Assembly (NCBI GenBank): GCA_002694685.1 | Contig: NZMW01000004.1 | Span: forward strand, 616,632 to 680,631 | Direction: 5' to 3' | Length of the DNA stretch: 64,000 bases | DNA from: Balneola sp. | Lineage (GTDB): Bacteria > Bacteroidota > Rhodothermia > Balneolales > Balneolaceae | Shown here: piece by piece, positions 1 through 64,000 of the stretch | Numbering within the stretch: the stretch's first letter is position 1 | How the letters are laid out: each line of letters opens with the position of its first letter | The notes under the pieces: generated by a model | The model's database searches: none | Seen by the model: only the letters and a program-made list of their open reading frames with translations | Told to the model about the DNA's origin: nothing | Program-made: the position numbers and the translations under genes

Positions 1-1596
1 CTGCCTTCTCCTGAGAAGGAACTTATGGAGGCTCAAGGTATATCATCGGCGTTATTACTTCCCATTTTTCAGGGAGAAGATTGGTTTGGGCTTATCGGTT
101 TTGACTCTACGAATGAAGTGCGTTCATGGGAAAATTATGAGCTGCTTACACTGAAAACTACTGTTGAAATAATAGGAAATTTTCTAAAAAGGCTGTCGAT
201 GAAGGAGTCGCTCATTGAGCAACGAAATTTCACTCAGCAAATACTTGACAACCTCCCCAGTATTGTGACGGTGGTTGATAAAAGAATGAATCTGCTGTTA
301 TGGAATAAAACCGGTGAAAAACTGACGGGCTATTCCTCCGAAGAGCTGATAAAAATGTCAGCTTTTGATTTTATACCCAAAGAAAGCTACAAGTCCCTCA
401 CTGATGCTATAAAGAAGATTCTGGCAAATAAGCCTGCGGGTGAAGAAATTAGTCTTCAGCATAAGAGAGGGAAGATTTCCCCTTATTTTTGGAGGGGTAG
501 TACTATTGAAATGAATGGGGATGAGGTATTTCTTTTAATTGGGATGAACATCAGCAAGCAAAAAGAAATGGAGAAGGCTCTTATAGAAGAGAAAAGGTTT
601 GCAGATGCGATTATTGATGGTTTGCCGGGCACATTTTTTATGCTAGATGAAGAGTTGAATTTGGTAAGAGCGAATAAAAACTTTGCTCATGATCTTGGGT
701 TTTCGATCGATGATTTGTTGAACAATTCTATAACAAATTTGTACTCCGAGGAGAGTAAAGAGCTTATACTCAATAAAAGGAGGGAGCTTTTTAAAAAAGG
801 TAAAGTGAGTCTGGAGTCAAACCCAATTACTAAGAACGGCGAAGTTTTATCAAGAAATGTGAACGCTGCTCTTTTCGAGCGTGATCGCCAAACTTTTATC
901 ATAGGCACTGGGCAGGATATAAGTGATTTAAAACAAAGGGAAACGGAACTGCGGGCTACATTAAATGAAAAGGAAGTACTGCTGCAGGAAATTCATCACC
1001 GGGTGAAAAATAATCTTGCTGTTATTTCAGGTTTGCTGGAGTTGCAAGCATATGAGTATGAAGATGCAAATCTCAAACGGATGATTATGGAAAGCCAAAT
1101 GCGTATTCAAACTATGGCGATGATTCATGAAAAGTTATACCAGTCTCAGAACCTGAGCCAAATTCCCGTACTTGAATATATTGATGACCTAATCAACCAA
1201 ATAGAAAGCAGTATTACTTATGGCAGTTCAAAAGTTGAAATTGAAACCCATATTGAACCTATCGAACTGAATATCAATCAGGCCATCCCTTTTGCTCTTT
1301 CCCTCAATGAAATACTATCAAATGCTCTTGAGCATGCTTTTGTAGGTGTTAAGAATGGGAAGTTGAGAGTAGAGCTTAAAGAAAAAGGAAACGTAATTCA
1401 CAGTACAATTTCTGATAATGGAATTGGGTTTTCTGAAAATGATAAAGCTGAAAAGCCTTCTTCACTTGGTATGACGTTAATCCATGCCTTACTAAGTCAG
1501 ATTGATGCGGATTGGACTATGGATGGGACAAATGGAGTTACGTATAAAATTGCCTTTAGAAAAGATAAAGTAAAAGGATCAAGCAGCGCATTATAG
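1..1596 (+). CDS. Sensor histidine kinase (GAF-PAS-PAS-HisKA_2/HATPase), 5' truncated
   Basis: The reading frame is open from base 1, so the gene begins upstream of the window. The first visible ATG (base 25) lies inside what looks like the end of a GAF domain. Counting from that Met, two PAS domains cover about residues 70-180 and 190-305. A HisKA_2-type dimerisation domain follows, with the phospho-acceptor motif EIHHRVKNNL near residue 324, then an HATPase_c domain with N-box NEILSNALEHAF, a DNGIGF box and a SLGMTLIHAL segment. No transmembrane helix or receiver domain is visible. HisKA_2 kinases usually signal to stand-alone response regulators; none is adjacent, so this looks like an orphan, probably cytoplasmic, sensor. 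The signal is unknown. The kinase call is secure; the N-terminal architecture is incomplete. Confidence 0.9.
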   Translation: MPSPEKELMEAQGISSALLLPIFQGEDWFGLIGFDSTNEVRSWENYELLTLKTTVEIIGNFLKRLSMKESLIEQRNFTQQILDNLPSIVTVVDKRMNLLLWNKTGEKLTGYSSEELIKMSAFDFIPKESYKSLTDAIKKILANKPAGEEISLQHKRGKISPYFWRGSTIEMNGDEVFLLIGMNISKQKEMEKALIEEKRFADAIIDGLPGTFFMLDEELNLVRANKNFAHDLGFSIDDLLNNSITNLYSEESKELILNKRRELFKKGKVSLESNPITKNGEVLSRNVNAALFERDRQTFIIGTGQDISDLKQRETELRATLNEKEVLLQEIHHRVKNNLAVISGLLELQAYEYEDANLKRMIMESQMRIQTMAMIHEKLYQSQNLSQIPVLEYIDDLINQIESSITYGSSKVEIETHIEPIELNINQAIPFALSLNEILSNALEHAFVGVKNGKLRVELKEKGNVIHSTISDNGIGFSENDKAEKPSSLGMTLIHALLSQIDADWTMDGTNGVTYKIAFRKDKVKGSSSAL

Positions 1597-1695
1597 CTCC
1601 CATATTTGATTCTTTTGATAAAATGAACATTTGAATATGTTCAGCTGTTTGCTTCTTTAGGTCTTATTAAATCGCTTACTCAAAACACTTTAGTT

Positions 1696-2796
1696 ATGTC
1701 GAATCGATATTCAAGGAAAGATTTTTTTAAAAAGACAGGTTCGCTTATTGCCGGTGCTTCTCTGGTTGCCGGCTTTCCAAATATTATTATTCCACGAAAA
1801 AAGGACAAGCTAGGCGTGGCTTTAGTTGGTTTAGGGAGTTATGCTTCCGGATTATTAGCACCGGGCTTGCAGATGACACAGCACTGCGAGCTTAAAGGAA
1901 TTGTTACTGGATCCCCGCATAAAATTCCACGCTGGCAAGAGCGCTACGGTATAGCAGATGGCAATGTTTATAACTATCAAAACATGCATGAAGTGGCAAA
2001 TAACGATGAAATTGATGTGATTTATATTGTGCTTCCGACCGGCCTTCACGCCAAATATGCCATTATAGGGGCTGAAGCAGGTAAGCATGTTTGGTGCGAA
2101 AAACCAATGACAAAAACGGTGGATGATTGCCAAGCACTAATTAATGCCGCGAACAAAAGTAAGGTGCAGCTTACAATTGGCTACCGAATGCAGCATGAGC
2201 CAAATACACAGACCATTATTAAGTACGGTAAGGAGAAAACCTACGGTGCTGTAAAGGAAGTGAAAGCAGGTGCGGGCTACAGTGGTGGTCACGGGCCGGG
2301 TAACTGGCGTGCAAGCGCAGAACTTGGAGGTGGTGCTCTCTATGATATGGGTGTCTACGCAATCAATGGAGCTCGATATGCCACAAATATGGAGCCGATT
2401 GCTGTTAGGGGAAAACAATGGTCAGAGCGTGAAGAAATGTATAGTGAAGTAGATGAGTTTACGGAATTTGAGCTGAGGTTCCCTGAGGGAGTTACAGCAT
2501 TCGGAGAAACGAGCTTTGGTAAGTCGACTAATTACTTGGATGTAGATGCCGAAGAAGGATGGTATAAACTCAGACCAATGCAAAGCTATAGCGGTGTTCG
2601 GGGAGAAACTAGTGACGGGATTAAGTTGCCCGCTGATCCAAATCATCAGCAAGCTCGGCAGATGGATAATGATGCTTTAGGTATCAAAGAAAACAGCAAA
2701 CCATTGGTGCCGGGTGAGGATGGATTGCGGGATATACGAATAGTGGAAGCAATTATGGAATCATCCAAAAGAGGAGGGGAGTGGATTGATCTGTGA
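1696..2796 (+). CDS. Gfo/Idh/MocA family oxidoreductase with export signal
   Basis: 366-residue NAD(P)-dependent sugar-dehydrogenase-like protein of the glucose-fructose oxidoreductase group. The N-terminus (SRKDFFKKTG followed by a hydrophobic stretch to about residue 28) resembles a Tat signal with an RK instead of an RR pair, which suits a periplasmic enzyme that exports with bound cofactor. The Rossmann motif is GVALVGLGSYASG near residue 40, and the family EKP motif is in WCEKPMTK near residue 135. The C-terminal half is the usual alpha/beta substrate domain. The substrate cannot be told from sequence. It stands alone between a + strand kinase and a convergent small membrane protein (9 bp gap). 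Confidence 0.85.
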   Translation: MSNRYSRKDFFKKTGSLIAGASLVAGFPNIIIPRKKDKLGVALVGLGSYASGLLAPGLQMTQHCELKGIVTGSPHKIPRWQERYGIADGNVYNYQNMHEVANNDEIDVIYIVLPTGLHAKYAIIGAEAGKHVWCEKPMTKTVDDCQALINAANKSKVQLTIGYRMQHEPNTQTIIKYGKEKTYGAVKEVKAGAGYSGGHGPGNWRASAELGGGALYDMGVYAINGARYATNMEPIAVRGKQWSEREEMYSEVDEFTEFELRFPEGVTAFGETSFGKSTNYLDVDAEEGWYKLRPMQSYSGVRGETSDGIKLPADPNHQQARQMDNDALGIKENSKPLVPGEDGLRDIRIVEAIMESSKRGGEWIDL

Positions 2797-2805
2797 TTAT
2801 CACAA

Positions 2806-3285
2806 TCAGCTTTTGAATTCTTGAATATATCTTGAATTCCCCTTGTAACGAATGTTTTTCTCATCCTTCACTTTTTCTGAAAGGAAATCTCTTGCCTCTT
2901 CAAAGTTCAGGTAAAGGTCACCGATCGATATTTTGTCGAAGAAATTTTTCCCATGAATTTCAATCCCTCCGTTACCTACAATTATGACTTTAATATCACT
3001 ATAAGGAATTGACTTATTAAGGAGTGCCGTTTGTTGAACTTTGTCATCCTGAAATACAATCTGAAAACGGTGAAAGACTGGCAAAGAAAGTGCATAACTT
3101 AAAAGCGTTAGGAAAGAAGCAATAACGAGAGAGAGGTCAAGGATTAAGAGAGAGCTGGTTCCGATTCCACGCGAAAAGAAAGAGTATAACAGATAGATAG
3201 AAACGGCAATGAAAAAAGGCGCTGTAATGTAATAACCTGCTTTTACCAGACTATTTGGTTTTAAAACAATAAATCTGTTACCCAT
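2806..3285 (-). CDS. Small membrane protein with PH-like tail, hypothetical
   Basis: 159 residues from the ATG at 3285; a TTG seven codons upstream is open but less likely. Two hydrophobic segments (about residues 20-40 and 45-75) are followed by a soluble tail whose strand-rich pattern (HRFQIVFQDDKVQQ, SIPYSDIKVIIVGNGGIEIHGK) resembles bacterial PH domains of two-helix membrane proteins. That assignment is by pattern only. Function unknown. It is monocistronic between convergent and codirectional neighbours. Confidence 0.6.
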   Translation of the reverse strand: MGNRFIVLKPNSLVKAGYYITAPFFIAVSIYLLYSFFSRGIGTSSLLILDLSLVIASFLTLLSYALSLPVFHRFQIVFQDDKVQQTALLNKSIPYSDIKVIIVGNGGIEIHGKNFFDKISIGDLYLNFEEARDFLSEKVKDEKNIRYKGNSRYIQEFKS

Positions 3286-3420
3286 TCTACCCGATTGACT
3301 TAGCAAGTGCTTTTAATCTCTGAAAGAATTACTTAAAACACAAAGTAATTAAAAGTATTTTACTTAATTATAATAACTTAGCGTAAAATATTCAGCTTAA
3401 GTATAGTGTTTCATTCTTAA

Positions 3421-5091
3421 TTAGTTTGAGAATAAAGGGGGGTGTTTTTTGTGGTGATCTGTCGCATCCTGATAAGCTTTGGCTACTGAAAGCACTTCCG
3501 CTTCTTTAAACAAGTCTCCCATAAATGTGATACTGGTTGGGTGCATATCATCGGTAAAACCATTAGGAAGTACAACACTTGGGTGACCTGTTAAATTAGT
3601 AACCAATAAGTTTCCTCCACCAAATGAAGGAGATATGTACACGTCAACCTTTTGCATAACCGAATCCATTTTTTGGATTAACTCATAACGAGCCCGGTTG
3701 GCATTAATGTACTCAGTAGCTGGAATGAAATGAGCCGCTCTGAAAGAATTTGGCCACGCATTAGGTTCCTGCCATTTCATTAAATCATCCTGATTTGAAA
3801 GGGTAAGTTGATCAAAAGCAGCTGCGCCTTCAGCAGTTAAAATCAGACTCAGCGCTCCGGCATTAAATTCCGGAAGTTCAAAAGGGATGAGCTCTACGCC
3901 AAGGTCTCTCATTGTTGCAAGTACAAGGCTGTCCCGTTCTTTGTTCCAATAGTCACGTTCGAAAGTAGATTTTAGATAACCAATTTTAAGCGTCTTGATA
4001 TCAAGATCAGCATTGTAATTAAAGGGGAGGTCGATAATGGTCTGGTCCTTTCCGTCTGGACCATAAATAGCATTGAACACTAGGGCAGCATCTTCTACAC
4101 TACGGGTAATAGGGCCGATTTTATCCATCGTCCAGCTCAAAGCCATAGCCCCGGTTCGGCTTACCCGGCCGTAGGTAGGGCGGAGGCCTGTTGTGCCATT
4201 TCTGGTAGATGGAGATACAATAGAGCCAAGGGTTTCAGTGCCGATAGCGAAAGGGAATAATCCTGCAGCCGTACCTGAAGCAGATCCCGCAGAAGAGCCA
4301 CTTGAGCCTTGTTCTAAGTCCCATGGATTGTTCGTGCGGCCACCGAACCAAATATCACCGTAGGCTAAAGCGCCAAGAGTTGTTTTGGCAATGAGTACGG
4401 CTCCGGCAGCATCCAGCTTTTGTACGACCGTAGCGGTCTCATTTATCATTTGATCTTTATAAGGAGTAGCGCCCCAGGTTGTCTTATATCCTTCTACTGC
4501 TAATAGATCTTTAGCTCCATAGGGAATTCCATGCAAAGGGCCTCGGTAAACTCCCTGCTCCAGCTCTACATCCATTTGTTGAGCCTGTTGTAATGCTCTT
4601 TCTCTGGTTACAGTTACGATGGCTTCTAACTCATCATCATACTCTTCGATGCGATTCAGGAAAAACTCAGTAAGTTCTACAGAAGTAATTTTTCTGTCTT
4701 TGATGAGGGAGGCTAACTCGCCAATGGTATAGAAGGCAAGTTCATCTTTATTTTCGGGAAGAACTACATCACCAGGCAGGTCCCAAACTTGGGATTTTTG
4801 TTGGAAATTAAATCTTTTACCAACCGGAATTGGATTAAAAGTTAAAGCAGGAGGAATCGAATTATTCAGCTTCATATTTCGGATAGTTTGCAGATTCTCC
4901 CGGGTATCCTCAAGCTCATCAATCATGGTGTCTCTTTCGGCTTGTGTAAATTCAAGCCCAATAATGGAAGCTGCATCCTGAACCATTGTGGAAGTGATGG
5001 GTGCCTCTTTATCCTGAATGAGCGTGAACGCCAACACAAATCCCAAGACTATGCCCCCGCCAAAGAGCATGATTTTATTTATCTTTTTCAT
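3421..5091 (-). CDS. Amidase signature family hydrolase, membrane-anchored or exported
   Basis: 556-residue amidase-signature enzyme hydrolysing amide bonds. The Ser-cisSer-Lys triad is visible as Lys194 (PYGAKD), cis-Ser near 266 in the Gly/Ser-rich loop GSSGSSAGSASG, and nucleophile Ser290 in GTETLGSIVSPS, with the expected 24-residue spacing between the two serines. Residues 1-25 form a hydrophobic segment, and about 90 extra residues precede the amidase fold, so the enzyme is probably anchored in or exported across the inner membrane. That separates it from the cytoplasmic GatA of tRNA amidation; no gatB or gatC is nearby. Substrate unknown. Confidence 0.88.
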   Translation of the reverse strand: MKKINKIMLFGGGIVLGFVLAFTLIQDKEAPITSTMVQDAASIIGLEFTQAERDTMIDELEDTRENLQTIRNMKLNNSIPPALTFNPIPVGKRFNFQQKSQVWDLPGDVVLPENKDELAFYTIGELASLIKDRKITSVELTEFFLNRIEEYDDELEAIVTVTRERALQQAQQMDVELEQGVYRGPLHGIPYGAKDLLAVEGYKTTWGATPYKDQMINETATVVQKLDAAGAVLIAKTTLGALAYGDIWFGGRTNNPWDLEQGSSGSSAGSASGTAAGLFPFAIGTETLGSIVSPSTRNGTTGLRPTYGRVSRTGAMALSWTMDKIGPITRSVEDAALVFNAIYGPDGKDQTIIDLPFNYNADLDIKTLKIGYLKSTFERDYWNKERDSLVLATMRDLGVELIPFELPEFNAGALSLILTAEGAAAFDQLTLSNQDDLMKWQEPNAWPNSFRAAHFIPATEYINANRARYELIQKMDSVMQKVDVYISPSFGGGNLLVTNLTGHPSVVLPNGFTDDMHPTSITFMGDLFKEAEVLSVAKAYQDATDHHKKHPPLFSN

Positions 5092-5314
5092 GATGTTTTT
5101 CTAACCTAAATGAATAATACTGCCTTATTTTAAAGTAGTGCATTATTAACAGAAACTGACAGTTAGTCAACGTTTAAATATTTTTTCTAAGTAGATAAGA
5201 ATATTAAAAGATTGGGCTTCAATTACGCTACAATTCTATCAGGCCTTATTTAATACTATATTAATCGAAGTTTAGAGGAAAGAGTAGATAATTTTTATTT
5301 AAAGACCAGAAAAT

Positions 5315-7288
5315 ATGCTAGATAAGCATTATGGTGAAAAGAGAACCAAGCTACTTATTGACATCGTATCACAAAACAATAAGAAGCTTGATGAACAATT
5401 ATATTACGCGTTAGAGTCAACCTGTGAATTGCTTGGGTTAGAAATAGGAATTATTAGCAGTATTTGGGCCAATAAGTACATCGTTGAACACTTTAGTCCC
5501 GAAGGAGTAGATTTATATAAAGGGCAAAATTTTGAACTGGGGAATACCTACTGCAGTATAACTTTAGAGTCAGAGGGTGTTTTTTCTGTGGCTAATATGA
5601 AGAAAAGCGAATATAACATGCACCCCTGTTACAATGCTTTTCAGCTTGAGGCATACATTGGAGTGCCAATTATGGTTGATGGGAAATTATATGGAACCAT
5701 AAATTTCTCGAGTTCTAAACCAAAAAAAGAGGGATTTAGTAAAGCTGATCACGATTTAATTATCCTTTTAGGTGAGTGGGCTGGCGGTGTTATTTACCGT
5801 AAGAATTTGGAAGAAAATCTGATTTCAGAAAAAGAGGCCTATGAGGTTTTATCAAAAAATTCTTCAGAATTAATCTGCCTTCACAAGCCTGATGGCACCT
5901 ATACTTTTGTTTCGGAGTCTTCTATAGAAATTTTGGGGTACAGCGCTGATGAGCTTATTAATACTTCTCCATACGACTTGATTCATCCTGATGATATTGA
6001 ACAAAGGGCACAGCTCAATCATAAAAAAGTAATGGAAGGAACCCCTGTTGGAGATATTGAATATAGGATGAGGCAAAAAAATGGAGACTATATTTGGGTA
6101 CACGCCTCAGCGGAACCCGTAATTAACTCTATGGGAGAAGTCACTGCAATTCAGACGACTTCAAGGGACATCACAGAAAGTAAGAGAACGGAGTTTATGT
6201 TAAATGAATCTCAGAAAATGGCATCTGTGGGAGGCTGGGAGTTTGATGTAGATTCTGGGAAATTGTATTGGACAGAGGAGGTCTACCGAATCCATGATAA
6301 AGAAATAGGTGCGGAGATAATGGTAGATGAAGGCTTGAGTTACTTTGAAGGAGAGTCTAAAGCGTTAGTAGAAAAGGCACTGCAAAAAACTATTGAAACA
6401 GGAGAGAGCTACGATCTCCAGTTGAGGTTTACTTCAGCTAAAGGTGTAAAGAAATGGGTGAGAGCTATCGGATATGCGTCTTTGGTAGATGGTAAAGTCA
6501 AAAAACTTAGGGGAACCTTTCAGGATATTACCAAACAAGTTGAAGCTGAGCAAAAGATCATTGAACAGAATAAGAGGTTAGAGAAGAACGATGAGGAAAA
6601 AGAAAAGCTGTACTCAATAATAGCGCACGACCTGAGGGGTGGATTTAATGGTATTATTGGATTACTTGAGGTTTTAAAGGAAGATTTTGAGTCTTTAGAT
6701 TTGGAGGAAGAATATTGGTATAAGCTGAAATTGGCCATTAACTCTGCAAGAAATGCAAATCAGCTTATGGAAAATCTATTGAAGTGGATTAAAGCACAAA
6801 ACACCTTCATGCCCAGTAATAATAAGTTGGTAAATATTAGCAGTCTAATAGTGGATTGTGAGTCTTTTGTAAAGCCATCATTGATAAAAAAGAATATTGA
6901 GATTGTAAATGAAGTGGGTGACATAGAAGTTCATGGCGATCAGGATATGCTGGGAACTGTTTTTAGAAACTTGATCTCCAATGCCGTTAAGTTTTCAAGA
7001 ACTGAAAGTCAGATAGTAATAAAGGGCAAAAAAATAGATTCCAATACTGCTGAATTCCGTATCAAAGATTTTGGAATAGGTATGAGTGCTGATGTTATCG
7101 AGAACTTATTTAACAAATCATATCGCCCAAAAAGGTTGGGAACAAGTAAAGAGAAAGGAACCGGACTTGGACTGATACTATGCAATGAGTTAATAGAATT
7201 ACACGGAGGTACAATTAAAGTACAGTCGGAAGAAGGTAGTGGAAGTGAATTTATTGTTCTTCTGCCACTAAATGAGGCTGAAGTTTGA
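5315..7288 (+). CDS. GAF-PAS-PAS sensor histidine kinase
   Basis: 657-residue soluble kinase. A GAF domain spans about residues 20-165, PAS plus PAC about 175-290, a second PAS about 300-408, then a coiled linker. The HisKA domain has phospho-acceptor His438 in SIIAHDLRGG, and the HATPase_c domain has N-box NLISNAVKFS, DFGIGM and GTGLGLILCNELIELHGG. No membrane helix, receiver or regulator gene is adjacent. It belongs to a different kinase subfamily (HisKA) from the HisKA_2 kinase at the window start, so the two are not recent duplicates. Its 3' end is 4 bp from the convergent DUF3047 gene. Confidence 0.92.
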   Translation: MLDKHYGEKRTKLLIDIVSQNNKKLDEQLYYALESTCELLGLEIGIISSIWANKYIVEHFSPEGVDLYKGQNFELGNTYCSITLESEGVFSVANMKKSEYNMHPCYNAFQLEAYIGVPIMVDGKLYGTINFSSSKPKKEGFSKADHDLIILLGEWAGGVIYRKNLEENLISEKEAYEVLSKNSSELICLHKPDGTYTFVSESSIEILGYSADELINTSPYDLIHPDDIEQRAQLNHKKVMEGTPVGDIEYRMRQKNGDYIWVHASAEPVINSMGEVTAIQTTSRDITESKRTEFMLNESQKMASVGGWEFDVDSGKLYWTEEVYRIHDKEIGAEIMVDEGLSYFEGESKALVEKALQKTIETGESYDLQLRFTSAKGVKKWVRAIGYASLVDGKVKKLRGTFQDITKQVEAEQKIIEQNKRLEKNDEEKEKLYSIIAHDLRGGFNGIIGLLEVLKEDFESLDLEEEYWYKLKLAINSARNANQLMENLLKWIKAQNTFMPSNNKLVNISSLIVDCESFVKPSLIKKNIEIVNEVGDIEVHGDQDMLGTVFRNLISNAVKFSRTESQIVIKGKKIDSNTAEFRIKDFGIGMSADVIENLFNKSYRPKRLGTSKEKGTGLGLILCNELIELHGGTIKVQSEEGSGSEFIVLLPLNEAEV

Positions 7289-7292
7289 CAAT

Positions 7293-8078
7293 TTATTTAC
7301 TCTCCTTAAAATAAATGTTTTTGAAATACCCGTTTGCTGAGCCTTCGGTATTATCTGAATCTGTCATAATGGTAATACTCTCAATATTCTTTGGCTCTTC
7401 ACCGAAGGCTTTTTTGTAGTCTTCATAAATATTGACTCTGGAAGTAACCCACTGCCCGGCTTTCTCATTTCCTGATTCCACGGCTATCATATAAACCCAG
7501 TTAGTGAATACATTCTCCTGGAATGTGCCGACAGGCTGCGTGTTGGCCCATACGTAATTCAACGAACGGAGGGGGATTTCGAAACTCGTAAATGTTTTGA
7601 GGGTTCCATATTTAATTCTTTCACCCAGGGGAAGGTCAGCTTTATCGTATTTAAAGGTTACGTAGATTCTTGCCGAATAATCATCACCGCCTTTCTTAGA
7701 CATATTTCCATTCTCCAGAACCCCATCAGTTTTCCAGGTCCATTCCATTATCGGGTACTGTTTTGGATCGATATCTGTCATATAGAGCAGGCCTGATGCA
7801 CTGTTATTGCTGGTTGACTTGATAAAAGTTTCACCGTCTTCGGTAACAGGCTCGTACTTTGTGTGGTCTTTCTTTGGAAGTGTAAATAGCCGCCAATTTT
7901 CCCCATCAGCAGGTTCTGCTTTAACAGAAGAGGGGTCAACTTTTGAAACAGGAATGGTTATGACAGAGCTTTCAGATTTTGTGTTTTGTGCAATCACATC
8001 CGAATGCTGAGTTAAGCTTAGTCCCACTACTAAAAGTAGTGGGAGGAGTAGATGAAATACTTGCTTTAAGAAAATCAT
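7293..8078 (-). CDS. DUF3047 family exported protein
   Basis: 261 residues with an N-terminal signal peptide (hydrophobic to about residue 25, ending near VIAQ). The mature part matches my memory of the DUF3047 family: a beta-rich, carbohydrate-binding-like fold with conserved WRLFTLPKK, IMEWTWKTDG, YSARIYVTF and FKNIYF stretches. No enzymatic role is established for this family as far as I know. It is divergent from the B12 receptor leader and convergent with the kinase at 5315. Confidence 0.75.
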   Translation of the reverse strand: MIFLKQVFHLLLPLLLVVGLSLTQHSDVIAQNTKSESSVITIPVSKVDPSSVKAEPADGENWRLFTLPKKDHTKYEPVTEDGETFIKSTSNNSASGLLYMTDIDPKQYPIMEWTWKTDGVLENGNMSKKGGDDYSARIYVTFKYDKADLPLGERIKYGTLKTFTSFEIPLRSLNYVWANTQPVGTFQENVFTNWVYMIAVESGNEKAGQWVTSRVNIYEDYKKAFGEEPKNIESITIMTDSDNTEGSANGYFKNIYFKESK

Positions 8079-8128
8079 GGATGAAATAATTGATTGGCTA
8101 TGAATAACTTATAAAACTATAAGTTCGT

Positions 8129-8158
8129 TTGTATTTTAAGATAAACTCGTTACTTTTG
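8129..8158 (+). promoter_or_regulatory. Bacteroidota-type promoter of the B12 riboswitch/btuB unit
   Basis: TTG at 8129-8131, a 19-base spacer, and TACTTTTG at 8151-8158 match the Bacteroidota -33/-7 consensus (TTG, then TAnnTTTG). Transcription would start near 8165, a few bases before the first riboswitch stem, which supports the call. A 7-6-7 inverted repeat (AACTTAT-N6-ATAAGTT, 8106-8125) lies just upstream. Confidence 0.65.
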
Positions 8159-8170
8159 TTACGAATTAAT

Positions 8171-8352
8171 GATGGTCTCGGTTTGATTATATCATCAACC
8201 AGAGTTAAAAGGGAATCTCGTGAAATACGAGAGCTGTTCCCGCAACTGTAATCCGAATTCGCGATTTGCGAATGAATGCAGCCTCACCTTTGCCACTGTT
8301 CCTAATGGGACGGGAAGGCGCTGCCCCCGGATAAGCCAGGAGACCTGCCATC
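8171..8352 (+). promoter_or_regulatory. Adenosylcobalamin (B12) riboswitch
   Basis: Closing stem P1 pairs GATGG (8171-8175) with CCATC (8348-8352). The conserved core includes GGGAAT (8211-), CCCGCAACTGTAA near 8239, GGGAAGGCG, and the B12 box GCCAGGAGACCTGCC at 8335-8349. These are the hallmark elements of the cobalamin riboswitch. About 176 nt of leader separates it from the btuB start codon and should hold the expression platform. High adenosylcobalamin is expected to shut off receptor synthesis. Confidence 0.95.
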
Positions 8353-8528
8353 ATTTAACCGACGCGCCTCTTTCGGGTAAAAAGATGTGCAGTTAAGATT
8401 TATGCTTTTAGCACTGAACTATACCTTGGTTTTATTTCATGATTTGCTATTCTGTGGAATGACTGTATTTGGTTCTCAAAAGCTTTACCCGCCTAATCAT
8501 ATTCAAAACCAAAGAAAAGAAACAACAC

Positions 8529-10385
8529 ATGAAGTTCTTATCCACACTATCAGTTATTATTATCCTGGCGGCATCCCAAACAAGTTTTGCGCAGGTAGCA
8601 GACACTTTAAATTTAGGAGAAGTTGTAGTTACTGCATCTAAAACCCCGACTCCGGCCCGCGAAACAACAAAGCCGGTAACCGTTATTGACCGTGAAGAAA
8701 TAGAGAGGCATGCCGGCTCTTCAATTTCAGAATTACTGAACCAGCAAAATGGGATTATCATAAATGGGGCCAATTCAAATCCAGGTAAAGATAAATCGGT
8801 GTATTTAAGGGGGGCATCTACGCAGTTTACTCTTATTCTGATAGATGGCTTTCCGGTCACCGATCCTTCCGGGGAAGGCGGGGCTTTCGATTTAAGGCTC
8901 CTGCCTCTGGAGAGTGTAGAGCGTATCGAAATTGTGAAAGGAAGTATGAGTACCCTTTATGGCTCTGATGCCATAGCTGGAGTGGTTAATATCATCACTA
9001 AAAAAAGTGAGCAAGGATCTTTCAATACAACAGGAAAAATATCTTATGGCTCTTTTAAAACCAATGAGTGGGGTGTAGGGGTGAATGGAAGTTCAGCCTT
9101 GGTAGATTATTCCGTAAGCCTAAGCAGGATACAAACAGATGGAATTTCTGAAGCTGAACCAACCCAGGGAAATATTTTCACTAAGGATGGTTTCGAACGT
9201 AATGCTGTTAACAGTCAGGTTTCGTTGAAACCGCTGGAAGGTTTGACGGTCACTCCGTTTCTGAATTACTCCGAATATGATGGAGATTATGACGGAGGTG
9301 CTTTCTCAGATGCCGATAACCGGTACGAAGCGACTCTCTTGAATACGGGTGCACGCCTGACGTTTAGAAAAGGTGATTTTGAAATTAAAGAGTCGGCTAC
9401 ATTGACTCAAACAGAACGAAAATTTACTGATGCTTTTGGGGTCTTTAACCCTGAAGCGAGTTTGTTCGATTCTGATTTGTATGCCACCTACAACAAATTT
9501 GATAACGTTCGATTTCTTGCTGGTTTTAATATTCAAAATCTCGACTTCCAGCTTGATGGAATTGATGAAGGTTCACAGATCCTCAGTCCATACGCCACCG
9601 TATTCTTGAAATCCGGATTTGGCTTAAATGGAGAGTTGGGTTTGCGTCTCAATAATCACTCAGAATATGGAAGTAACTGGACCTACAATGTGGCTCCGGT
9701 TTATAATGTAAACAGCCAGGTTAAACTACTGGCATCAGTTAGTTCAGGCTTTAAGGCCCCAACACTTAACGAACTGTTTGGACCATTTGGTGCCAATACT
9801 GACCTGAAGCCCCAGCAAAGCCTTACCCTTGACGCCGGTATTGAGTATCGATCTTTGGATGGAAGCTTATCTGCCTCGGTAATTTATTTCCAGCGAACCA
9901 TAGATGATTTGATCTCTTACGACGGAACACTCGGATATATCAACGTGAATGAGCAGAATGATTCTGGAGTGGAACTGTCTGCTTCATACCGTTTCTACCA
10001 AACAACCTTAGGGTTCTTTTATAACTACCTGGATGGTGCTATTACTGAAGGCGGGGAAGAAACGGATAACCTCATTCGTCGACCTGACCATAATTTTGGA
10101 GCTAATATCACACAGCAATTAAGTCCAAAACTATTCTTCAATGTGAGCGGTCAATTTGTAGGGGCAAGAGCGGACCTCTTTTTCAACAATGCCACTTTTG
10201 TTACGGAGGAAGTTGAACTGGATAGTTATGTATTGCTGAATGCAAATGCTCAGTACAAACTGCTTCAGGATCAGCTCACTGTTTTTGTATCACTGGACAA
10301 TTTATTGGACGCAGATTACACCGAAGTTTACGGTTTTAATACTCCCGGTTTTCAATTTAAAGGTGGTGTAAAGTTCAATTTCTAA
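8529..10385 (+). CDS. btuB: TonB-dependent outer-membrane vitamin B12 receptor (BtuB-like)
   Basis: 618 residues from the ATG at 8529. A TTG at 8469 opens the same frame but would put 20 residues before a clean signal peptide (MKFLSTLSVIIILAA to TSFAQ), so I chose 8529. The plug domain is recognisable: LGEVVVTASKTPTP (TonB box region), SISELLNQQNGI, VYLRGASTQFTLILIDG and VERIEIVKGSMSTLYGSDA. About 22 beta-strands follow, ending in the terminal aromatic residue of an outer-membrane barrel (GGVKFNF). The cobalamin riboswitch directly upstream identifies the ligand as a corrinoid. No btuFCD transport genes are adjacent. The gene ends at a strong terminator. Confidence 0.92.
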   Translation: MKFLSTLSVIIILAASQTSFAQVADTLNLGEVVVTASKTPTPARETTKPVTVIDREEIERHAGSSISELLNQQNGIIINGANSNPGKDKSVYLRGASTQFTLILIDGFPVTDPSGEGGAFDLRLLPLESVERIEIVKGSMSTLYGSDAIAGVVNIITKKSEQGSFNTTGKISYGSFKTNEWGVGVNGSSALVDYSVSLSRIQTDGISEAEPTQGNIFTKDGFERNAVNSQVSLKPLEGLTVTPFLNYSEYDGDYDGGAFSDADNRYEATLLNTGARLTFRKGDFEIKESATLTQTERKFTDAFGVFNPEASLFDSDLYATYNKFDNVRFLAGFNIQNLDFQLDGIDEGSQILSPYATVFLKSGFGLNGELGLRLNNHSEYGSNWTYNVAPVYNVNSQVKLLASVSSGFKAPTLNELFGPFGANTDLKPQQSLTLDAGIEYRSLDGSLSASVIYFQRTIDDLISYDGTLGYINVNEQNDSGVELSASYRFYQTTLGFFYNYLDGAITEGGEETDNLIRRPDHNFGANITQQLSPKLFFNVSGQFVGARADLFFNNATFVTEEVELDSYVLLNANAQYKLLQDQLTVFVSLDNLLDADYTEVYGFNTPGFQFKGGVKFNF

Positions 10386-10403
10386 ATAATTCAGCTTTTC
10401 TCT

Positions 10404-10447
10404 TTTACCGGGTGTTGTCAGTTAAGAAAGACACCCGGTAAATTTTT
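10404..10447 (+). terminator. Rho-independent terminator of btuB
   Basis: A perfect 12-bp stem, TTTACCGGGTGT (10404-10415) with its complement at 10431-10442, a 15-base loop and a following T-rich run, 18 bases after the btuB stop. Confidence 0.85.
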
Positions 10448-11006
10448 GATTGGTTTTGCTATACCCCTCTAGGCATTAGCCCGCAATGGTTTTTACAATG
10501 TCTCTCTAAAATTGTAATTAGAGATATATGTTTTTTAGTAAGGTAAATTACATAAAAGATGTTCCTTATAATTAATAAATTAATTACTAATTAAAGGATA
10601 AAAATATTTATAAAAATCTAGAATAATGGGTTTTTCTGGAATTCCAGATGTGGATAACTATTCAGAGGGAGTCAAATATAAAACCAGAACAAATATGCTC
10701 ATATGTATTTTTATGAATGCTTATAAGCACAAGCTTATTTTCTGTTAATCTAGTATATATGATTATTTATAATAATTAATATAATAATATTGCTTAATCA
10801 TGCATGCTTTCAAATTGTGATTTAACAGATGTGGATAAGTCCTAAATATTGTGGAAAAGTAATTGATTTTTTTCTTGCCCAAACACCTTGTCTCGTCTAT
10901 ATTAATTCGTACTTCTTTAGGAGATAAGGTATCGGGATTACGAATAATATTGTCTCTCATCTACGAAGGTTTCAACACAACATTAATACACTAACGAAGT
11001 ACGCCA
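10448..11006 (+). promoter_or_regulatory. AT-rich leader of nrdJ with DnaA boxes
   Basis: 559 bp without a credible gene. It holds three DnaA-box matches in one orientation: TGTGGATAA at 10649-10657 and 10830-10838, and TGTGGAAAA at 10850-10858 (TTWTNCACA on the minus strand). The first two share the 13-mer CAGATGTGGATAA. A perfect palindrome TCTGGAATTCCAGA (10635-10648) abuts the first box. Very AT-rich tracts lie at 10541-10620 and 10745-10795. The simplest reading is a DnaA-responsive nrdJ control region; a replication origin is the alternative. I could not fix a confident -33/-7 promoter. Confidence 0.5.
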
Positions 11007-14000
11007 ATGAAATTTACTCGCTTCTATACTAAGTCTGAGTGGAAGACTCCATTTGACGCTATCGAATTCGCAACACGCACCTCTGAAATTAAAAACCCCG
11101 ACGGTTCCCAGGTATTCCATATGGAAAATGTGGTTGTTCCTGAAAGCTGGTCGCAGGTATCAACAGATGTAATCGCTCAAAAATATTTCCGTAAGGCGGG
11201 AGTACCGGCGAAATTGAAAAAGGTTAAAGAGAAAGGCGTGCCGAAATGGCTTCAGCGATCTGAAGCTGATGAGAAAGCTTTACAAGAACTTCCGGAAGAA
11301 GAAAGATATACGCATGAGATAGACAGCAAGCAGGTTTTCCATCGTTTGGCGGGATGTTGGACTTACTGGGGCTGGAAACATGACTACTTTGACAGTGAAG
11401 ATGATGCGAAAGTATTTTACAGCGAGCTGGCAAACATGCTTGCCAATCAGATGGCAGCACCAAACAGTCCACAGTGGTTCAATACCGGATTACATTGGGC
11501 ATACGGAATTAATGGCCCGGCACAAGGGCATTATTATGTGGATGGTAAAACAGGCGAATTGAAAAAGTCTGAAGATGCATACACCCATCCACAACCCCAT
11601 GCGTGCTTTATCCAGAGTGTAGATGATGATTTAGTAAATGAAGGCGGTATCATGGATCTTTGGGTTCGTGAAGCTCGCTTGTTTAAATATGGCTCAGGTA
11701 CAGGAAGTAACTTCTCTAAAATCCGTGGATCTGAAGAGCCACTTAGCGGCGGAGGAAGAAGCTCCGGTTTAATGAGCTTCCTGAAAATAGGTGACCGTGC
11801 TGCCGGCGCTATCAAGTCAGGCGGTACAACACGTCGGGCTGCCAAAATGGTAACGCTTGATCTGGATCACCCGGATATTGAAGAGTACATCAACTGGAAA
11901 GTTCGTGAAGAGCAGAAAGTTGCAGCTCTTGTAGCCGGATCTAAAAATGTGCAGAAGCACCTTAAGAAAATTATCAACCTTTGCCATACACCGGTAGAGA
12001 TTGAAGGCCGTACTTTCAACGGAGCTATGAGCCGTGATCCGCTGAAAAACAAAGAACTGGCTAACCAAATCCGTAAAGCTAAAAGAGAGCAAGTACCTCT
12101 TAATTATATCGAGCGTGTAATTCAGCTTGCTGCACAAGGCTTCACTGATTTAGAATTTGATACCTATGATACCGATTGGAATTCTGAAGCGTACTCTACA
12201 GTAAGCGGTCAGAATTCAAATAACTCGGTTCGCGTGCCGAACTCCTTTATGAAAGCAGTGAAGGAAGATAAAGACTGGCACTTATATGGTCGTGTGGAAT
12301 TGGATGATGCCGAAGAAGAAGGGCGTGATCCAAAACCAATGAAAACGATGAAAGCTCGTGAGCTTTGGGATGACATTGCTTATGCAGCTTGGTCTTGCGC
12401 CGATCCGGGAACACAGTATCATGACACCATCAACGAATGGCATACATGCCCCGAAGATGGTCCGATCAATGCAAGTAACCCTTGCTCTGAGTACATGTTC
12501 CTCGACAATACCGCATGTAACCTGGCTTCCCTCAACCTGATGAAATATTTCAAAGGGGATGGCGACTATAAAGAATTCGATATTGAATCGCTGGAATATG
12601 CGTCCCGAATCTGGACAGTAGTACTGGAAATTTCTGTACTCATGGCTCAGTTTCCATCTAAGGAAATTGCAGACCTGTCTTACAAATTCCGTACGCTCGG
12701 TCTTGGATATGCCAACATTGGTGCTGCACTGATGGTACAAGGACTTCCATACGACAGTGAAGAAGGTGCTGCTGTTGCAGGGGCAATTACCGCAACTATG
12801 CACATGACCTCCTATGCAACTTCTGCCGAAATGGCGAAGGAGTTAGGATCGTTTGAAGGTTATGAGCGAAACAAAGAGCATATGCTCAAAGTACTTCGCA
12901 ACCACAAACGTGCAGCTTACAATGCTGACCCTGAAGAGTACGAAGGACTGACCGTGAAGCCGATGGGAATCGACGCTTCTATCTGTCCGGATTATTTAGT
13001 GAAAGCCGCTAAAAAAGCATCTGATAAAGCCGTTAAGCTTGGTAAAAAGCACGGATATCGTAATGCACAGGTGACCGTATTGGCACCGACCGGAACCATT
13101 GGTTTGGTGATGGATTGTGATACAACCGGTGTTGAGCCTGATTTCGCACTAGTGAAATTCAAGAAATTAGCCGGTGGCGGATACTTCAAGATTATTAATC
13201 AAGCCGTCCCTAAAGCGCTTAAGAACCTTGGTTATTCTGCTAAGGAATCTCAGGATATTATCAACTACGCTAAAGGAACCGGTTCTCTCGAAGGTTGTCC
13301 TCATATTAATGCGGATACTCTGGGTGAGAAAGGCTTCACCAAAAAGCAGATTGATGCCGTTAATGAAGCACTGCCTGGAAGTTTTGATATCAAGTTTGCC
13401 TTCAATCAGTGGACGCTCGGTGAAGACTTCTGTAAAGAAGTGCTCGAGATTTCTGATGAGCAACTCAATGACATGAACTTTGACATGCTCCGCTTCCTCG
13501 GATTTAGCCAGGAACAAGTTCAGGATGCCAACGATTATGTTTGTGGTACCATGACGGTTGAAGGTGCTCCGCATCTGAAAGAAGAAGATTATGCCGTATT
13601 TGACTGTGCTAACCGTTGTGGTCGAATCGGAACCCGGTTCATCTCAGCTAAAGGACATATCCGAATGATGGCTGCAGCTCAGCCTTTCCTTTCCGGCGCT
13701 ATTTCAAAAACCATCAACCTGCCAAACGAAGCGACTATCGAAGATATGAAGGACGCTTACATGGATTCCTGGGAGATGATGTTGAAAGCGAATGCGCTGT
13801 ATCGTGACGGATCTAAATTAAGTCAGCCACTGAACTCTATGGCCGATGTGCTTGAAGAGATTGTGGATGAAGATGAAGAAGCTCCTGCCGATGCGGAAAC
13901 CACAATGGCTCAGGATAAAGTCCTTGAAGTAGCAGAGCGAATCATTCATAAATATGTAGCTCGTCGTCAGCGACTTCCATTCCGACGTGAAGGTTATACC

Positions 14001-14663
14001 CAGAAAGTTAAAATTGGCGGACAAAGTGTTTACCTGAGAACAGGGGAATATGAGAACGGTCAGCTTGGTGAGATTTTCATCGATATGCATCGTGAAGGTG
14101 CTGCTTTCCGAAGCTTGCTGAACTGTTTTGCAATTTCCATTTCACTTGGATTGCAGCATGGTGTACCTCTGGAAGAATTTGTGGATGCATTTACATTCAC
14201 CAAGTTTGAGCCAAGCGGTATGGTAAACGGAAACCCACACGTGAAGATGAGTACATCTGTAATTGATTACATCTTCCGTGAACTGGCTGTGACTTACCTC
14301 GGAAGAGAAGACTTAGCTCACGTACCGGCCGATCAGATCGAAACCAGAAACTTACGTCCTACTCAGGATGCGAATCCTGACGTAGACAGCTCTGAGTTTG
14401 AAAGATCAGCTGATGCGGTTGCGAAACAACAACCGGCTCCTAAAAAAGAACCGGCACCTGCGGCTGTAGATACCAGCCAGACAGCGGTTGAAGAGCAACA
14501 AACTCAAGCCGTAAAAAGCGACAGCTACGAAAGTGAGTACGACAAAGCCAAACAAATGGGATACACCGGCGAAGCCTGCCCGGAATGCGGAAGCATGACG
14601 ATGGTTCGTAACGGAACCTGTATGAAGTGTATCACCTGTGGTTCTACTACTGGTTGCTCTTAA
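11007..14663 (+). CDS. nrdJ: Adenosylcobalamin-dependent (class II) ribonucleotide reductase
   Basis: 1218-residue class II reductase converting ribonucleotides to deoxyribonucleotides using B12 to generate the thiyl radical. Visible motifs are [13 protein letters not shown] with an N-terminal redox Cys, the N-x-C-x-E active-site loop in [22 protein letters not shown], and a Gly-rich phosphate loop. A TSCPD-type domain (about residues 1000-1110) follows, then a C-terminal Cys tail ([13 protein letters not shown], ending TTGCS) that re-reduces the active site. Length fits the long COG0209 B12-type enzymes. A Pro/Ala/Gln-rich linker (about 1140-1180) precedes the tail. It follows the riboswitch-controlled B12 receptor, so cofactor import and use are neighbours. 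Its long leader carries DnaA boxes. Confidence 0.97.
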
Positions 14664-14684
14664 TTAATTAATTATACCGTTGGG

Positions 14685-14700
14685 GCGTATTGCGATACGC
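14685..14700. repeat. Small GCGTAT/ATACGC palindrome
   Basis: GCGTAT-TGCG-ATACGC preceded by TGGG. It resembles a degenerate copy of the GTAGGGGCGTATTGC-type dispersed palindrome known from many genomes. It lies 21 bases after nrdJ and before its terminator. Confidence 0.4.
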
Positions 14701-14727
14701 ACTTACGATTTTCATGGAAAACAGGAT

Positions 14728-14766
14728 AAAACCCTGATTGGCTGAAGTGCTAATCAGGGTTTTTTA
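14728..14766 (+). terminator. Rho-independent terminator of nrdJ
   Basis: ACCCTGATT (14731-14739) pairs with AATCAGGGT (14752-14760), extended by A/T pairs and followed by TTTTT. The loop is 12 bases. Confidence 0.85.
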
Positions 14767-14788
14767 TTAAAGGAAGATAAATGCATAG

Positions 14789-14865
14789 CTAGTTCAAGCG
14801 TCCGCTTGGACAAGGTGTGGCATTACAAAGTGATTTAACATCTCACAAGCGGACGCTTGCGCTAG
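14789..14865. repeat. Paired inverted REP-like palindromes (BIME-like unit)
   Basis: A 20-base arm at 14789-14808 is repeated inverted at 14846-14865 with three mismatches. Each arm contains a smaller hairpin, CAAGCG-N2-CGCTTG, so the unit is two REP-like palindromes facing each other across 37 bases. It is flanked by imperfect direct copies of the nrdJ terminator's distal arm (TAATCAGGGTTTT at 14751 and again near 14869), as if insertion duplicated this segment. Confidence 0.6.
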
Positions 14866-14988
14866 TAATTAATCAGGGTTTTCTATTCTTAGGAAATGCA
14901 GTTCATATTAAACATGGCTTTTCTTGTACGATGTAAGGAATAGCTTTAAATTCCTATTCATCAAAGTTCTAACACTCACCATCGAACT

Positions 14989-15603
14989 ATGAAATTTCCC
15001 AATCCTTTTTTCCGGTGGAGGCCACATCCGTGGCATGGGCTGGAAGTTGGAGATGATGCTCCCCAAGTAGTAAATGCCTTTATTGAACTCACCCCGTTTG
15101 ATACCATCAAATACGAAGTAGATAAGAAAACCGGCTATATGCGGGTTGATCGCCCACAGCGAAGTTCATCACTTCCTCCATCATTATATGGCTTCATTCC
15201 CAGAACGTATTGTGGGAACCATGTAGGTGAGCTTTCTAATGGTGATGTGAAAGGAGACGAAGATCCGTTGGATATTTGTGTTCTGAGTGAACGCCCTATT
15301 GACCGTAATGAGGTAATTTTGAGTGCTCGTGTCATTGGTGGTTTGCATATGGTTGATCACGATGAAGCTGATGACAAAATCATTTCAGTGCTAGATAACG
15401 ATACGTATTATTCTGACATCCAAAGTGTGAATGACCTTCCTCCGGTATTGATTGAACGCCTTCGTCACTATTTCGGGACTTATAAACTTATCCCCGGTAA
15501 AAATCAGAATGATGTATATGTGGAGGGGATTTTTGATACGGAACATGCTTATAAAGTAATCGAGGCGTCTCAAAAAGATTATGAGGAAATGTTTGGGGAA
15601 TAG
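14989..15603 (+). CDS. ppa: Inorganic pyrophosphatase (soluble, family I)
   Basis: 204 residues hydrolysing pyrophosphate to phosphate in the cytoplasm, which drives biosynthetic reactions. The metal-binding signature DEDPLDICV is present (about residues 91-99), with the upstream KYEVDKKTG and [10 protein letters not shown] stretches of the substrate pocket and a later DDKIISV. Length is normal to slightly long for family I. The gene is + strand, 59 bp ahead of the CDF transporter, and could share its transcript. Confidence 0.93.
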
Positions 15604-15662
15604 GGGAAGAACTCCAAACAAAGAAGATTGAACATCAAAGGTGAAATTTTAGCGATAGCAAT

Positions 15663-16649
15663 TTGAGTAAGAGCAAAGAGAATATCCGGGTACAAAAGTT
15701 TATCGTACTGGTAGCTGTTCTTCTATTTGCCATCAAAATGACGGCCTGGTATCTCACCAATTCAGTTGCCGTTTTAACCGATGGGCTCGAAAGTATCGTC
15801 AATGTTCTGAGTGGATTTGTTGGCTTGTACAGCCTGTACCTTTCAGCTCGCCCCCGTGATGCTAATCACCCCTATGGTCATGGTAAAGTAGAATTTATTT
15901 CTGCGGGAATTGAAGGTACGCTGATTACTCTGGCCGGGTTATTTATCGTGGTTGAGGCTATTCAAAGTTTTATAAACCCTGAACCGTTAAATAGCTTAGA
16001 TGTTGGTATCGTGTTGATCGGGATATCAGCAGCTATCAACTACGGATTTGGGTACTGGGCTTATCAAACCGGAAAGAGGAACGACTCTCTGGCTTTACAG
16101 GCAAGCGGGAAACACCTTCAAACCGATACCTACACTACAATTGGTATTATCGGCGGTTTGCTGCTGATTCGATTTACCAACATCCTCTGGCTGGATGGAG
16201 CTGTAGCGATCCTATTTGCACTGCTTATTATCAAAATGGGAATAAAGATTTTACGGGCAGCTGTTGCTGGTATTATGGATGAGTCGGATGAGCAGTTACT
16301 GGAAGAGTTGGTAGCCTATCTTCAAAAAAACCGGGAAGAAAAATGGGTAGATCTGCATAATCTCCGCATCATCAAATATGGCCGTGTGTTGCATGTGGAT
16401 TGCCACCTGACCTTACCTTGGTATCTCGATGTAAGAGAAGCGCATGCCGAGGTAGATCGTCTGGAAGAACTAATTGCTAATAAGTTCGGGAACCGTATTG
16501 AGCTGTTTGTGCATACCGATTACTGCATGGAATTTTCCTGTTCACTATGTAAAGTCAGTAATTGTGAAGTGAGGAAGCATCCATTCCAGGAACGGCTGGA
16601 ATGGACGGTAGAAAACGTTGCCTCCAACGAAAAGCATCGACTAACTTAA
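15663..16649 (+). CDS. Cation diffusion facilitator transporter
   Basis: 328-residue CDF metal/proton antiporter of the inner membrane. Six hydrophobic segments are visible between about residues 10 and 200. The metal-site motifs are DGLESIVNVLSG in TM2 and HPYGHGKVEF in the following loop, with a cytoplasmic ferredoxin-like domain after residue 205. The start is a TTG (15663); the first in-frame ATG lies 25 codons in, inside TM1. The C-terminus has a Cys/His cluster (HTDYCMEFSCSLCKVSNC), which may add metal sensing. The metal is not certain. The last 4 bases overlap the convergent phhA gene. Confidence 0.88.
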   Translation: MSKSKENIRVQKFIVLVAVLLFAIKMTAWYLTNSVAVLTDGLESIVNVLSGFVGLYSLYLSARPRDANHPYGHGKVEFISAGIEGTLITLAGLFIVVEAIQSFINPEPLNSLDVGIVLIGISAAINYGFGYWAYQTGKRNDSLALQASGKHLQTDTYTTIGIIGGLLLIRFTNILWLDGAVAILFALLIIKMGIKILRAAVAGIMDESDEQLLEELVAYLQKNREEKWVDLHNLRIIKYGRVLHVDCHLTLPWYLDVREAHAEVDRLEELIANKFGNRIELFVHTDYCMEFSCSLCKVSNCEVRKHPFQERLEWTVENVASNEKHRLT

Positions 16650-17374
16650 GCGGTTTCGTTTACTTCGCTTAGCACTTTCTCAAGGTTTTCAATTGAGGTA
16701 TAAAGCTGATCAAAATCATTTTGAGAGAAGTACTTTGTTTGTATCTCGGAAGTGATAAAATCTTGCTCAATGATTTTAAAAATATCATAGGGCACCACTT
16801 CCACATCATCGTTCATCACATGATCCGTTTCTCCCGAAGATGAAATAATGCCGGCTCCATATATCAAATGTTCGTTTCCAGATTGAATGAGCCCAAATTC
16901 AATAGTAAACCAGTAAAGCCGCTGTAACTGGGTTACCGTTTTTTTGTCGTCAATATATTTTACTCCCAGTTCTCCAAGCTTTTGGGCAAAGTCAGCATAG
17001 GGCTCGTTCATGAGCATGGGTATGTGACCAAATATATCGTGAAACATATCAGGCTCTTCCAGATAATTAAGCTGGCTTTTATTTCTTAACCAAGTAGAAG
17101 CGCTAAACTTTCTGTTTTTTAGAAGCTCAAAAAATTGTTCAACTGGAATCAATCCGGGAACCACAGTAATAGACCAGCCCTGCTTATCCATTAAAACTGA
17201 ATTTAGCTCTTCAAATTTTGGGATTGAATTAGGGTTCAAAACATCTTCGAGTTCTTCTAAGCAATTGAGATAGGTGGGATGTGCTTTTCCGGGTAAATTA
17301 TTCAACTGCCTTGCAGCTAGAATATTCCAAACTTCCTGATCTTCCTGGGTATACTTCTGATACTGTTGTTGCAT
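16646..17374 (-). CDS. phhA: Phenylalanine 4-monooxygenase
   Basis: 242-residue pterin- and iron-dependent aromatic amino acid hydroxylase converting phenylalanine to tyrosine. The iron triad is visible as His112 and His117 in PDMFHDIFGHIPML and Glu159 in YWFTIEFGLI. As in other bacterial enzymes there is no N-terminal ACT regulatory domain. It may recycle phenylalanine made by the pheA product encoded about 20 kb away. Upstream rnd is on the same strand, 61 bp away. Confidence 0.93.
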   Translation of the reverse strand: MQQQYQKYTQEDQEVWNILAARQLNNLPGKAHPTYLNCLEELEDVLNPNSIPKFEELNSVLMDKQGWSITVVPGLIPVEQFFELLKNRKFSASTWLRNKSQLNYLEEPDMFHDIFGHIPMLMNEPYADFAQKLGELGVKYIDDKKTVTQLQRLYWFTIEFGLIQSGNEHLIYGAGIISSSGETDHVMNDDVEVVPYDIFKIIEQDFITSEIQTKYFSQNDFDQLYTSIENLEKVLSEVNETA

Positions 17375-17435
17375 TTCTAAATTGATGAATAGTTTAATAA
17401 AGCTTTCCTAACGGCTGGAAAACAGATAAAATTCC

Positions 17436-18587
17436 TTAAATAAACTCACTTAAATCAAGGTCTAATTCATCGGCATATTTTCGGAAAAGCTTAACTTTGT
17501 AGTCGGGCATAAGTTCGGTATCCCCGGAAATAATTTCTTTGGTAAGGCGGTTAGGCAGAATGAAAGCTTTTGTATGTTTGCCATAGTCATGAATCAGGCG
17601 GTCCTGGATAGGAGAGAGCAGCTTGTTGGTAAGATTATTGATTCGGTGCTGTTCTTTTCTCATCGCTTGATATTCAGACTTGGTCATGGTCTCGCTGGCT
17701 TTCTTGCTTTTTGAAAGTCCACGAGATTCCGCTTCATTGATACTGATATCCAGTGTTGACTGAAGCTGAGACCGGAAGTCAGCTGTTTTAATCTGTCTAA
17801 AAACACCTCTGGTATCTTCCCACTGGTGTACTTTGTGGGGATTTTGGGCTAAATCACTCACCAATTTCTTACTTACTAACTGATAAACGGGCTTGTTGTA
17901 ACTTTGGGCAACTTCATCAAAGAACTCAATAAGGCGACAATAGACAAACCACTCAAACATAGTCATGTCATTTTTGTCTTTATCTTTAATCAGATTATTG
18001 TGGTCTTCATCACTGTAGTCGAGGTGATTAAATACGGCATTCTCTTGCTCTATCCATTCGGTTAAGGCTCTTTCCCGAGCCTGTTTTTCAACGGCTTCTT
18101 TAAAATCCAAAAGGTATAGCACATCATCAGCAGCATATTCTTTTTGCTGATCGGTTAACGGGCGCCTGTACCAGTTACTCTGCTGAGAAGAACTGTTTAC
18201 GACTACATCCAGTACTTCTTCAATCAGGTTTGTAAGCGAAGCGGGTTCAAAATTTAGCAGACTTGTAGCTATATCTAAATCGTATAAATTTTTGGGAAAG
18301 CAACCCATGGAATGAAAGAGCCTGAGGTCTTCCCCAAAAGCAAAAACCACTTTTTGAATATCCGGGTTTTCAATAGGAGGGAAGATCGTTTCGATATTCA
18401 GGTTATCACTTAGAGGGTCAACCAGAAAGCAGTCGGCTCCATCATAAATCTGCATCAGGCACATATTAAAGCCGTAACGATAGCGATTTCGGTCGAACTC
18501 AAGATCTATAGCAATTTCAGCTTTATGCCGGAGATCTTCTGTTAGTTGTTCGAGTTCTTCCTGTTCCGCGATGTAGTGAATAGCCAT
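17436..18587 (-). CDS. rnd: Ribonuclease D (DEDDy 3'-5' exonuclease with HRDC)
   Basis: 383 residues. The DEDDy exonuclease domain shows Asp28 and Glu30 (AIDLEFDR), Asp87 (FAFGEDLRLF), and Tyr151 with Asp155 (EYAADDVLYLL). An HRDC RNA-binding domain sits about residues 205-290, and a helical C-terminal region follows. RNase D trims tRNA 3' ends and other structured RNAs. It is divergent from the small membrane protein gene at 18726. Confidence 0.9.
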   Translation of the reverse strand: MAIHYIAEQEELEQLTEDLRHKAEIAIDLEFDRNRYRYGFNMCLMQIYDGADCFLVDPLSDNLNIETIFPPIENPDIQKVVFAFGEDLRLFHSMGCFPKNLYDLDIATSLLNFEPASLTNLIEEVLDVVVNSSSQQSNWYRRPLTDQQKEYAADDVLYLLDFKEAVEKQARERALTEWIEQENAVFNHLDYSDEDHNNLIKDKDKNDMTMFEWFVYCRLIEFFDEVAQSYNKPVYQLVSKKLVSDLAQNPHKVHQWEDTRGVFRQIKTADFRSQLQSTLDISINEAESRGLSKSKKASETMTKSEYQAMRKEQHRINNLTNKLLSPIQDRLIHDYGKHTKAFILPNRLTKEIISGDTELMPDYKVKLFRKYADELDLDLSEFI

Positions 18588-18671
18588 GCAAATAGATCAA
18601 TTCTGTGTTTAAGCTAATGTATTAAGAATGAAGCGTAAATACTGAAATTGAACATCTAATTATAGTTGTCA

Positions 18672-18701
18672 TTATGTAAACTATACTTTACATTAGTTTT
18701 G
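18672..18701 (+). promoter_or_regulatory. Promoter with embedded operator for the membrane protein/XRE pair
   Basis: A perfect -7 box TAGTTTTG (18694-18701) has a weaker -33 TTA at 18672-18674, 19 bases upstream. The spacer is almost filled by a 7-6-7 inverted repeat, ATGTAAA-N6-TTTACAT (18674-18693). A dimeric repressor bound there would block the promoter. The XRE regulator encoded as the second gene of the unit is the obvious candidate for autoregulation. Confidence 0.5.
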
Positions 18702-18725
18702 AATTTTAATCATCATGTACTAACT

Positions 18726-19169
18726 ATGACATTTCAGTTTTTACCAAATGTTTTCAAAAAAATTGGACTATTCATTTTCGTAGCTGCTGGTATTCCCGCG
18801 ATGAAAAGAGGCTTCATTGATGGCTGGAATGCTTCTGAAGGAATATCAGCCCCGGAAACCTTCGAGGCATTCACTGTTTTTGGAGTGATGATTACCGAGC
18901 CTATTTATAACTTGATGTCAATTATTGGTGTAATTGGCTTATTGATCTATTTGTTCTCCAAAGATAGAATGATGGATGAATTCTTAACCAAGCTTCGACT
19001 GGAAGCTGTTCAACTTACATTTATTTTAACGGCACTCTTTATGTTTGTGATGATGGTTTTTAATTCCTCTTTCAAAGTGAGTGCCTTGGGACTTATTGAA
19101 TATCAGCTTGTTTTGTTTTTAATAATTAACAAAGCTAAGAAGCTGTGGTCACTTCCGGGTGAGGAGTAA
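18726..19169 (+). CDS. Small multi-pass membrane protein, hypothetical
   Basis: 147 residues from the ATG at 18726. A TTG 20 codons upstream lies inside the proposed promoter, so I rejected it. Four hydrophobic segments are visible (about residues 12-30, 55-85, 100-120 and 125-140). No motif assigns a function. It is followed after 3 bases by a small XRE regulator; such membrane-protein/XRE pairs are widespread, with the regulator usually controlling its own unit. Confidence 0.6.
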   Translation: MTFQFLPNVFKKIGLFIFVAAGIPAMKRGFIDGWNASEGISAPETFEAFTVFGVMITEPIYNLMSIIGVIGLLIYLFSKDRMMDEFLTKLRLEAVQLTFILTALFMFVMMVFNSSFKVSALGLIEYQLVLFLIINKAKKLWSLPGEE

Positions 19170-19172
19170 TTG

Positions 19173-19379
19173 ATGAATAATACGATCAAAGTAGAACGGG
19201 CCCGGAATAGCTTGTCACAATCAGATTTGGCAGAAAAAGTGGGAGTGACCCGGCAGACCATTTACGCTATAGAAACTAAGCGGTTTATTCCATCCACCGT
19301 GTTAGCATTCAAACTTGCCAAAATTCTAAAGGTAGAGGTTTCCGAGCTGTTTGAGCTTGAGGAAGAGGACTGGGACTGA
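19173..19379 (+). CDS. Small XRE-family (HTH_3) transcriptional regulator
   Basis: 68 residues, a single helix-turn-helix domain: SQSDLAEKVGVTRQTIYAIE with the typical LAxxxGVTRQTI recognition helix, then the stabilising helices and an acidic tail. The ATG at 19173 is preceded by a GAGGAG Shine-Dalgarno sequence; the TTG at 19170 is rejected. Co-transcribed with the membrane protein gene before it. It is the likely ligand of the inverted repeat in the unit's promoter. Confidence 0.85.
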   Translation: MNNTIKVERARNSLSQSDLAEKVGVTRQTIYAIETKRFIPSTVLAFKLAKILKVEVSELFELEEEDWD

Positions 19380-19465
19380 CCTATACTTCAAGCCAAATAA
19401 GAACATAATATTCCTGACTGACCAAGCTTGGAAATCTGTACCTGCTTTTATATCAAAGACAATTA

Positions 19466-19978
19466 CTAAGTAAAGATGATCTCAGCACCGGCAGATTTTT
19501 CGTAAAATTCGCCTACTGTTATCACACCATCAACCTGTTCACAGAAGTCTTCTTCTTCTAAGTGGAACATATCAACCGTTGCTTTGCAGACATAGATTTC
19601 AGCTCCTGTATCGTGGATCATTTCTATAAATTCGCGAACTGGAGGAATATCCAATTTTTCCATTTCGGCCTGCATTTTCTTAGTAGCGAAAGAAGACATG
19701 CCGGGCAGACCACCAATCATAGTTGGAATATGCATAGCTGGATTACCAACTGTTGCTACTTTGAGGTCATCCATACGTTTATCGATTACGGTTTCCAGTC
19801 CGAAGAATGTGAAGAAGAGTGTTGCTTCAATACCTTCCATGCGAGCACCGTTTGCCATAATAAGGCCCGGATAAACCCCTTCCAAAGACCCCTTGGATAT
19901 GATAATGGATACTTTTTCAATAGGTTCTGGAGCTTTCTCTTCAGGGCGTTCTAATGTTTGGGTTTCGTGCGTTTTCAT
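19466..19978 (-). CDS. DsrE/DsrF-like sulfur-trafficking protein
   Basis: 170 residues. After an acidic N-terminal extension comes a DsrE/F/H fold (IEKVSIIISKGSLEGVYPGLIMANGARMEG, TLFFTFFGLETV). A conserved Cys lies in AEIYVCKATVDMF (about residue 131), where persulfide-carrying DsrE-like proteins keep theirs. A second Cys is in EEDFCEQVDG. It is the last gene of the SQR-TusE-DsrE unit, 15 bp after tusE. Likely role: accept or pass sulfane sulfur from sulfide oxidation in the cytoplasm. Confidence 0.82.
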   Translation of the reverse strand: MKTHETQTLERPEEKAPEPIEKVSIIISKGSLEGVYPGLIMANGARMEGIEATLFFTFFGLETVIDKRMDDLKVATVGNPAMHIPTMIGGLPGMSSFATKKMQAEMEKLDIPPVREFIEMIHDTGAEIYVCKATVDMFHLEEEDFCEQVDGVITVGEFYEKSAGAEIIFT

Positions 19979-19993
19979 ATGAGCCTCTTTTGT

Positions 19994-20326
19994 TTAAATA
20001 CATCCTTTTGGTTTAGGTAAGCCGGCTATTTTTGCGGCTTTTTTAGCCGGTCCCTTAGGAAATAGCTGGTACAGCTCTTTAGTTGATACTCCACTTTGTT
20101 TAGTGAGTTTGCGGATAGATGGAGCATCACCTTTTTCCAGGAATTGGTCACGGATATAGTTAATCACCACCCAGTGCCGATCATTTAGTTCACCTACACC
20201 TTCCTGATTAGAAAGATCCTGAGCAAGTTCAGGTGACCAGTCGTCCAGATTAGCCAGGTGACCGTCTTTGTCGAGTTCAAGTGTTATTAGTTCAGGCATT
20301 ACTTTCCTCATCTTTTGGTTTATCAT
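19994..20326 (-). CDS. tusE: TusE/DsrC family sulfur relay protein
   Basis: 110 residues with the DsrC/TusE fold (DRHWVVINYIRDQFLEKGDAPSIRKL) and the signature C-terminus GLPKPKGCI carrying the penultimate Cys that swings out as sulfur carrier. The second Cys that true DsrC has 11 residues earlier is Ala here, so it is TusE-like and not a DsrAB partner. Its ATG overlaps the upstream SQR stop codon as ATGA, implying translational coupling. No tusBCD genes are in the window, so the sulfur may come from SQR/DsrE instead. Met10 is an alternative start. Confidence 0.88.
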   Translation of the reverse strand: MINQKMRKVMPELITLELDKDGHLANLDDWSPELAQDLSNQEGVGELNDRHWVVINYIRDQFLEKGDAPSIRKLTKQSGVSTKELYQLFPKGPAKKAAKIAGLPKPKGCI

Positions 20327-21588
20327 TCTACATCTTGCAATTCTTTTTCCTCTGCCTCAGGAATATATTTTCCCTTCATACTCATTTGGGGTTCCATTGG
20401 CAGCTCTTTTCCTTTAATGAGCATATTCCAGTAAATCCATTTGAATCCCATTTTACCGAAATGATTCATTTTTGATTCTTTCAGTAATGAGAACGGACCT
20501 ATTCCGGGGATAGGAAATTTTCCTGGAAGTGGCTCGGTATCATAATTGAAATCGATGAGTAAGCCTTTTCCATCACCGGATTCAATAAAGCAGTTCGCAT
20601 GGCCATCAAAGCTGGCTGTCAGGGGCTCTTCTTTAATATAAGAGAGAATGTTTTCGAAGAGGATTTCTGAAGCAAAATGAGCTACAGAACCGGCTTTTGA
20701 AGCAGGTATATCAGTGGCATCACCGATCACAAAGATGTTCTCCCAGTTTTCGGATTGAAGCGTGTGTTTATCTGTAGGAATGAAATTAAGTTCATCTCCC
20801 ATACCACTTCTTTCAATGGCTTCAATTCCCATATTAGTCGGGATACTTACCAGCAGATCGAAGTCGACTTCCCGTTCGTCCCAGGAAACGATTTTTTTCT
20901 CCTCATTATCAACACGACCGATGTTGAATTCGGTAACCAGGTTAATACCCTTTTCTTTCACAAATCCACCAAGCTCTTGTGAAGCAATGGGTTTTGTAAA
21001 TGCACCATCCAAAGGAGTGACCAGTGTTAAATCTACCTTGTCACGCATTCCTTTTTTACGGAAATAATCGTCGGCAAGGAATATAAACTCAAGGGGGGCT
21101 ACCGGACATTTGATAGGCATCTCTGCAATATTCAGAACCAGTTTTCCGCCTTCCCAGGTTTCAAGGAAATCTGCAAGAGCTACTGCGCCCTCAATAGTAT
21201 AGAAATCAAAAATTGATTTGTGCCATAACGGGCCATCCATTCCTTCGATTTCATCCGGCCTGATTTCGGTCCCTGTCGCAATGATTAATAGATCATACTT
21301 CAGAACTTTTCCATTACTTAATAAGACCGTGTTCTCATGCGGTTTTATCTGATCAATGTCAGAAAAAATAACATTCGAATTTTTAGGAAAAAATTTATTT
21401 TTCGGCTTTATAACATCTTCTTTACTGTACATCCCGAATGGTATGAAAAGGAAGCCGGGCTGATAGTAATGAGTTTCGTGCTTGTCAACTATTGTGAGAT
21501 GCCACTCTTCAGGGCTCAGAGCTTTCGACAGCTTATTCAACATCATTGTGCCTGCGGTACCGGCACCAAGAATTAATAACTCTTTCAT
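20323..21588 (-). CDS. Sulfide:quinone oxidoreductase-like flavoprotein
   Basis: 421-residue FAD enzyme. The dinucleotide-binding motif is LILGAGTAGTMM at the N-terminus, with LLIIATGTEI and a second FAD motif IFVIGDATDIPASKAGSVAHF (about 286-305). Two cysteines, Cys161 (MPIKCPVAPLEF) and Cys333, sit near the positions of the redox pair of SQR enzymes. It would oxidise sulfide to sulfane sulfur and pass electrons to quinone at the membrane; the downstream TusE and DsrE genes fit sulfur acceptance. A perfect -7-type box TACTTTTG lies on the minus strand at 21704-21711, about 115 bases upstream, without a clear -33. A different sulfur-linked FAD reductase cannot be excluded. Confidence 0.85.
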   Translation of the reverse strand: MKELLILGAGTAGTMMLNKLSKALSPEEWHLTIVDKHETHYYQPGFLFIPFGMYSKEDVIKPKNKFFPKNSNVIFSDIDQIKPHENTVLLSNGKVLKYDLLIIATGTEIRPDEIEGMDGPLWHKSIFDFYTIEGAVALADFLETWEGGKLVLNIAEMPIKCPVAPLEFIFLADDYFRKKGMRDKVDLTLVTPLDGAFTKPIASQELGGFVKEKGINLVTEFNIGRVDNEEKKIVSWDEREVDFDLLVSIPTNMGIEAIERSGMGDELNFIPTDKHTLQSENWENIFVIGDATDIPASKAGSVAHFASEILFENILSYIKEEPLTASFDGHANCFIESGDGKGLLIDFNYDTEPLPGKFPIPGIGPFSLLKESKMNHFGKMGFKWIYWNMLIKGKELPMEPQMSMKGKYIPEAEEKELQDVE

Positions 21589-21768
21589 GGTATTTACCCC
21601 ATAATTTGAGATTGAGGGTAGTAGAAGCCTGCTGATATACCTTAATCAAAAACTGTGAAGTAATGATGAATTTCTTTCACAAAAATACTGAGGGAGGGGT
21701 GTACAAAAGTAGTGACCCCATCTGTCGTATAGAAAGGGAGTAGGGGTAGATAGTGCTATTCTTTAATA

Positions 21769-22656
21769 CTATAGATGGTTAGTATATTTGTTGGGAGCCA
21801 ATACTTGCTTAACAGACTCGATCTCTTTACTGGAGATACTGGTTTTATGGGCTTTCAAAATCTCATCGAGCTGCTGTTCTGTTCGAATTCCTAACACTGA
21901 TGAGGCTACCGCAGGATGTTCTAAAACAAACTGAACAGATGCAGAAATAGCATTCTCTGTTTCATTGGCAGCTTTCTGAATAGAATGAACATCTTCTTTG
22001 GAGTAATCAAGATATTCTGCAGGCTCCTTATCAATCAGCAACCCTTTTGCTAACGTTCCTCTGGTAATCACGCTGATATCATTCTCAGAAAGCAAATCCA
22101 GGCTTTCTTCCTCAGATCGGCGATCCAGCAGGCTATATTGCATCATTACCACATCCATATTTGACCGCTCCACATATTCCCGAATGGTGTTGGGGCGAAT
22201 CGATGAAATTCCATAAGCTCTGATTTTCCCATGCTTTTTAAGCTTTTCAAATGCTTCTATAATATCATCAATAGGATCTTCGATAGTGCCGCCATGAAGC
22301 ATATACAAATCTATGTAATCAGTTTGGAGCCGCCGAAGACTTTCGTTCACTTCGGTTAAAATGTGTTCTTTGGTTGGATTCCAGTCCCATCCCGAACCAT
22401 CATCTTTCCACACATTCCCCACTTTAGTAGCAATTTTAACTTCACTGCGGATTGGATTTAAAGCTGTGCCAACCATCTCTTCATTCAATCCCTGATCATA
22501 TAAATCTGCTGTATCAAAAAAGTTAATTCCTGAATCATAGGCCTTTCGGATAAGAGAAGTTGCTGCCTGCTGACCTTTTTCCAGCTCTAAAGACATACAA
22601 CCAAAACTGATTTCACTGACTTCTATATCTGATTTTCCAAGTGTGTTATACTTCAT
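21769..22656 (-). CDS. Aldo/keto reductase
   Basis: 295-residue NADPH-dependent TIM-barrel oxidoreductase. Catalytic Asp and Tyr are in NFFDTADLYDQG, Lys in EVKIATKVG, and His in DLYMLHGGT. The C-terminal cofactor-binding part includes SSVLGIRTEQQLDE. Substrate not predictable. It is monocistronic, followed on the 5' side by a 360-bp spacer. Confidence 0.9.
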   Translation of the reverse strand: MKYNTLGKSDIEVSEISFGCMSLELEKGQQAATSLIRKAYDSGINFFDTADLYDQGLNEEMVGTALNPIRSEVKIATKVGNVWKDDGSGWDWNPTKEHILTEVNESLRRLQTDYIDLYMLHGGTIEDPIDDIIEAFEKLKKHGKIRAYGISSIRPNTIREYVERSNMDVVMMQYSLLDRRSEEESLDLLSENDISVITRGTLAKGLLIDKEPAEYLDYSKEDVHSIQKAANETENAISASVQFVLEHPAVASSVLGIRTEQQLDEILKAHKTSISSKEIESVKQVLAPNKYTNHL

Positions 22657-23016
22657 AAAAGCTGCGTTAAATAAATGTTAATCTGATTTAGCCAAATTTG
22701 AATGCTTCAAGCAGGTCATGAAATATACAATCCTAAGCATAGTAATTATAGCTAATCTGGGATGATGTACTTGCTTGCTTTTGCCCAGCTAAGGATACCA
22801 GCTGACTGCTTAAATCTAAAAACCTATAGCCTGAAATATCGACTGTTGGTTTATACCAGAAAATGGAATGCTCAATAAGTTGAATCGGCCTTGTAAAATT
22901 ATACTGTTGAAATTAAATAGCCGGAAAGTCTTTGCTATAAAATGCTTTATGTCATTTGATTCATTCCCTCAAATACCGCATACTAAGCCGAAATAAAACT
23001 ATGGAGGTCTAATCTT
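22657..23016. other. Intergenic spacer between divergent genes
   Basis: 360 bp. I see no tRNA, small ORF or strong terminator. It should carry promoters for the aldo/keto reductase (-) and the DUF4212/symporter unit (+). The only clear element is a strong Shine-Dalgarno GGAGGT at 23003-23008, before the DUF4212 ATG. Confidence 0.5.
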
Positions 23017-23274
23017 ATGGCAGAACGGGACTTAAAAGGGTACTGGAAAAAGAATCTGAAATATCTCGGGATTCTACTCAGTATTTGGTTCGTCGTATCC
23101 TATGTGTTTGGAATTTTATTGGCTCCGGCTCTTAATGAAATAAGAGTAGCTGGCTTTAAACTCGGATTTTGGTTTGCCCAGCAGGGCTCTATTTATACGT
23201 TCGTGATCCTCATTTTTGTGTACGTGTACCTGATGAATAAATTGGACAATGAATTTAATGTACAAGAGGACTAA
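23017..23274 (+). CDS. DUF4212 small symporter subunit
   Basis: 85 residues with two hydrophobic segments (about 15-35 and 52-72) and the LKGYWKKNLKYLGILL N-terminus typical of DUF4212. These proteins are encoded immediately before VC_2705-type sodium:solute symporters and are taken to be their small subunit. The gap to the symporter gene is 2 bp. Strong GGAGGT ribosome-binding site. Confidence 0.9.
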   Translation: MAERDLKGYWKKNLKYLGILLSIWFVVSYVFGILLAPALNEIRVAGFKLGFWFAQQGSIYTFVILIFVYVYLMNKLDNEFNVQED

Positions 23275-23276
23275 TC

Positions 23277-25043
23277 ATGGATGTTCAAGTTTGGACCTAT
23301 ATTTTAGTTGGAGTAACCTTTGCAATTTATATCGGGATAGCGATTTGGTCCCGGGCAGCTTCTACGAGTGATTTTTATGTAGCCGGATCTCATGTGAGTC
23401 CTCTAACAAACGGGATGGCTACGGCTGCCGATTGGATGTCGGCTGCTTCATTTCTATCCATGGCCGGGCTCATTTCTTTTATGGGCTATGACGGTTCTGT
23501 TTATCTGATGGGCTGGACGGGCGGTTATGTACTGCTGGCTTTATTGCTGGCTCCGTATCTGCGGAAGTTCGGTAAATTTACCATTCCGGATTTTATTGGT
23601 GACCGCTACTACTCAAACTTTGCCCGAACCATTGCCGTGGTTTGTGCCCTTATTGTTTCCTTCACTTATGTAGCCGGGCAGATGCGTGGTGTGGGTTTGG
23701 TTTTTTCCAAATTCCTGGAAGTAAACATCGACATCGGTGTTTTGATTGGAATGGGGATTGTCTTTTTCTACGCCGTATTAGGAGGTATGAAAGGAATAAC
23801 CTACACACAGGTAGCCCAGTATTGTGTGCTCATTTTTGCATTCATGGTGCCGGCCTTTTTTATCTCTTTTCAACTAACCGGAAACCCGATTCCTCAGCTC
23901 GGTTTTGGTTCAACTTTGGCGGATGGATCCGGTACCTATCTTTTAGATAAGCTGGATCAACTTCATACCGAATTAGGATTCGCCGCATACACCAGTGGTA
24001 CCAAAAGTATGCAGGATGTCTTTTTTATAACCGCTGCGCTGATGATTGGTACGGCCGGTCTTCCACACGTAATCGTCCGTTTTTTCACCGTACCTAAAGT
24101 AAAAGATGCTCGAATATCGGTAGGTTATGCGCTGATTTTCATTGCTATTTTGTACACCACAGCTCCGGCTATCGCTGTTTTTGCCAAGTATAATCTTATG
24201 GAAACAGTGAGTGAAGAAGAGTACACCGAAATGCCCGCATGGTTTGGTACATGGGAAGAAACGGGACTGCTTGCCTGGGTCGATAAAAATGATGACGGAA
24301 TAATTACCTATGCACCCGGAGAAGCCATCGAAGGGTTGCCGGATATTCAGCGAAATGCCGAGGGAGAAATTTTAAGAGGTCCATTTGGAGAAGTACAGGT
24401 CAATAATACGATCACAGAAACCTCCAATGAACTGTATGTAGATCGGGATATTATGGTATTAGCGAATCCCGAAATTGCCAATCTTCCGGCCTGGGTTGCG
24501 GGCTTGGTTGCTGCAGGTGGATTGGCAGCTGCCCTTTCTACGGCTGCAGGCTTATTGCTGGTGATCTCTACAGCGGTATCGCATGACCTGATCAAAAAAC
24601 AAATTAAAACAGATATCTCAGATAAAGCAGAACTGCTATGGGCCCGAATCTCAGCAGCAGGCGCGATTGTTGTTGCCGGATACTTTGGTATTAATCCCCC
24701 GGGCTTTGTAGCGGAGGTGGTTGCTATAGCCTTTGGTTTGGCTGCAGCATCTTTCTTCCCGGCTATCATTTTGGGGATCTTTTACAAGAAGATGAACAAG
24801 CAGGGAGCCATTGCCGGAATGATTGCCGGACTTCTATTCACGCTCGCTTATGTGATCTTCTTCAAGATTGCCTTTCCCGAATTTAACTCACCGGAATACT
24901 GGTGGTTTGGAATATCACCGGAAGGGATAGGAACGCTTGGCATGATATTAAATCTGCTGGTCGCTTTTGCAGTCGGAATGATTTTTCCAGAACCTCCGGA
25001 AGATGTACAGGAAATGGTAGAGAGTATCAGGTATCCGAATTAG
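23277..25043 (+). CDS. Sodium:solute symporter (VC_2705/ActP-like)
   Basis: 588-residue SSS-family permease with about 13 membrane segments. Conserved SSS features include ADWMSAASFLSMAGLISF and GTAGLPHVIVRFFTV, matching acetate/monocarboxylate-type members. A hydrophilic insert after residue 310 carries an EF-hand-like loop DKNDDGIITY (about residues 336-349), followed by EILRGPFGEVQV; similar acidic inserts occur in this subfamily, and calcium binding is my inference. Co-transcribed with the DUF4212 subunit. Likely imports acetate or another short carboxylate with sodium. Confidence 0.9.
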   Translation: MDVQVWTYILVGVTFAIYIGIAIWSRAASTSDFYVAGSHVSPLTNGMATAADWMSAASFLSMAGLISFMGYDGSVYLMGWTGGYVLLALLLAPYLRKFGKFTIPDFIGDRYYSNFARTIAVVCALIVSFTYVAGQMRGVGLVFSKFLEVNIDIGVLIGMGIVFFYAVLGGMKGITYTQVAQYCVLIFAFMVPAFFISFQLTGNPIPQLGFGSTLADGSGTYLLDKLDQLHTELGFAAYTSGTKSMQDVFFITAALMIGTAGLPHVIVRFFTVPKVKDARISVGYALIFIAILYTTAPAIAVFAKYNLMETVSEEEYTEMPAWFGTWEETGLLAWVDKNDDGIITYAPGEAIEGLPDIQRNAEGEILRGPFGEVQVNNTITETSNELYVDRDIMVLANPEIANLPAWVAGLVAAGGLAAALSTAAGLLLVISTAVSHDLIKKQIKTDISDKAELLWARISAAGAIVVAGYFGINPPGFVAEVVAIAFGLAAASFFPAIILGIFYKKMNKQGAIAGMIAGLLFTLAYVIFFKIAFPEFNSPEYWWFGISPEGIGTLGMILNLLVAFAVGMIFPEPPEDVQEMVESIRYPN

Positions 25044-25049
25044 ATTATA

Positions 25050-25079
25050 TGTAGGGACATTTCATAAAATGTCCCTACA
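25050..25079. repeat. Perfect TGTAGGGACATTT hairpin
   Basis: A 13-bp perfect stem with a 4-base loop between two convergent genes. There is no T-run, so it is not a classical terminator, though it could stop both transcripts. The GTAGGGACAT palindrome resembles a family of dispersed palindromes found in many genomes. Confidence 0.6.
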
Positions 25080-25093
25080 CATGGTAATTCAAT

Positions 25094-25534
25094 CTAAAAC
25101 CAGCCGGCACCTAATTCGCGGAATGGCCATGGGATGGAAGCAATAATAATGACTAGCCCAATGCCGTACATGATGGCAACTCGTTTATGCTTAGCGACTG
25201 CATCTTCAAGTCGTTTGGCTGTGCTAAAACCAATGGTGATAAGTATGATGGCTACTATCATCATCGACATATGTTCTACGGTATAAAAGCGTAAAAGAGC
25301 ATTTTCCATGACTCCGGGCTCAAACGATACCTTTGGGCTGATGAAGTAAAGTCCCAATCCAATAAGCAGCTGGATGTGCGTAAAAATCAGAGCCAGTAAA
25401 GCTGAAAGGCGATCTGATTTTTGATATTCCTTTTTACCAACCCAGCCGGTGATGGACTTATAAAGAGCCCATACAATTAAAACTAAAACAACCCATCGGA
25501 GACCGGAGTGTGCGTGTAATAAACCTTGATACAT
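25094..25534 (-). CDS. Four-helix membrane protein, cytochrome b/CopD-like
   Basis: 146 residues with four hydrophobic helices (about 10-27, 44-65, 85-106 and 118-138). Conserved His occur in GLLHAHSGLRW, IFTHIQLLIGLG and YTVEHMSMM, consistent with a haem- or metal-binding bundle. Homologues in Bacteroidota are often labelled cytochrome b, but no partner redox gene is adjacent. Function unproven. Confidence 0.6.
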   Translation of the reverse strand: MYQGLLHAHSGLRWVVLVLIVWALYKSITGWVGKKEYQKSDRLSALLALIFTHIQLLIGLGLYFISPKVSFEPGVMENALLRFYTVEHMSMMIVAIILITIGFSTAKRLEDAVAKHKRVAIMYGIGLVIIIASIPWPFRELGAGWF

Positions 25535-25840
25535 AATCTAATAACTTAATTTCTTTGATTGATTTTGAATATACCGAACTAATTGTTCTTAATCTTAATA
25601 GGTGTTTGGTAATCTTTAACTGAATAATTAGTTGTCATTCCGGGGCGAATGTCCGGTATGTGGAACTACTTTAGGGTTATAACTTTCTCTCACATGTATG
25701 AAAAAGAACGGGAGTTAGAATATCTTGTGAAGATTCTTCGGGAGTACCCTCAGAATGACTAAAGGTCTGGCAAATAGAAAAAATAAAAGTCATCCAGATC
25801 CCTGCCTCCGCAGGAATAACTTTTTAACTGATAGATGGTC
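25535..25840. repeat. Intergenic spacer with dispersed-repeat remnant
   Basis: 306 bp without a gene. At 25634-25759 the ends GTCATTC and GAATGAC are inverted, and the right end (AGATTCTTCGGGAG to CCTCAGAATGAC) matches a dispersed repeat phrase I recall from many Bacteroidota. It looks like a decayed non-coding repeat. Confidence 0.45.
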
Positions 25841-26200
25841 TTATTCTGAAATGGCCTCTGTAACCTTCTTCAAAATGCGATTTGCTCTGCGCTTATTCAC
25901 ACCTAAATCGTAAGCACCTTCGCGGCTTGCACTCCGGATGTACACCGTAGTACTTCCACCTGATTCTTCCATGATTACATCCACATCATCCTTCCAGCCA
26001 AATACAGGGATGCGATAAACCGCATGCAATTCAATCCGCTTAGGATCAATCACTTCCCACTCATGGGCTTCTTCGTCAAATACATGGGTAAAAGACTCAT
26101 ATACCTTTTCAAGGCCAGCTTCAAAGGTTTCTGAAGTACGGATACAGTTCGGAGTTTTTGGGCAGGGTGGAAGTGGGTGTTTCACTTTGCTTGAAGTCAT
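25841..26200 (-). CDS. DUF1499 family protein
   Basis: 119 residues with the DUF1499 hallmark CPKTPNCIRT near the N-terminus, the central RIELHAVYRIPVFGWKDDVDV and the terminal SASREGAYDLGVNKRRANRI. No biochemical role is established for this family to my knowledge. No signal peptide here. Same strand as LOG and cysteine desulfurase; 28 bp after the LOG gene, so probably one operon. Confidence 0.88.
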   Translation of the reverse strand: MTSSKVKHPLPPCPKTPNCIRTSETFEAGLEKVYESFTHVFDEEAHEWEVIDPKRIELHAVYRIPVFGWKDDVDVIMEESGGSTTVYIRSASREGAYDLGVNKRRANRILKKVTEAISE

Positions 26201-26228
26201 AAATCAAATCTTGGTTACGGCAGAAGAA

Positions 26229-26783
26229 TCAATCCTCAGCAAAAAAACGTTCCAAAGAATCAATACATGAGTCCAAATCCGAGCAGACGTTGAAGAGTTC
26301 AAGACTGCTTTTTTGGATGAAGTCGTGCTGAATGGCATTCTCTGTGAACTTAACAAGACCATCAAAATAGCCTTCACTGTTAAGGAGAAAGATGGGTTTG
26401 TTGTGAATGCCTAATTGTCGCCAGGTCAGGATTTCAAAAAACTCATCCAGGGTTCCAAATCCCCCTGGGAGAATTAGAAAAGCATCCGAAAGAGATTCCA
26501 TTAGAGCTTTTCGGGTATGCATATCCTGTGTTTCGTGGAGATCCGTAAGCTGCATGTGGGCAACTTCTTCTTTCTTGAGCCGGGTTGGGATCACACCAAA
26601 AACTTCTCCTTCTTTATCAAGAGCGGCATCAGCTAATTTACCCATCATACCCACTTTACCGCCACCATAAACAATGCCCCAATTTCGGTGAGCAAATTCA
26701 CGTCCGGCTTGTTGGGCTAATTCTGGAAAGCGAGGGTTATTACTTTTTCGGGAACCGCAATACACACATATATTTTTCTTCAT
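26229..26783 (-). CDS. LOG family protein (nucleoside 5'-monophosphate phosphoribohydrolase-like)
   Basis: 184 residues from the ATG at 26783; the TTG at 26786 is rejected. Rossmann-like fold with GGGKVGMMGKLADA and the signature PGGFGTLDEFFE that binds phosphoribose and catalyses ribosyl-base cleavage in LOG enzymes. TIGR00730-type proteins are often misnamed lysine decarboxylases. The start overlaps the stop of the cysteine desulfurase gene (TGATG), implying coupling. Confidence 0.9.
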   Translation of the reverse strand: MKKNICVYCGSRKSNNPRFPELAQQAGREFAHRNWGIVYGGGKVGMMGKLADAALDKEGEVFGVIPTRLKKEEVAHMQLTDLHETQDMHTRKALMESLSDAFLILPGGFGTLDEFFEILTWRQLGIHNKPIFLLNSEGYFDGLVKFTENAIQHDFIQKSSLELFNVCSDLDSCIDSLERFFAED

Positions 26784-27943
26784 CAAGCCAGGGAAAACAT
26801 TCTTTTGAGTACAGTGTCTAATTTCTCTACAAAATAGTGGACGTCTTCTTCTGTATTCTGTTTACCAAAGCTAACGCGGATACTTGATTTCGCTAATCCT
26901 TCATCCATTCCAATTCCATTTAAAACATGTGATGGCTCAACAGCTCCGGAAGTGCAGGCAGAACCATTGGAAACACAAATCCCTTCAATATCTAAGTTGA
27001 GAAGTAACATTTCTCCATCAATATATTTTCCGTCGTTATCGCTGAAGGATAAGTTTAAGATATGAGGCACTCCGTTTCCTTTCGGTCCATTTACATTGTA
27101 GCTGAAATCGAGTTTTTCATCCATTTCATTAAGCAGGAGGGTGCGAAGATTTTCAAAGTGCTTTCTATGATCATCCATTTCATCCACAGCCAGTTCCAGC
27201 GCTTTAGCAAATCCTACAATTCCGGGGACATTCAAAGTCCCGCCACGGCGTCGGCGTTCTTGTGATCCGCCATTCATCCATGGAATCCAACGCGAGCCGT
27301 TTTTCACGTACATGATACCCGTTCCTTTCGGGCCGTATATTTTATGGGCACTTCCGCTAAGAAAGTTGATCCCAAGGTCTTTCACGTTCAATGGAATTTT
27401 ACCCAAACTTTGAACGGTATCTGAATGAACCGGTACTCCGTGTTCTGCACAAACTTCAGCAATTTCTTTAAGCGGGTTGATGGTGCCAATTTCGTTGTTC
27501 ACCTGCATTATGGTGACAAGCGCAGTGTTTTCGGTGATGACCTCTTTAACGGCATCAGCAGTAATGGTTCCGCAATCTTTAGACTTGGCGAAGACAGGTT
27601 TAACGCCCTGCATTTTTGCAAGCTCAACCGTGTGTAAAACTGCGTGATGCTCAAGCTCCGAAGTAATAACCTCTTTCTTATCACCCGATATGGCAAGCAC
27701 ACCTTTGATGACAGCATTATCACTTTCAGTACCGCCACTGGTAAAAATAATTTCTGAAGGATCAGCTCCAATTAAGGCAGCCACTTTTTCACGAGCGTCT
27801 TCAACAACTACTTTCGACTTTTGCCCTAAGTGGTGGGGAGAGTTGGCATTACCGTAATTGTTCTTAAGATATGGAAGCATGGCTTCCAGTACGCGATCAT
27901 CCAGGGGAGTGGTTGCTGCGTGATCTAAGTAAACTGTTTTCAT
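26783..27943 (-). CDS. Cysteine desulfurase (NifS/IscS family)
   Basis: 386-residue PLP enzyme moving sulfur from cysteine to an enzyme persulfide for Fe-S clusters or tRNA thiolation. PLP Lys201 lies in SGSAHKIYGPKGTG; the active Cys330 lies in SNGSACTSGAVEPSHVL, the class I loop. Length is normal. No iscU or sufBCD is nearby, so the sulfur acceptor is unknown. First gene of a probable operon with LOG and DUF1499. A minus-strand -7-like box TATTTTTG at 27972-27979 would give a 5' leader of about 20 bases. Confidence 0.93.
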   Translation of the reverse strand: MKTVYLDHAATTPLDDRVLEAMLPYLKNNYGNANSPHHLGQKSKVVVEDAREKVAALIGADPSEIIFTSGGTESDNAVIKGVLAISGDKKEVITSELEHHAVLHTVELAKMQGVKPVFAKSKDCGTITADAVKEVITENTALVTIMQVNNEIGTINPLKEIAEVCAEHGVPVHSDTVQSLGKIPLNVKDLGINFLSGSAHKIYGPKGTGIMYVKNGSRWIPWMNGGSQERRRRGGTLNVPGIVGFAKALELAVDEMDDHRKHFENLRTLLLNEMDEKLDFSYNVNGPKGNGVPHILNLSFSDNDGKYIDGEMLLLNLDIEGICVSNGSACTSGAVEPSHVLNGIGMDEGLAKSSIRVSFGKQNTEEDVHYFVEKLDTVLKRMFSLA

Positions 27944-28143
27944 AGGTATTTTTTATTCGGAGTTGGCTCGCCAAAAATACTGAAATAGAGTGTGAAAGTC
28001 AGGGAAATGAGGTAGCTTTTAACACAATCTAAAACGGTACCTAAAAGATTGTTTACAAGTAGATCTACAATTAAGTTATTGTTTTGTTGTGAATTTTCGC
28101 GAATTTAATGGGCGAGAGAAAGAGTTAATTATATCAGCTGTTC

Positions 28144-29343
28144 ATGAAATCTACTTTCAGAATTACTAGTCTATCACTTCTGCTATCTTTCTTGGTTTCT
28201 ATTACCGCACTTTCACAAGTTGCCATTACGGCGGTTCCCTTCCTGCAAATAAACACGGATACAAGAAGCAGGGGCCTGGGTGAAGCGACTGTGGCCATGC
28301 TTAATAGTCCGGGAGGTATTCATGTAAATCCGGCTACGATTGGGAGAAAGAATACCATTGAGTTTTATAGCCCTGTTTCGTTCAACAATGGTAGAGAAAT
28401 ATTTCGAAAACCTTGGCTACCCGGTTTTGGAGCATCAGATTTATACTTACAGAATCCGGGGATTATATTCGGGTTTGATAAGTTTTCGCTGGGATATCAG
28501 TACACCTATCTTAATCTGGGAGAACAGTTTATCACTGGAGATAGCAGCCCCACCCCTAAAGATAGCTTTAATTCTTTTGAGGAGGTACATACCTTTTCAG
28601 CCTCTTACCAAATTACCAATGATCTATTTGTCGGAGCAGGTTTAAATTTTGGTAAGAGTAAATTATCGTCTGGCCAATCTATAAATGGACAGCAGATAAA
28701 ATCACCCACCTTCACTACTGTGGATGTAGGAATTTATGCTGATCACACCTATGACTACAAAGAGATGTTGATTACTCCTTCGCTAGGTTGGTCACTGACC
28801 GATTTTGGGAAACCTATTGGTTATGTGAGGGAACAAGGAAAAAATCCTTTACCGATGATGATGCGGGGAGGGCTGGGATTGAAAATGGAGACGAAAGAGC
28901 GTATATGGGATCGAACAGCATTTAGTATTGGCGGCTATGCCTCACTCAGTAAAACAATGGCCCGGTACAAAACGGAAGTTGCAGCAGGTAATACCCAATT
29001 TGAACCAATGGGACCATGGGAAGTGCTATTCAAATCCTGGGGACCTTATCAAAGATTTAATGGTCAGGACTATGTAGAGCTAAGCTTACTAGATCAGCTT
29101 CAAACACAAACAGGACTCGAACTTATTTACTTAGAAACGTTGAGTTTGCGATTCGGTCATTACTATGAACATCCCGAAAATGGAGCTCGTTCTTACAGTA
29201 CTTTTGGGATTGGGGTGCATTACAAATACTTCACACTGGATTATTGTGAAATAGATATCAACGATGCCGATCATCCGTTTTCGGGAACTTCGTCTATGCA
29301 ATTCAAGGTAAATATTCCTTTTTCTTTGTTCGAAGACCTTTGA
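28144..29343 (+). CDS. PorV/PorQ-family outer-membrane beta-barrel protein
   Basis: 399 residues with a signal peptide ending near ALSQ. The first mature segment (VPFLQINTDTRSRGLGEATVAM, GGIHVNPATIGR) is the PorV/PorQ-type start seen in FadL-like barrels linked to type IX secretion. The rest is alternating beta-strands. It shares this architecture with the protein at 30755 on the other side of pgk. Other type IX genes (porK/L/M/N, sov) are not in the window, so a secretion role is only by family. Confidence 0.72.
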   Translation: MKSTFRITSLSLLLSFLVSITALSQVAITAVPFLQINTDTRSRGLGEATVAMLNSPGGIHVNPATIGRKNTIEFYSPVSFNNGREIFRKPWLPGFGASDLYLQNPGIIFGFDKFSLGYQYTYLNLGEQFITGDSSPTPKDSFNSFEEVHTFSASYQITNDLFVGAGLNFGKSKLSSGQSINGQQIKSPTFTTVDVGIYADHTYDYKEMLITPSLGWSLTDFGKPIGYVREQGKNPLPMMMRGGLGLKMETKERIWDRTAFSIGGYASLSKTMARYKTEVAAGNTQFEPMGPWEVLFKSWGPYQRFNGQDYVELSLLDQLQTQTGLELIYLETLSLRFGHYYEHPENGARSYSTFGIGVHYKYFTLDYCEIDINDADHPFSGTSSMQFKVNIPFSLFEDL

Positions 29344-29458
29344 TTCTGAGAAGCAGATATAAAAGTTAACAGTGTATTACTATTCATAAAAACTTCATTT
29401 CGTGTAGAGATCTTGGTACTTTACAGCGAAATATTTTAATCAATCATTTACTTAACTC

Positions 29459-30652
29459 ATGGCTAAACTCACTCTCAACGATGTAGAAGTAAAAGGAAAA
29501 AAAGTACTGATGCGCGTGGACTTCAACGTGCCTATCGAAGACGGTACTATAACTGATGACAACCGAATTGTGCAGGCGTTGCCTTCCATCAAACATGTAG
29601 TGGAGTCGGGAGGGTTATTGATCCTAACTAGTCACCTTGGCCGCCCAGCCGGGGAGTATGACTCTGAATTTTCACTAAAACCAGCAGCCGAGCATTTAGC
29701 CACTTTGGTTGATGCGGAAGTTCATTTTGCTGATGACTGTATTGGCGAAAAAGCTGATTCTGCTATTGAAAAAGCTGAATTTGGTGATATTGTTGTTTTA
29801 GAAAACGTTCGTTTTCATGCCGAAGAAAAGAAAAACGACGAAGAGTTCAGTAAAAAACTGGCTGCTCATGGCGATCTGTTTGTGAACGATGCTTTTGGAA
29901 GTAGCCACCGGGCACACGCTTCTGTAGCAGGAGTTACGCGTTATCTTCAGCCTGCTGTTTCCGGATATCTGCTAGAAAAAGAAATTAAGTATTTGGAAGA
30001 AAGCATTAACGATCCGGATCGTCCTTTTGTAGCTATTTTAGGTGGAGCAAAAGTTTCCGACAAAATTGGTGTGATCGAAAATCTGCTTTCAAAAGTAGAT
30101 ACTATCATTATCGGTGGGGGAATGACCTACACTTTTTATAAAGCTAAAGGCTGGTCTATTGGAACTTCTTTAGTTGAGGAAGACAAAGTGGATTTGGCAA
30201 AAGAGCTGCTGGAGAAAGCAGAAGAAAAAGGAGTGAAATTCATGCTTCCGTTAGACTCCGTAGTAGCTAAAGAGTTTAGTAATGATGCCGAGCACAAAGT
30301 AGTGGATGAAGACGGTATCGAAGACGGCTGGATGGGACTCGATATTGGGCCACAGTCATCAATCTCTTTTGGAAATCAGATCAAGGCCGCTAAAACCGTT
30401 CTTTGGAATGGCCCAATGGGTGTTTTTGAAATGGAGAATTTTGCGGATGGCACGTTTTCAGTAGCAGAAGCTCTTGCCGAAGCTACTAAATTTGGCGCCA
30501 CAACCATTATTGGTGGTGGAGATTCAGCAGCTGCCATTAAAAAAGCCGGACTGAGTGATGATGTATCTCACGTCTCTACCGGTGGAGGAGCAAGTCTGGA
30601 ATATCTGGAAGGAAAAGAACTTCCCGGTGTTGCTTCACTGACAGATAAGTAG
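29459..30652 (+). CDS. pgk: Phosphoglycerate kinase
   Basis: 397-residue glycolytic/gluconeogenic enzyme transferring phosphate between 1,3-bisphosphoglycerate and ADP. Characteristic stretches: [19 protein letters not shown] (3-PG binding), [43 protein letters not shown] and the C-terminal [18 protein letters not shown] nucleotide loop. Standard length. Own terminator follows. Confidence 0.98.
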
Positions 30653-30660
30653 TTTATTAC

Positions 30661-30692
30661 AGAGCAGATCGGGACAAGCCTGATCTGCTTTT
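30661..30692 (+). terminator. Rho-independent terminator of pgk
   Basis: AGCAGATC (30663-30670) pairs with GATCTGCT (30682-30689), an 11-base loop, then TTT. It starts 10 bases after the pgk stop. Confidence 0.75.
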
Positions 30693-30754
30693 AATCTCAA
30701 TTCAATCCATTCTATAGATTTACCGTTACGATTACATTCAACTAATCCTTTCTC

Positions 30755-31927
30755 ATGAAAGTAATCTTAATGGTGTTTTTGATGTTGAAAGGATCAACAT
30801 CCGTATTTTCTCAGCAGGTGATAACAGGCTTTTCATTGTCTTCGCAAAACGTTGACACTAAAAGCCTCTCTTTAGGTTCAGCTACAGTTTCTTTAGAAGA
30901 TGGATACGGCAGTATGTTTATAAATCCAGCAGGTATTGGTAAGGACGGTGTATTTCAGGTCTCACCCGATTTTAATTCTCTTCGACACCCTTATGCGATT
31001 GCCTACAATAACTATCAATTGGCAGGTACCTATGATTTAAACAAATCCAAGATTGGGATTTCAATACAAGGATTTAGGACAGGTGGTCAGTTAAAAACAA
31101 TTTATTTTTCTGAAAGAATGAATTACAAATTTAGAAATACTGAATTGATTACTAAAGTCGCTTATTCCTACGAGTTAAATAGTAATTTAAAGATTGGAGC
31201 TTCAATAAATCATTTATTTAGTGGAGAGTCCGGGGGGACATTAATTTCAGCTCAAAATGTAGATCCTGTTCATTCATGGAGTTTTGATTTAGGATTGCAA
31301 TATGAGTTTTCTCGAGAAGCTGAGGTTGGGATGTTGAAACCCAGTTTCGGATTAGCACTCACAAATTTTGGGAAAGGTGTCAATTATTATGGCGGTAGCT
31401 CAACTTCACCTTTACCCACCAGGTTACAAGCTGGTGCCGGGCTCACCTTCATTTCTTCTCAGAAAAGAAATGATCGAAATATTTTTGAAATAAGAGTCCT
31501 ACAAAATGTCTCAAACACTTTGGCTCAAATGGAGAGAAGGGAAACTAATTCTGGCTTTTATTTAGAAGCTATGAATCCCTTGAAGGCCTTAGTTAAATCT
31601 TGGGGGAACCATGATTATTTTGATGGACAAAATAGAATTAAAAGTTCGTTGAGAGAACAGATCTCCTGGCTTTCAGGTGCTGAAGTAAAGTTTGTAGAAA
31701 CTTTTGCAATAAGGTGGGGACTAAGAAAGGCAGGTAAGTATGAGGAGGATATGTCGTATCAATCTCTTGGTTTAGGTATAGATCTGTTTTACGTGGTATT
31801 AGATTATGCCTTTGTATTTGATAATCCTGAATACGGTGACTTTTTGGAAGGCAATCACTGGCAGCTTACCGGCCGCATTCCTTTAGATGGATCACGACCG
31901 GATAGTATCTTAAAAAAGATTCTTTAA
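30755..31927 (+). CDS. PorV/PorQ-like outer-membrane beta-barrel protein (paralogue)
   Basis: 390 residues with a signal peptide ending near VFSQQ. The mature start (TGFSLSSQNVDTKSLSLGSATV, MFINPAGIG) and later segments (PSFGLALTNFGKGVNYYG; FAIRWGLRK) align in order with those of the 28144 protein, so the two are diverged paralogues separated by pgk. Separate transcription is likely because a terminator follows pgk. Exact function unknown; a type IX-associated or lipid-transport barrel is plausible. Confidence 0.68.
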   Translation: MKVILMVFLMLKGSTSVFSQQVITGFSLSSQNVDTKSLSLGSATVSLEDGYGSMFINPAGIGKDGVFQVSPDFNSLRHPYAIAYNNYQLAGTYDLNKSKIGISIQGFRTGGQLKTIYFSERMNYKFRNTELITKVAYSYELNSNLKIGASINHLFSGESGGTLISAQNVDPVHSWSFDLGLQYEFSREAEVGMLKPSFGLALTNFGKGVNYYGGSSTSPLPTRLQAGAGLTFISSQKRNDRNIFEIRVLQNVSNTLAQMERRETNSGFYLEAMNPLKALVKSWGNHDYFDGQNRIKSSLREQISWLSGAEVKFVETFAIRWGLRKAGKYEEDMSYQSLGLGIDLFYVVLDYAFVFDNPEYGDFLEGNHWQLTGRIPLDGSRPDSILKKIL

Positions 31928-32057
31928 TTAAAAAGTAATTTGAAAGAGAACGGGAACAAAATCGTATCCTCATAGAAGAAATAATATAGACTTAAGTTTA
32001 TATTCTATGTTATAATTCAGCTATGTTAACTTACTGATTGATATCAAATGACATTCT

Positions 32058-33149
32058 ATGAGTGAATACCCTCTTTTACTTCGCAATACCATCCGGCTGG
32101 CTTTTGTTTTTCTTGTTGTTGCAGCCTTGATTATAGCTCGGCCTCTGCTGGTTCCATTCTTTTTAAGTGTTATGCTTGCTTATTTGCTGTACCCCTATGC
32201 AAGCTGGCTGGAGGAACGAAAAATCCCCCGTCTACTCACAAATTTTATGGTGATTCTTAGCTTTATGGTTTTTGTGGGGGGCTTCGTTTATGCACTAATA
32301 GCGCTTTCGGCAAGCTTCACAGATAATCTTTCTGAGATCAAAGAAAATGTAGAAGCCAATATGGATGCCATAAAGTATTCATTGGCTGTATTTACCGGCT
32401 TTTCTGAAGCCTCCATTAATTCCTGGCTTGAAAGTGCAAGCAAAACAGGAGAATATGTCACTCAGGCATTCACAGCAACAACGAACACTATTCTGGGAGT
32501 TGGATTATTACCGGTCTATACTTTCCTGCTGCTTTTATATAGGGATAAATTTCGCGATTTCATTTCTATGTTGATTCCTGAGGAAAGAGAAGCAGTGACT
32601 CAAAATATTATCAATCAGGCTGCTTTAGTTGTACCTAAATATCTTAAAGGGTTGGTAATTGTTTGTCTGATTTTAGTAGTACTTAATACCCTCGGGTTTA
32701 TGCTGATTGGCGTTGAATACGCACTGCTCTTTGGTTTGATAGCTGCACTGTTCAACCTGATTCCATATCTGGGAACGGTGTTGGGCTACGGAGTTGTCGC
32801 GATTATTGTGCTGGGGACACAGAGTCCTTCTCTCGCTGCAGCCGTTTTAGTTCAGTTTTTTATAGTTCAGTTTATCGAGAATAACATCCTCACTCCGAAC
32901 ATCACGGGGTCATATGTACAGATTAATCCGCTGGTCATCATATTTTCATTGATTGCAGCTAGTATGATTTGGGGAATACCGGGCATGCTGATTATAATTC
33001 CTTACCTCGGGTTATTCAAAATTGTCTGTGAAAATGTAGAAGATCTTAAACCACTTGGTTTTTTATTGGGAACCCGTGGAACTGAATCCCATTCCTTCAC
33101 TATTAAGTCGCTTCAGCGGAGGTTTGGGTGGTTAGAAGATGAAGGCTGA
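32058..33149 (+). CDS. AI-2E family transporter (PerM/TqsA-like permease)
   Basis: 363 residues, about eight membrane helices in the family's typical order, with two N-terminal helices (ARPLLVPFFLSVMLAYLLYP), a soluble amphipathic middle and conserved LGVGLLPVYTFLLLLYRDKF, NLIPYLGTVLGYG and FIENNILTPNITGS. Family members export quorum signals, ions or other small solutes; nothing here selects one. Confidence 0.87.
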   Translation: MSEYPLLLRNTIRLAFVFLVVAALIIARPLLVPFFLSVMLAYLLYPYASWLEERKIPRLLTNFMVILSFMVFVGGFVYALIALSASFTDNLSEIKENVEANMDAIKYSLAVFTGFSEASINSWLESASKTGEYVTQAFTATTNTILGVGLLPVYTFLLLLYRDKFRDFISMLIPEEREAVTQNIINQAALVVPKYLKGLVIVCLILVVLNTLGFMLIGVEYALLFGLIAALFNLIPYLGTVLGYGVVAIIVLGTQSPSLAAAVLVQFFIVQFIENNILTPNITGSYVQINPLVIIFSLIAASMIWGIPGMLIIIPYLGLFKIVCENVEDLKPLGFLLGTRGTESHSFTIKSLQRRFGWLEDEG

Positions 33150-33185
33150 TTATTCAATAAGTTAACTTATTAATGAGGCCAAAAT

Positions 33186-34427
33186 TTAGTCTTCAGGAAC
33201 CTGAGTTTTAACAAGAATAGCACCAAACGCCGCAAGGATAGCGCCAATAGCAAAAGGGGCAATAAAGCCAAATCGAATAGCATATCCGGATAGGACTGCC
33301 CCGGCAGAAATTCCTATTCCAAAAGCAACGGTTAGCACTGAAAGCTGAGCTCCTTCCTGACCTTTTTTGGTAAGATCGCCGGCTAGTGCCAGTGCAGGCG
33401 CAAAAACCATAGCCGCGCTGATTCCCTGAAGTGCCCGGGCTACAATCAAATGCCATGATTCTGTTGATAATCCCTGTGCAAGCGTGATGGGTACCAATCC
33501 AACCAAACCAATTACGATAAACACTTTCCGCCCATACTGATCACTCAATTTCCCAACAAAAGGTTGAACGAGTGCAAGCATTCCCACTAAAGCACTAAAC
33601 TGAATGGAAAAGACAAATGCCCCTTGAGAAAGCCGTTCATTAACCTGTGGCTCAATAGAGGCCAATAAGGCAAAACCGGTGCTCATGATGAAAGTGGAGA
33701 TCCCAAGTGCAAATATAGGGTCAAGGATGTAGTTAGGGTCATCAGAAGTAACCCGGAAAATCATTTTTTCTGTGCTGGGTTTGGTTTCTACAGGATCCTG
33801 AACCATAATTGAAACCAATATTCCACTTACCATAGCCATAATCCCGGCAATACCAAAAGAAGCTATAAATCCATTTATTTCACCAACAATAGGGAGTGTG
33901 TAGGGTCCTGCTTCAACAAGAATTCCACTTACCAAAGGTCCGGCCCCAAAACCAATCAGCCGGAATGAATTATAGATGCCCATATTTTCTCCCCGACTGC
34001 CGGTATCACTTACTTCACTTACCAAGGCAATGCTGGCTGTAATAGTAAGAGCTGCTGCAATACCCTGTATTGCTCTTATCACAAAAATGATTTCGTAGGT
34101 ATCGGCAATTACATAGGCAAAGTTGGCAAACATGAATAGAATCAAGCCAAGTATCACAAATAGTCGGCGCTTGCCGGCCCGGTCAGACACTCGTCCGGCA
34201 AAGGGTTGAAATGCACTGCTGACTAATCCGTACAGGCCAAGTACAATTCCGGTAATAAGAGATTCTGAGAAACCAAAAACCTCACCAGAGACACTGCCGC
34301 TTGCTATGTAAAGGGGTAGGACAACAATAAGAAAAGAATTACCCATGGCATCAGCCATGCGTGCAACACCGAGAGCAATAACTCTTCGATCAGTTCCGAA
34401 AAGTGTTTTTTGGTTGATGGAGCCCAT
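33186..34427 (-). CDS. MFS transporter (drug/solute efflux type)
   Basis: 413 residues, 12 predicted helices. The MFS loop 2-3 signature is visible as FAGRVSDRAGKRRLFV, and its duplicated counterpart as FVGKLSDQYGRKVFIV after helix 8. The layout resembles DHA1-type efflux pumps; no substrate can be assigned. Start at the ATG 34427. It is convergent with the AI-2E gene and downstream of a CPBP gene on the same strand (64 bp). Confidence 0.87.
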   Translation of the reverse strand: MGSINQKTLFGTDRRVIALGVARMADAMGNSFLIVVLPLYIASGSVSGEVFGFSESLITGIVLGLYGLVSSAFQPFAGRVSDRAGKRRLFVILGLILFMFANFAYVIADTYEIIFVIRAIQGIAAALTITASIALVSEVSDTGSRGENMGIYNSFRLIGFGAGPLVSGILVEAGPYTLPIVGEINGFIASFGIAGIMAMVSGILVSIMVQDPVETKPSTEKMIFRVTSDDPNYILDPIFALGISTFIMSTGFALLASIEPQVNERLSQGAFVFSIQFSALVGMLALVQPFVGKLSDQYGRKVFIVIGLVGLVPITLAQGLSTESWHLIVARALQGISAAMVFAPALALAGDLTKKGQEGAQLSVLTVAFGIGISAGAVLSGYAIRFGFIAPFAIGAILAAFGAILVKTQVPED

Positions 34428-34491
34428 AAAGAATTTGGAGTGAATGTTCTCTTGGGCGCAACGAGTGAGGAATGTGATGCGTTCCTATTCC

Positions 34492-35202
34492 TTACATCAG
34501 TTTGAAGTCTTTGGTCTGTCTGGTGAAGAACCGATTTAGCATCAGGATTACAAGGGAGGGAATAAAAATGTACCAAGCGAGGGAGATAAGATCATAGTAT
34601 CCTCCTAAATCTATGGGGTTGCCGCTTAGATTTGCCTGAAGCAACTGAATGCCTAAAGGTCCATTAGAGAATACGGTATTGTTAATGAGATTCCACCCCA
34701 GATGAAGAGCGATAGGTAATACTATAGAATTTGTTTTTTCTAAAGCTAGAGCAAATGCGTAGCCCATGAGACCCGTAGTAATAAACACCGCTATCATAGG
34801 AATTGGGTTTCCTAAAACGCCAAAGGTGAACCAATGATAAATTCCGAAGCCTGCGGCTGAAATCAGAAGGGAAAGTTGTCGCTTTTTAGTGAATCGAAAC
34901 AGAAAGTATAATGCAATGCCACGAAAGGTAAGTTCTTCAAAAAGTACCGATCTTAAATCATATAAAGCGGATGCATAGATGGATTTGAGACTAATTTCAG
35001 GAGCGATAAACCACGTAGCGCCACTTAAATAACCAAAAAATAATTGAGATATAGTGCTTAAGAGGGCTAGAGTTAAAAACCCGATCAAGAAGTGTTTTAG
35101 CTTTGTGCTGACAGGAGTAAACCAAACCTTCAAGAGGTTTTCCTTTTCAACCAAATAATATAAAATACATGAAAGTAGTAGGACGCTAGCAGCAAAAATC
35201 AT
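34492..35202 (-). CDS. CPBP family intramembrane glutamic protease
   Basis: 236 residues, about seven hydrophobic helices. The CPBP (Abi) motif 1 is LFEELTFRGIALYF with the EExxxR core; motif 2 is AAGFGIYHWFTFG with the conserved His. Homologues cleave membrane proteins or act in bacteriocin self-immunity. Not closely similar to the second CPBP gene at 35803. Confidence 0.85.
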   Translation of the reverse strand: MIFAASVLLLSCILYYLVEKENLLKVWFTPVSTKLKHFLIGFLTLALLSTISQLFFGYLSGATWFIAPEISLKSIYASALYDLRSVLFEELTFRGIALYFLFRFTKKRQLSLLISAAGFGIYHWFTFGVLGNPIPMIAVFITTGLMGYAFALALEKTNSIVLPIALHLGWNLINNTVFSNGPLGIQLLQANLSGNPIDLGGYYDLISLAWYIFIPSLVILMLNRFFTRQTKDFKLM

Positions 35203-35244
35203 AGATAGAAACTACGGCAACTAATGATTAAATCTAAGTTGGAA

Positions 35245-35718
35245 TTATTTTAGTTCTTCCCATTCTTCAATGGTGGCGACTGATTCCTGATACTCCATAA
35301 CTAGTTTCCATTCTCCTTCTTTTTTCACAAGCAAACCCTGAAAATGAACATAGATGGGCTGCGGTTTCTGTCCTTCTGCCTTAGAGGTATAGTGGAAGAT
35401 TCCGGTGTCATGGGCTGTGCTTTCGCTGTGTAATCGCTTACTGAATCTAAACTCTACGCTGGCAGACATGGATCCTTCCTTGGTGTCTATAAAGCCTTGC
35501 TTCCATCCGGACAAGGCATCAGAAATAGGGTAACTTTCGTCAGAAATGCCATTCACCAAAACCGCATCTTCATGATAAAGTGAAGCATATCCTTCAAAGT
35601 CTCCGGAGGCAACGGTTGAACTCATTTCACCCCAAAAAGCATCTATTTCAGGAGTAGGGTCAACGGTTTGAATGGTGAAGGTGGAAATCAATAGTGGGAG
35701 TAAAACTAGTTTCAACAT
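35245..35718 (-). CDS. Exported NTF2-like/DUF4440 protein
   Basis: 157 residues with a short signal peptide (MLKLVLLPLLISTFTIQT). The mature part has the SnoaL/DUF4440 pattern: EIDAFWGEMSSTVASGDFEGYASLYHEDAVLV, then strand-rich FHYTSKAEG and WKLVMEYQES. The fold is a cone used for small ligands or as a cyclase/isomerase; function here unknown. Between two CPBP genes on the same strand. Confidence 0.72.
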   Translation of the reverse strand: MLKLVLLPLLISTFTIQTVDPTPEIDAFWGEMSSTVASGDFEGYASLYHEDAVLVNGISDESYPISDALSGWKQGFIDTKEGSMSASVEFRFSKRLHSESTAHDTGIFHYTSKAEGQKPQPIYVHFQGLLVKKEGEWKLVMEYQESVATIEEWEELK

Positions 35719-35802
35719 AAATCGGGTATTTTTGTCGGTTGGAATTACAATAGGAAATTTAGGATTCTATGCCAAGTCTTTAGAAAAGAGTTAAGGGTCA
35801 TT

Positions 35803-36513
35803 TCAGCCAAAATATAAATAGTAGACTATCAGAATAGCTGTGCTGTTATATATTGCGTGGGCAAAAATTGAGGCGGTCAACCGTTCTGTATAAATGAATA
35901 ATAGTGTGTAAAGTACAGTCGGTACTAGAATGTCTATCCATTCAATTGCATTGGAGGGCATGTGCCCTAAAGCAAAGAACAGGACAGAAAGTAGCGCAGA
36001 TAGCCAGAGTCCTGCTTTTTGGTTCTTAAAGGTTGACTTAAGCACATTAATGAAGTAGCCGCGGTTGTAAATTTCTTCAGTAATTCCTCCACCAATCACA
36101 CCAAGAGCGATGTAAGAAACAGTACTCAACAAAGTACCATCCATCATATCGAGCATTTGTTTGATGTCAGCTCGTTCTGCACCACTGGTATTTGGGATGA
36201 TGAATAAAACCTGTATCGCTGTCCAACTGAGCCCGATAATGATACCAAGCATCCCGTCATTTCTCCATTGCTTCCAATTCCATCCGATAAACTTGAAATC
36301 TTTCCCCAGCCACTTCAGAGACAAATAGAGTAAAGACGTGACGGTTGTAAATTGAAACAGAGCGATGAACAAAAGGTTAATTCCGGAGAGCCCGCCATTT
36401 ATTTTAAAGATCCCAAAGAAAAGATTGGGCAAAATGAAGAGGATAAAACCAATTAATACAGTAAAGATAAAGATGAACAGAGTTTTGGCAGTGCCGATAT
36501 GTTGTTTGCTCAT
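35803..36513 (-). CDS. CPBP family intramembrane glutamic protease (second copy)
   Basis: 236 residues, eight hydrophobic stretches. Motif 1 is GGGITEEIYNRGYFINVL (EExxxR core) and motif 2 VLFFALGHMPSNAI with the conserved His. Shares family and length with the 34492 protein but little sequence. Divergent from pheA across 143 bp. Confidence 0.85.
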   Translation of the reverse strand: MSKQHIGTAKTLFIFIFTVLIGFILFILPNLFFGIFKINGGLSGINLLFIALFQFTTVTSLLYLSLKWLGKDFKFIGWNWKQWRNDGMLGIIIGLSWTAIQVLFIIPNTSGAERADIKQMLDMMDGTLLSTVSYIALGVIGGGITEEIYNRGYFINVLKSTFKNQKAGLWLSALLSVLFFALGHMPSNAIEWIDILVPTVLYTLLFIYTERLTASIFAHAIYNSTAILIVYYLYFG

Positions 36514-36656
36514 AAAACTTTTAGATAAATTTTAGGCGTGCTACGGACAGCAATCAGATTAGTTATCGGTTGATTTGTAAGATCAAAATTCATCCTTTTA
36601 ATCCCCATCAGTTTTACTACTTTCCATTACTCACTCACAGTTAAGTAATTTATTAT

Positions 36657-37796
36657 ATGTCAGACAACCTAGATTCCATTCGAAAACGGCTGGATGAAAT
36701 AGATCGTACCATCTTAAAAGCTTTAGCCCAACGGCAGGGGTTGGTCAAGGAAGTTTCAGATCTGAAACTCAAGAACGAACAGGGAATTCGGGACCTTGAA
36801 CGGGAAGAGCAGCTCTTAAATCGTATTCGTGATTTAGCCAGTGAAGTAGGTCTTGATCGGTATTATGCCGAGCATCTTTTTCGGGAGATAATTACAAACT
36901 CTGTACGTTTCCAAACACAGTCGCTGGTTGATCATCAGAATGAAAAATCGAATGGCGATACGGTACGGGTTTCTTATCAGGGGACAGATGGAGCTTATAG
37001 CCACCAGGCGGCAACACGCCATTTCAGTGAGCGATATGCAAGAGTTGATGCAATTGGCTACGATACCTTCCAGCAGGCAGCACAAGCTGTATTAGATGAG
37101 AAAGTAGATTTTGCTCTCCTTCCAATTGAAAATACAACGGCAGGTTCTATCAACGATACCTATGATATTCTAGGGAATGAGAAATTACACATCGTAGGGG
37201 AAGAAATTCTGAAAGTAGTTCATTGCCTGATGGCTGTTGAGCCTGTTGAGTTGTCTAAAATTCGTCGGATTATGTCGCATCCGCAAGCTATTGCACAGTG
37301 TTCTCAGTTTTTGTCAAAGCTGCCAAGATGCAAAGTGGAATCATATTTAGACACGGCTATGTCGGCTAAGAAAGTGTTGGAGGATGGTGATTTGTCTCAG
37401 GGAGCTATCGCCGGAGCACATGCGGCAGATTTGTATGGACTTCATGTTATTGAACATGATATTGCCAATCAGCGGGAAAATTTCACGCGGTTTGTGATTG
37501 CCACCAAAGAACCTGTGCAAGTCGATTTACAAATACCGGCCAAAACATCATTGATGATGGTTACTTCCAATGATGAAGGCTCGCTGATTGAGTGCCTGAA
37601 TATTCTTCATCGCCACAAAATAAATATGGCCAAATTGGAATCACGGCCTCGGATGAATGAACCCTGGAAATATTCATTCTATCTGGATATCCACGGAAAC
37701 ATTGAGAATCCCGAAGTTAAGGAGGGTTTAGATGAACTCAATAAAAAAGCCGAAGAGCTTAAAATCCTCGGCTGTTACCCTAAACAAGATGCGTAA
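36657..37796 (+). CDS. pheA: Bifunctional chorismate mutase/prephenate dehydratase
   Basis: 379 residues making phenylpyruvate from chorismate for phenylalanine. An AroQ chorismate mutase domain covers about 1-85 (IRKRLDEIDRTILKALAQRQ, EREEQLLNRI). The dehydratase covers about 100-285 (VSYQGTDGAYSHQAA, FALLPIENTTAGSINDTYD, and ENFTRFVI). A C-terminal ACT domain covers about 295-375, with the Phe-binding ESRP motif (MAKLESRPRM), so feedback inhibition is expected. Its 3' coding end also forms the terminator of the convergent porin gene. Confidence 0.96.
   Translation: MSDNLDSIRKRLDEIDRTILKALAQRQGLVKEVSDLKLKNEQGIRDLEREEQLLNRIRDLASEVGLDRYYAEHLFREIITNSVRFQTQSLVDHQNEKSNGDTVRVSYQGTDGAYSHQAATRHFSERYARVDAIGYDTFQQAAQAVLDEKVDFALLPIENTTAGSINDTYDILGNEKLHIVGEEILKVVHCLMAVEPVELSKIRRIMSHPQAIAQCSQFLSKLPRCKVESYLDTAMSAKKVLEDGDLSQGAIAGAHAADLYGLHVIEHDIANQRENFTRFVIATKEPVQVDLQIPAKTSLMMVTSNDEGSLIECLNILHRHKINMAKLESRPRMNEPWKYSFYLDIHGNIENPEVKEGLDELNKKAEELKILGCYPKQDA
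37741..37773 (-). terminator. Terminator of the porin gene inside the 3' end of pheA
   Basis: Read on the minus strand: AGCCGAGGA, an 8-base loop, TCTTCGGCT (one G-T pair), then TTTTTTAT. It starts 39 bases after the porin stop codon and lies fully within pheA coding sequence. Confidence 0.7.
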
Positions 37797-37811
37797 CTAA
37801 ACTAAGAGCGG

Positions 37812-38879
37812 TTAAAATGAGTATGTTGCACGGGCAAAGAAGTTGTAGTTGGTGGGCACTAAATCATTTCGGGAATCTCTAATTCGATATCTGAAATCAA
37901 TATTTAAATCGCTGGTTATAAAGTACCGGTAGCGGAGTTCGAGTTCATCCGCATTTGGCGCGTATACATTTGCCGTTAGCCATTGAGTATCCGTTTTGGC
38001 GAATTCAATCATAAATTGATGCTTATCCGCAAAATTGTTCACACCAAAGGAAATCACCGCACTGGTTCCATTCTCAAAAGAAGTGTTGAGGTTTTGACCA
38101 AGCTCACCTGCTATACGAAAACTACCGCCATTCAATAATTCAGGTTTTGGCAGATCGTAAACTAAACGGCTCATTAAAGCTAAGTAAGTGCTGTATCCAT
38201 TTGGCTTTAAGTAGGCGTCAGGAGCTACGAACAAGGCAAATGCTTTTTGAATGATGTTGTTGTCATCCCGGGATTTATTTTCTACTCCAAAGTAGCTGGC
38301 AACATTATGCTTGTTGTTTGCGAAATTGAGTCCGCCTCGGTAGGAATAACTAACATGATTTCGATGCTGATACTCTCCAACTGCCTCAGCTACCCATGAA
38401 TTTCCTAAATCGTGCTCTAAGTGAATACCGTCCACCCAGTGGTTATTGATGTTATTACTCTGGAAACGAAAGTGACTTCGTCCTGCATTAGAAAGTACTT
38501 TTGGAGTATGTTGAAAACGTCCGGCTTTTAAACTGATATTCTCTCCCTGATACTGGTAATAAAACTGATCAAAAGAGATGTGACCTACATCTAATCCACC
38601 GGGGTCAGAAGCCAGTGTTAATGATACGGGCTCAAATTCGGAAGATTGAGTAGTAGCTATACGTGCCCTAAAACTATGATTCTCGTTGAAGTCATAAGCA
38701 CCACCAACACGAACCCTTAAAAAAGAAGTGCCATCAAAATGTTCTAAAGCATCACTGGCAGAGCTTCCGTAAGAAAAGCGAGCGTTTCCAAAAAAGTTGA
38801 AATTACTATTATCCTGAGCTTGTCCGGTGACAAAAAGAAGTAGTGCTGTTAGTAGCGTGAAACCTATTCGTGAAAGCAT
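37812..38879 (-). CDS. Porin-like outer-membrane beta-barrel protein
   Basis: 355 residues. Signal peptide to about residue 21 (LLLFVTGQAQ). The mature chain alternates strands throughout (FFGNARFSYGSS, FLRVRVGGAYDF, ISLKAGRFQHTPKVL), like substrate porins of the OprP/OprO type, and ends in a terminal Phe (FFARATYSF), a barrel assembly signal. The transported solute is unknown. Convergent with pheA, 15 bp gap. Confidence 0.78.
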   Translation of the reverse strand: MLSRIGFTLLTALLLFVTGQAQDNSNFNFFGNARFSYGSSASDALEHFDGTSFLRVRVGGAYDFNENHSFRARIATTQSSEFEPVSLTLASDPGGLDVGHISFDQFYYQYQGENISLKAGRFQHTPKVLSNAGRSHFRFQSNNINNHWVDGIHLEHDLGNSWVAEAVGEYQHRNHVSYSYRGGLNFANNKHNVASYFGVENKSRDDNNIIQKAFALFVAPDAYLKPNGYSTYLALMSRLVYDLPKPELLNGGSFRIAGELGQNLNTSFENGTSAVISFGVNNFADKHQFMIEFAKTDTQWLTANVYAPNADELELRYRYFITSDLNIDFRYRIRDSRNDLVPTNYNFFARATYSF

Positions 38880-38998
38880 TATTTAATTTAGCTTGAATTT
38901 ATATTAACAACTAGGGCTTTGAATTTGTCCTTATCGACAGCATTTATGAGTTACTTAAACGGGTACATTTGTTGAAAACATAAATATCTGTAAATGGA

Positions 38999-39802
38999 TT
39001 ATTCTGAGTGTGGATGGTTAAAGGACTTCTTGATTTCTGGAAAAACAATATTCAGATCTTGCTTACCAATGAGTTCTTGAATCCCTTTTTGATTTAAGAG
39101 ACGGTGAGTAAGAAAGTTTCCATCTAAAAATACACCAAAAGTGCCATATGGAGTTCCTGAATCCCTTGCATCTTTAGCAGTCTCTAATTTCTTGAGTATT
39201 ACTTCAAATCCCAAATCCTCAAATTCACGTCCCATTTGGAAGATATAAAAATTGATGAAGGTGCTTTGGTCAGCATATTTTAGAGTGATTGTATGTGACT
39301 GGCCATGGGAAGTCTCAGTCTCAAAATTCATAGAAAAGTATGGAGAAGGCGACTCGGGGTTAAAGCGTTTTACGAGAAGAGTAAAATTTGGCAGGTGAGC
39401 ATATTCGAGATATCCACGCTGTAGAAAGAAAGTTCGGTTCTGTTTGAAATCATCATTTCCAAGCATGATGACGACACCATTCTTGTCTTTATTTTCAATT
39501 TCACAATGATGAAGAAGTATAGATTTTAGCCACTCACTGGCATAGATTTCAGGCACAAAAAGTTGATTGACGAAGATGTATCCCGGAGCCGAAATTGGTT
39601 TCCAGGCTTTTTCTGCCGGTATATATTCTATGAAGGCTGGTTCAGGGGTGTCCAGTTTTATGATTTTCAATCCTTCATCAAAACGGTCGAGTAGCCACTT
39701 CCGATCATAATTAAATAATCGAACGCTATTCGGGTTTTTTTGATCTAAACATGGAATGTCGTCTAATTCAGAGTTATCCGCAGTTACATTAATGAGATAC
39801 AT
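38999..39802 (-). CDS. YoaP-like N-acetyltransferase
   Basis: 267 residues. The N-terminal half follows the GNAT-type part of YoaP-like proteins as I remember them: DRKWLLDRFDEGLKIIKLD, AFIEYIPAEKAWKPI, then YIFVNQLFVPEIYASEWLKSILL, although the canonical acetyl-CoA loop is weakly conserved here. The C-terminal part (FINFYIFQMGREF, TPYGTFGVFLDGNFLTHRLL) resembles the thioredoxin-like YoaP tail but lacks its CxxC-type cysteines. Substrate unknown. Monocistronic. Confidence 0.6.
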   Translation of the reverse strand: MYLINVTADNSELDDIPCLDQKNPNSVRLFNYDRKWLLDRFDEGLKIIKLDTPEPAFIEYIPAEKAWKPISAPGYIFVNQLFVPEIYASEWLKSILLHHCEIENKDKNGVVIMLGNDDFKQNRTFFLQRGYLEYAHLPNFTLLVKRFNPESPSPYFSMNFETETSHGQSHTITLKYADQSTFINFYIFQMGREFEDLGFEVILKKLETAKDARDSGTPYGTFGVFLDGNFLTHRLLNQKGIQELIGKQDLNIVFPEIKKSFNHPHSE

Positions 39803-39926
39803 AGCAAGCTCCTCTTAGTTTTCAAGAGGGTAACCATCGGAAATAAAGACTTTATGAAGAAAGGAATGTCAATTTCTCTGAAAGGGTATAGGATATTCCG
39901 AATAGATCCCAAGCCAAAGGATGGAC

Positions 39927-41126
39927 TTACTTTTTCAGGGTAACTCTTTTATCCTTCCATTCTAAATCAAAAGTCGATTCCTGCTCAAAGACGTTTGCTT
40001 CCCGAATCCATTTTCCATCCTGCCAAACACGGGCAAACCCTTTTTCGAGTGGTTCGTTTGGATTCTGTTTATCAAGAGAGTGGAAGAGTTCTGTCAGGTG
40101 CTCTTTTCGATTTCGAATAAGAGAGTCTGTTCGGTATTTCAACTTTTCATCAAGGGTTGAAATGCGAGACCGAGCTGCTTCCATTTTCTGCTTCACAGCC
40201 AACAAAGCATGGGATTTTGCCATGTTTGCTACTTTATCCTTATACAGTTCTATGGCTCCGGTGGTATTCATTTCTAATTTCTTGGTGTAGTCTTCCACCA
40301 TATATCGAATTTCATTAATATCCGGAGCGGCTACAATGGCGGCTTGAGTTGGGGTTGCTGCCCGTGCATCTGCTACAAAATCAGAAATAGAAAAATCCAC
40401 TTCATGCCCAACCGCACTTATAAGCGGGACCTCACAATGGAAAACAGCACGCGCCACCGATTCTTCGTTAAAAGGCCAAAGATCTTCCAATGAACCTCCG
40501 CCACGCCCAATAATGATGACGTCCACGTTTTTGTGATTGGAGAAATAATTGATGCCTTCTACAATTTCCGGCGCGGCATTTACGCCCTGCACGCTAGCGT
40601 GATAGAGTTTGATTTCAGCCAGTGGCCACCTTTTCTCCAGTGTAGACCTAATATCCTGAAAGGCCGCACCGGTTGAGGAAGTTACTACACCAATACTTTC
40701 CGGAAATTTTGGGAGTGCTTGTTTATGATCATCTTCAAAAAGCCCCTCCTCTTTTAGCTTAGCTTTTAGCTTTTCAAAAGCCTGCTGCAGTTTCCCAATT
40801 CCGGCCTGTTGCACCAAATTCACAATCATCTGGTAGCGACCGTGAGGTGCGTAAACCTGAATATCTCCACCTACCACAATTTGCTGTCCATCGGTGAGGT
40901 TAATCCCCAACCGCTGGGCCGTGCTTCTCCAAATTACACAGGGGAGGGATGCGTTGGAGTCTTTAAGGGTAAAATAATAATGTCCGTTTCGGCTTTGGTT
41001 TACATTGCTGGTTTCACCTTCAACCAGAATATCCGTGAAATTTTGTTCCAGCAGGTTTTTGATTTTCTCGGTAAGCTCTTCAACAGAAGGAATATCAAAA
41101 AGAAATGGGATTTGCTTGTCGGGCAT
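39927..41126 (-). CDS. xseA: Exodeoxyribonuclease VII large subunit
   Basis: 399 residues. An N-terminal OB fold (about 10-105, FTDILVEGETSNVNQSRNGHYYFTLKD) and the catalytic Exonuc_VII_L domain (FPESIGVVTSSTGAAFQDI, IIIGRGGGSLEDLWPFNEE, VPLISAVGHEVDFSISDFVADARAATPTQAA) are clear, followed by the coiled-coil region. It degrades single-stranded DNA in both directions with the small subunit XseB. No xseB is adjacent. The RAYT element lies directly upstream (its left end begins 40 bp before the start codon). Confidence 0.96.
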   Translation of the reverse strand: MPDKQIPFLFDIPSVEELTEKIKNLLEQNFTDILVEGETSNVNQSRNGHYYFTLKDSNASLPCVIWRSTAQRLGINLTDGQQIVVGGDIQVYAPHGRYQMIVNLVQQAGIGKLQQAFEKLKAKLKEEGLFEDDHKQALPKFPESIGVVTSSTGAAFQDIRSTLEKRWPLAEIKLYHASVQGVNAAPEIVEGINYFSNHKNVDVIIIGRGGGSLEDLWPFNEESVARAVFHCEVPLISAVGHEVDFSISDFVADARAATPTQAAIVAAPDINEIRYMVEDYTKKLEMNTTGAIELYKDKVANMAKSHALLAVKQKMEAARSRISTLDEKLKYRTDSLIRNRKEHLTELFHSLDKQNPNEPLEKGFARVWQDGKWIREANVFEQESTFDLEWKDKRVTLKK

Positions 41127-41165
41127 TGGGAGAATTTGGGATTTTTAAATCGGTGTTAAAGGTAC

Positions 41166-41738
41166 AAAGGATTGAAATCCTTTTCTGTAATAAAGGAAGA
41201 CAATTGAGCTGGTTTAAAAAAATATTGTAAGGAATAGAGACTTAGAGGCTCTTACTTATTGATCAAAAACAAAAAAATGCACCGATGCCAAGAACATTAA
41301 ATCAGGTTTGGGTACATGGGGTTTGGAGTACAAAAAATCGAGAACCATTATTGAAGCGTTATTTTCGGGGTGAATTGAATACCTATATCAAGGCGCACGG
41401 GATAAGAAAAGGGATACAAATTGATGTGGTGAACGGTATGCAAGATCATATCCATGTTCTTTTTAAAATGCCCATTCTGCAAAATACGTCTGAGGTTATA
41501 AAGCTCATTAAAGGCTCATCCTCAAAATGGATAAACGATCAATATTTCCCGAGCGGAAAATTTCGATGGCAACAAGGATATGGAGTATTCTCAGTCGGAA
41601 AAAATGAAATACAACGGGTTAGAAATTATATCTACAACCAAGAAGAGCATCACAAATATAGATCTTATCAAGAAGAGGTAAAGCTTTTTGAAAAGGAAGA
41701 AATCTAATCCTTTACTACAGAAAAGGATTTCAATCCTT
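41166..41738 (+). mobile_element. RAYT mobile unit flanked by inverted REP palindromes
   Basis: Near-identical inverted 31-base ends: 41167-41197 and 41708-41738 match at 30 of 31 positions. Each contains the hairpin AAGGAT-TGAA-ATCCTT. The right end begins on the base after the transposase stop codon. In between is one Y1 transposase gene. This is the arrangement of a REP-associated tyrosine transposase with its own REPs. Inserted between divergent xseA and pyrC. Confidence 0.75.
41285..41707 (+). CDS. Y1 (IS200/REP-associated) tyrosine transposase
   Basis: 140 residues with the single-strand HUH nuclease core: the HUH motif in MQDHIHVLFKMP, then WRWQQGYGVFSVG-like FRWQQGYGVFSVG, and the catalytic Tyr with conserved Gln in RNYIYNQEEHHK. 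These enzymes cut and join single-stranded REP or IS ends at hairpins. The flanking inverted palindromes and the lack of an accessory tnpB argue for a RAYT. The frame is intact. ORF end overlaps the upstream part of an untranslated extension of pyrC. Confidence 0.88.
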   Translation: MPRTLNQVWVHGVWSTKNREPLLKRYFRGELNTYIKAHGIRKGIQIDVVNGMQDHIHVLFKMPILQNTSEVIKLIKGSSSKWINDQYFPSGKFRWQQGYGVFSVGKNEIQRVRNYIYNQEEHHKYRSYQEEVKLFEKEEI

Positions 41739-41741
41739 GAC

Positions 41742-41772
41742 TTAACTTTAGTGCCGAATCACGGTATATTTG
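41742..41772 (+). promoter_or_regulatory. Candidate pyrC promoter
   Basis: A perfect -7 box TATATTTG (41765-41772) with a weak TTA at 41742-41744, 20 bases upstream. It begins 3 bases beyond the right REP of the mobile unit and 33 bases before the pyrC start. This suggests the native promoter survived the insertion. Confidence 0.4.
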
Positions 41773-41804
41773 CAGGCGAACGTAAATCGTACAAATCCAC
41801 ATTC

Positions 41805-43085
41805 ATGCTCCTCAAAAACCTGAAGCCCGTTAGCAATTCTCATAAAGGTAAAGACACCATTGATATCCGCATTGAGGAGGGTCTCATTAAAGAAATTGGT
41901 TCCGGATTAAAGGCCGGTAAAGGAGAAGAAACTCATGATTTTGGCGGAGCATACGTCTCTCCGGGCTGGATGGATATGCACATTCACTTGCGTGAACCCG
42001 GTTTTGAGCATAAAGAGACAATTAAAACGGGTTGCGATGCTGCAGCTTTTGGAGGCTTTACAGCTGTAGCCTGTATGCCGAATACCAAGCCTGCAACACA
42101 TACTCGCGATGTGGTAGAGTTTATCATCAAAAAAGCAGAGAAATTACCGGTTGATGTACACCCGATTGCTTGTGTGACCAAAGAGCGTAAAGGGAAGTCT
42201 ATTGCCGAAATGGCCGATATGAAAGAAGGTGGGGCTGTTGCTTTTAGTGATGATGGAGATCCGGTTTTTGACTCTCAGGTAATGCGAGTTGCCCTCGAGT
42301 ATTCTTCTATGCTTGGAATGCCGATTATTAATCATGAAGAAGACCTGGCTCTTTCAAGGCCGGGACATATGAACGAGGGGAAAGTATCTACCCGCCTGGG
42401 ACTGGACGGAACTCCTGGAATAGCCGAAGAGGTGATGATAGCCCGTGATATCTTGTTAGCGGAATATACAGGCGGACATATTCATGTGGCTCACATCAGT
42501 ACTAAGAATGCGGTTGATTTAGTCCGACAGGCCAAGAAAAAAGGAATTAATGTTACTACCGAAGTTTGTGCCCATCACTTTGATCTGACGGATGAAGAAA
42601 TTGATAAACAACACTTTGATACAAATTTTAAAATGCACCCGCCACTTCGAACTCAGGAAGATGTAGATGCAATGGTTGAAGGGTTGGTTGATGGAACTAT
42701 TGATGTTATTTGTACTGACCACGCGCCTCATGCCATAGAAGAGAAGGAGGTGGAATTCATTTATGCTCCCAACGGAATTATAGGATTGGAGACGGCTTGG
42801 TCAATAACTAATCAGAGACTGCTTCAAACCAAGAAGTTAGACCTTCAGCAGTTGATGGATAAACTGGTATATAATCCACGCAAAATTTTAAACCTGGATC
42901 AGCCGGAAATAAAAGAAGGTGCGAAAGCTAACCTGACCTTCTTTAACACAGACGAAGAATGGACTTTTGATAAGAAAAACGTGCGCTCAAAATCTAAAAA
43001 CTCTCCATATCTGGATAAAACATTGAAGGGTAGAGCGGTGGGTATTTTCAATAAAGGTCAGTTGGTACTAAACGAAATTAGATGA
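41805..43085 (+). CDS. pyrC: Dihydroorotase
   Basis: 426 residues from the ATG at 41805. The frame is open to 41688, but that would run through the mobile unit's right repeat and the transposase end, so I rejected the longer form. Class I dihydroorotase, cyclising carbamoyl-aspartate in pyrimidine synthesis. Metal-binding motif MDMHIHLREPGFEHKE, catalytic TDHAPH near residue 305, and conserved NHEED and HVAHIST. Other pyr genes are absent from the window. Confidence 0.95.
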   Translation: MLLKNLKPVSNSHKGKDTIDIRIEEGLIKEIGSGLKAGKGEETHDFGGAYVSPGWMDMHIHLREPGFEHKETIKTGCDAAAFGGFTAVACMPNTKPATHTRDVVEFIIKKAEKLPVDVHPIACVTKERKGKSIAEMADMKEGGAVAFSDDGDPVFDSQVMRVALEYSSMLGMPIINHEEDLALSRPGHMNEGKVSTRLGLDGTPGIAEEVMIARDILLAEYTGGHIHVAHISTKNAVDLVRQAKKKGINVTTEVCAHHFDLTDEEIDKQHFDTNFKMHPPLRTQEDVDAMVEGLVDGTIDVICTDHAPHAIEEKEVEFIYAPNGIIGLETAWSITNQRLLQTKKLDLQQLMDKLVYNPRKILNLDQPEIKEGAKANLTFFNTDEEWTFDKKNVRSKSKNSPYLDKTLKGRAVGIFNKGQLVLNEIR

Positions 43086-43093
43086 TTTTTAAA

Positions 43094-43117
43094 GTCCTGT
43101 ATCAAGTTCAGGATGAC
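43094..43117. repeat. Dispersed-repeat fragment before tsaB
   Basis: CCTGTATCAAGTTCAGG followed by ATGAC. It matches the CCTGaaaCAAGTTCAGGATGAC-type phrase common between genes in Bacteroidota. The ATG inside it (43113) is in frame with tsaB but is probably part of the repeat. Confidence 0.45.
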
Positions 43118-43136
43118 AATCAGATTTAGTAAAACT

Positions 43137-43796
43137 ATGATTCTTGCTTTCGAGACCGCAACCAATATTTGTTCCGTTTCTTTTCAAAATAATGCGGGTG
43201 AGGTATTTGAGAAACGTACTGAGCGGAAGGGTTCTCATTCCGAACTACTGTTTTTATACGTACGCGAACTCATGCAAGAGCATCAATTTAAAATGGCTGA
43301 TCTTGATACCGTTTTGGTAAGCACCGGGCCGGGTTCATATACCGGACTTCGAATTGCTGCTAGCGCTATAAAGGGAATGTTTTTCGGATTAGACGTCGAT
43401 ATTTATTCAGGAAATACACTGGCCGGTTTTGCTCAGGCCGTAGGTGAAGGTAAAATCCATGCCGTAATTAACGCGAGAAGAAAGCATCTCTACCACCAAT
43501 TATTTTCATTTAACAATGAGGGGTTAAAAGCTGTTTCAGATTCAAGAATCCTCGAACTGGTTGAAATCGAAGAGTTGTTGAAGCCGGGTGAAAAGATAAT
43601 TGGAACAGGAATTGATCGATTAGATAAGAAAAGGTTGGAAGAGTTGACGATCATAGATTCAGGTCAGATTACTTCAAAATCATTGGTCACTCTTTTTGAG
43701 TCAACTACAAAGGATGATTTTTTTGAAAAGACCACCGCTGAGGAGCTTGAATCAAATTATTTGACCAGCAGTCAGGTTAATAACACTTCCGTATAA
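43137..43796 (+). CDS. tsaB: tRNA threonylcarbamoyladenosine synthesis protein TsaB
   Basis: 219 residues from the ATG at 43137 (MILAFETATN), where the family normally starts. The ATG at 43113 lies in a dispersed-repeat fragment. The ASKHA fold start ILAFETATNICSVSF and the TsaB signature STGPGSYTGLRIAAS are present. TsaB scaffolds TsaD/TsaE for t6A37 modification of ANN-decoding tRNAs. tsaD and tsaE are not in the window. Confidence 0.93.
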   Translation: MILAFETATNICSVSFQNNAGEVFEKRTERKGSHSELLFLYVRELMQEHQFKMADLDTVLVSTGPGSYTGLRIAASAIKGMFFGLDVDIYSGNTLAGFAQAVGEGKIHAVINARRKHLYHQLFSFNNEGLKAVSDSRILELVEIEELLKPGEKIIGTGIDRLDKKRLEELTIIDSGQITSKSLVTLFESTTKDDFFEKTTAEELESNYLTSSQVNNTSV

Positions 43797-43798
43797 AG

Positions 43799-43830
43799 AG
43801 ATTCAGAATTAACCTTCAGAATCTTTATTT
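43799..43830 (+). terminator. Possible weak terminator after tsaB
   Basis: AGATTC (43799-43804) pairs with GATTCT's partner GAATCT (43819-43824), followed by TTATTTT. The stem is only 6 bp, so strength is doubtful. Confidence 0.35.
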
Positions 43831-43863
43831 TAAACATCTGAAAAAATTCACAAAACGCAGTAT

Positions 43864-44709
43864 ATGTCCTGGTTTAAAAGAAAAGACGAAAACATCCAAA
43901 CGGATACCAAGAAAGAAATGCCGGAAGGCGTTTGGATTAAAGTTCCTACTACCGGCGAAACCATCCACAAGCGTGAGCTGGAAGACAACCTTTGGGTTGA
44001 TCCACTAAGCGGATATCACTTCAGAATTGGGAGTGAAGAATATTTCGAAATTATTTTTGATGGTGGAAAATTCAAAGAATTAGGTCAGGAAATCCAACCT
44101 ACTGATCCACTGGAGTTTGAAGATCGTAAGAAGTACAAAGATCGACTAGACCAATATCAGGAAAAAACGGGTTTAAGTGATGCTGCACGAGTAGGTGTGG
44201 GCAAAATGAATAAGCTGGACTTGGTTGTAGCCTGTATGGACTTCTCCTTTATTGGAGGAAGTATGGGCTCGGTTGTGGGTGAACGCTTAGGAATTGCAAT
44301 TGACCACGCCCGGGAGAAGAAAATTCCACTGATGATTATTTCTCAAACCGGTGGCGCCCGAATGATGGAAAGTGTGCTCAGCCTGATGCAAATGGCAAAA
44401 ACCTCAGCAAAACTCGCTCAGCTTGAAGAAGCAAAGGTGCCTTACATTTCTTACATGACGGACCCAACCACAGGTGGAGTTACTGCCAGCTATGCAATGT
44501 TGGGAGACTTCAACATAGCCGAACCCGGCGCTTTAATCGGTTTTGCAGGACCCCGGGTTATTCGCCAAACGATAGGTCGTGACTTACCGGAAGGTTTTCA
44601 GACAGCTGAATATTTAAAGGAACACGGGTTTCTGGATTTTATCGTTTCCCGAAATGAGATGAAGGAAAAGCTTACTAAGCTGCTCAAACTTATACTTCAT
44701 AAGAAATAA
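43864..44709 (+). CDS. accD: Acetyl-CoA carboxylase carboxyltransferase subunit beta
   Basis: 281 residues. Carboxyltransferase core with [43 protein letters not shown] and [15 protein letters not shown]. The N-terminal zinc ribbon has lost all four Cys: positions 27, 30, 46 and 49 are Val, Thr, Asp and Ser, although the flanking ribbon sequence ([17 protein letters not shown]) is retained. I recall Bacteroidota AccD also lacking these Cys, so this is probably lineage-typical and the enzyme functional. It works with AccA, AccB and AccC (not in the window) in fatty-acid synthesis. Confidence 0.95.
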
Positions 44710-44730
44710 GAACTTCTATAATCACTTTTG

Positions 44731-44764
44731 AAAAGAATGCCCGACCGGCGTTCTTTTCTTTTTT
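44731..44764 (+). terminator. Rho-independent terminator of accD
   Basis: AAAAGAATGCC, a 5-base loop CGACC, GGCGTTCTTTT (one G-T pair), then a T-rich run. Confidence 0.8.
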
Positions 44765-44782
44765 AATCCAATTATTACTTCT

Positions 44783-46954
44783 ATGAAAGCAGTAAAACTA
44801 TCTTTTATTTTGATGGCAATTTTTTCGGTTGCCACTTTCGCTCAAGATAAAAAACCCATTGAGTTCGAGCATATCTTTGATGGTACATTTTCTCCAAATG
44901 GTGTTCAGAATGTTCGCTGGATGAATGATGGAGAATTCTACACGGCTACTCAGGATAATCAGATCATCCGTTTTAACATCGTAAATGGGAATGAGCGCGT
45001 GTTGTTTAACGGGAATGACTTTACGGATGCCGAAGGCAATGTAATTGAAGTACAGGGTTATCAGTTCTCTTCTGATGAATCAAAACTGCTTATTAAAACA
45101 GATGTAGAGCAACTCTGGCGGAGAAGCACTAAGGAGAATTATTATGTGTATGATATTGCTTCAAAAGAACTGACCAAACTAACTCAGTCTGAAGAGAAGC
45201 AACAGTATGCAGAGCTTTCTCCGGAAGGGGAGCGTGCAGCATTTGTCCGTAATAATAATTTGTTTTGGGTTGATTTGGCTACTGGTGAAGAGACTCAAAT
45301 CACCGAAGACGGAGAATTCAACAAGATTATAAATGGTGCCGCTGATTGGGTTTATGAAGAGGAATTTGGATTTGCTAAAGCCTGGTTTTGGTCACCTGAA
45401 GGAAATCGTATAGCTTTCTATCGGTTTGACGAGGAACTGGTAAAGCAGTTTTTTATGACAGACTGGGGTTCACTATATCCCGGACAAGTTCAGTTTAAGT
45501 ATCCCAAAGCAGGAGAACAGAATTCGATTGTATCTATCCATGTGTACCATTTGAATTCTGAAGAAACGGTAACCATGGATGTTGGCGAGGAGGATGATCA
45601 GTATATCCCTCGAATAAACTGGACCAGAGATAACAATGTATTGTCTATTCGCCGCATGAATCGCCTTCAGAATAAGATGGATATCATGTTGGCTAATGCT
45701 ACTAACGGCAACTCGAATACAATTCTCACTAAAGAAAGTGATACGTGGTTAGATGTGAACGACGATCTGTACTTTTTGAATAACGGCGAGCAGTTCATTA
45801 CTACCAGTGATGAAAGTGGATATAATCATGTGTATCTCTACGACATGGAAGGTCAGCAGCTTGAGCAAGTAACGAGCGGTGACTGGGATGTCACTGAACT
45901 CATTGGCCATAATGAGCGGACGTATGAATTGTTCTATGTAAGCTCAGAAGCCTCACCTATGGAAAGGCAGTTATACAGCATCCGTATTGACGGCAAGAAG
46001 AAGCAAAAGCTGACAACTGGAGCTGGATGGCATAACATAAATATGAGCGGTGATTTTAAGTATTACATCGACAGCTGGTCAGATTATAACAAGCCATCTG
46101 AAGTAAGTCTATTCAGAGACAATGGACGAAAAGTAAGAACGATTGAGGATAATGCGGAACTGAGCCAAACACTTCAGGAATACAGCTACATCGAGAAAGA
46201 GTTTATGCAGATGGATGTAAACGGTGTAAGCTTAAACGCATACATGCTTAAGCCGGTTGATTTTGATCCTAACCAAAACTATCCGGTGCTGATGTATGTT
46301 TATGGAGGTCCTGGAAGCCAGACTGTAACGAAAGCATTTGGTAGCGGTCAGCGCCCTATGTGGCATCAATATCTTGCTAACCAGGGGTATATTGTAGTTT
46401 CTGTAGATAACCGCGGAACAGGAGCTCGCGGGAGTGAATTCAAGAAACAGGTTTATAAAAAACTGGGTCAGTTAGAAACCGCTGATCAGATAGCTGCGGC
46501 TAAAGAAGTAGCTAAGTTGCCTTATGTAGACCCAGAGCGAATTGGAATTTGGGGTTGGAGCTATGGTGGCTATATGTCTTCATTAGGTATTACAGAAGGA
46601 GCTGATGTTTTTTCTGCTGCCATCGCTGTTGCACCGGTAACCAGCTGGAGATATTACGACACTATTTATACAGAACGCTTTATGCAAACTCCTCAGCTCA
46701 ATCCTGAGGGATATGACGAAGGTGCTCCCCTAAACAAGGTAGATCAGATTAAAGGGAATTACCTGCTGATTCATGGTACAGGAGATGACAACGTACATTT
46801 CCAGAATTCTGTTGAAATGATTGATGCTTTGATTGAAGCTGATGTGCAGTTTGAATCAATGATATATCCAAACAAAGCTCACAGTATTAATGGCGGAAAT
46901 GCCAGAAAACATCTTTACCAGATGATGAGTGATTTTATTTTTGAAAACCTTTAA
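44783..46954 (+). CDS. Dipeptidyl peptidase IV (S9B), exported
   Basis: 723 residues with a signal peptide (about 1-20, SVATFAQ). The N-terminal DPPIV beta-propeller covers about 60-480, with the substrate-anchoring double Glu in ADWVYEEEFGF. The C-terminal alpha/beta hydrolase carries nucleophile Ser593 (GWSYGGYMS), Asp668 (GTGDDNVHFQ) and His700 (NKAHSING). It removes X-Pro dipeptides from peptides in the periplasm. Followed after 14 bp by obg; the proximity does not imply a shared function. Confidence 0.95.
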   Translation: MKAVKLSFILMAIFSVATFAQDKKPIEFEHIFDGTFSPNGVQNVRWMNDGEFYTATQDNQIIRFNIVNGNERVLFNGNDFTDAEGNVIEVQGYQFSSDESKLLIKTDVEQLWRRSTKENYYVYDIASKELTKLTQSEEKQQYAELSPEGERAAFVRNNNLFWVDLATGEETQITEDGEFNKIINGAADWVYEEEFGFAKAWFWSPEGNRIAFYRFDEELVKQFFMTDWGSLYPGQVQFKYPKAGEQNSIVSIHVYHLNSEETVTMDVGEEDDQYIPRINWTRDNNVLSIRRMNRLQNKMDIMLANATNGNSNTILTKESDTWLDVNDDLYFLNNGEQFITTSDESGYNHVYLYDMEGQQLEQVTSGDWDVTELIGHNERTYELFYVSSEASPMERQLYSIRIDGKKKQKLTTGAGWHNINMSGDFKYYIDSWSDYNKPSEVSLFRDNGRKVRTIEDNAELSQTLQEYSYIEKEFMQMDVNGVSLNAYMLKPVDFDPNQNYPVLMYVYGGPGSQTVTKAFGSGQRPMWHQYLANQGYIVVSVDNRGTGARGSEFKKQVYKKLGQLETADQIAAAKEVAKLPYVDPERIGIWGWSYGGYMSSLGITEGADVFSAAIAVAPVTSWRYYDTIYTERFMQTPQLNPEGYDEGAPLNKVDQIKGNYLLIHGTGDDNVHFQNSVEMIDALIEADVQFESMIYPNKAHSINGGNARKHLYQMMSDFIFENL

Positions 46955-46968
46955 GGAAGACCAATTCT

Positions 46969-47964
46969 ATGCGCTTTGCTGATTATGCCAAAATTTATGT
47001 AACTGCTGGAAAAGGCGGGGATGGCTCTGCTCATTTTCGCAGGGAAAAATATGTGCCAAAAGGAGGTCCCGATGGCGGCGATGGAGGAAAAGGTGGGGAT
47101 GTAGTTTTGGTTGGAAACGAACAGCTGAATACCATTCTTGATCTTCGCTACCGAAAGTATATCAAAGCCAAAAATGGGGAGAATGGTTTTAAGCAAAAAA
47201 GTTCTGGAGCAGCCGGACAGTCTGAACTGCTTGAAGTTCCTTTAGGTACCGTTGTTTTTGATGCGGAAACCAAAGAACGGTTGGGTGAAATCACCGAACA
47301 TGAAGAGAAACTCGTTATCGCAGAAGGCGGAAAAGGTGGTTTGGGAAACTGGCACTTTAGAAGTTCGACCAATCAAACACCCCAGCATGCCCAAGAGGGT
47401 AAACCGGGTGAAAAGCGAACAGTTGAGCTTGAGCTTAAACTTATAGCAGAGGTTGGGTTGGTTGGATTTCCCAATGCCGGAAAGAGTACCCTGCTTTCAG
47501 CTTTATCTCACGCCAAGCCAAAAATAGCTGACTATCCTTTCACAACTTTAGAGCCTAACCTGGGAGTGGTGAAGTTTGAGGATTACAGAAGTTTTGTAAT
47601 GGCTGACATCCCGGGAATTATCGAAGAAGCTCATGATGGGAAAGGCTTGGGAATTCAATTCCTGAGACATATTGAGCGCAACAACGTACTGCTGTTTATG
47701 GTTAGTTGTATGACTGATATTGAGTATGAATACAACGCGCTTTTGAATGAATTAAAATCCTACAGAAAAGACCTTCTTGACAAACCTCGAATCTTAGCTA
47801 TCACTAAGATGGATTTAAAACAAGGGTTTGAGTTAGAAGAAGAACTTCATTTTGATGATGAAATTTCCGTTATTCCTATTTCGTCAGCTACCGGTCACGG
47901 TATCGACGAGCTTAGAGAGAAACTGTGGGAATACATACAAAATGGGAAAGAAGAAGAAACTTAG
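46969..47964 (+). CDS. obgE: GTPase Obg/CgtA
   Basis: 331 residues. A Gly-rich Obg domain covers 1-158 (VTAGKGGDGSAHFRREKYVPKG begins it). The G domain has G1 GFPNAGKSTLL, switch PFTTLEPNLGVV, G3 DIPGIIEEA, G4 TKMDL and G5 SSATG. The variable C-terminal OCT domain of some Obg proteins is absent. Obg acts in 50S ribosome assembly and stress control. The 3' end overlaps the dprA start by 23 bases. Confidence 0.96.
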   Translation: MRFADYAKIYVTAGKGGDGSAHFRREKYVPKGGPDGGDGGKGGDVVLVGNEQLNTILDLRYRKYIKAKNGENGFKQKSSGAAGQSELLEVPLGTVVFDAETKERLGEITEHEEKLVIAEGGKGGLGNWHFRSSTNQTPQHAQEGKPGEKRTVELELKLIAEVGLVGFPNAGKSTLLSALSHAKPKIADYPFTTLEPNLGVVKFEDYRSFVMADIPGIIEEAHDGKGLGIQFLRHIERNNVLLFMVSCMTDIEYEYNALLNELKSYRKDLLDKPRILAITKMDLKQGFELEEELHFDDEISVIPISSATGHGIDELREKLWEYIQNGKEEET

Positions 47965-49066
47965 GGTACTCGTAGCGCTTAGCATAATTTCGGGATTAGG
48001 TAGCCGGCGCGTTTATAAACTATTAAAGAACATCGATGATCCTGAAGAGATTTTCAGCATCGGTAAAAGAAAGCTTAGGTCAATTGAGGGAATAGGTGAA
48101 GCTTCTGCTTTGGCAATTCTTTCTTTTGATGATTGGGAGACGGTAGATCAGATTATAGCTGAGACTGAAAAAAGCGGATCTGAAATTATTACGTTCTCAG
48201 ACCCTGAGTATCCACCTCTTCTTAAGCAAATCTATGATCCTCCCATACTATTCTGGTTAAAAGGAAATCCAGAAGCTATTTCAAAACCCGGAGTTGCTGT
48301 GGTTGGTACCCGGAATACATCAACCTATGGAAGAAATATGGCTGAAAAATTGACCGGGGAGCTGGCTGATCAAGGGCTGTGTATATACAGCGGTCTCGCT
48401 TATGGTATTGATGCTATTGCTCATAAAACAGCACTAGACCATAACGCTCCAACGGTAGCTGTGCTCGGCTCGGGAATTGACAATCTTTATCCAAGAAAGC
48501 ACGCTAATCTAGCTAATCAGATTGTAAAGTCAGGTGGTGCGGTGATTACTGAGTTTCCATTAGGCACTAATCCAGATGCAGGAAATTTCCCGGTAAGAAA
48601 CCGAGTTGTTAGCGGGATGAGTATGGGTGTTTTAGTAATTGAATCAGGGATAAAAGGAGGGAGTATGATTACCGCTGACCTTGGGCTGGATCAAAACAGA
48701 GAGGTGTTTGCAGTGCCACACCCAATTGGTAATCCTACCGGAACGGGATGTAATTACTTAATAAAGAGGGGAGCTGCTAAACTGGTTCAAACGGTAGATG
48801 ACATTTTGGAAGAGCTGCTAGTTGAATACCATTCTGATGAATCAAAAAGTAAAGCTACAGAAGCAGAGAAAACTAGCTGGAGGGAAAAAGATCTTGACGA
48901 AACAGCTACTAAAATATGCCAAGCCTTAGAAGATCGGGCATATCAGGTAGACGATTTAAGCGACAAAATTGGGGTAAACACCAGCCAGTTATTAGTCGCT
49001 TTGCTACAATTAGAGATGGAAGGGATTGTACTACAGAAAGCGGGTAAAAACTTTCAATTGCTATAA
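47942..49066 (+). CDS. dprA: DNA-processing protein DprA
   Basis: 374 residues from the ATG at 47942; the frame is open further upstream within obg, but the longer form has no homologous start. A short helix-hairpin-helix region (LSIISGLGSRRVYKLL, IEGIGEASALAIL) precedes the Rossmann-type DprA core (VAVVGTRNTSTYGR, YSGLAYGIDAIAHKTAL, GSGIDNLYPRKH) and a C-terminal winged helix (about 315-374). DprA loads RecA on incoming single-stranded DNA during natural transformation. The overlap with obg implies translational coupling. Confidence 0.94.
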   Translation: MGKKKKLRVLVALSIISGLGSRRVYKLLKNIDDPEEIFSIGKRKLRSIEGIGEASALAILSFDDWETVDQIIAETEKSGSEIITFSDPEYPPLLKQIYDPPILFWLKGNPEAISKPGVAVVGTRNTSTYGRNMAEKLTGELADQGLCIYSGLAYGIDAIAHKTALDHNAPTVAVLGSGIDNLYPRKHANLANQIVKSGGAVITEFPLGTNPDAGNFPVRNRVVSGMSMGVLVIESGIKGGSMITADLGLDQNREVFAVPHPIGNPTGTGCNYLIKRGAAKLVQTVDDILEELLVEYHSDESKSKATEAEKTSWREKDLDETATKICQALEDRAYQVDDLSDKIGVNTSQLLVALLQLEMEGIVLQKAGKNFQLL

Positions 49067-49085
49067 ATAAGTCAATTAAATAGAA

Positions 49086-49117
49086 AAGCCGACACTTCAA
49101 TTAAGAAGTCTCGGCTT
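49086..49117. terminator. Hairpin terminator between convergent dprA and baeRF gene
   Basis: AAGCCGACACTTC (49086-49098) pairs with GAAGTCTCGGCTT (49105-49117) with one mismatch and a 6-base loop. The minus-strand side has an A/T tract suited to a terminator; the plus side is weaker. Confidence 0.7.
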
Positions 49118-49138
49118 GTTGTAAACTAAAATTCACTA

Positions 49139-50278
49139 TTAGCTTTTATATCTGTAAATAGCTGCCAAACCAGAATTTTTAGGAACCTGAGATTGAGGCA
49201 ATCCATAAAGGGTGCTTCCAGTTCTTATGGCAGATATTGCTGCATAGTTTATCAGATCTACAGCTTCACCATTTAAAGATTCAGACATATCTACACGATT
49301 TTCATCTGGATGGAATACCCCAAACTGTCGGGTTCCCATAGGTACAAAGAGAGTGTCAACTTTTCCGAAATACGCACTTTTAACGATTTCTTCAACTTCA
49401 GTTGAAATAAGCTCACTGCCCTGCAAATTGTTGAACCGTTCAATGTCACTTTCAATATCTTCCTGAAAATAATCTGCTGCAATAGTCCAAGCTTCTTCAG
49501 CAAGTTCTTTTGGACTTTTATTATCTGAATTTCCTTTAATAGCCTCATCTAAAACATTAAAATACTTATTGGCTTTCCTGTAATAGGCAACCATTTTATC
49601 CGGTCCCGCTAAAACTAGAGGACCATTTTCTTTCTTCAGATACTTGGTGACTTTATTCTCAATGTGCTTTAGGAACAACTCAAGCTCTTTGTCATCTTCA
49701 TCGCCACCTTGTCCATGAAAAGTAGCGTTACTGCCACCACCGGCAGAATGTTGCTGCATGGATTTTTCGTGAACGTGATACTTGAGATGTTCTTCCATAC
49801 TTGTGGGAACACTTTCAAATTCTACCAGACTAGTTTCATCTGGAGCAATTTTGAACATTTTTGTTTCACTCTGGCTTAAGAGCAAGACATGATAGGTGCC
49901 ATGGTGATTTTGCAGTTCTAGAAGAGGGGTTACCAAAAAGTTTTCAGCGATATAGTAATCTTCTTCTGGACTTACAGGGATCTTGAAGTAGTCAAAATGA
50001 TTCTCATTTAGATATATAGCTAAGCCTTTATCTTGATGTAACCAGAATTGATTTTCCTCAGATTTTTCAATTAAATCTTTAAATAAATCTTCTACTCGCT
50101 GTTCTTTCCATCCTTTTTCAAGGAGTTCATTTTTAGTTTTTTGAATGAGATTTTTCAGCCGGATGGAGTCTTGTTTACCTTCTTCTCCTTTTTTATGAGT
50201 TGGTAAAAATAGGGTGACATTAATATCATCAGTTTTATTAATGAGTTTCTCAATAGTATCTCTTCTAACTACACTCAT
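49139..50278 (-). CDS. baeRF-type release-factor-like protein
   Basis: 379 residues. The overall pattern fits bacterial archaeo-eukaryotic release factor (baeRF family 3/7-like) proteins: VTLFLPTHKKGEEGKQDSIRLKNLIQ at the N-terminus, a middle loop with HGQGGDEDD (about residues 188-196) reminiscent of the GGQ loop, then a pelota/L7Ae-like C-terminal portion (LVLAGPDKMVAYYRKAN, YFGKVDTLFVPMGTRQFGVF). Such proteins are proposed to act in ribosome rescue or stress; none is well characterised. An unusual structured element lies just upstream. Confidence 0.7.
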   Translation of the reverse strand: MSVVRRDTIEKLINKTDDINVTLFLPTHKKGEEGKQDSIRLKNLIQKTKNELLEKGWKEQRVEDLFKDLIEKSEENQFWLHQDKGLAIYLNENHFDYFKIPVSPEEDYYIAENFLVTPLLELQNHHGTYHVLLLSQSETKMFKIAPDETSLVEFESVPTSMEEHLKYHVHEKSMQQHSAGGGSNATFHGQGGDEDDKELELFLKHIENKVTKYLKKENGPLVLAGPDKMVAYYRKANKYFNVLDEAIKGNSDNKSPKELAEEAWTIAADYFQEDIESDIERFNNLQGSELISTEVEEIVKSAYFGKVDTLFVPMGTRQFGVFHPDENRVDMSESLNGEAVDLINYAAISAIRTGSTLYGLPQSQVPKNSGLAAIYRYKS

Positions 50279-50294
50279 AGTGATTCCCTTATTT

Positions 50295-50366
50295 ATTAAT
50301 ATTAGCCTGTTATTGTTATAACAATCTCTGCCAGCTGGTGTTCCGAGTTGCAGAGATTAATATTAG
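50295..50366 (-). promoter_or_regulatory. Structured leader/insertion before the baeRF gene
   Basis: Direct 11-base repeats ATTAATATTAG (50295-50305 and 50356-50366) flank a perfect palindrome ATTGTTATAACAAT (50312-50325) and a 9-bp hairpin AATCTCTGC/GCAGAGATT (50323-50331 with 50350-50358). It ends 17 bases before the start codon. It could be a 5'-UTR control element or a tiny insertion with target duplication. Confidence 0.45.
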
Positions 50367-50438
50367 ACTAATTAATCAGGTTTTAGAGTGAAAGTAAAGA
50401 ACTATAAAAAATTCTTTAAGTAGCGGAAACTCAGATGT

Positions 50439-52175
50439 CTAATCTTTTAACCCTTCAATCATCATTTCGATTTTCTTGTCAAGGGTAGCAGAAACCTGAG
50501 CATAATCTTCAGCGCTCATTAGATTGGTATTTACACTGCAATAAAACTTGATTTTCGGTTCTGTTCCGGATGGTCTTGCTGAAACAATAGCTCCATCTTC
50601 AGTAATAAATTGAAGAACATTCGATGAAGGAAGTTCGATGTCAGTCACTTTGCCCGTAGCAATGTTTTTCTCTTTGGATGTCTGATAATCTTTGACCGTA
50701 ACAACCTGAGAGCCACCTAATTTCTTTGGGGGATTAGCACGGAAATTCATCATCATTTTTTGAATTTCTTCAGCGCCTGCTTTTCCTTTTTTGGTAACGG
50801 AAACAAGGTTTTCCCGGAACAAACCATACTCTACATACATGTTCAGCATGGCTTCATATAAACTGCTTCCCTGGTCTTTATAAAAAGCGGTCATTTCGGC
50901 GATAATGGCACAGGAGACAACCGCATCCTTGTCACGAACGTGTTCGCCGATCAGGTATCCATAACTTTCTTCACCGCCGGCTATGAATTGTTTTTTCCCT
51001 TCCAGCTGGGTCATTAGCTGTCCAATATACTTGAAGCCTGTAAGAGTATTAAAACACTCCACACCTTTATCTTTTGCGATACGATCAATCAGGTAGGAAG
51101 TCACCACTGTTTTCACAATGTACTCGTTACCGGTGATCTTCCCAGCTTCTTCCCAGGCTGTGAGCATATAATTAATAATCAAAGAGCCGGTTTGGTTTCC
51201 GTTCAGTAAAACAAAATCACCTTCCAGGTTCTTAACCGCGATCCCTACACGATCAGCATCCGGGTCAGTAGCCATCACAAGCTCAGCATCAATTTCTTTG
51301 GCTTTATTGAGAGCCATATCCAGCGCTTCTTTTTCCTCGGGATTTGGATACACAACAGTTGGGAAGTCCCCATCAACAGTCATCTGCTCTTCAACTAAAT
51401 TTACATTCTCGAAACCGTACCTTTTCAGTACTTCCGGGACTAATTCTCTAGATGTTCCATGAATAGGGGAAAAAACAATACCTAAATCCTTCTGTCGTTT
51501 GATTGCATCTTTGGAAACAGAAAGGTCGGTCAAAGCTTTTAGGTACTTCTCATCCATTTCTTTACCAATTGATTCAATAAGGTTCTCATCCCCATCAAAA
51601 TTCACTTCATCTACGCTTCCAATTTTTTGAACTTCTTCCATCACCATCTTGTCGTAGGGAGCAACAAACTGACCCCCATCGGCTCCATAGGCTTTATAAC
51701 CGTTATATTCCTTAGGATTATGAGAAGCTGTCAACATAACCCCGCTTTGGCAACCTAACTCGCGGATAGCGTAGGAGAGCTCAGGAGTAGGGCGAAGGGC
51801 ATCAAAGAAATACACGTGAATACCATTTGCTGAAAATACATCAGCAACTACCTTAGCCAGTTTTTCTGAGTTGTTCCGGCAATCATGGGCAATGGCAACT
51901 TTCAGTTCCGTATCAGGATATTCATTCTTCAGGAAATTGCTTAATCCTTGAGTGGCTATACCAAATGTATATTTATTGACTCGGTTTGAACCGATCCCCA
52001 TGATACCCCGGAGTCCACCGGTGCCAAATTCGAGATCCTTATAAAAAGCATCGGTTAACTCGTCATACTTTCCATCATCCAGTTTCTGTTGAATAGCTGC
52101 TTTGGTCTCATCGTCATAACTTCCATTAAGCCACTGATCAATTTTACTCTGCACTGCGGTATCTAGTTTACTCAT
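50439..52175 (-). CDS. Phosphoglucomutase/phosphomannomutase family phosphosugar mutase
   Basis: 578 residues, the long alpha-D-phosphohexomutase type. The phosphoserine loop is GVMLTASHNPKEYNGYKAYG (about 146), the metal loop DPDADRVG (about 307), the sugar-binding loop AGGEESYGYL, and the phosphate-binding SARPSGTEPKIKFY. It interconverts hexose 1- and 6-phosphates (or pentose analogues). Monocistronic. Confidence 0.94.
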   Translation of the reverse strand: MSKLDTAVQSKIDQWLNGSYDDETKAAIQQKLDDGKYDELTDAFYKDLEFGTGGLRGIMGIGSNRVNKYTFGIATQGLSNFLKNEYPDTELKVAIAHDCRNNSEKLAKVVADVFSANGIHVYFFDALRPTPELSYAIRELGCQSGVMLTASHNPKEYNGYKAYGADGGQFVAPYDKMVMEEVQKIGSVDEVNFDGDENLIESIGKEMDEKYLKALTDLSVSKDAIKRQKDLGIVFSPIHGTSRELVPEVLKRYGFENVNLVEEQMTVDGDFPTVVYPNPEEKEALDMALNKAKEIDAELVMATDPDADRVGIAVKNLEGDFVLLNGNQTGSLIINYMLTAWEEAGKITGNEYIVKTVVTSYLIDRIAKDKGVECFNTLTGFKYIGQLMTQLEGKKQFIAGGEESYGYLIGEHVRDKDAVVSCAIIAEMTAFYKDQGSSLYEAMLNMYVEYGLFRENLVSVTKKGKAGAEEIQKMMMNFRANPPKKLGGSQVVTVKDYQTSKEKNIATGKVTDIELPSSNVLQFITEDGAIVSARPSGTEPKIKFYCSVNTNLMSAEDYAQVSATLDKKIEMMIEGLKD

Positions 52176-52246
52176 TTATCTGGATGTATGTTTTAGAATG
52201 GTTAGGATTTTATGTGGACCAACTCCACACTTAAAATATATATAAA

Positions 52247-52280
52247 TAAAAAGGGCAATTCATGAGATTATGAACTGCCC
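52247..52280 (-). terminator. Terminator of the nfeD/SPFH operon
   Basis: On the minus strand GGGCAGTTCAT, loop AATCTC, ATGAATTGCCC (one G-T pair), then TTTTTA. It lies 28 bases after the second SPFH stop. Confidence 0.85.
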
Positions 52281-52308
52281 TGTAATAAAGGTGAGAATTC
52301 GTTAAAGC

Positions 52309-53250
52309 TTATTCCTTCTCAGTTTTGACATCTAAATCACCAAGAGATAAACCATCCATTAGTGCTTCATAATTAGAGATGTCTTTAGGTAATATGATAC
52401 TGTTTTGGTCTCTTCCCAGTCCCGAAAGTACATTCAGGTATTTTTCTGAAAGCTGAAGCTTCATCGCTTCGGTTCCTTTTGGTTGAGATAGAGCTCCTGC
52501 AATTTCCTCGATAGACAAAGCTGTTGCTTCAGCTATAGAAAGAATCTCTTCAGCTAAACCTTCTGCTTCGTTAATACGTCGCTGCATCTCAGCTTCCGAG
52601 ATGTTGATAATTTCCTCTTTCATCCCCTCAGCATCGTTTACTTTGGAGCCTTTCACACCTTCAGATTTGGCGATGATGGCTCGCCGATCTCGTTCAGCAG
52701 TCATCTGTCGCTCCATAGCTTTCTGTACCGTTCGGGGAGTCACGATATTCTTGATTTCATACCGGTGGACTTTAATTCCCCAAACTTGTTCAACTTCACT
52801 GAGAACATGTACTACTTCCTTACTCATGGCGGCCCGATCTTCAAAAGTTTGATCAAGCTCCATATTACCTAAAACAGAACGTGTGGTAGTTTGGGCAAGT
52901 TGAACAGCTGCATACCGATAATTGGTAACCCCGTAGCTTGCATTCACAGGGTCTATAACGCTCAGGTAAATAACCCCGTCAACTTCTACTTTGACGTTAT
53001 CCTTGGTGAAGCATTCCTGAGGTTCCACCTCGATGGTTTCTTCGCGTAAATCTTGCTTGTAAACTACTTTGTCTACAAAGGGGATAAGGGCATGAAATCC
53101 AGGCCCGAGTGTTTTCTGATAGTTCCCAAGGCGTTCTACGATATATGCGTATTGGTTTGGAACCAACCGTAAAGATCGAATGAACTTGTACATCACATAG
53201 ACCGAGAAAGCACCTAATAAAACTTGACTAATGGTTTCGATAATTTCCAT
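52309..53250 (-). CDS. SPFH/band 7 (stomatin-like) membrane protein
   Basis: 313 residues. One N-terminal membrane segment (about 5-25), then the SPFH domain (QYAYIVERLGNYQKTLGPGFHALIPFVDKV) and a charged Ala/Glu-rich helical tail (about 180-270). Stomatin/paraslipin proteins form cage-like oligomers that organise membrane microdomains and regulate proteases such as FtsH. Second of two related SPFH genes in tandem, 2 bp after the first. Confidence 0.93.
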   Translation of the reverse strand: MEIIETISQVLLGAFSVYVMYKFIRSLRLVPNQYAYIVERLGNYQKTLGPGFHALIPFVDKVVYKQDLREETIEVEPQECFTKDNVKVEVDGVIYLSVIDPVNASYGVTNYRYAAVQLAQTTTRSVLGNMELDQTFEDRAAMSKEVVHVLSEVEQVWGIKVHRYEIKNIVTPRTVQKAMERQMTAERDRRAIIAKSEGVKGSKVNDAEGMKEEIINISEAEMQRRINEAEGLAEEILSIAEATALSIEEIAGALSQPKGTEAMKLQLSEKYLNVLSGLGRDQNSIILPKDISNYEALMDGLSLGDLDVKTEKE

Positions 53251-53252
53251 GA

Positions 53253-54206
53253 TTACTGCTCTCCTTGTTTGGGTGAAGACTTCTTGCTTGCCGGACTTTT
53301 GGTATGATCGCTGATGGTACTAACCCCTTCAAAAAATGTTTTCAGGTTAGCGGTTTCAGTAGGCAATACTGAGACGTTTGAGTTTTGGATAATATTTCCA
53401 AACTGCTTGATGTATTGTTCCACCAGTTTTGTTTTAACAGCGACGTCACCGCCGGGTTTAGCAATAGCTTCAGCAACTCTTCGTATTCCTGTAGCTGTTG
53501 CGTTGGCAACGAGTTCTATTTCCTTAGCCCGTCCTTTTGCTTCATTGATACGACGCTGTCGCTGAGCTTCAGATACCAAAACCTGACTCTTTTGCTCACC
53601 TTCAGACTCATAAATTCGGGCTTGCCGGTGTCCTTCTGAATTCGTGATTTCAGCTCTTTTAGCACGTTCAGCTTCCATCTGTCGCTCCATCGTATCAACT
53701 ATTTCACTGGAAGGACGGATGTTCTTTAGTTCGTACCGCATTACTTTTATTCCCCAGGGGTCGGCGGCTTTGTCAATCTCACGAACGATGTTTTCATTCA
53801 TTTTCTCGCGTTCTGAGAAAGTGTCATCAAGAGTCATCTTACCAATCTCACTACGCATAGTGGTTTGAGCCAAGTTAACCGCTGCAGCCTGATAGTCTGA
53901 AATTCCGTAACTGGCTTTGTGAGAACTCATCACCTTGAGATAAACCAACCCGTCTACAGCAACCTCAATATTATCTTTGGTGATACAGGTTTGGCTGGGT
54001 ACATCCAACACTTGCTCTCGCATTTCCTGGCTGTATGCCGGGCGATCAACAAATGGGATTAAAAAGTGAAAACCGGGTTTCAGTGTTTTTTTGTACTTAC
54101 CCAGCCGTTCTTGAATTACTTCTTCCCGAAACTCCACAATTTGAAAAAGCCTCGTAAGTACGAAGTAAGACATTACGATTACAACTAAAATAGTAGTCCA
54201 GAGCAT
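53253..54206 (-). CDS. SPFH/band 7 (stomatin-like) membrane protein (paralogue)
   Basis: 317 residues from the ATG at 54206; a longer frame to 54269 overlaps nfeD and is rejected. The N-terminal helix (MLWTTILVVIVMSYFVL) precedes REEVIQERLGKYKKTLKPGFHFLIPFVDRP and a long coiled tail, and aligns closely with the 52309 protein. The two probably form hetero-oligomers. One base separates the start from the nfeD stop. The C-terminus is Ser/Lys/Gln-rich. Confidence 0.92.
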   Translation of the reverse strand: MLWTTILVVIVMSYFVLTRLFQIVEFREEVIQERLGKYKKTLKPGFHFLIPFVDRPAYSQEMREQVLDVPSQTCITKDNIEVAVDGLVYLKVMSSHKASYGISDYQAAAVNLAQTTMRSEIGKMTLDDTFSEREKMNENIVREIDKAADPWGIKVMRYELKNIRPSSEIVDTMERQMEAERAKRAEITNSEGHRQARIYESEGEQKSQVLVSEAQRQRRINEAKGRAKEIELVANATATGIRRVAEAIAKPGGDVAVKTKLVEQYIKQFGNIIQNSNVSVLPTETANLKTFFEGVSTISDHTKSPASKKSSPKQGEQ

Positions 54207-54207
54207 A

Positions 54208-54705
54208 TTAGTTTTGGTTTGAGTCTTTAAGTTGATTTTTCTTTGAATCGATAACATCAACAGGTTCAACTATCCAGGTGGTGTTATCCCTATACTTTAT
54301 TCGTACTTGAACTCCTGCTGGGATTTCCCCCTCAAGAGAACGAGCCTGCCATGAAATTCCCTGAAATTTGATACGACCGTGATTGTCCAAATCATTAATA
54401 GGTTCTATAACATCTACAATCTGATCCATGGCTTCATAATCTTCGTCTGCAAATTTAAAAGAACTGTCGCCTTTGAAGTATTTGTTGATGAATGGCCGAA
54501 TGGCGATGGTCAATATAGTTGATGACATCAGCCAGACGAAGGTGGCCGTGAAAGGATCTTCAAGGAAGCCAAAATAGCGAAGCACACCAATGCCCAAACC
54601 GCTAAATCCCAAGAGAAATGCGACGCCTCCGGGCAGGGCTGCTTCCAAAAACATTAGAAGAACGCCTCCGACTAAAAAAATCCAAGTAAGAATTTCGCTA
54701 TCCAT
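54208..54705 (-). CDS. NfeD-like membrane protein
   Basis: 165 residues from the ATG at 54705 (upstream frame start rejected; the family begins near here). Three or four hydrophobic helices (about 8-75) are followed by the OB-fold NfeD domain (NHGRIKFQGISWQARSLEG, GVQVRIKYRDNTTWIVEPV). NfeD proteins are nearly always encoded with SPFH proteins, as here, where it heads the operon. Confidence 0.9.
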   Translation of the reverse strand: MDSEILTWIFLVGGVLLMFLEAALPGGVAFLLGFSGLGIGVLRYFGFLEDPFTATFVWLMSSTILTIAIRPFINKYFKGDSSFKFADEDYEAMDQIVDVIEPINDLDNHGRIKFQGISWQARSLEGEIPAGVQVRIKYRDNTTWIVEPVDVIDSKKNQLKDSNQN

Positions 54706-54872
54706 AACCTGAAGTAAAGATTTAAGTTTTAGTATAGATAGTAATTTGAACGCAAAAAAACTCAATAGAATACGATTAATTTTATGGCAGAATTTTTAAA
54801 TGCGGCACGGTATTTGGCTACTATTGCTTAAACCAAAAAGAGGCGCTTTATTTAAGCTGTCTTTCACAAATT

Positions 54873-56666
54873 ATGCCAATGAGTAAAAAGCCCGATTCCG
54901 AGAAAAAATCCATTCAGTCACTTTGGCAAACGCTGATGCAGATATTTGCACTAAGTAAGCCTTATCGGACACGCTTTTATGCTGCAACGGTAGTTACCAT
55001 TCTGGCGTCAGCGGTTTGGCTGACTGTACCCTTAGGACTCCGTGAATTACTGGACGCTGTGTTTGAATCCGGAAATAATGAGTTGCTCAACTGGCTGGCA
55101 ATGGGCTTGTTTGTGCTTTTTGTGCTGCAGGCTGCGTTCTCCTTTTTTGGGAATTATCACTTGGAATGGGTTGGAGAGCGGGTGATTACGGATCTTCGGA
55201 AGAAGGTTTATGAACATCTGCACAGACTGGGATTTAAGTTTTTTGCAGAGCGGCGACTTGGTGAAATTACTTCTCGCTTGACCAATGATGTGGGCTCGAT
55301 TCGTACTGCATTAACAGATTCGCTTCCTCAGTTACTCACCATTTCTTTTTCTTTGATTGGTTCTGTTTCGTTGATGGTGGTGCTGAACTGGCGCCTGAGT
55401 ATGGTGATCTTTGTTACGGTGCCGTTTGTGACTTTAGCCACTCGTTATTTCGGCCAAAAGATTCGTTTTCTATCCAAAGACATACAGGATGAACTGGCTG
55501 ATTCAACCGCGGTAGCTGAAGATGCACTAGGAGCGATCCGTTTAGTAAAAGCCTTTGTTCGGGAAGATTATGAGGTAGAGCGATATCAAACTGCGATCGA
55601 AAAGCTATTCAAAACGGCACGCCGGAAGGTAGTACTCACTCAATTGTTTTGGGCCGGAGTGGGGATTATGTTCATGAGTACGTTGGTCATCATCTTTTGG
55701 TATGGAGGTAAAGAGGTGCTGGCTGATCGTCTCACCGCCGGTGACTTGGTAGCTTTCATTATTTATGCGTTGAATATTTCAAGATCCATTAGTCAAACTT
55801 CAAGACTATATACTGCCGTAAATACAGCCGCAGGTGCATCTGAGCGTATTTTTGAACTGCTGGAAGAAACACCGGAAATTGAGAATAATTCGAATGCCAA
55901 ATCAATTTCAAAAGTAAAAGGAGAGATTGAGGTTAAGGATTTATGGTTTAGCTATGAAGGAGAAAAAGACGTGCTTCGTGGGATTTCTTTTAAAGCAGAC
56001 GCGGGAAAAACAATTGCCTTAGTGGGACCAAGCGGTGCCGGTAAAACTACCTTGCTAAATCTCATTCCCCGGTTTTATGATCCCCAAAAAGGAGTGATTA
56101 GTGTGGATGGGAATAATATTCAGGATGTGAAGTTTAAGTCGCTTCGGGAACATATTTCAATTGTACCGCAAGAGGTGCATTTATTCGGGACTTCCATCCG
56201 GGAAAACATAATCTATGGAAAACTGGATGCTACGGAAGAGGAAATTATTCAGGCCGCAAAAGATGCCAATGCTCACCAATTTATTATGGATACTGAGGAT
56301 GGATACAATTCTATGATTGGTGAGAAAGGAGTGAAGCTGAGTGGAGGGCAGCGTCAGCGATTGGCTATTGCCAGGGCCATTCTTAAAAACCCAGCCATCC
56401 TATTGCTTGATGAAGCGACTTCTTCCCTAGACTCTGAATCTGAAGCTCAGGTTCAGGAAGCGTTAGTCCGGTTAATGGAAAACCGAACTACCTTTGTGAT
56501 TGCTCACCGCTTGTCAACTGTGCAGCATGCAGATAGGATTTTAGTGCTGGATGAAGGTGAAATTGTAGAGCAGGGAACCCATACAGAACTTATAGAGCAA
56601 GGCGGATTATACAGTCACTTGTATGAATTACAATTCAGGGATTTAGATGAGCCAAAGGTGATGTAA
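54873..56666 (+). CDS. ABC exporter half-transporter (MsbA-like)
   Basis: 597 residues. Six-helix ABC membrane domain (about 30-310) fused to an ATPase: Walker A GPSGAGKTT, ABC signature LSGGQRQRLAIARAIL, Walker B LLLDEATSSLD and the H-loop IAHRLST. It should work as a homodimer flippase or exporter. MsbA-type lipid A transport is plausible in a Gram-negative, but other lipid or drug exporters look alike. Divergent from nfeD; start at 54873. Confidence 0.93.
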   Translation: MPMSKKPDSEKKSIQSLWQTLMQIFALSKPYRTRFYAATVVTILASAVWLTVPLGLRELLDAVFESGNNELLNWLAMGLFVLFVLQAAFSFFGNYHLEWVGERVITDLRKKVYEHLHRLGFKFFAERRLGEITSRLTNDVGSIRTALTDSLPQLLTISFSLIGSVSLMVVLNWRLSMVIFVTVPFVTLATRYFGQKIRFLSKDIQDELADSTAVAEDALGAIRLVKAFVREDYEVERYQTAIEKLFKTARRKVVLTQLFWAGVGIMFMSTLVIIFWYGGKEVLADRLTAGDLVAFIIYALNISRSISQTSRLYTAVNTAAGASERIFELLEETPEIENNSNAKSISKVKGEIEVKDLWFSYEGEKDVLRGISFKADAGKTIALVGPSGAGKTTLLNLIPRFYDPQKGVISVDGNNIQDVKFKSLREHISIVPQEVHLFGTSIRENIIYGKLDATEEEIIQAAKDANAHQFIMDTEDGYNSMIGEKGVKLSGGQRQRLAIARAILKNPAILLLDEATSSLDSESEAQVQEALVRLMENRTTFVIAHRLSTVQHADRILVLDEGEIVEQGTHTELIEQGGLYSHLYELQFRDLDEPKVM

Positions 56667-56763
56667 ATCCCATTAACCAAACCTCAATATCCAATATTCA
56701 GATACAAAGATTTTTTGACTGAATAGACCCAACCACTGGAGCTTGAACTATTAAATTTTAAAA

Positions 56764-56812
56764 TTGGTCATTGGTCATTGGTCATTGGTCATTGGTCATT
56801 GGTCATTGGTCA
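56764..56812. repeat. Heptanucleotide tandem repeat (TTGGTCA)7
   Basis: Seven perfect copies of a 7-base unit, 49 bp. It lies between the convergent ABC exporter and repeat-protein genes and touches the stop codon of the latter (56813). Confidence 0.97.
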
Positions 56813-57874
56813 TTAATTATCCGTGTTGTACATCCGAATAATATCAGAGTAGCTCAGGTTTTCAAGCAGGTTTCTTTCGTTCAGACCGTTAATATAATCA
56901 ACAGTTACATCGGCATTATACATCCCGATGATGGCCGAATACGAAAAAGTATCCAGATAGCCGCCACTTTTTAGGTCCTGAATATATCCGGTAGGTACGT
57001 CACCATTATATAAACCGATAAGCCCGGAATAAGAAAACTCATCCATTAACCCACTGGACTGCATGTCGTTGAGATAGTCAATTGTAACATCAGAGTTATA
57101 AAGTCCAATGATGGCTGAATATGAAAATTCGTCCAAATATCCTGCATCATTCATGCCATCTAAATAATCAATGGGAACATCAGTATTATAGAGGCCAATC
57201 AGGGCTGAATAGGAAAACTCATCGAGATAACCAGCCTCATTCATAGAATTCAGGTATTCCATACTTACGCCAGAATTATATAATCCAATGATAGCCGAGT
57301 AGGAGAATTCATCCAACAGATTAATGGCATTTAGACCATTTATATATTCTACGGGTACATCACTGTTGTAAAGACCAATGACTGCTGAATATGAAAACTC
57401 ATCGCCTAAATAGCCGGCATCATTCAGCTGTTCGAGATATTCGATGGGAACTCCGCTTTGGTATAAGGCCTGATAACCGGAATTGGAGTAAAAGTCTTCC
57501 AGGTCGGCTTCATTAATAGCAACTAGGTAGTCAGCAAATCCACCTTCAAATTCAAAATCTGGAATAGGAGGGATGTCAGGAATGTTGATTTCCGGGATGT
57601 TAATATTGATGTCAGGTATATTTACGGCTACTGTTTGTTGATTACTTCCAAATACAGAATTCCACGCTTGGGCCGGACTCCAGTCATGATACCAGAGAAA
57701 TGCAGCCATAAATACAGAAACAATCAGTAAAGCATTCTTAAACGTTGACCCTTCTGGAGCTTCTTGTTCTGGAGGTTGAAATGAAAAGTCATCGCCTTCT
57801 TCACTTTTTTGGCGGATATATTCATCTAAGTCAAAATTCGGATCGTTGGGCGTATTTTTAAACTGTGTACTCAT
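56813..57874 (-). CDS. Membrane-anchored 30-residue-repeat protein A, unknown function
   Basis: 353 residues. An acidic cytoplasmic N-terminus (NDPNFDLDEYIRQKSEE) is followed by one membrane helix (about 46-63), an Ile/Pro/Asp-rich linker (about 84-108), and a solenoid. Seven repeats of exactly 30 residues start at 159, 189, 219, 249, 279, 309 and 339, with pattern FSYSAIIGLYNSDV...YLNGMNDAGYLDE; a degenerate one precedes them. The repeats recall the short YIxELxxAGY helical repeats in some M56-peptidase tails, by pattern only. Twelve-plus identical residue positions per repeat suggest recent duplication. Paralogue directly upstream; 18 bp gap. Confidence 0.85.
   Translation of the reverse strand: MSTQFKNTPNDPNFDLDEYIRQKSEEGDDFSFQPPEQEAPEGSTFKNALLIVSVFMAAFLWYHDWSPAQAWNSVFGSNQQTVAVNIPDININIPEINIPDIPPIPDFEFEGGFADYLVAINEADLEDFYSNSGYQALYQSGVPIEYLEQLNDAGYLGDEFSYSAVIGLYNSDVPVEYINGLNAINLLDEFSYSAIIGLYNSGVSMEYLNSMNEAGYLDEFSYSALIGLYNTDVPIDYLDGMNDAGYLDEFSYSAIIGLYNSDVTIDYLNDMQSSGLMDEFSYSGLIGLYNGDVPTGYIQDLKSGGYLDTFSYSAIIGMYNADVTVDYINGLNERNLLENLSYSDIIRMYNTDN
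56816..57487 (-). repeat. 90-bp in-frame tandem repeats of protein A
   Basis: The 30-residue units equal 90-bp DNA repeats; the well-conserved set covers 56816-57400 and a degenerate copy precedes it. Similar 90-bp periodicity is present in gene B (about 57900-58320). Confidence 0.8.
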
Positions 57875-57892
57875 TGGAATAAATTAGTAGCG

Positions 57893-58768
57893 TTAATCGC
57901 CGTTTTCTCGTTGGTAAAGATCTACGATGTCCAGAAAGTTAAGATCTTCATAGAGTCCTTGTTCTTGAAGCTGGTCAAGAAACTCAACGGTAACACCGTT
58001 CTGATAAAAATTAGTTACATACACAAAAGACAAATCTTCAAGGTAACCGGCTTCATTTAGTTTAATTAGATAGTCTGTTGAAACATCATTTTGATAAAAG
58101 TTGGTTACATCGACAAAAGATAATTCTTCATAAACACCAGCCTCTTGAAGGCTTTCGAGATAGCTTAATGGAATTTGATTCTGGTAGTAATTGATGATGT
58201 AAACAAAAGAAAGGTCTTCAAGAAACCCCGCATTTTGAAGCTGATCGAGGTAAGAAATAGGGACATTTCCATCATAAAGTTGCCGAGCTGAAAAACTGGA
58301 AACTTCATCACCCAAATATCCTTTATCGCGAAGAATTGTTAAGTATTCGGTGATCGGCATATCCAGGCCGGCAGAGGATGGAACATCTACTCCGGGCAGT
58401 GTAGGTAAATCAGGAACCGCAGGTATAGTTGGGATTTCGGGCATCTGAACCTCAAGTCGATCTGAAACTGGCGGGGCAGTAGCAACCTGAGTCGTATTAT
58501 CATCCCCACCAAAAATAAAGGTCCACGCTTCTGATCCGCTCCAGTTATTGAACCATAAAAAAGAAGCCGCAAAGACAATAAATATCAGAATAGCATTTTT
58601 AAATTGAGAGCGGTCTTCTTCCTCAGGTTCGGCCGCAAAGAGTTCTTCATTCTGGCTTTTTTGATTGATGTATTCATCCAGATCAAAGTCGGGATCATTT
58701 TCTGCGTTGGGGTGCCGGTCTAAATCGTTAGAGAAAGAGCGTGGTTTATTCTGTTCTTTTTTTGCCAT
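57893..58768 (-). CDS. Membrane-anchored 30-residue-repeat protein B, unknown function
   Basis: 291 residues with the same plan as protein A: NDPDFDLDEYINQKSQ, helix at about 58-75 (FKNAILIFIVFAASFLWF), Trp-rich motif NWSGSEAWTFIFG, a Pro-rich linker (about 108-130), and about five 30-residue repeats from residue 150, such as LSFVYIINYYQNQIPLSYLE. Repeats differ from those of A (Tyr/Gln-rich NYYQN versus GLYNS), so A and B are old paralogues with diverged surfaces. Likely co-transcribed as the first gene. No known function. Confidence 0.85.
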   Translation of the reverse strand: MAKKEQNKPRSFSNDLDRHPNAENDPDFDLDEYINQKSQNEELFAAEPEEEDRSQFKNAILIFIVFAASFLWFNNWSGSEAWTFIFGGDDNTTQVATAPPVSDRLEVQMPEIPTIPAVPDLPTLPGVDVPSSAGLDMPITEYLTILRDKGYLGDEVSSFSARQLYDGNVPISYLDQLQNAGFLEDLSFVYIINYYQNQIPLSYLESLQEAGVYEELSFVDVTNFYQNDVSTDYLIKLNEAGYLEDLSFVYVTNFYQNGVTVEFLDQLQEQGLYEDLNFLDIVDLYQRENGD

Positions 58769-58964
58769 AATAATAGAATGTTTATCTATGGACGAATTTG
58801 TGAAGCAATTTGTTTCAATTAAATCAGGATAGGATAGATTTTTTTAGGAGTTAAGCTGACCTCTCCTTGGTGAATGTCATATAAGAGTTTTTTATTTCAT
58901 TTTTCGGAAATTAAAAACAAAGATGTATAATAAGCCGTTAATTTTTCATTTTTTAGGAGTAAAA

Positions 58965-60077
58965 ATGCGATCTGCTCTATTAATGGTGCCACTACTATTT
59001 GTTTTTGTTTTAGCTGCTTGCCAAGAAGAAGTCCCTACTGAGAAAGCTTCACTACAATCAGTGGAAATTAAGGATGTGATGAAGTTTGATGAAAATAGTG
59101 CGGAGACCGGTGATCCCGAGGTGTTTCTTAGCACTCCCTATCAAACTGCTACTGATGATGAGGGTCGAATCTATATTCAAGATGTTCCACTTGGTAAGTT
59201 TTTCGTGTTTAATGAAGCGGGCGAATATCAAGATGTTTTTGGAGGAAGAGGAAGAGGGCCGGGAGAGTTTGAGAATATTCGTGAAATAGCCATGCTGGAT
59301 AATTCCAGATTCCTTGTTTACGATTATATGTCTCGGCGCGCCACGGTTTTTAATAAGGAGTTAGATGTAGAAAAGATTCTTGATATGGAATACAATAATT
59401 CAGTATCAGATATATCTGATTTTACTGAAGGTGAACTGCTTCTGTCAAATTTCCGTGAGGGGCACTTACTTCAGGTTTATAGCTTAGAAGAAGAACAAAT
59501 TACTGATCAGATAATACCCATTAAAGAAGTTCTGTCAAAAGAAGATGAGAGTGAAGAACGATTTCTGGAGACTACAGGAGGTTACGTAATAAAAATTACA
59601 GAAAAGCTAATCGCTTTTACTCCAGAATACTATTCCGGCCAAATGTATTTGTATGAGAAGTCTGATGATCAATGGAGTCAAGCAAGCATTATTAAGGGAT
59701 ATGAAGATGTTCAGAAACCTTTCAGTATTCATGAAACTATGAATGAACCCCATGAAAGAGCAATGCTTATAAGCATTAATCCTAATGGAGGTTATCTTGG
59801 TTATGAGTACCATTCCTATTCTCAAGGCTTATATAAACTTGAAGGAAATAGATTTGCCCATATATCTTTCCGAGATGCCGATCCCGAGAAAACCGAGTTG
59901 AGGTTTATCTATGAGATATTTGATGCTGAAACCGGACAGCTCGAAAAAGCTGCTGAGATTGATAGCCTTCGAGCGGACTATCCCCCTGAAACCATCCCCG
60001 TTCATGTGGATGAAAAAGGCTTTCTATATGTAGCAGATATTACGGGTAGTGTTAGAAAGATTGAGGTGCTCTGGTAA
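58965..60077 (+). CDS. 6-bladed beta-propeller lipoprotein
   Basis: 370 residues from the ATG at 58965, preceded by AGGAGT; the ATG at 58923 is open but would hide the signal peptide. A lipoprotein signal (MRSALLMVPLLFVFVLAAC) has the lipobox LAAC. The mature part shows repeated propeller strands (DDEGRIYIQDVPLGKFFVFNEAGE, FGGRGRGPGEFENIREIAMLDN, DEKGFLYVADITGSVRKIEVLW) as in the 6-bladed (NHL-like) family of Bacteroidota. It is anchored to a membrane facing the periplasm or the outside; ligand unknown. Confidence 0.82.
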   Translation: MRSALLMVPLLFVFVLAACQEEVPTEKASLQSVEIKDVMKFDENSAETGDPEVFLSTPYQTATDDEGRIYIQDVPLGKFFVFNEAGEYQDVFGGRGRGPGEFENIREIAMLDNSRFLVYDYMSRRATVFNKELDVEKILDMEYNNSVSDISDFTEGELLLSNFREGHLLQVYSLEEEQITDQIIPIKEVLSKEDESEERFLETTGGYVIKITEKLIAFTPEYYSGQMYLYEKSDDQWSQASIIKGYEDVQKPFSIHETMNEPHERAMLISINPNGGYLGYEYHSYSQGLYKLEGNRFAHISFRDADPEKTELRFIYEIFDAETGQLEKAAEIDSLRADYPPETIPVHVDEKGFLYVADITGSVRKIEVLW

Positions 60078-60089
60078 GGTTAATTCAAA

Positions 60090-61046
60090 TCAAAAAGGCA
60101 GATTATCAAAATCTACATTCCCACCGGTTATAATGATACCGACTTTTTTGCCTTTTACATCTATCTTTCCATCAAATACAGCCGCAACGGGAACTGCGCA
60201 TGAAGACTCGATAATCATATTCATACGTTCCCAAATGTAACGCATGGCTTCAATGATAGAACCCTCAGAAACGGTGACAATATCATCCACGTATTTCTGG
60301 ATGAGGGTGAAGGGAAGTTCTCCAAGTGAAGTACGGAGTCCATCTGCAATGGTGTCCGGGTTCTTGACTGGTATGAGCTCGCCTTTCTTAAATGACCGGT
60401 AAGCATCATCAGCGTTAGCAGGCTCAGCTCCAATTACTTTTATTTCCGGTTTTACGGATTTTGCCGCCAAAGCCGTTCCACTTAATAATCCCCCACCACC
60501 CACCGGCGCCATGATGATATCTAAATCGGGATAATCTTCCAGCAGTTCAATGGCAGCAGTTCCTTGTCCTGCAATAATTCGGGCATCATTATAGGGATGA
60601 ATAAAAGTAGCTCCGGTTTTCTCAACCACTTTTTCTAAAGTTGTCTCCCGGGATTCAAGTGTTGATTCACAAAAGGTGACTTCGGCTCCATAGCCTTTTA
60701 CAGCTTTTACTTTAACTTTAGGAGCATTTTCAGGCATGACTACATAAGCCGGAATACCTCTTAATTTTGCAGCCAATGCAACTGCCTGGGCATGGTTACC
60801 AGAGGAATGGGTAGCAACTCCTTTTGATGCTTCTTCATCCGACAAAGAAAAAATAGCATTAGAGCCACCACGGAATTTAAAGGCTCCCACTTTCTGAAAA
60901 TTCTCACACTTAAAGAATATATCACCGCCCACTTTTTCATTTACCTGAGTGCTTGTCAAAACAGGAGTACGGTTAATGTATTTCTGAATTCTGGAATGAG
61001 CTTTCTGAATATCGGAAAAGGAGGGAGGTGTTAATACAGAATGCAT
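60090..61046 (-). CDS. Threonine/serine dehydratase
   Basis: 318-residue fold type II PLP enzyme. The PLP Lys lies in KVGAFKFRGG near residue 59; SSGNHAQAVALAA and the phosphate loop GGGGLLSG are present. No C-terminal ACT-type regulatory domain, so it resembles the catabolic/serine racemase or threo-3-hydroxyaspartate lyase subset and not biosynthetic IlvA. Which 2-oxoacid or racemase reaction is catalysed is unclear. Probably in one operon with the AsmA-like gene (5 bp gap). Confidence 0.88.
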   Translation of the reverse strand: MHSVLTPPSFSDIQKAHSRIQKYINRTPVLTSTQVNEKVGGDIFFKCENFQKVGAFKFRGGSNAIFSLSDEEASKGVATHSSGNHAQAVALAAKLRGIPAYVVMPENAPKVKVKAVKGYGAEVTFCESTLESRETTLEKVVEKTGATFIHPYNDARIIAGQGTAAIELLEDYPDLDIIMAPVGGGGLLSGTALAAKSVKPEIKVIGAEPANADDAYRSFKKGELIPVKNPDTIADGLRTSLGELPFTLIQKYVDDIVTVSEGSIIEAMRYIWERMNMIIESSCAVPVAAVFDGKIDVKGKKVGIIITGGNVDFDNLPF

Positions 61047-61051
61047 GGCTA

Positions 61052-62638
61052 TTATTTAATGACTTGTTTGATGCCTTCCAGCAGCGATTTCCACCAGTAA
61101 GCAAAAATTGATTTTTCTTTATCTCTTGGAAATGTAAAGATACCAACGCGCGGCTTATCGCCAAGATTATCAGATTTAAGTACAAAGGTATTTGCTATAA
61201 AATCACCAGCCCATTGCTTCAGGCCTTTCTTTTGAGGGTTATCTTTATTCAGAAAAGAAACCTTTAGGTCTTTATATAGGAGAGTAACTTCTCCCGATGA
61301 AGCGCTGGAGTTGAGTTCCATATTTGCACTTAAGCTTTCAACAAATCCATCTTCTATTTCAACAAAAGCAACGTTATTGAGCATGTTAGCCGCGTCTTTA
61401 GGATCAAAACTATCCAGCTGTACGTGAACAGTGTGGGAGTTGAGGTTGTCAAATGTTGCGTAACCAACATCAAGGGTAAGGGGGGAAGTATTCATAAACC
61501 TGGCGTTGATGTTGAGCCTTAACGAATCGTTATAAAATTCCGGATGACTTTCCGTCCTAAGGTTAGTGACTGTTGCGTTGATATCATTAAAAGAAATACT
61601 TCCCGGTTCTTCTGAAGGCGGCTTATGTTCCTGATAGGTAATATCAGTGTCAGAAATATTTATCGTATTCAGTCCAAAAGAAAAATCGGTGGATGTAGCT
61701 AGCTCGTGCAGTAAAGGCTTAGTATTATAACCGGGTAGCCGCTCTTTTTGCTTATCTCTAAACACTTCCATTTGGGCACCTGTAATCTGCATGGAATCAA
61801 TTTCGAGCTGATTTGAAGCAAGGGAATCAAGAGTAAACCCAATAAGCTCAAGTGCAGGAATATTTAGATCAATACGATCAATCTGGCGGTCTAATATTTC
61901 TGAAAACCGATATTTTTGGACTACTGGGGTGAGGGCTACATTGTCCAGCGAAAGATATTCCGCTTTCTTCTCAAAATGAAAATCACCTACCGTGAACTGA
62001 TATAATTTCTTTTCCAGTGACCATTTTATGCCAGAACCATTAATGGTGAGGTTATCCATGAAAATAAGTTCTGAACCATCCAGCAATTGATTGACATCAA
62101 CATCTTGAGCTCGGAGTGAAAGGTCGGCAACCGTGACCAATTCTTCCCCATTTTGCCGCACCAGCTTTCCCGATCCACTATTAATAATCAGGTTAAATGT
62201 TGAAATTTTGTCTGCTATTTCCTCAGCCTCACCATTACTTGAACGGCTAAAAGCATTTGATGAGTAATCCCGCGTAAAAACTTCCACATTCGGCTTATTG
62301 ATTACAATAGATTTGAATACAGGAAACGATCTGTTCAGCAGACTAAACCATTGAATACCGTTAATAGAAATGGTTTGTGCCGAAATTTTACGGATATGAG
62401 GCGAGGCGCTATCAGGCTTTACAACAACTGAATCTACAGAAATCGACCGCCCAAGAATTCCAATATCAAAGGTTGAGTAGTCAAGGATGTAATCCTGATT
62501 CGTTTGTTTTCTAAACTCTTCAGTAAGTGCTTTCTTGAGAGGTTCATTCAAAAAAATTGGGGCAATTACAGCAGCACTGCCAACCAAAACGAGAATGGAA
62601 ATAACAATAATTAAAAAAACCTTTAGTGTTTTTTTCAT
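61052..62638 (-). CDS. AsmA/DUF748-like membrane-anchored protein
   Basis: 528 residues from the ATG at 62638; a TTG at 62671 is rejected. N-terminal helix (about 5-25, VFLIIVISILVLVGSAAVIAP), then long beta-rich chain with AsmA-type traits (RKISAQTISINGIQWFSLLNRS; SLDNVALTPVV; LTLDVGYATFDNLNSHTVHVQ). AsmA-like proteins span the periplasm and help move phospholipids between membranes. Assignment is by pattern. Same strand as the dehydratase. Confidence 0.7.
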   Translation of the reverse strand: MKKTLKVFLIIVISILVLVGSAAVIAPIFLNEPLKKALTEEFRKQTNQDYILDYSTFDIGILGRSISVDSVVVKPDSASPHIRKISAQTISINGIQWFSLLNRSFPVFKSIVINKPNVEVFTRDYSSNAFSRSSNGEAEEIADKISTFNLIINSGSGKLVRQNGEELVTVADLSLRAQDVDVNQLLDGSELIFMDNLTINGSGIKWSLEKKLYQFTVGDFHFEKKAEYLSLDNVALTPVVQKYRFSEILDRQIDRIDLNIPALELIGFTLDSLASNQLEIDSMQITGAQMEVFRDKQKERLPGYNTKPLLHELATSTDFSFGLNTINISDTDITYQEHKPPSEEPGSISFNDINATVTNLRTESHPEFYNDSLRLNINARFMNTSPLTLDVGYATFDNLNSHTVHVQLDSFDPKDAANMLNNVAFVEIEDGFVESLSANMELNSSASSGEVTLLYKDLKVSFLNKDNPQKKGLKQWAGDFIANTFVLKSDNLGDKPRVGIFTFPRDKEKSIFAYWWKSLLEGIKQVIK

Positions 62639-62747
62639 ATCTAAAAATTGATATAAATCCTCTAAATGCAAAAACCTTTATTGTTAAATAATTTACACTA
62701 TTTTGGTGCGCATTAACTGCTAAACATATTCACTTAAACTACCCCCA

Positions 62748-64000
62748 ATGAAAAAATTAGTTACCCTATTCGCTTTTTTATTGATGGCGACATCCGCCTT
62801 TGCACAGGATGAATTTGCCTTCGAACGTTTTCAATTTCACGCTGACCTAAATTATGATTCCGGCATCACTTCACCGGCCGAATATTTGGGTTACGAACTT
62901 GGTAAGGAATATACCTTCCATCATAAAGTGATGGATTACTTCAAGAAGCTGGATGAGGAATCCGACAAGCTGACTCTTCATAAATATGCCACAACCTACG
63001 AAGGCCGTGATTTATACTATGCGGTAATCAGCTCGGAGGAAAATCAGGGAAACATTGATGCTATTCGCCAAGCAAACCTGTCGCTGGCTAATAACCCTGA
63101 GTCCACAACAATTGATGACAAACCGGTGGTGGTTTGGATGAGTTATAATGTTCATGGGAATGAGCCTTCAAGCAGTGAGGCGGCTATGCAAACAGCATAT
63201 CGCCTGGTAGCAGGAGCCGATCAAGAAACTGTAAACTGGCTGGATAATGCTGTAGTGGTGATTGACCCCATGATGAATCCGGATGGCAGAGATCGCTATG
63301 TGTATTGGTACAAATCATCTCGCGCCAACATTTTAAATACTGATGCCAATGATCTGGAGCATGATGAAATTTGGCCGGGCGGACGAACCAATCATTACTG
63401 GTTTGATTTAAATCGTGATTGGGTATGGCTGGTTCACCCAGAGTCACAAGGAAGAATAGCGGCCTATCAAGAATGGATGCCGCAAGTGCATATGGATTTT
63501 CACGAGCAGGGTTTTAATAACAACTATTTTGCAATGCCGGGCACTACTCCAAGAAATCTTGAATTGCCTGCTGATTATGATAAATGGGCGGACGCTTTTG
63601 GTCGTGGTTTGATTGAAGAGTTTGACGAAGCGAATGTAAACTATGCAACCCGTGAGGCATTTGATTTCTTTTATCCTGGGTATGGTTCTTCTTACCCAAG
63701 CGTGATGGGAGGAATTGGAATGTTGGCTGAGCAGGGTGGTCACAGCCGAGGAGGGCGTGCCGTTGAAACTGATGATGAATATGTACTAACACTCCGACAA
63801 CGTGTTTTTGATCACTACACGAATGGAGTTTCAATCGTTAAAACAGCTGCCGAAAATAAAGAAGGGCTGCTTAGCTACTTCAAGAATTCGGTATCTCAGT
63901 CTTCCCAAAAAGGAAATACCAAAGCATACATTCTACCAAATGATGAGAATGATTATACCTATCAGGTAGTAAATATGTTAATGAAGCATGGGGTGAAAGT
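62748..64000 (+). CDS. M14-family zinc carboxypeptidase, 3' truncated
   Basis: The frame runs from the ATG at 62748 through the window end, so only about 417 residues are seen. Signal peptide (MKKLVTLFAFLLMATSAFAQ). M14 zinc ligands: HGNE in WMSYNVHGNEPSSSEA, and the distal His in VHMDFHEQG. DLNRDW supplies the Asn-Arg substrate pair. It removes C-terminal residues or acts on cell-wall peptides outside the cytoplasm; subtype cannot be fixed without the C-terminus. Confidence 0.9.
   Translation, partial: MKKLVTLFAFLLMATSAFAQDEFAFERFQFHADLNYDSGITSPAEYLGYELGKEYTFHHKVMDYFKKLDEESDKLTLHKYATTYEGRDLYYAVISSEENQGNIDAIRQANLSLANNPESTTIDDKPVVVWMSYNVHGNEPSSSEAAMQTAYRLVAGADQETVNWLDNAVVVIDPMMNPDGRDRYVYWYKSSRANILNTDANDLEHDEIWPGGRTNHYWFDLNRDWVWLVHPESQGRIAAYQEWMPQVHMDFHEQGFNNNYFAMPGTTPRNLELPADYDKWADAFGRGLIEEFDEANVNYATREAFDFFYPGYGSSYPSVMGGIGMLAEQGGHSRGGRAVETDDEYVLTLRQRVFDHYTNGVSIVKTAAENKEGLLSYFKNSVSQSSQKGNTKAYILPNDENDYTYQVVNMLMKHGVK

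Follow-up and report, generated by a model that had tools for sequence, protein, structure and literature searches.

The nrdJ gene (11007-14663, plus strand), which encodes a vitamin B12-dependent (class II) ribonucleotide reductase of 1218 aa, is preceded by a leader with three DnaA boxes, and its transcription is very probably controlled directly by DnaA, the leader being, to judge from its sequence, the nrdJ promoter region. Direct DnaA control of a class II reductase, as put forward in the original prediction, is supported by boxes that are conserved and that keep their position with respect to the promoter, with DnaA binding itself presumed. All positions refer to the window, that is, the entire stretch of 64,000 nucleotides analyzed here, which was placed on contig C4 of a host genome of 3.95 Mb in 17 contigs. 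The reductase was assigned to family NF005736 (2041 bits against a cut-off of 1737); the closest named reductase genes, at 91% identity, come from Gracilimonas mengyeensis and G. amylolytica, which makes Gracilimonas the probable genus of the host, and a profile search of the host genome for PF02867 reductases identified nrdJ alone.

The boxes, all in the same orientation, lie within the 621 bases that separate nrdJ from its upstream neighbor, a B12-receptor-like TonB gene (8469-10385; top-scoring family TIGR01779 with 275 bits, under the cut-off of 599.7). The distal box, TGTGGATAA, occupies positions 10649-10657 of the plus strand, and the proximal pair consists of a second TGTGGATAA at 10830-10838 and TGTGGAAAA at 10850-10858, on the same strand and 20 bp apart from start to start. 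Most of the layout described in the original prediction was recovered: two copies of the 13-base word CAGATGTGGATAA, 181 bp apart, at 10645-10657 and 10826-10838; a perfect 14-base palindrome, TCTGGAATTCCAGA (10635-10648), adjoining the first box, which begins at 10649; and an AT-rich leader, with a GC content of 18-21% around 10500-10650 and 10700-10850. The third box has the orientation described, but the gap after the second box is 11 bases, not 12. Between the distal and proximal boxes extends an AT-rich spacer (10658-10829) the base order of which is not conserved. Downstream of the proximal pair, a -35 hexamer, TTGCCC (10875-10880; 9/12 consensus matches, TTG conserved), and a -10 hexamer, TATATT (10898-10903), are predicted on the plus strand, separated by a 17-base spacer. 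Taken alone, the promoter scan is weak: it scores 7 promoter-like sites in this region, where 4.2 would be expected. The nrdJ leader combines multiple DnaA boxes with a nearby reductase promoter, as a DnaA-regulated reductase promoter of the E. coli nrdAB kind would.

Several other elements were found around the leader. The inverted repeat 3' of the TonB gene (10404-10415/10431-10442) is taken for the terminator of that gene, though it is absent from the terminator-scan output. A cobalamin riboswitch (RF00174, 105.6 bits, 8156-8366) precedes the TonB gene; it is the single match in the window at the Rfam gathering level, and control of nrdJ by a B12 riboswitch was rejected given that the nrdJ leader contains no such match. 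Two segments of window 10904-11006 are complementary and conserved in near relatives: CGTACTTCTTTAGGAG, where the nrdJ transcript is expected to begin, and GAAGTACG, just ahead of the ATG. A structured 5' leader RNA was considered and dropped: the alignment fold of 14 leaders gave 4 pairs and zero compensatory changes.

Conservation within the order was assessed in 50 nrdJ leaders, each from a different genome. Of 57 relatives, 55 have nrdJ, and those of the 55 outside the leader set are G011, G017, G023, G044, and G054. A strict box was defined as TGTGGATAA or TGTGGAAAA on either strand, up to 450 bp upstream. As the original prediction implied, the boxes are conserved upstream of nrdJ: at least one strict box is present in 47 of the 50 leaders, at least two in 39, and at least three in 29, for a total of 120. 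In 100 dinucleotide shuffles of the same leaders, the mean total was 0.81 and the maximum 3, with no leader containing two boxes, and the interval from -1500 to -1050 contained no strict box in any of the 47 nrdJ loci long enough to include it. The shuffle test ignores shared descent, which is answered only partly by the reshuffled boxes of other families and by the count per genus (at least one box in 26 of 28 genera and at least two in 22). By family, at least one box was found in 30/30 leaders of f1, 1/1 of f2, 6/8 of f3, 6/7 of f4, and 4/4 of f5. The pattern is that of boxes kept by selection at nrdJ, with 3 of 50 leaders (L062, L075, and L078) lacking a strict box.

The arrangement is most uniform in family f1. 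The exact pair TGTGGATAA-N11-TGTGGAAAA has 31 matches in the 57 genomes. All but one (in G030, contig C7) fall at nrdJ, and these 30 come from 30 of the 34 f1 genomes; the 23 genomes of other families do not contain the pair, and a search with the reversed pattern gave no match. In most f1 leaders, the proximal boxes are located near -170 and -150 from the ATG, and in leaders L044 and L045 a weaker box lies halfway between the two, giving 10-bp steps. The distal station, single or doubled, is common in this family: 24 of 30 leaders have it 161-199 bp upstream of the proximal station. When 28 f1 leaders are aligned, both proximal boxes, a T tract, TTG, and TATATT are kept, but the spacer is not; a -10-like word is present in 27 of these leaders. 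Across the order, the box arrangement is not rigid: f3 leaders have their boxes on the opposite strand, with two stations 143-177 bp apart in 5 of 8, and in families f3-f5 many leaders have one box or have boxes on the other strand. The palindrome occurs in 1 of 50 leaders and was discarded as an operator; the 13-base word CAGATGTGGATAA occurs in 4 of 50, and twice only in the host genome, so that both are local accidents around conserved 9-base boxes.

The host genome encodes one DnaA, the C-terminal part of which shows GGRDHSTV, the signature that touches the DnaA box. If the word is the DnaA site of this group, it is expected in front of dnaA itself, and indeed all 30 dnaA leaders (one per genome) contain at least two boxes, with a pair 97-99 bp apart in 29 of the 30. 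Control of nrdJ by another protein that reads TGTGGATAA-like DNA would fit the 11-bp gap, which is unlike the E. coli double box; we consider it very unlikely given that the word is kept in every one of these dnaA leaders, recurs in the box cluster at the skew switch described below, and equals the E. coli DnaA box TTATCCACA in the table of PMC11317965.

The word as such is not enriched. With up to one mismatch, the window contains 20 sites against 19.08 expected, and genome-wide TGTGGATAA has 42 exact occurrences compared with 38 for the reversed word. The signal is in the clustering and place of the boxes, not in word frequency: two exact boxes less than 200 bp apart are found at three places in the host genome, namely in front of nrdJ, in front of dnaA, and behind glmS. 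Among 437 sampled upstream regions of host ORFs (450 bp each, ORFs of at least 200 aa with an ATG start, from 40 sampled 20-kb stretches, window excluded), 4 contain at least one strict box and 1, at dnaA, contains two. The glmS-side cluster consists of two exact DnaA boxes just after the gene in the host (C4:211642-211744) and three in congener G001 (C2:609235-609338); in the host genome, a skew switch is not in evidence there, and these boxes could be a titration or DnaA-recycling site.

Beyond the order, 17 of the 18 genomes from other families of the class that have a reductase match with an E value of 1e-100 or better were analyzed (G094, at a contig start, was omitted). Two of these reductases were scanned as partial sequences, and their best match was NF005122, another B12-dependent subfamily. 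The 17 leaders, of up to 600 bp, contain 21 boxes, all in gene orientation, against a shuffle mean of 0.15 and maximum of 2. The gene starts of these leaders were assigned automatically, and some of them probably lie too far upstream. At least one box is present in 12 of the 17 and none in 5 (up to 600 bp); at least two are present in 9 within 600 bp and in 8 within 450 bp. Same-strand pairs in nine of these leaders are 119-154 bp apart.

A further survey covered 79 of 80 leaders of named reductase loci (L252 is without a gene start), which were assigned to groups by name and identity and overlap the leader set of the order, so they are not independent of it. Strict boxes were detected in 27 of 28 Balneolales-like leaders and in none of 33 Ignavibacteria-side leaders; at 25% GC, the shuffle mean of the latter is 0.46, so zero boxes is no surprise there. 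Among the remaining named loci, 5 of 18 leaders have boxes, one each, all in Kiloniella and Microvirga. The position of this single alphaproteobacterial box is near-constant: -248 in Kiloniella (L291 and L303) and -348 to -350 in Microvirga (L299, L304, and L305).

The boxes might be mainly a DnaA titration or recycling site, similar to datA or DARS, with little effect on nrdJ transcription, as could be argued from the two stations of strong boxes and from the additional cluster of two or three boxes that follows glmS in two congeners. The proximal pair, however, is fixed relative to the -35 and -10 elements in f1, and other families of the class have boxes in front of a class II reductase that belongs to another subfamily. 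This implicates the gene and not a chromosome site, and we regard a mainly titrating or recycling role as unlikely.

The original prediction had also allowed that the region is a replication origin not next to dnaA. That the nrdJ leader is a chromosomal origin, with the AT-rich spacer as its unwinding element, now seems extremely improbable. The leader does contain three boxes in AT-rich DNA, as an oriC would, which is insufficient alone, and dnaA is on another contig. Skew, sampled over roughly 10-20% of each genome and not as full profiles, shows no negative-to-positive switch at nrdJ. On contig C4, it is at least 0.04 in 14 of 17 sampled 20-kb stretches; the remaining three samples are within 0.016 of zero and at least 250 kb from nrdJ, and the three parts of the window itself are all positive. 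The nrdJ contig of congener G001 is negative in 8 of 8 samples. In two single-contig genomes, the switch is away from nrdJ: between 240 and 440 kb in G042, where nrdJ lies 32 kb before the end of the record, and near 1.0 Mb in G068, where nrdJ is at 3.34 Mb. Around nrdJ, the skew of G068 is weak and mixed, so this genome speaks less clearly against an origin. In G042, the sign is wrong in one sample further on, at 2.42 Mb.

The switch of the host genome is on contig C10 at about 147 kb, beside purM, and coincides with a box cluster: the four samples up to 145 kb have a skew of -0.07 to -0.09, the sample at 145-165 kb has +0.06, and those beyond 165 kb have -0.001 to +0.05. The purM gene is located at 146.4-147.4 kb and the cluster at C10:148014-148364 (L205:3112-3462). 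Boxes beside purM were observed in all five genomes examined (host, G001, G007, G015, and G042); in G042, purM and four boxes are found near 270 kb. An origin at dnaA in the host is not supported either, the sampled skew being positive on both sides of the gene on contig C2. The purM-side cluster is probably the chromosomal origin, away from dnaA.

NrdR, the usual regulator of reductase genes, was considered as an alternative. It was not found in the host genome at an E value of 0.001 (the control was positive in 9 of 14 genomes), and nrdJ was accordingly dropped as an NrdR-controlled reductase, together with NrdR boxes sought in the leader by eye against a consensus. None of 145 genomes of the class has NrdR above the cut-off, with 9 weak partial matches. 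Among the 26 genomes behind the named loci, NrdR is above the cut-off in 5 (Acidobacteriota, Planctomycetota, Kiloniella, and two Microvirga), and in none of 17 Ignavibacteria-side genomes (two with weak partial matches) or of 4 from Balneolales. NrdR above the cut-off and the single DnaA box occur together in the genomes behind L291, L299, and L305. The idea that the boxes are there solely because NrdR is missing was rejected: the 17 Ignavibacteria-side genomes have no NrdR above the cut-off and yet their leaders are box-free, so the boxes are not simply a replacement for NrdR.

The layout suggests how direct DnaA control of nrdJ could work. DnaA would bind the proximal pair, 20 bp apart and centered near -76 and -56 from the expected transcription start (about 10910), and the distal box, which lies about 180 bp upstream of the pair on the far side of the AT-rich DNA. 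If nrdJ behaves like E. coli nrdAB, RNA polymerase would be helped by DnaA-ADP, or by DnaA-ATP at moderate levels, on the strong boxes; at high levels, DnaA-ATP would spread over weaker sites towards the -35 element and shut the promoter off. The boxes, just upstream of -35, fit an activator able to become a repressor, and a switch from activation to repression as at E. coli nrdAB is, on this analogy, most likely at nrdJ too. The two stations may be bridged, or may support cooperative assembly across the AT-rich DNA. The sequences show the boxes, their conservation in a fixed position ahead of a conserved promoter, and, in the samples, no skew switch at nrdJ; we infer that DnaA binds there, where transcription starts, whether it is raised or lowered, and any bridging between the stations. 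In E. coli, an upstream AT-rich element is said, going by the title of Sun et al. 1994, to be involved in cell-cycle regulation of nrd.

For the class as a whole, it is possible, if somewhat doubtful, that DnaA is the main regulator of class II reductase, acting through two stations, mostly 120-200 bp apart with AT-rich DNA between them, that would have been kept despite turnover of box number and orientation and despite differing reductase subfamilies. If so, DnaA availability and nucleotide state would set the dNTP supply. In the order, and probably in much of the class, the reductase promoter keeps DnaA boxes next to -35, and NrdR is not found above the cut-off; a tie of dNTP supply to replication through the nrdJ boxes is probable. 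This makes it a clean natural case in which to ask whether DnaA couples dNTP supply to the initiation of replication outside E. coli as well. In addition, the purM-side locus is a probable origin in a group whose origin appears to be away from dnaA.

Literature searches in an open-licence library (titles and abstract starts) for DnaA with class II reductase, nrdJ, or vitamin B12, and for Gracilimonas DnaA or the Balneolaeota replication origin, returned nothing on the subject. In the available text of PMC8203912, the detailed account of reductase control by DnaA concerns E. coli only; nrdAB is activated by DnaA-ADP or low DnaA-ATP and repressed by high DnaA-ATP, DnaA seems to set the level of expression and not its timing, and Fis and IciA also act in reductase control. 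According to the same text, the reductase genes of B. subtilis and C. crescentus are, like nrdJ, proposed DnaA targets, in their case without detailed analysis. The available part of PMC11317965 reports DnaA bound upstream of both nrdA and nrdD in E. coli and a preference for box pairs 2-3 bp apart. For nrdDG, a class III system and thus another reductase class, DnaA was located upstream by ChIP-seq, and regulation is suggested from binding only (PMC11317965).

The closest parallel is E. coli nrdAB (class Ia), where, as at nrdJ, the main reductase gene has DnaA boxes in its promoter region. The two systems differ in that nrdJ encodes a class II, B12-dependent enzyme, has a distal station about 160-200 bp further up, and belongs to a genome in which NrdR was not found. 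The proximal gap is 11 bp at nrdJ compared with 3 bp at E. coli nrdA (PMC11317965), outside the 2-3 bp of the double box, and nrdJ therefore does not have the E. coli arrangement.
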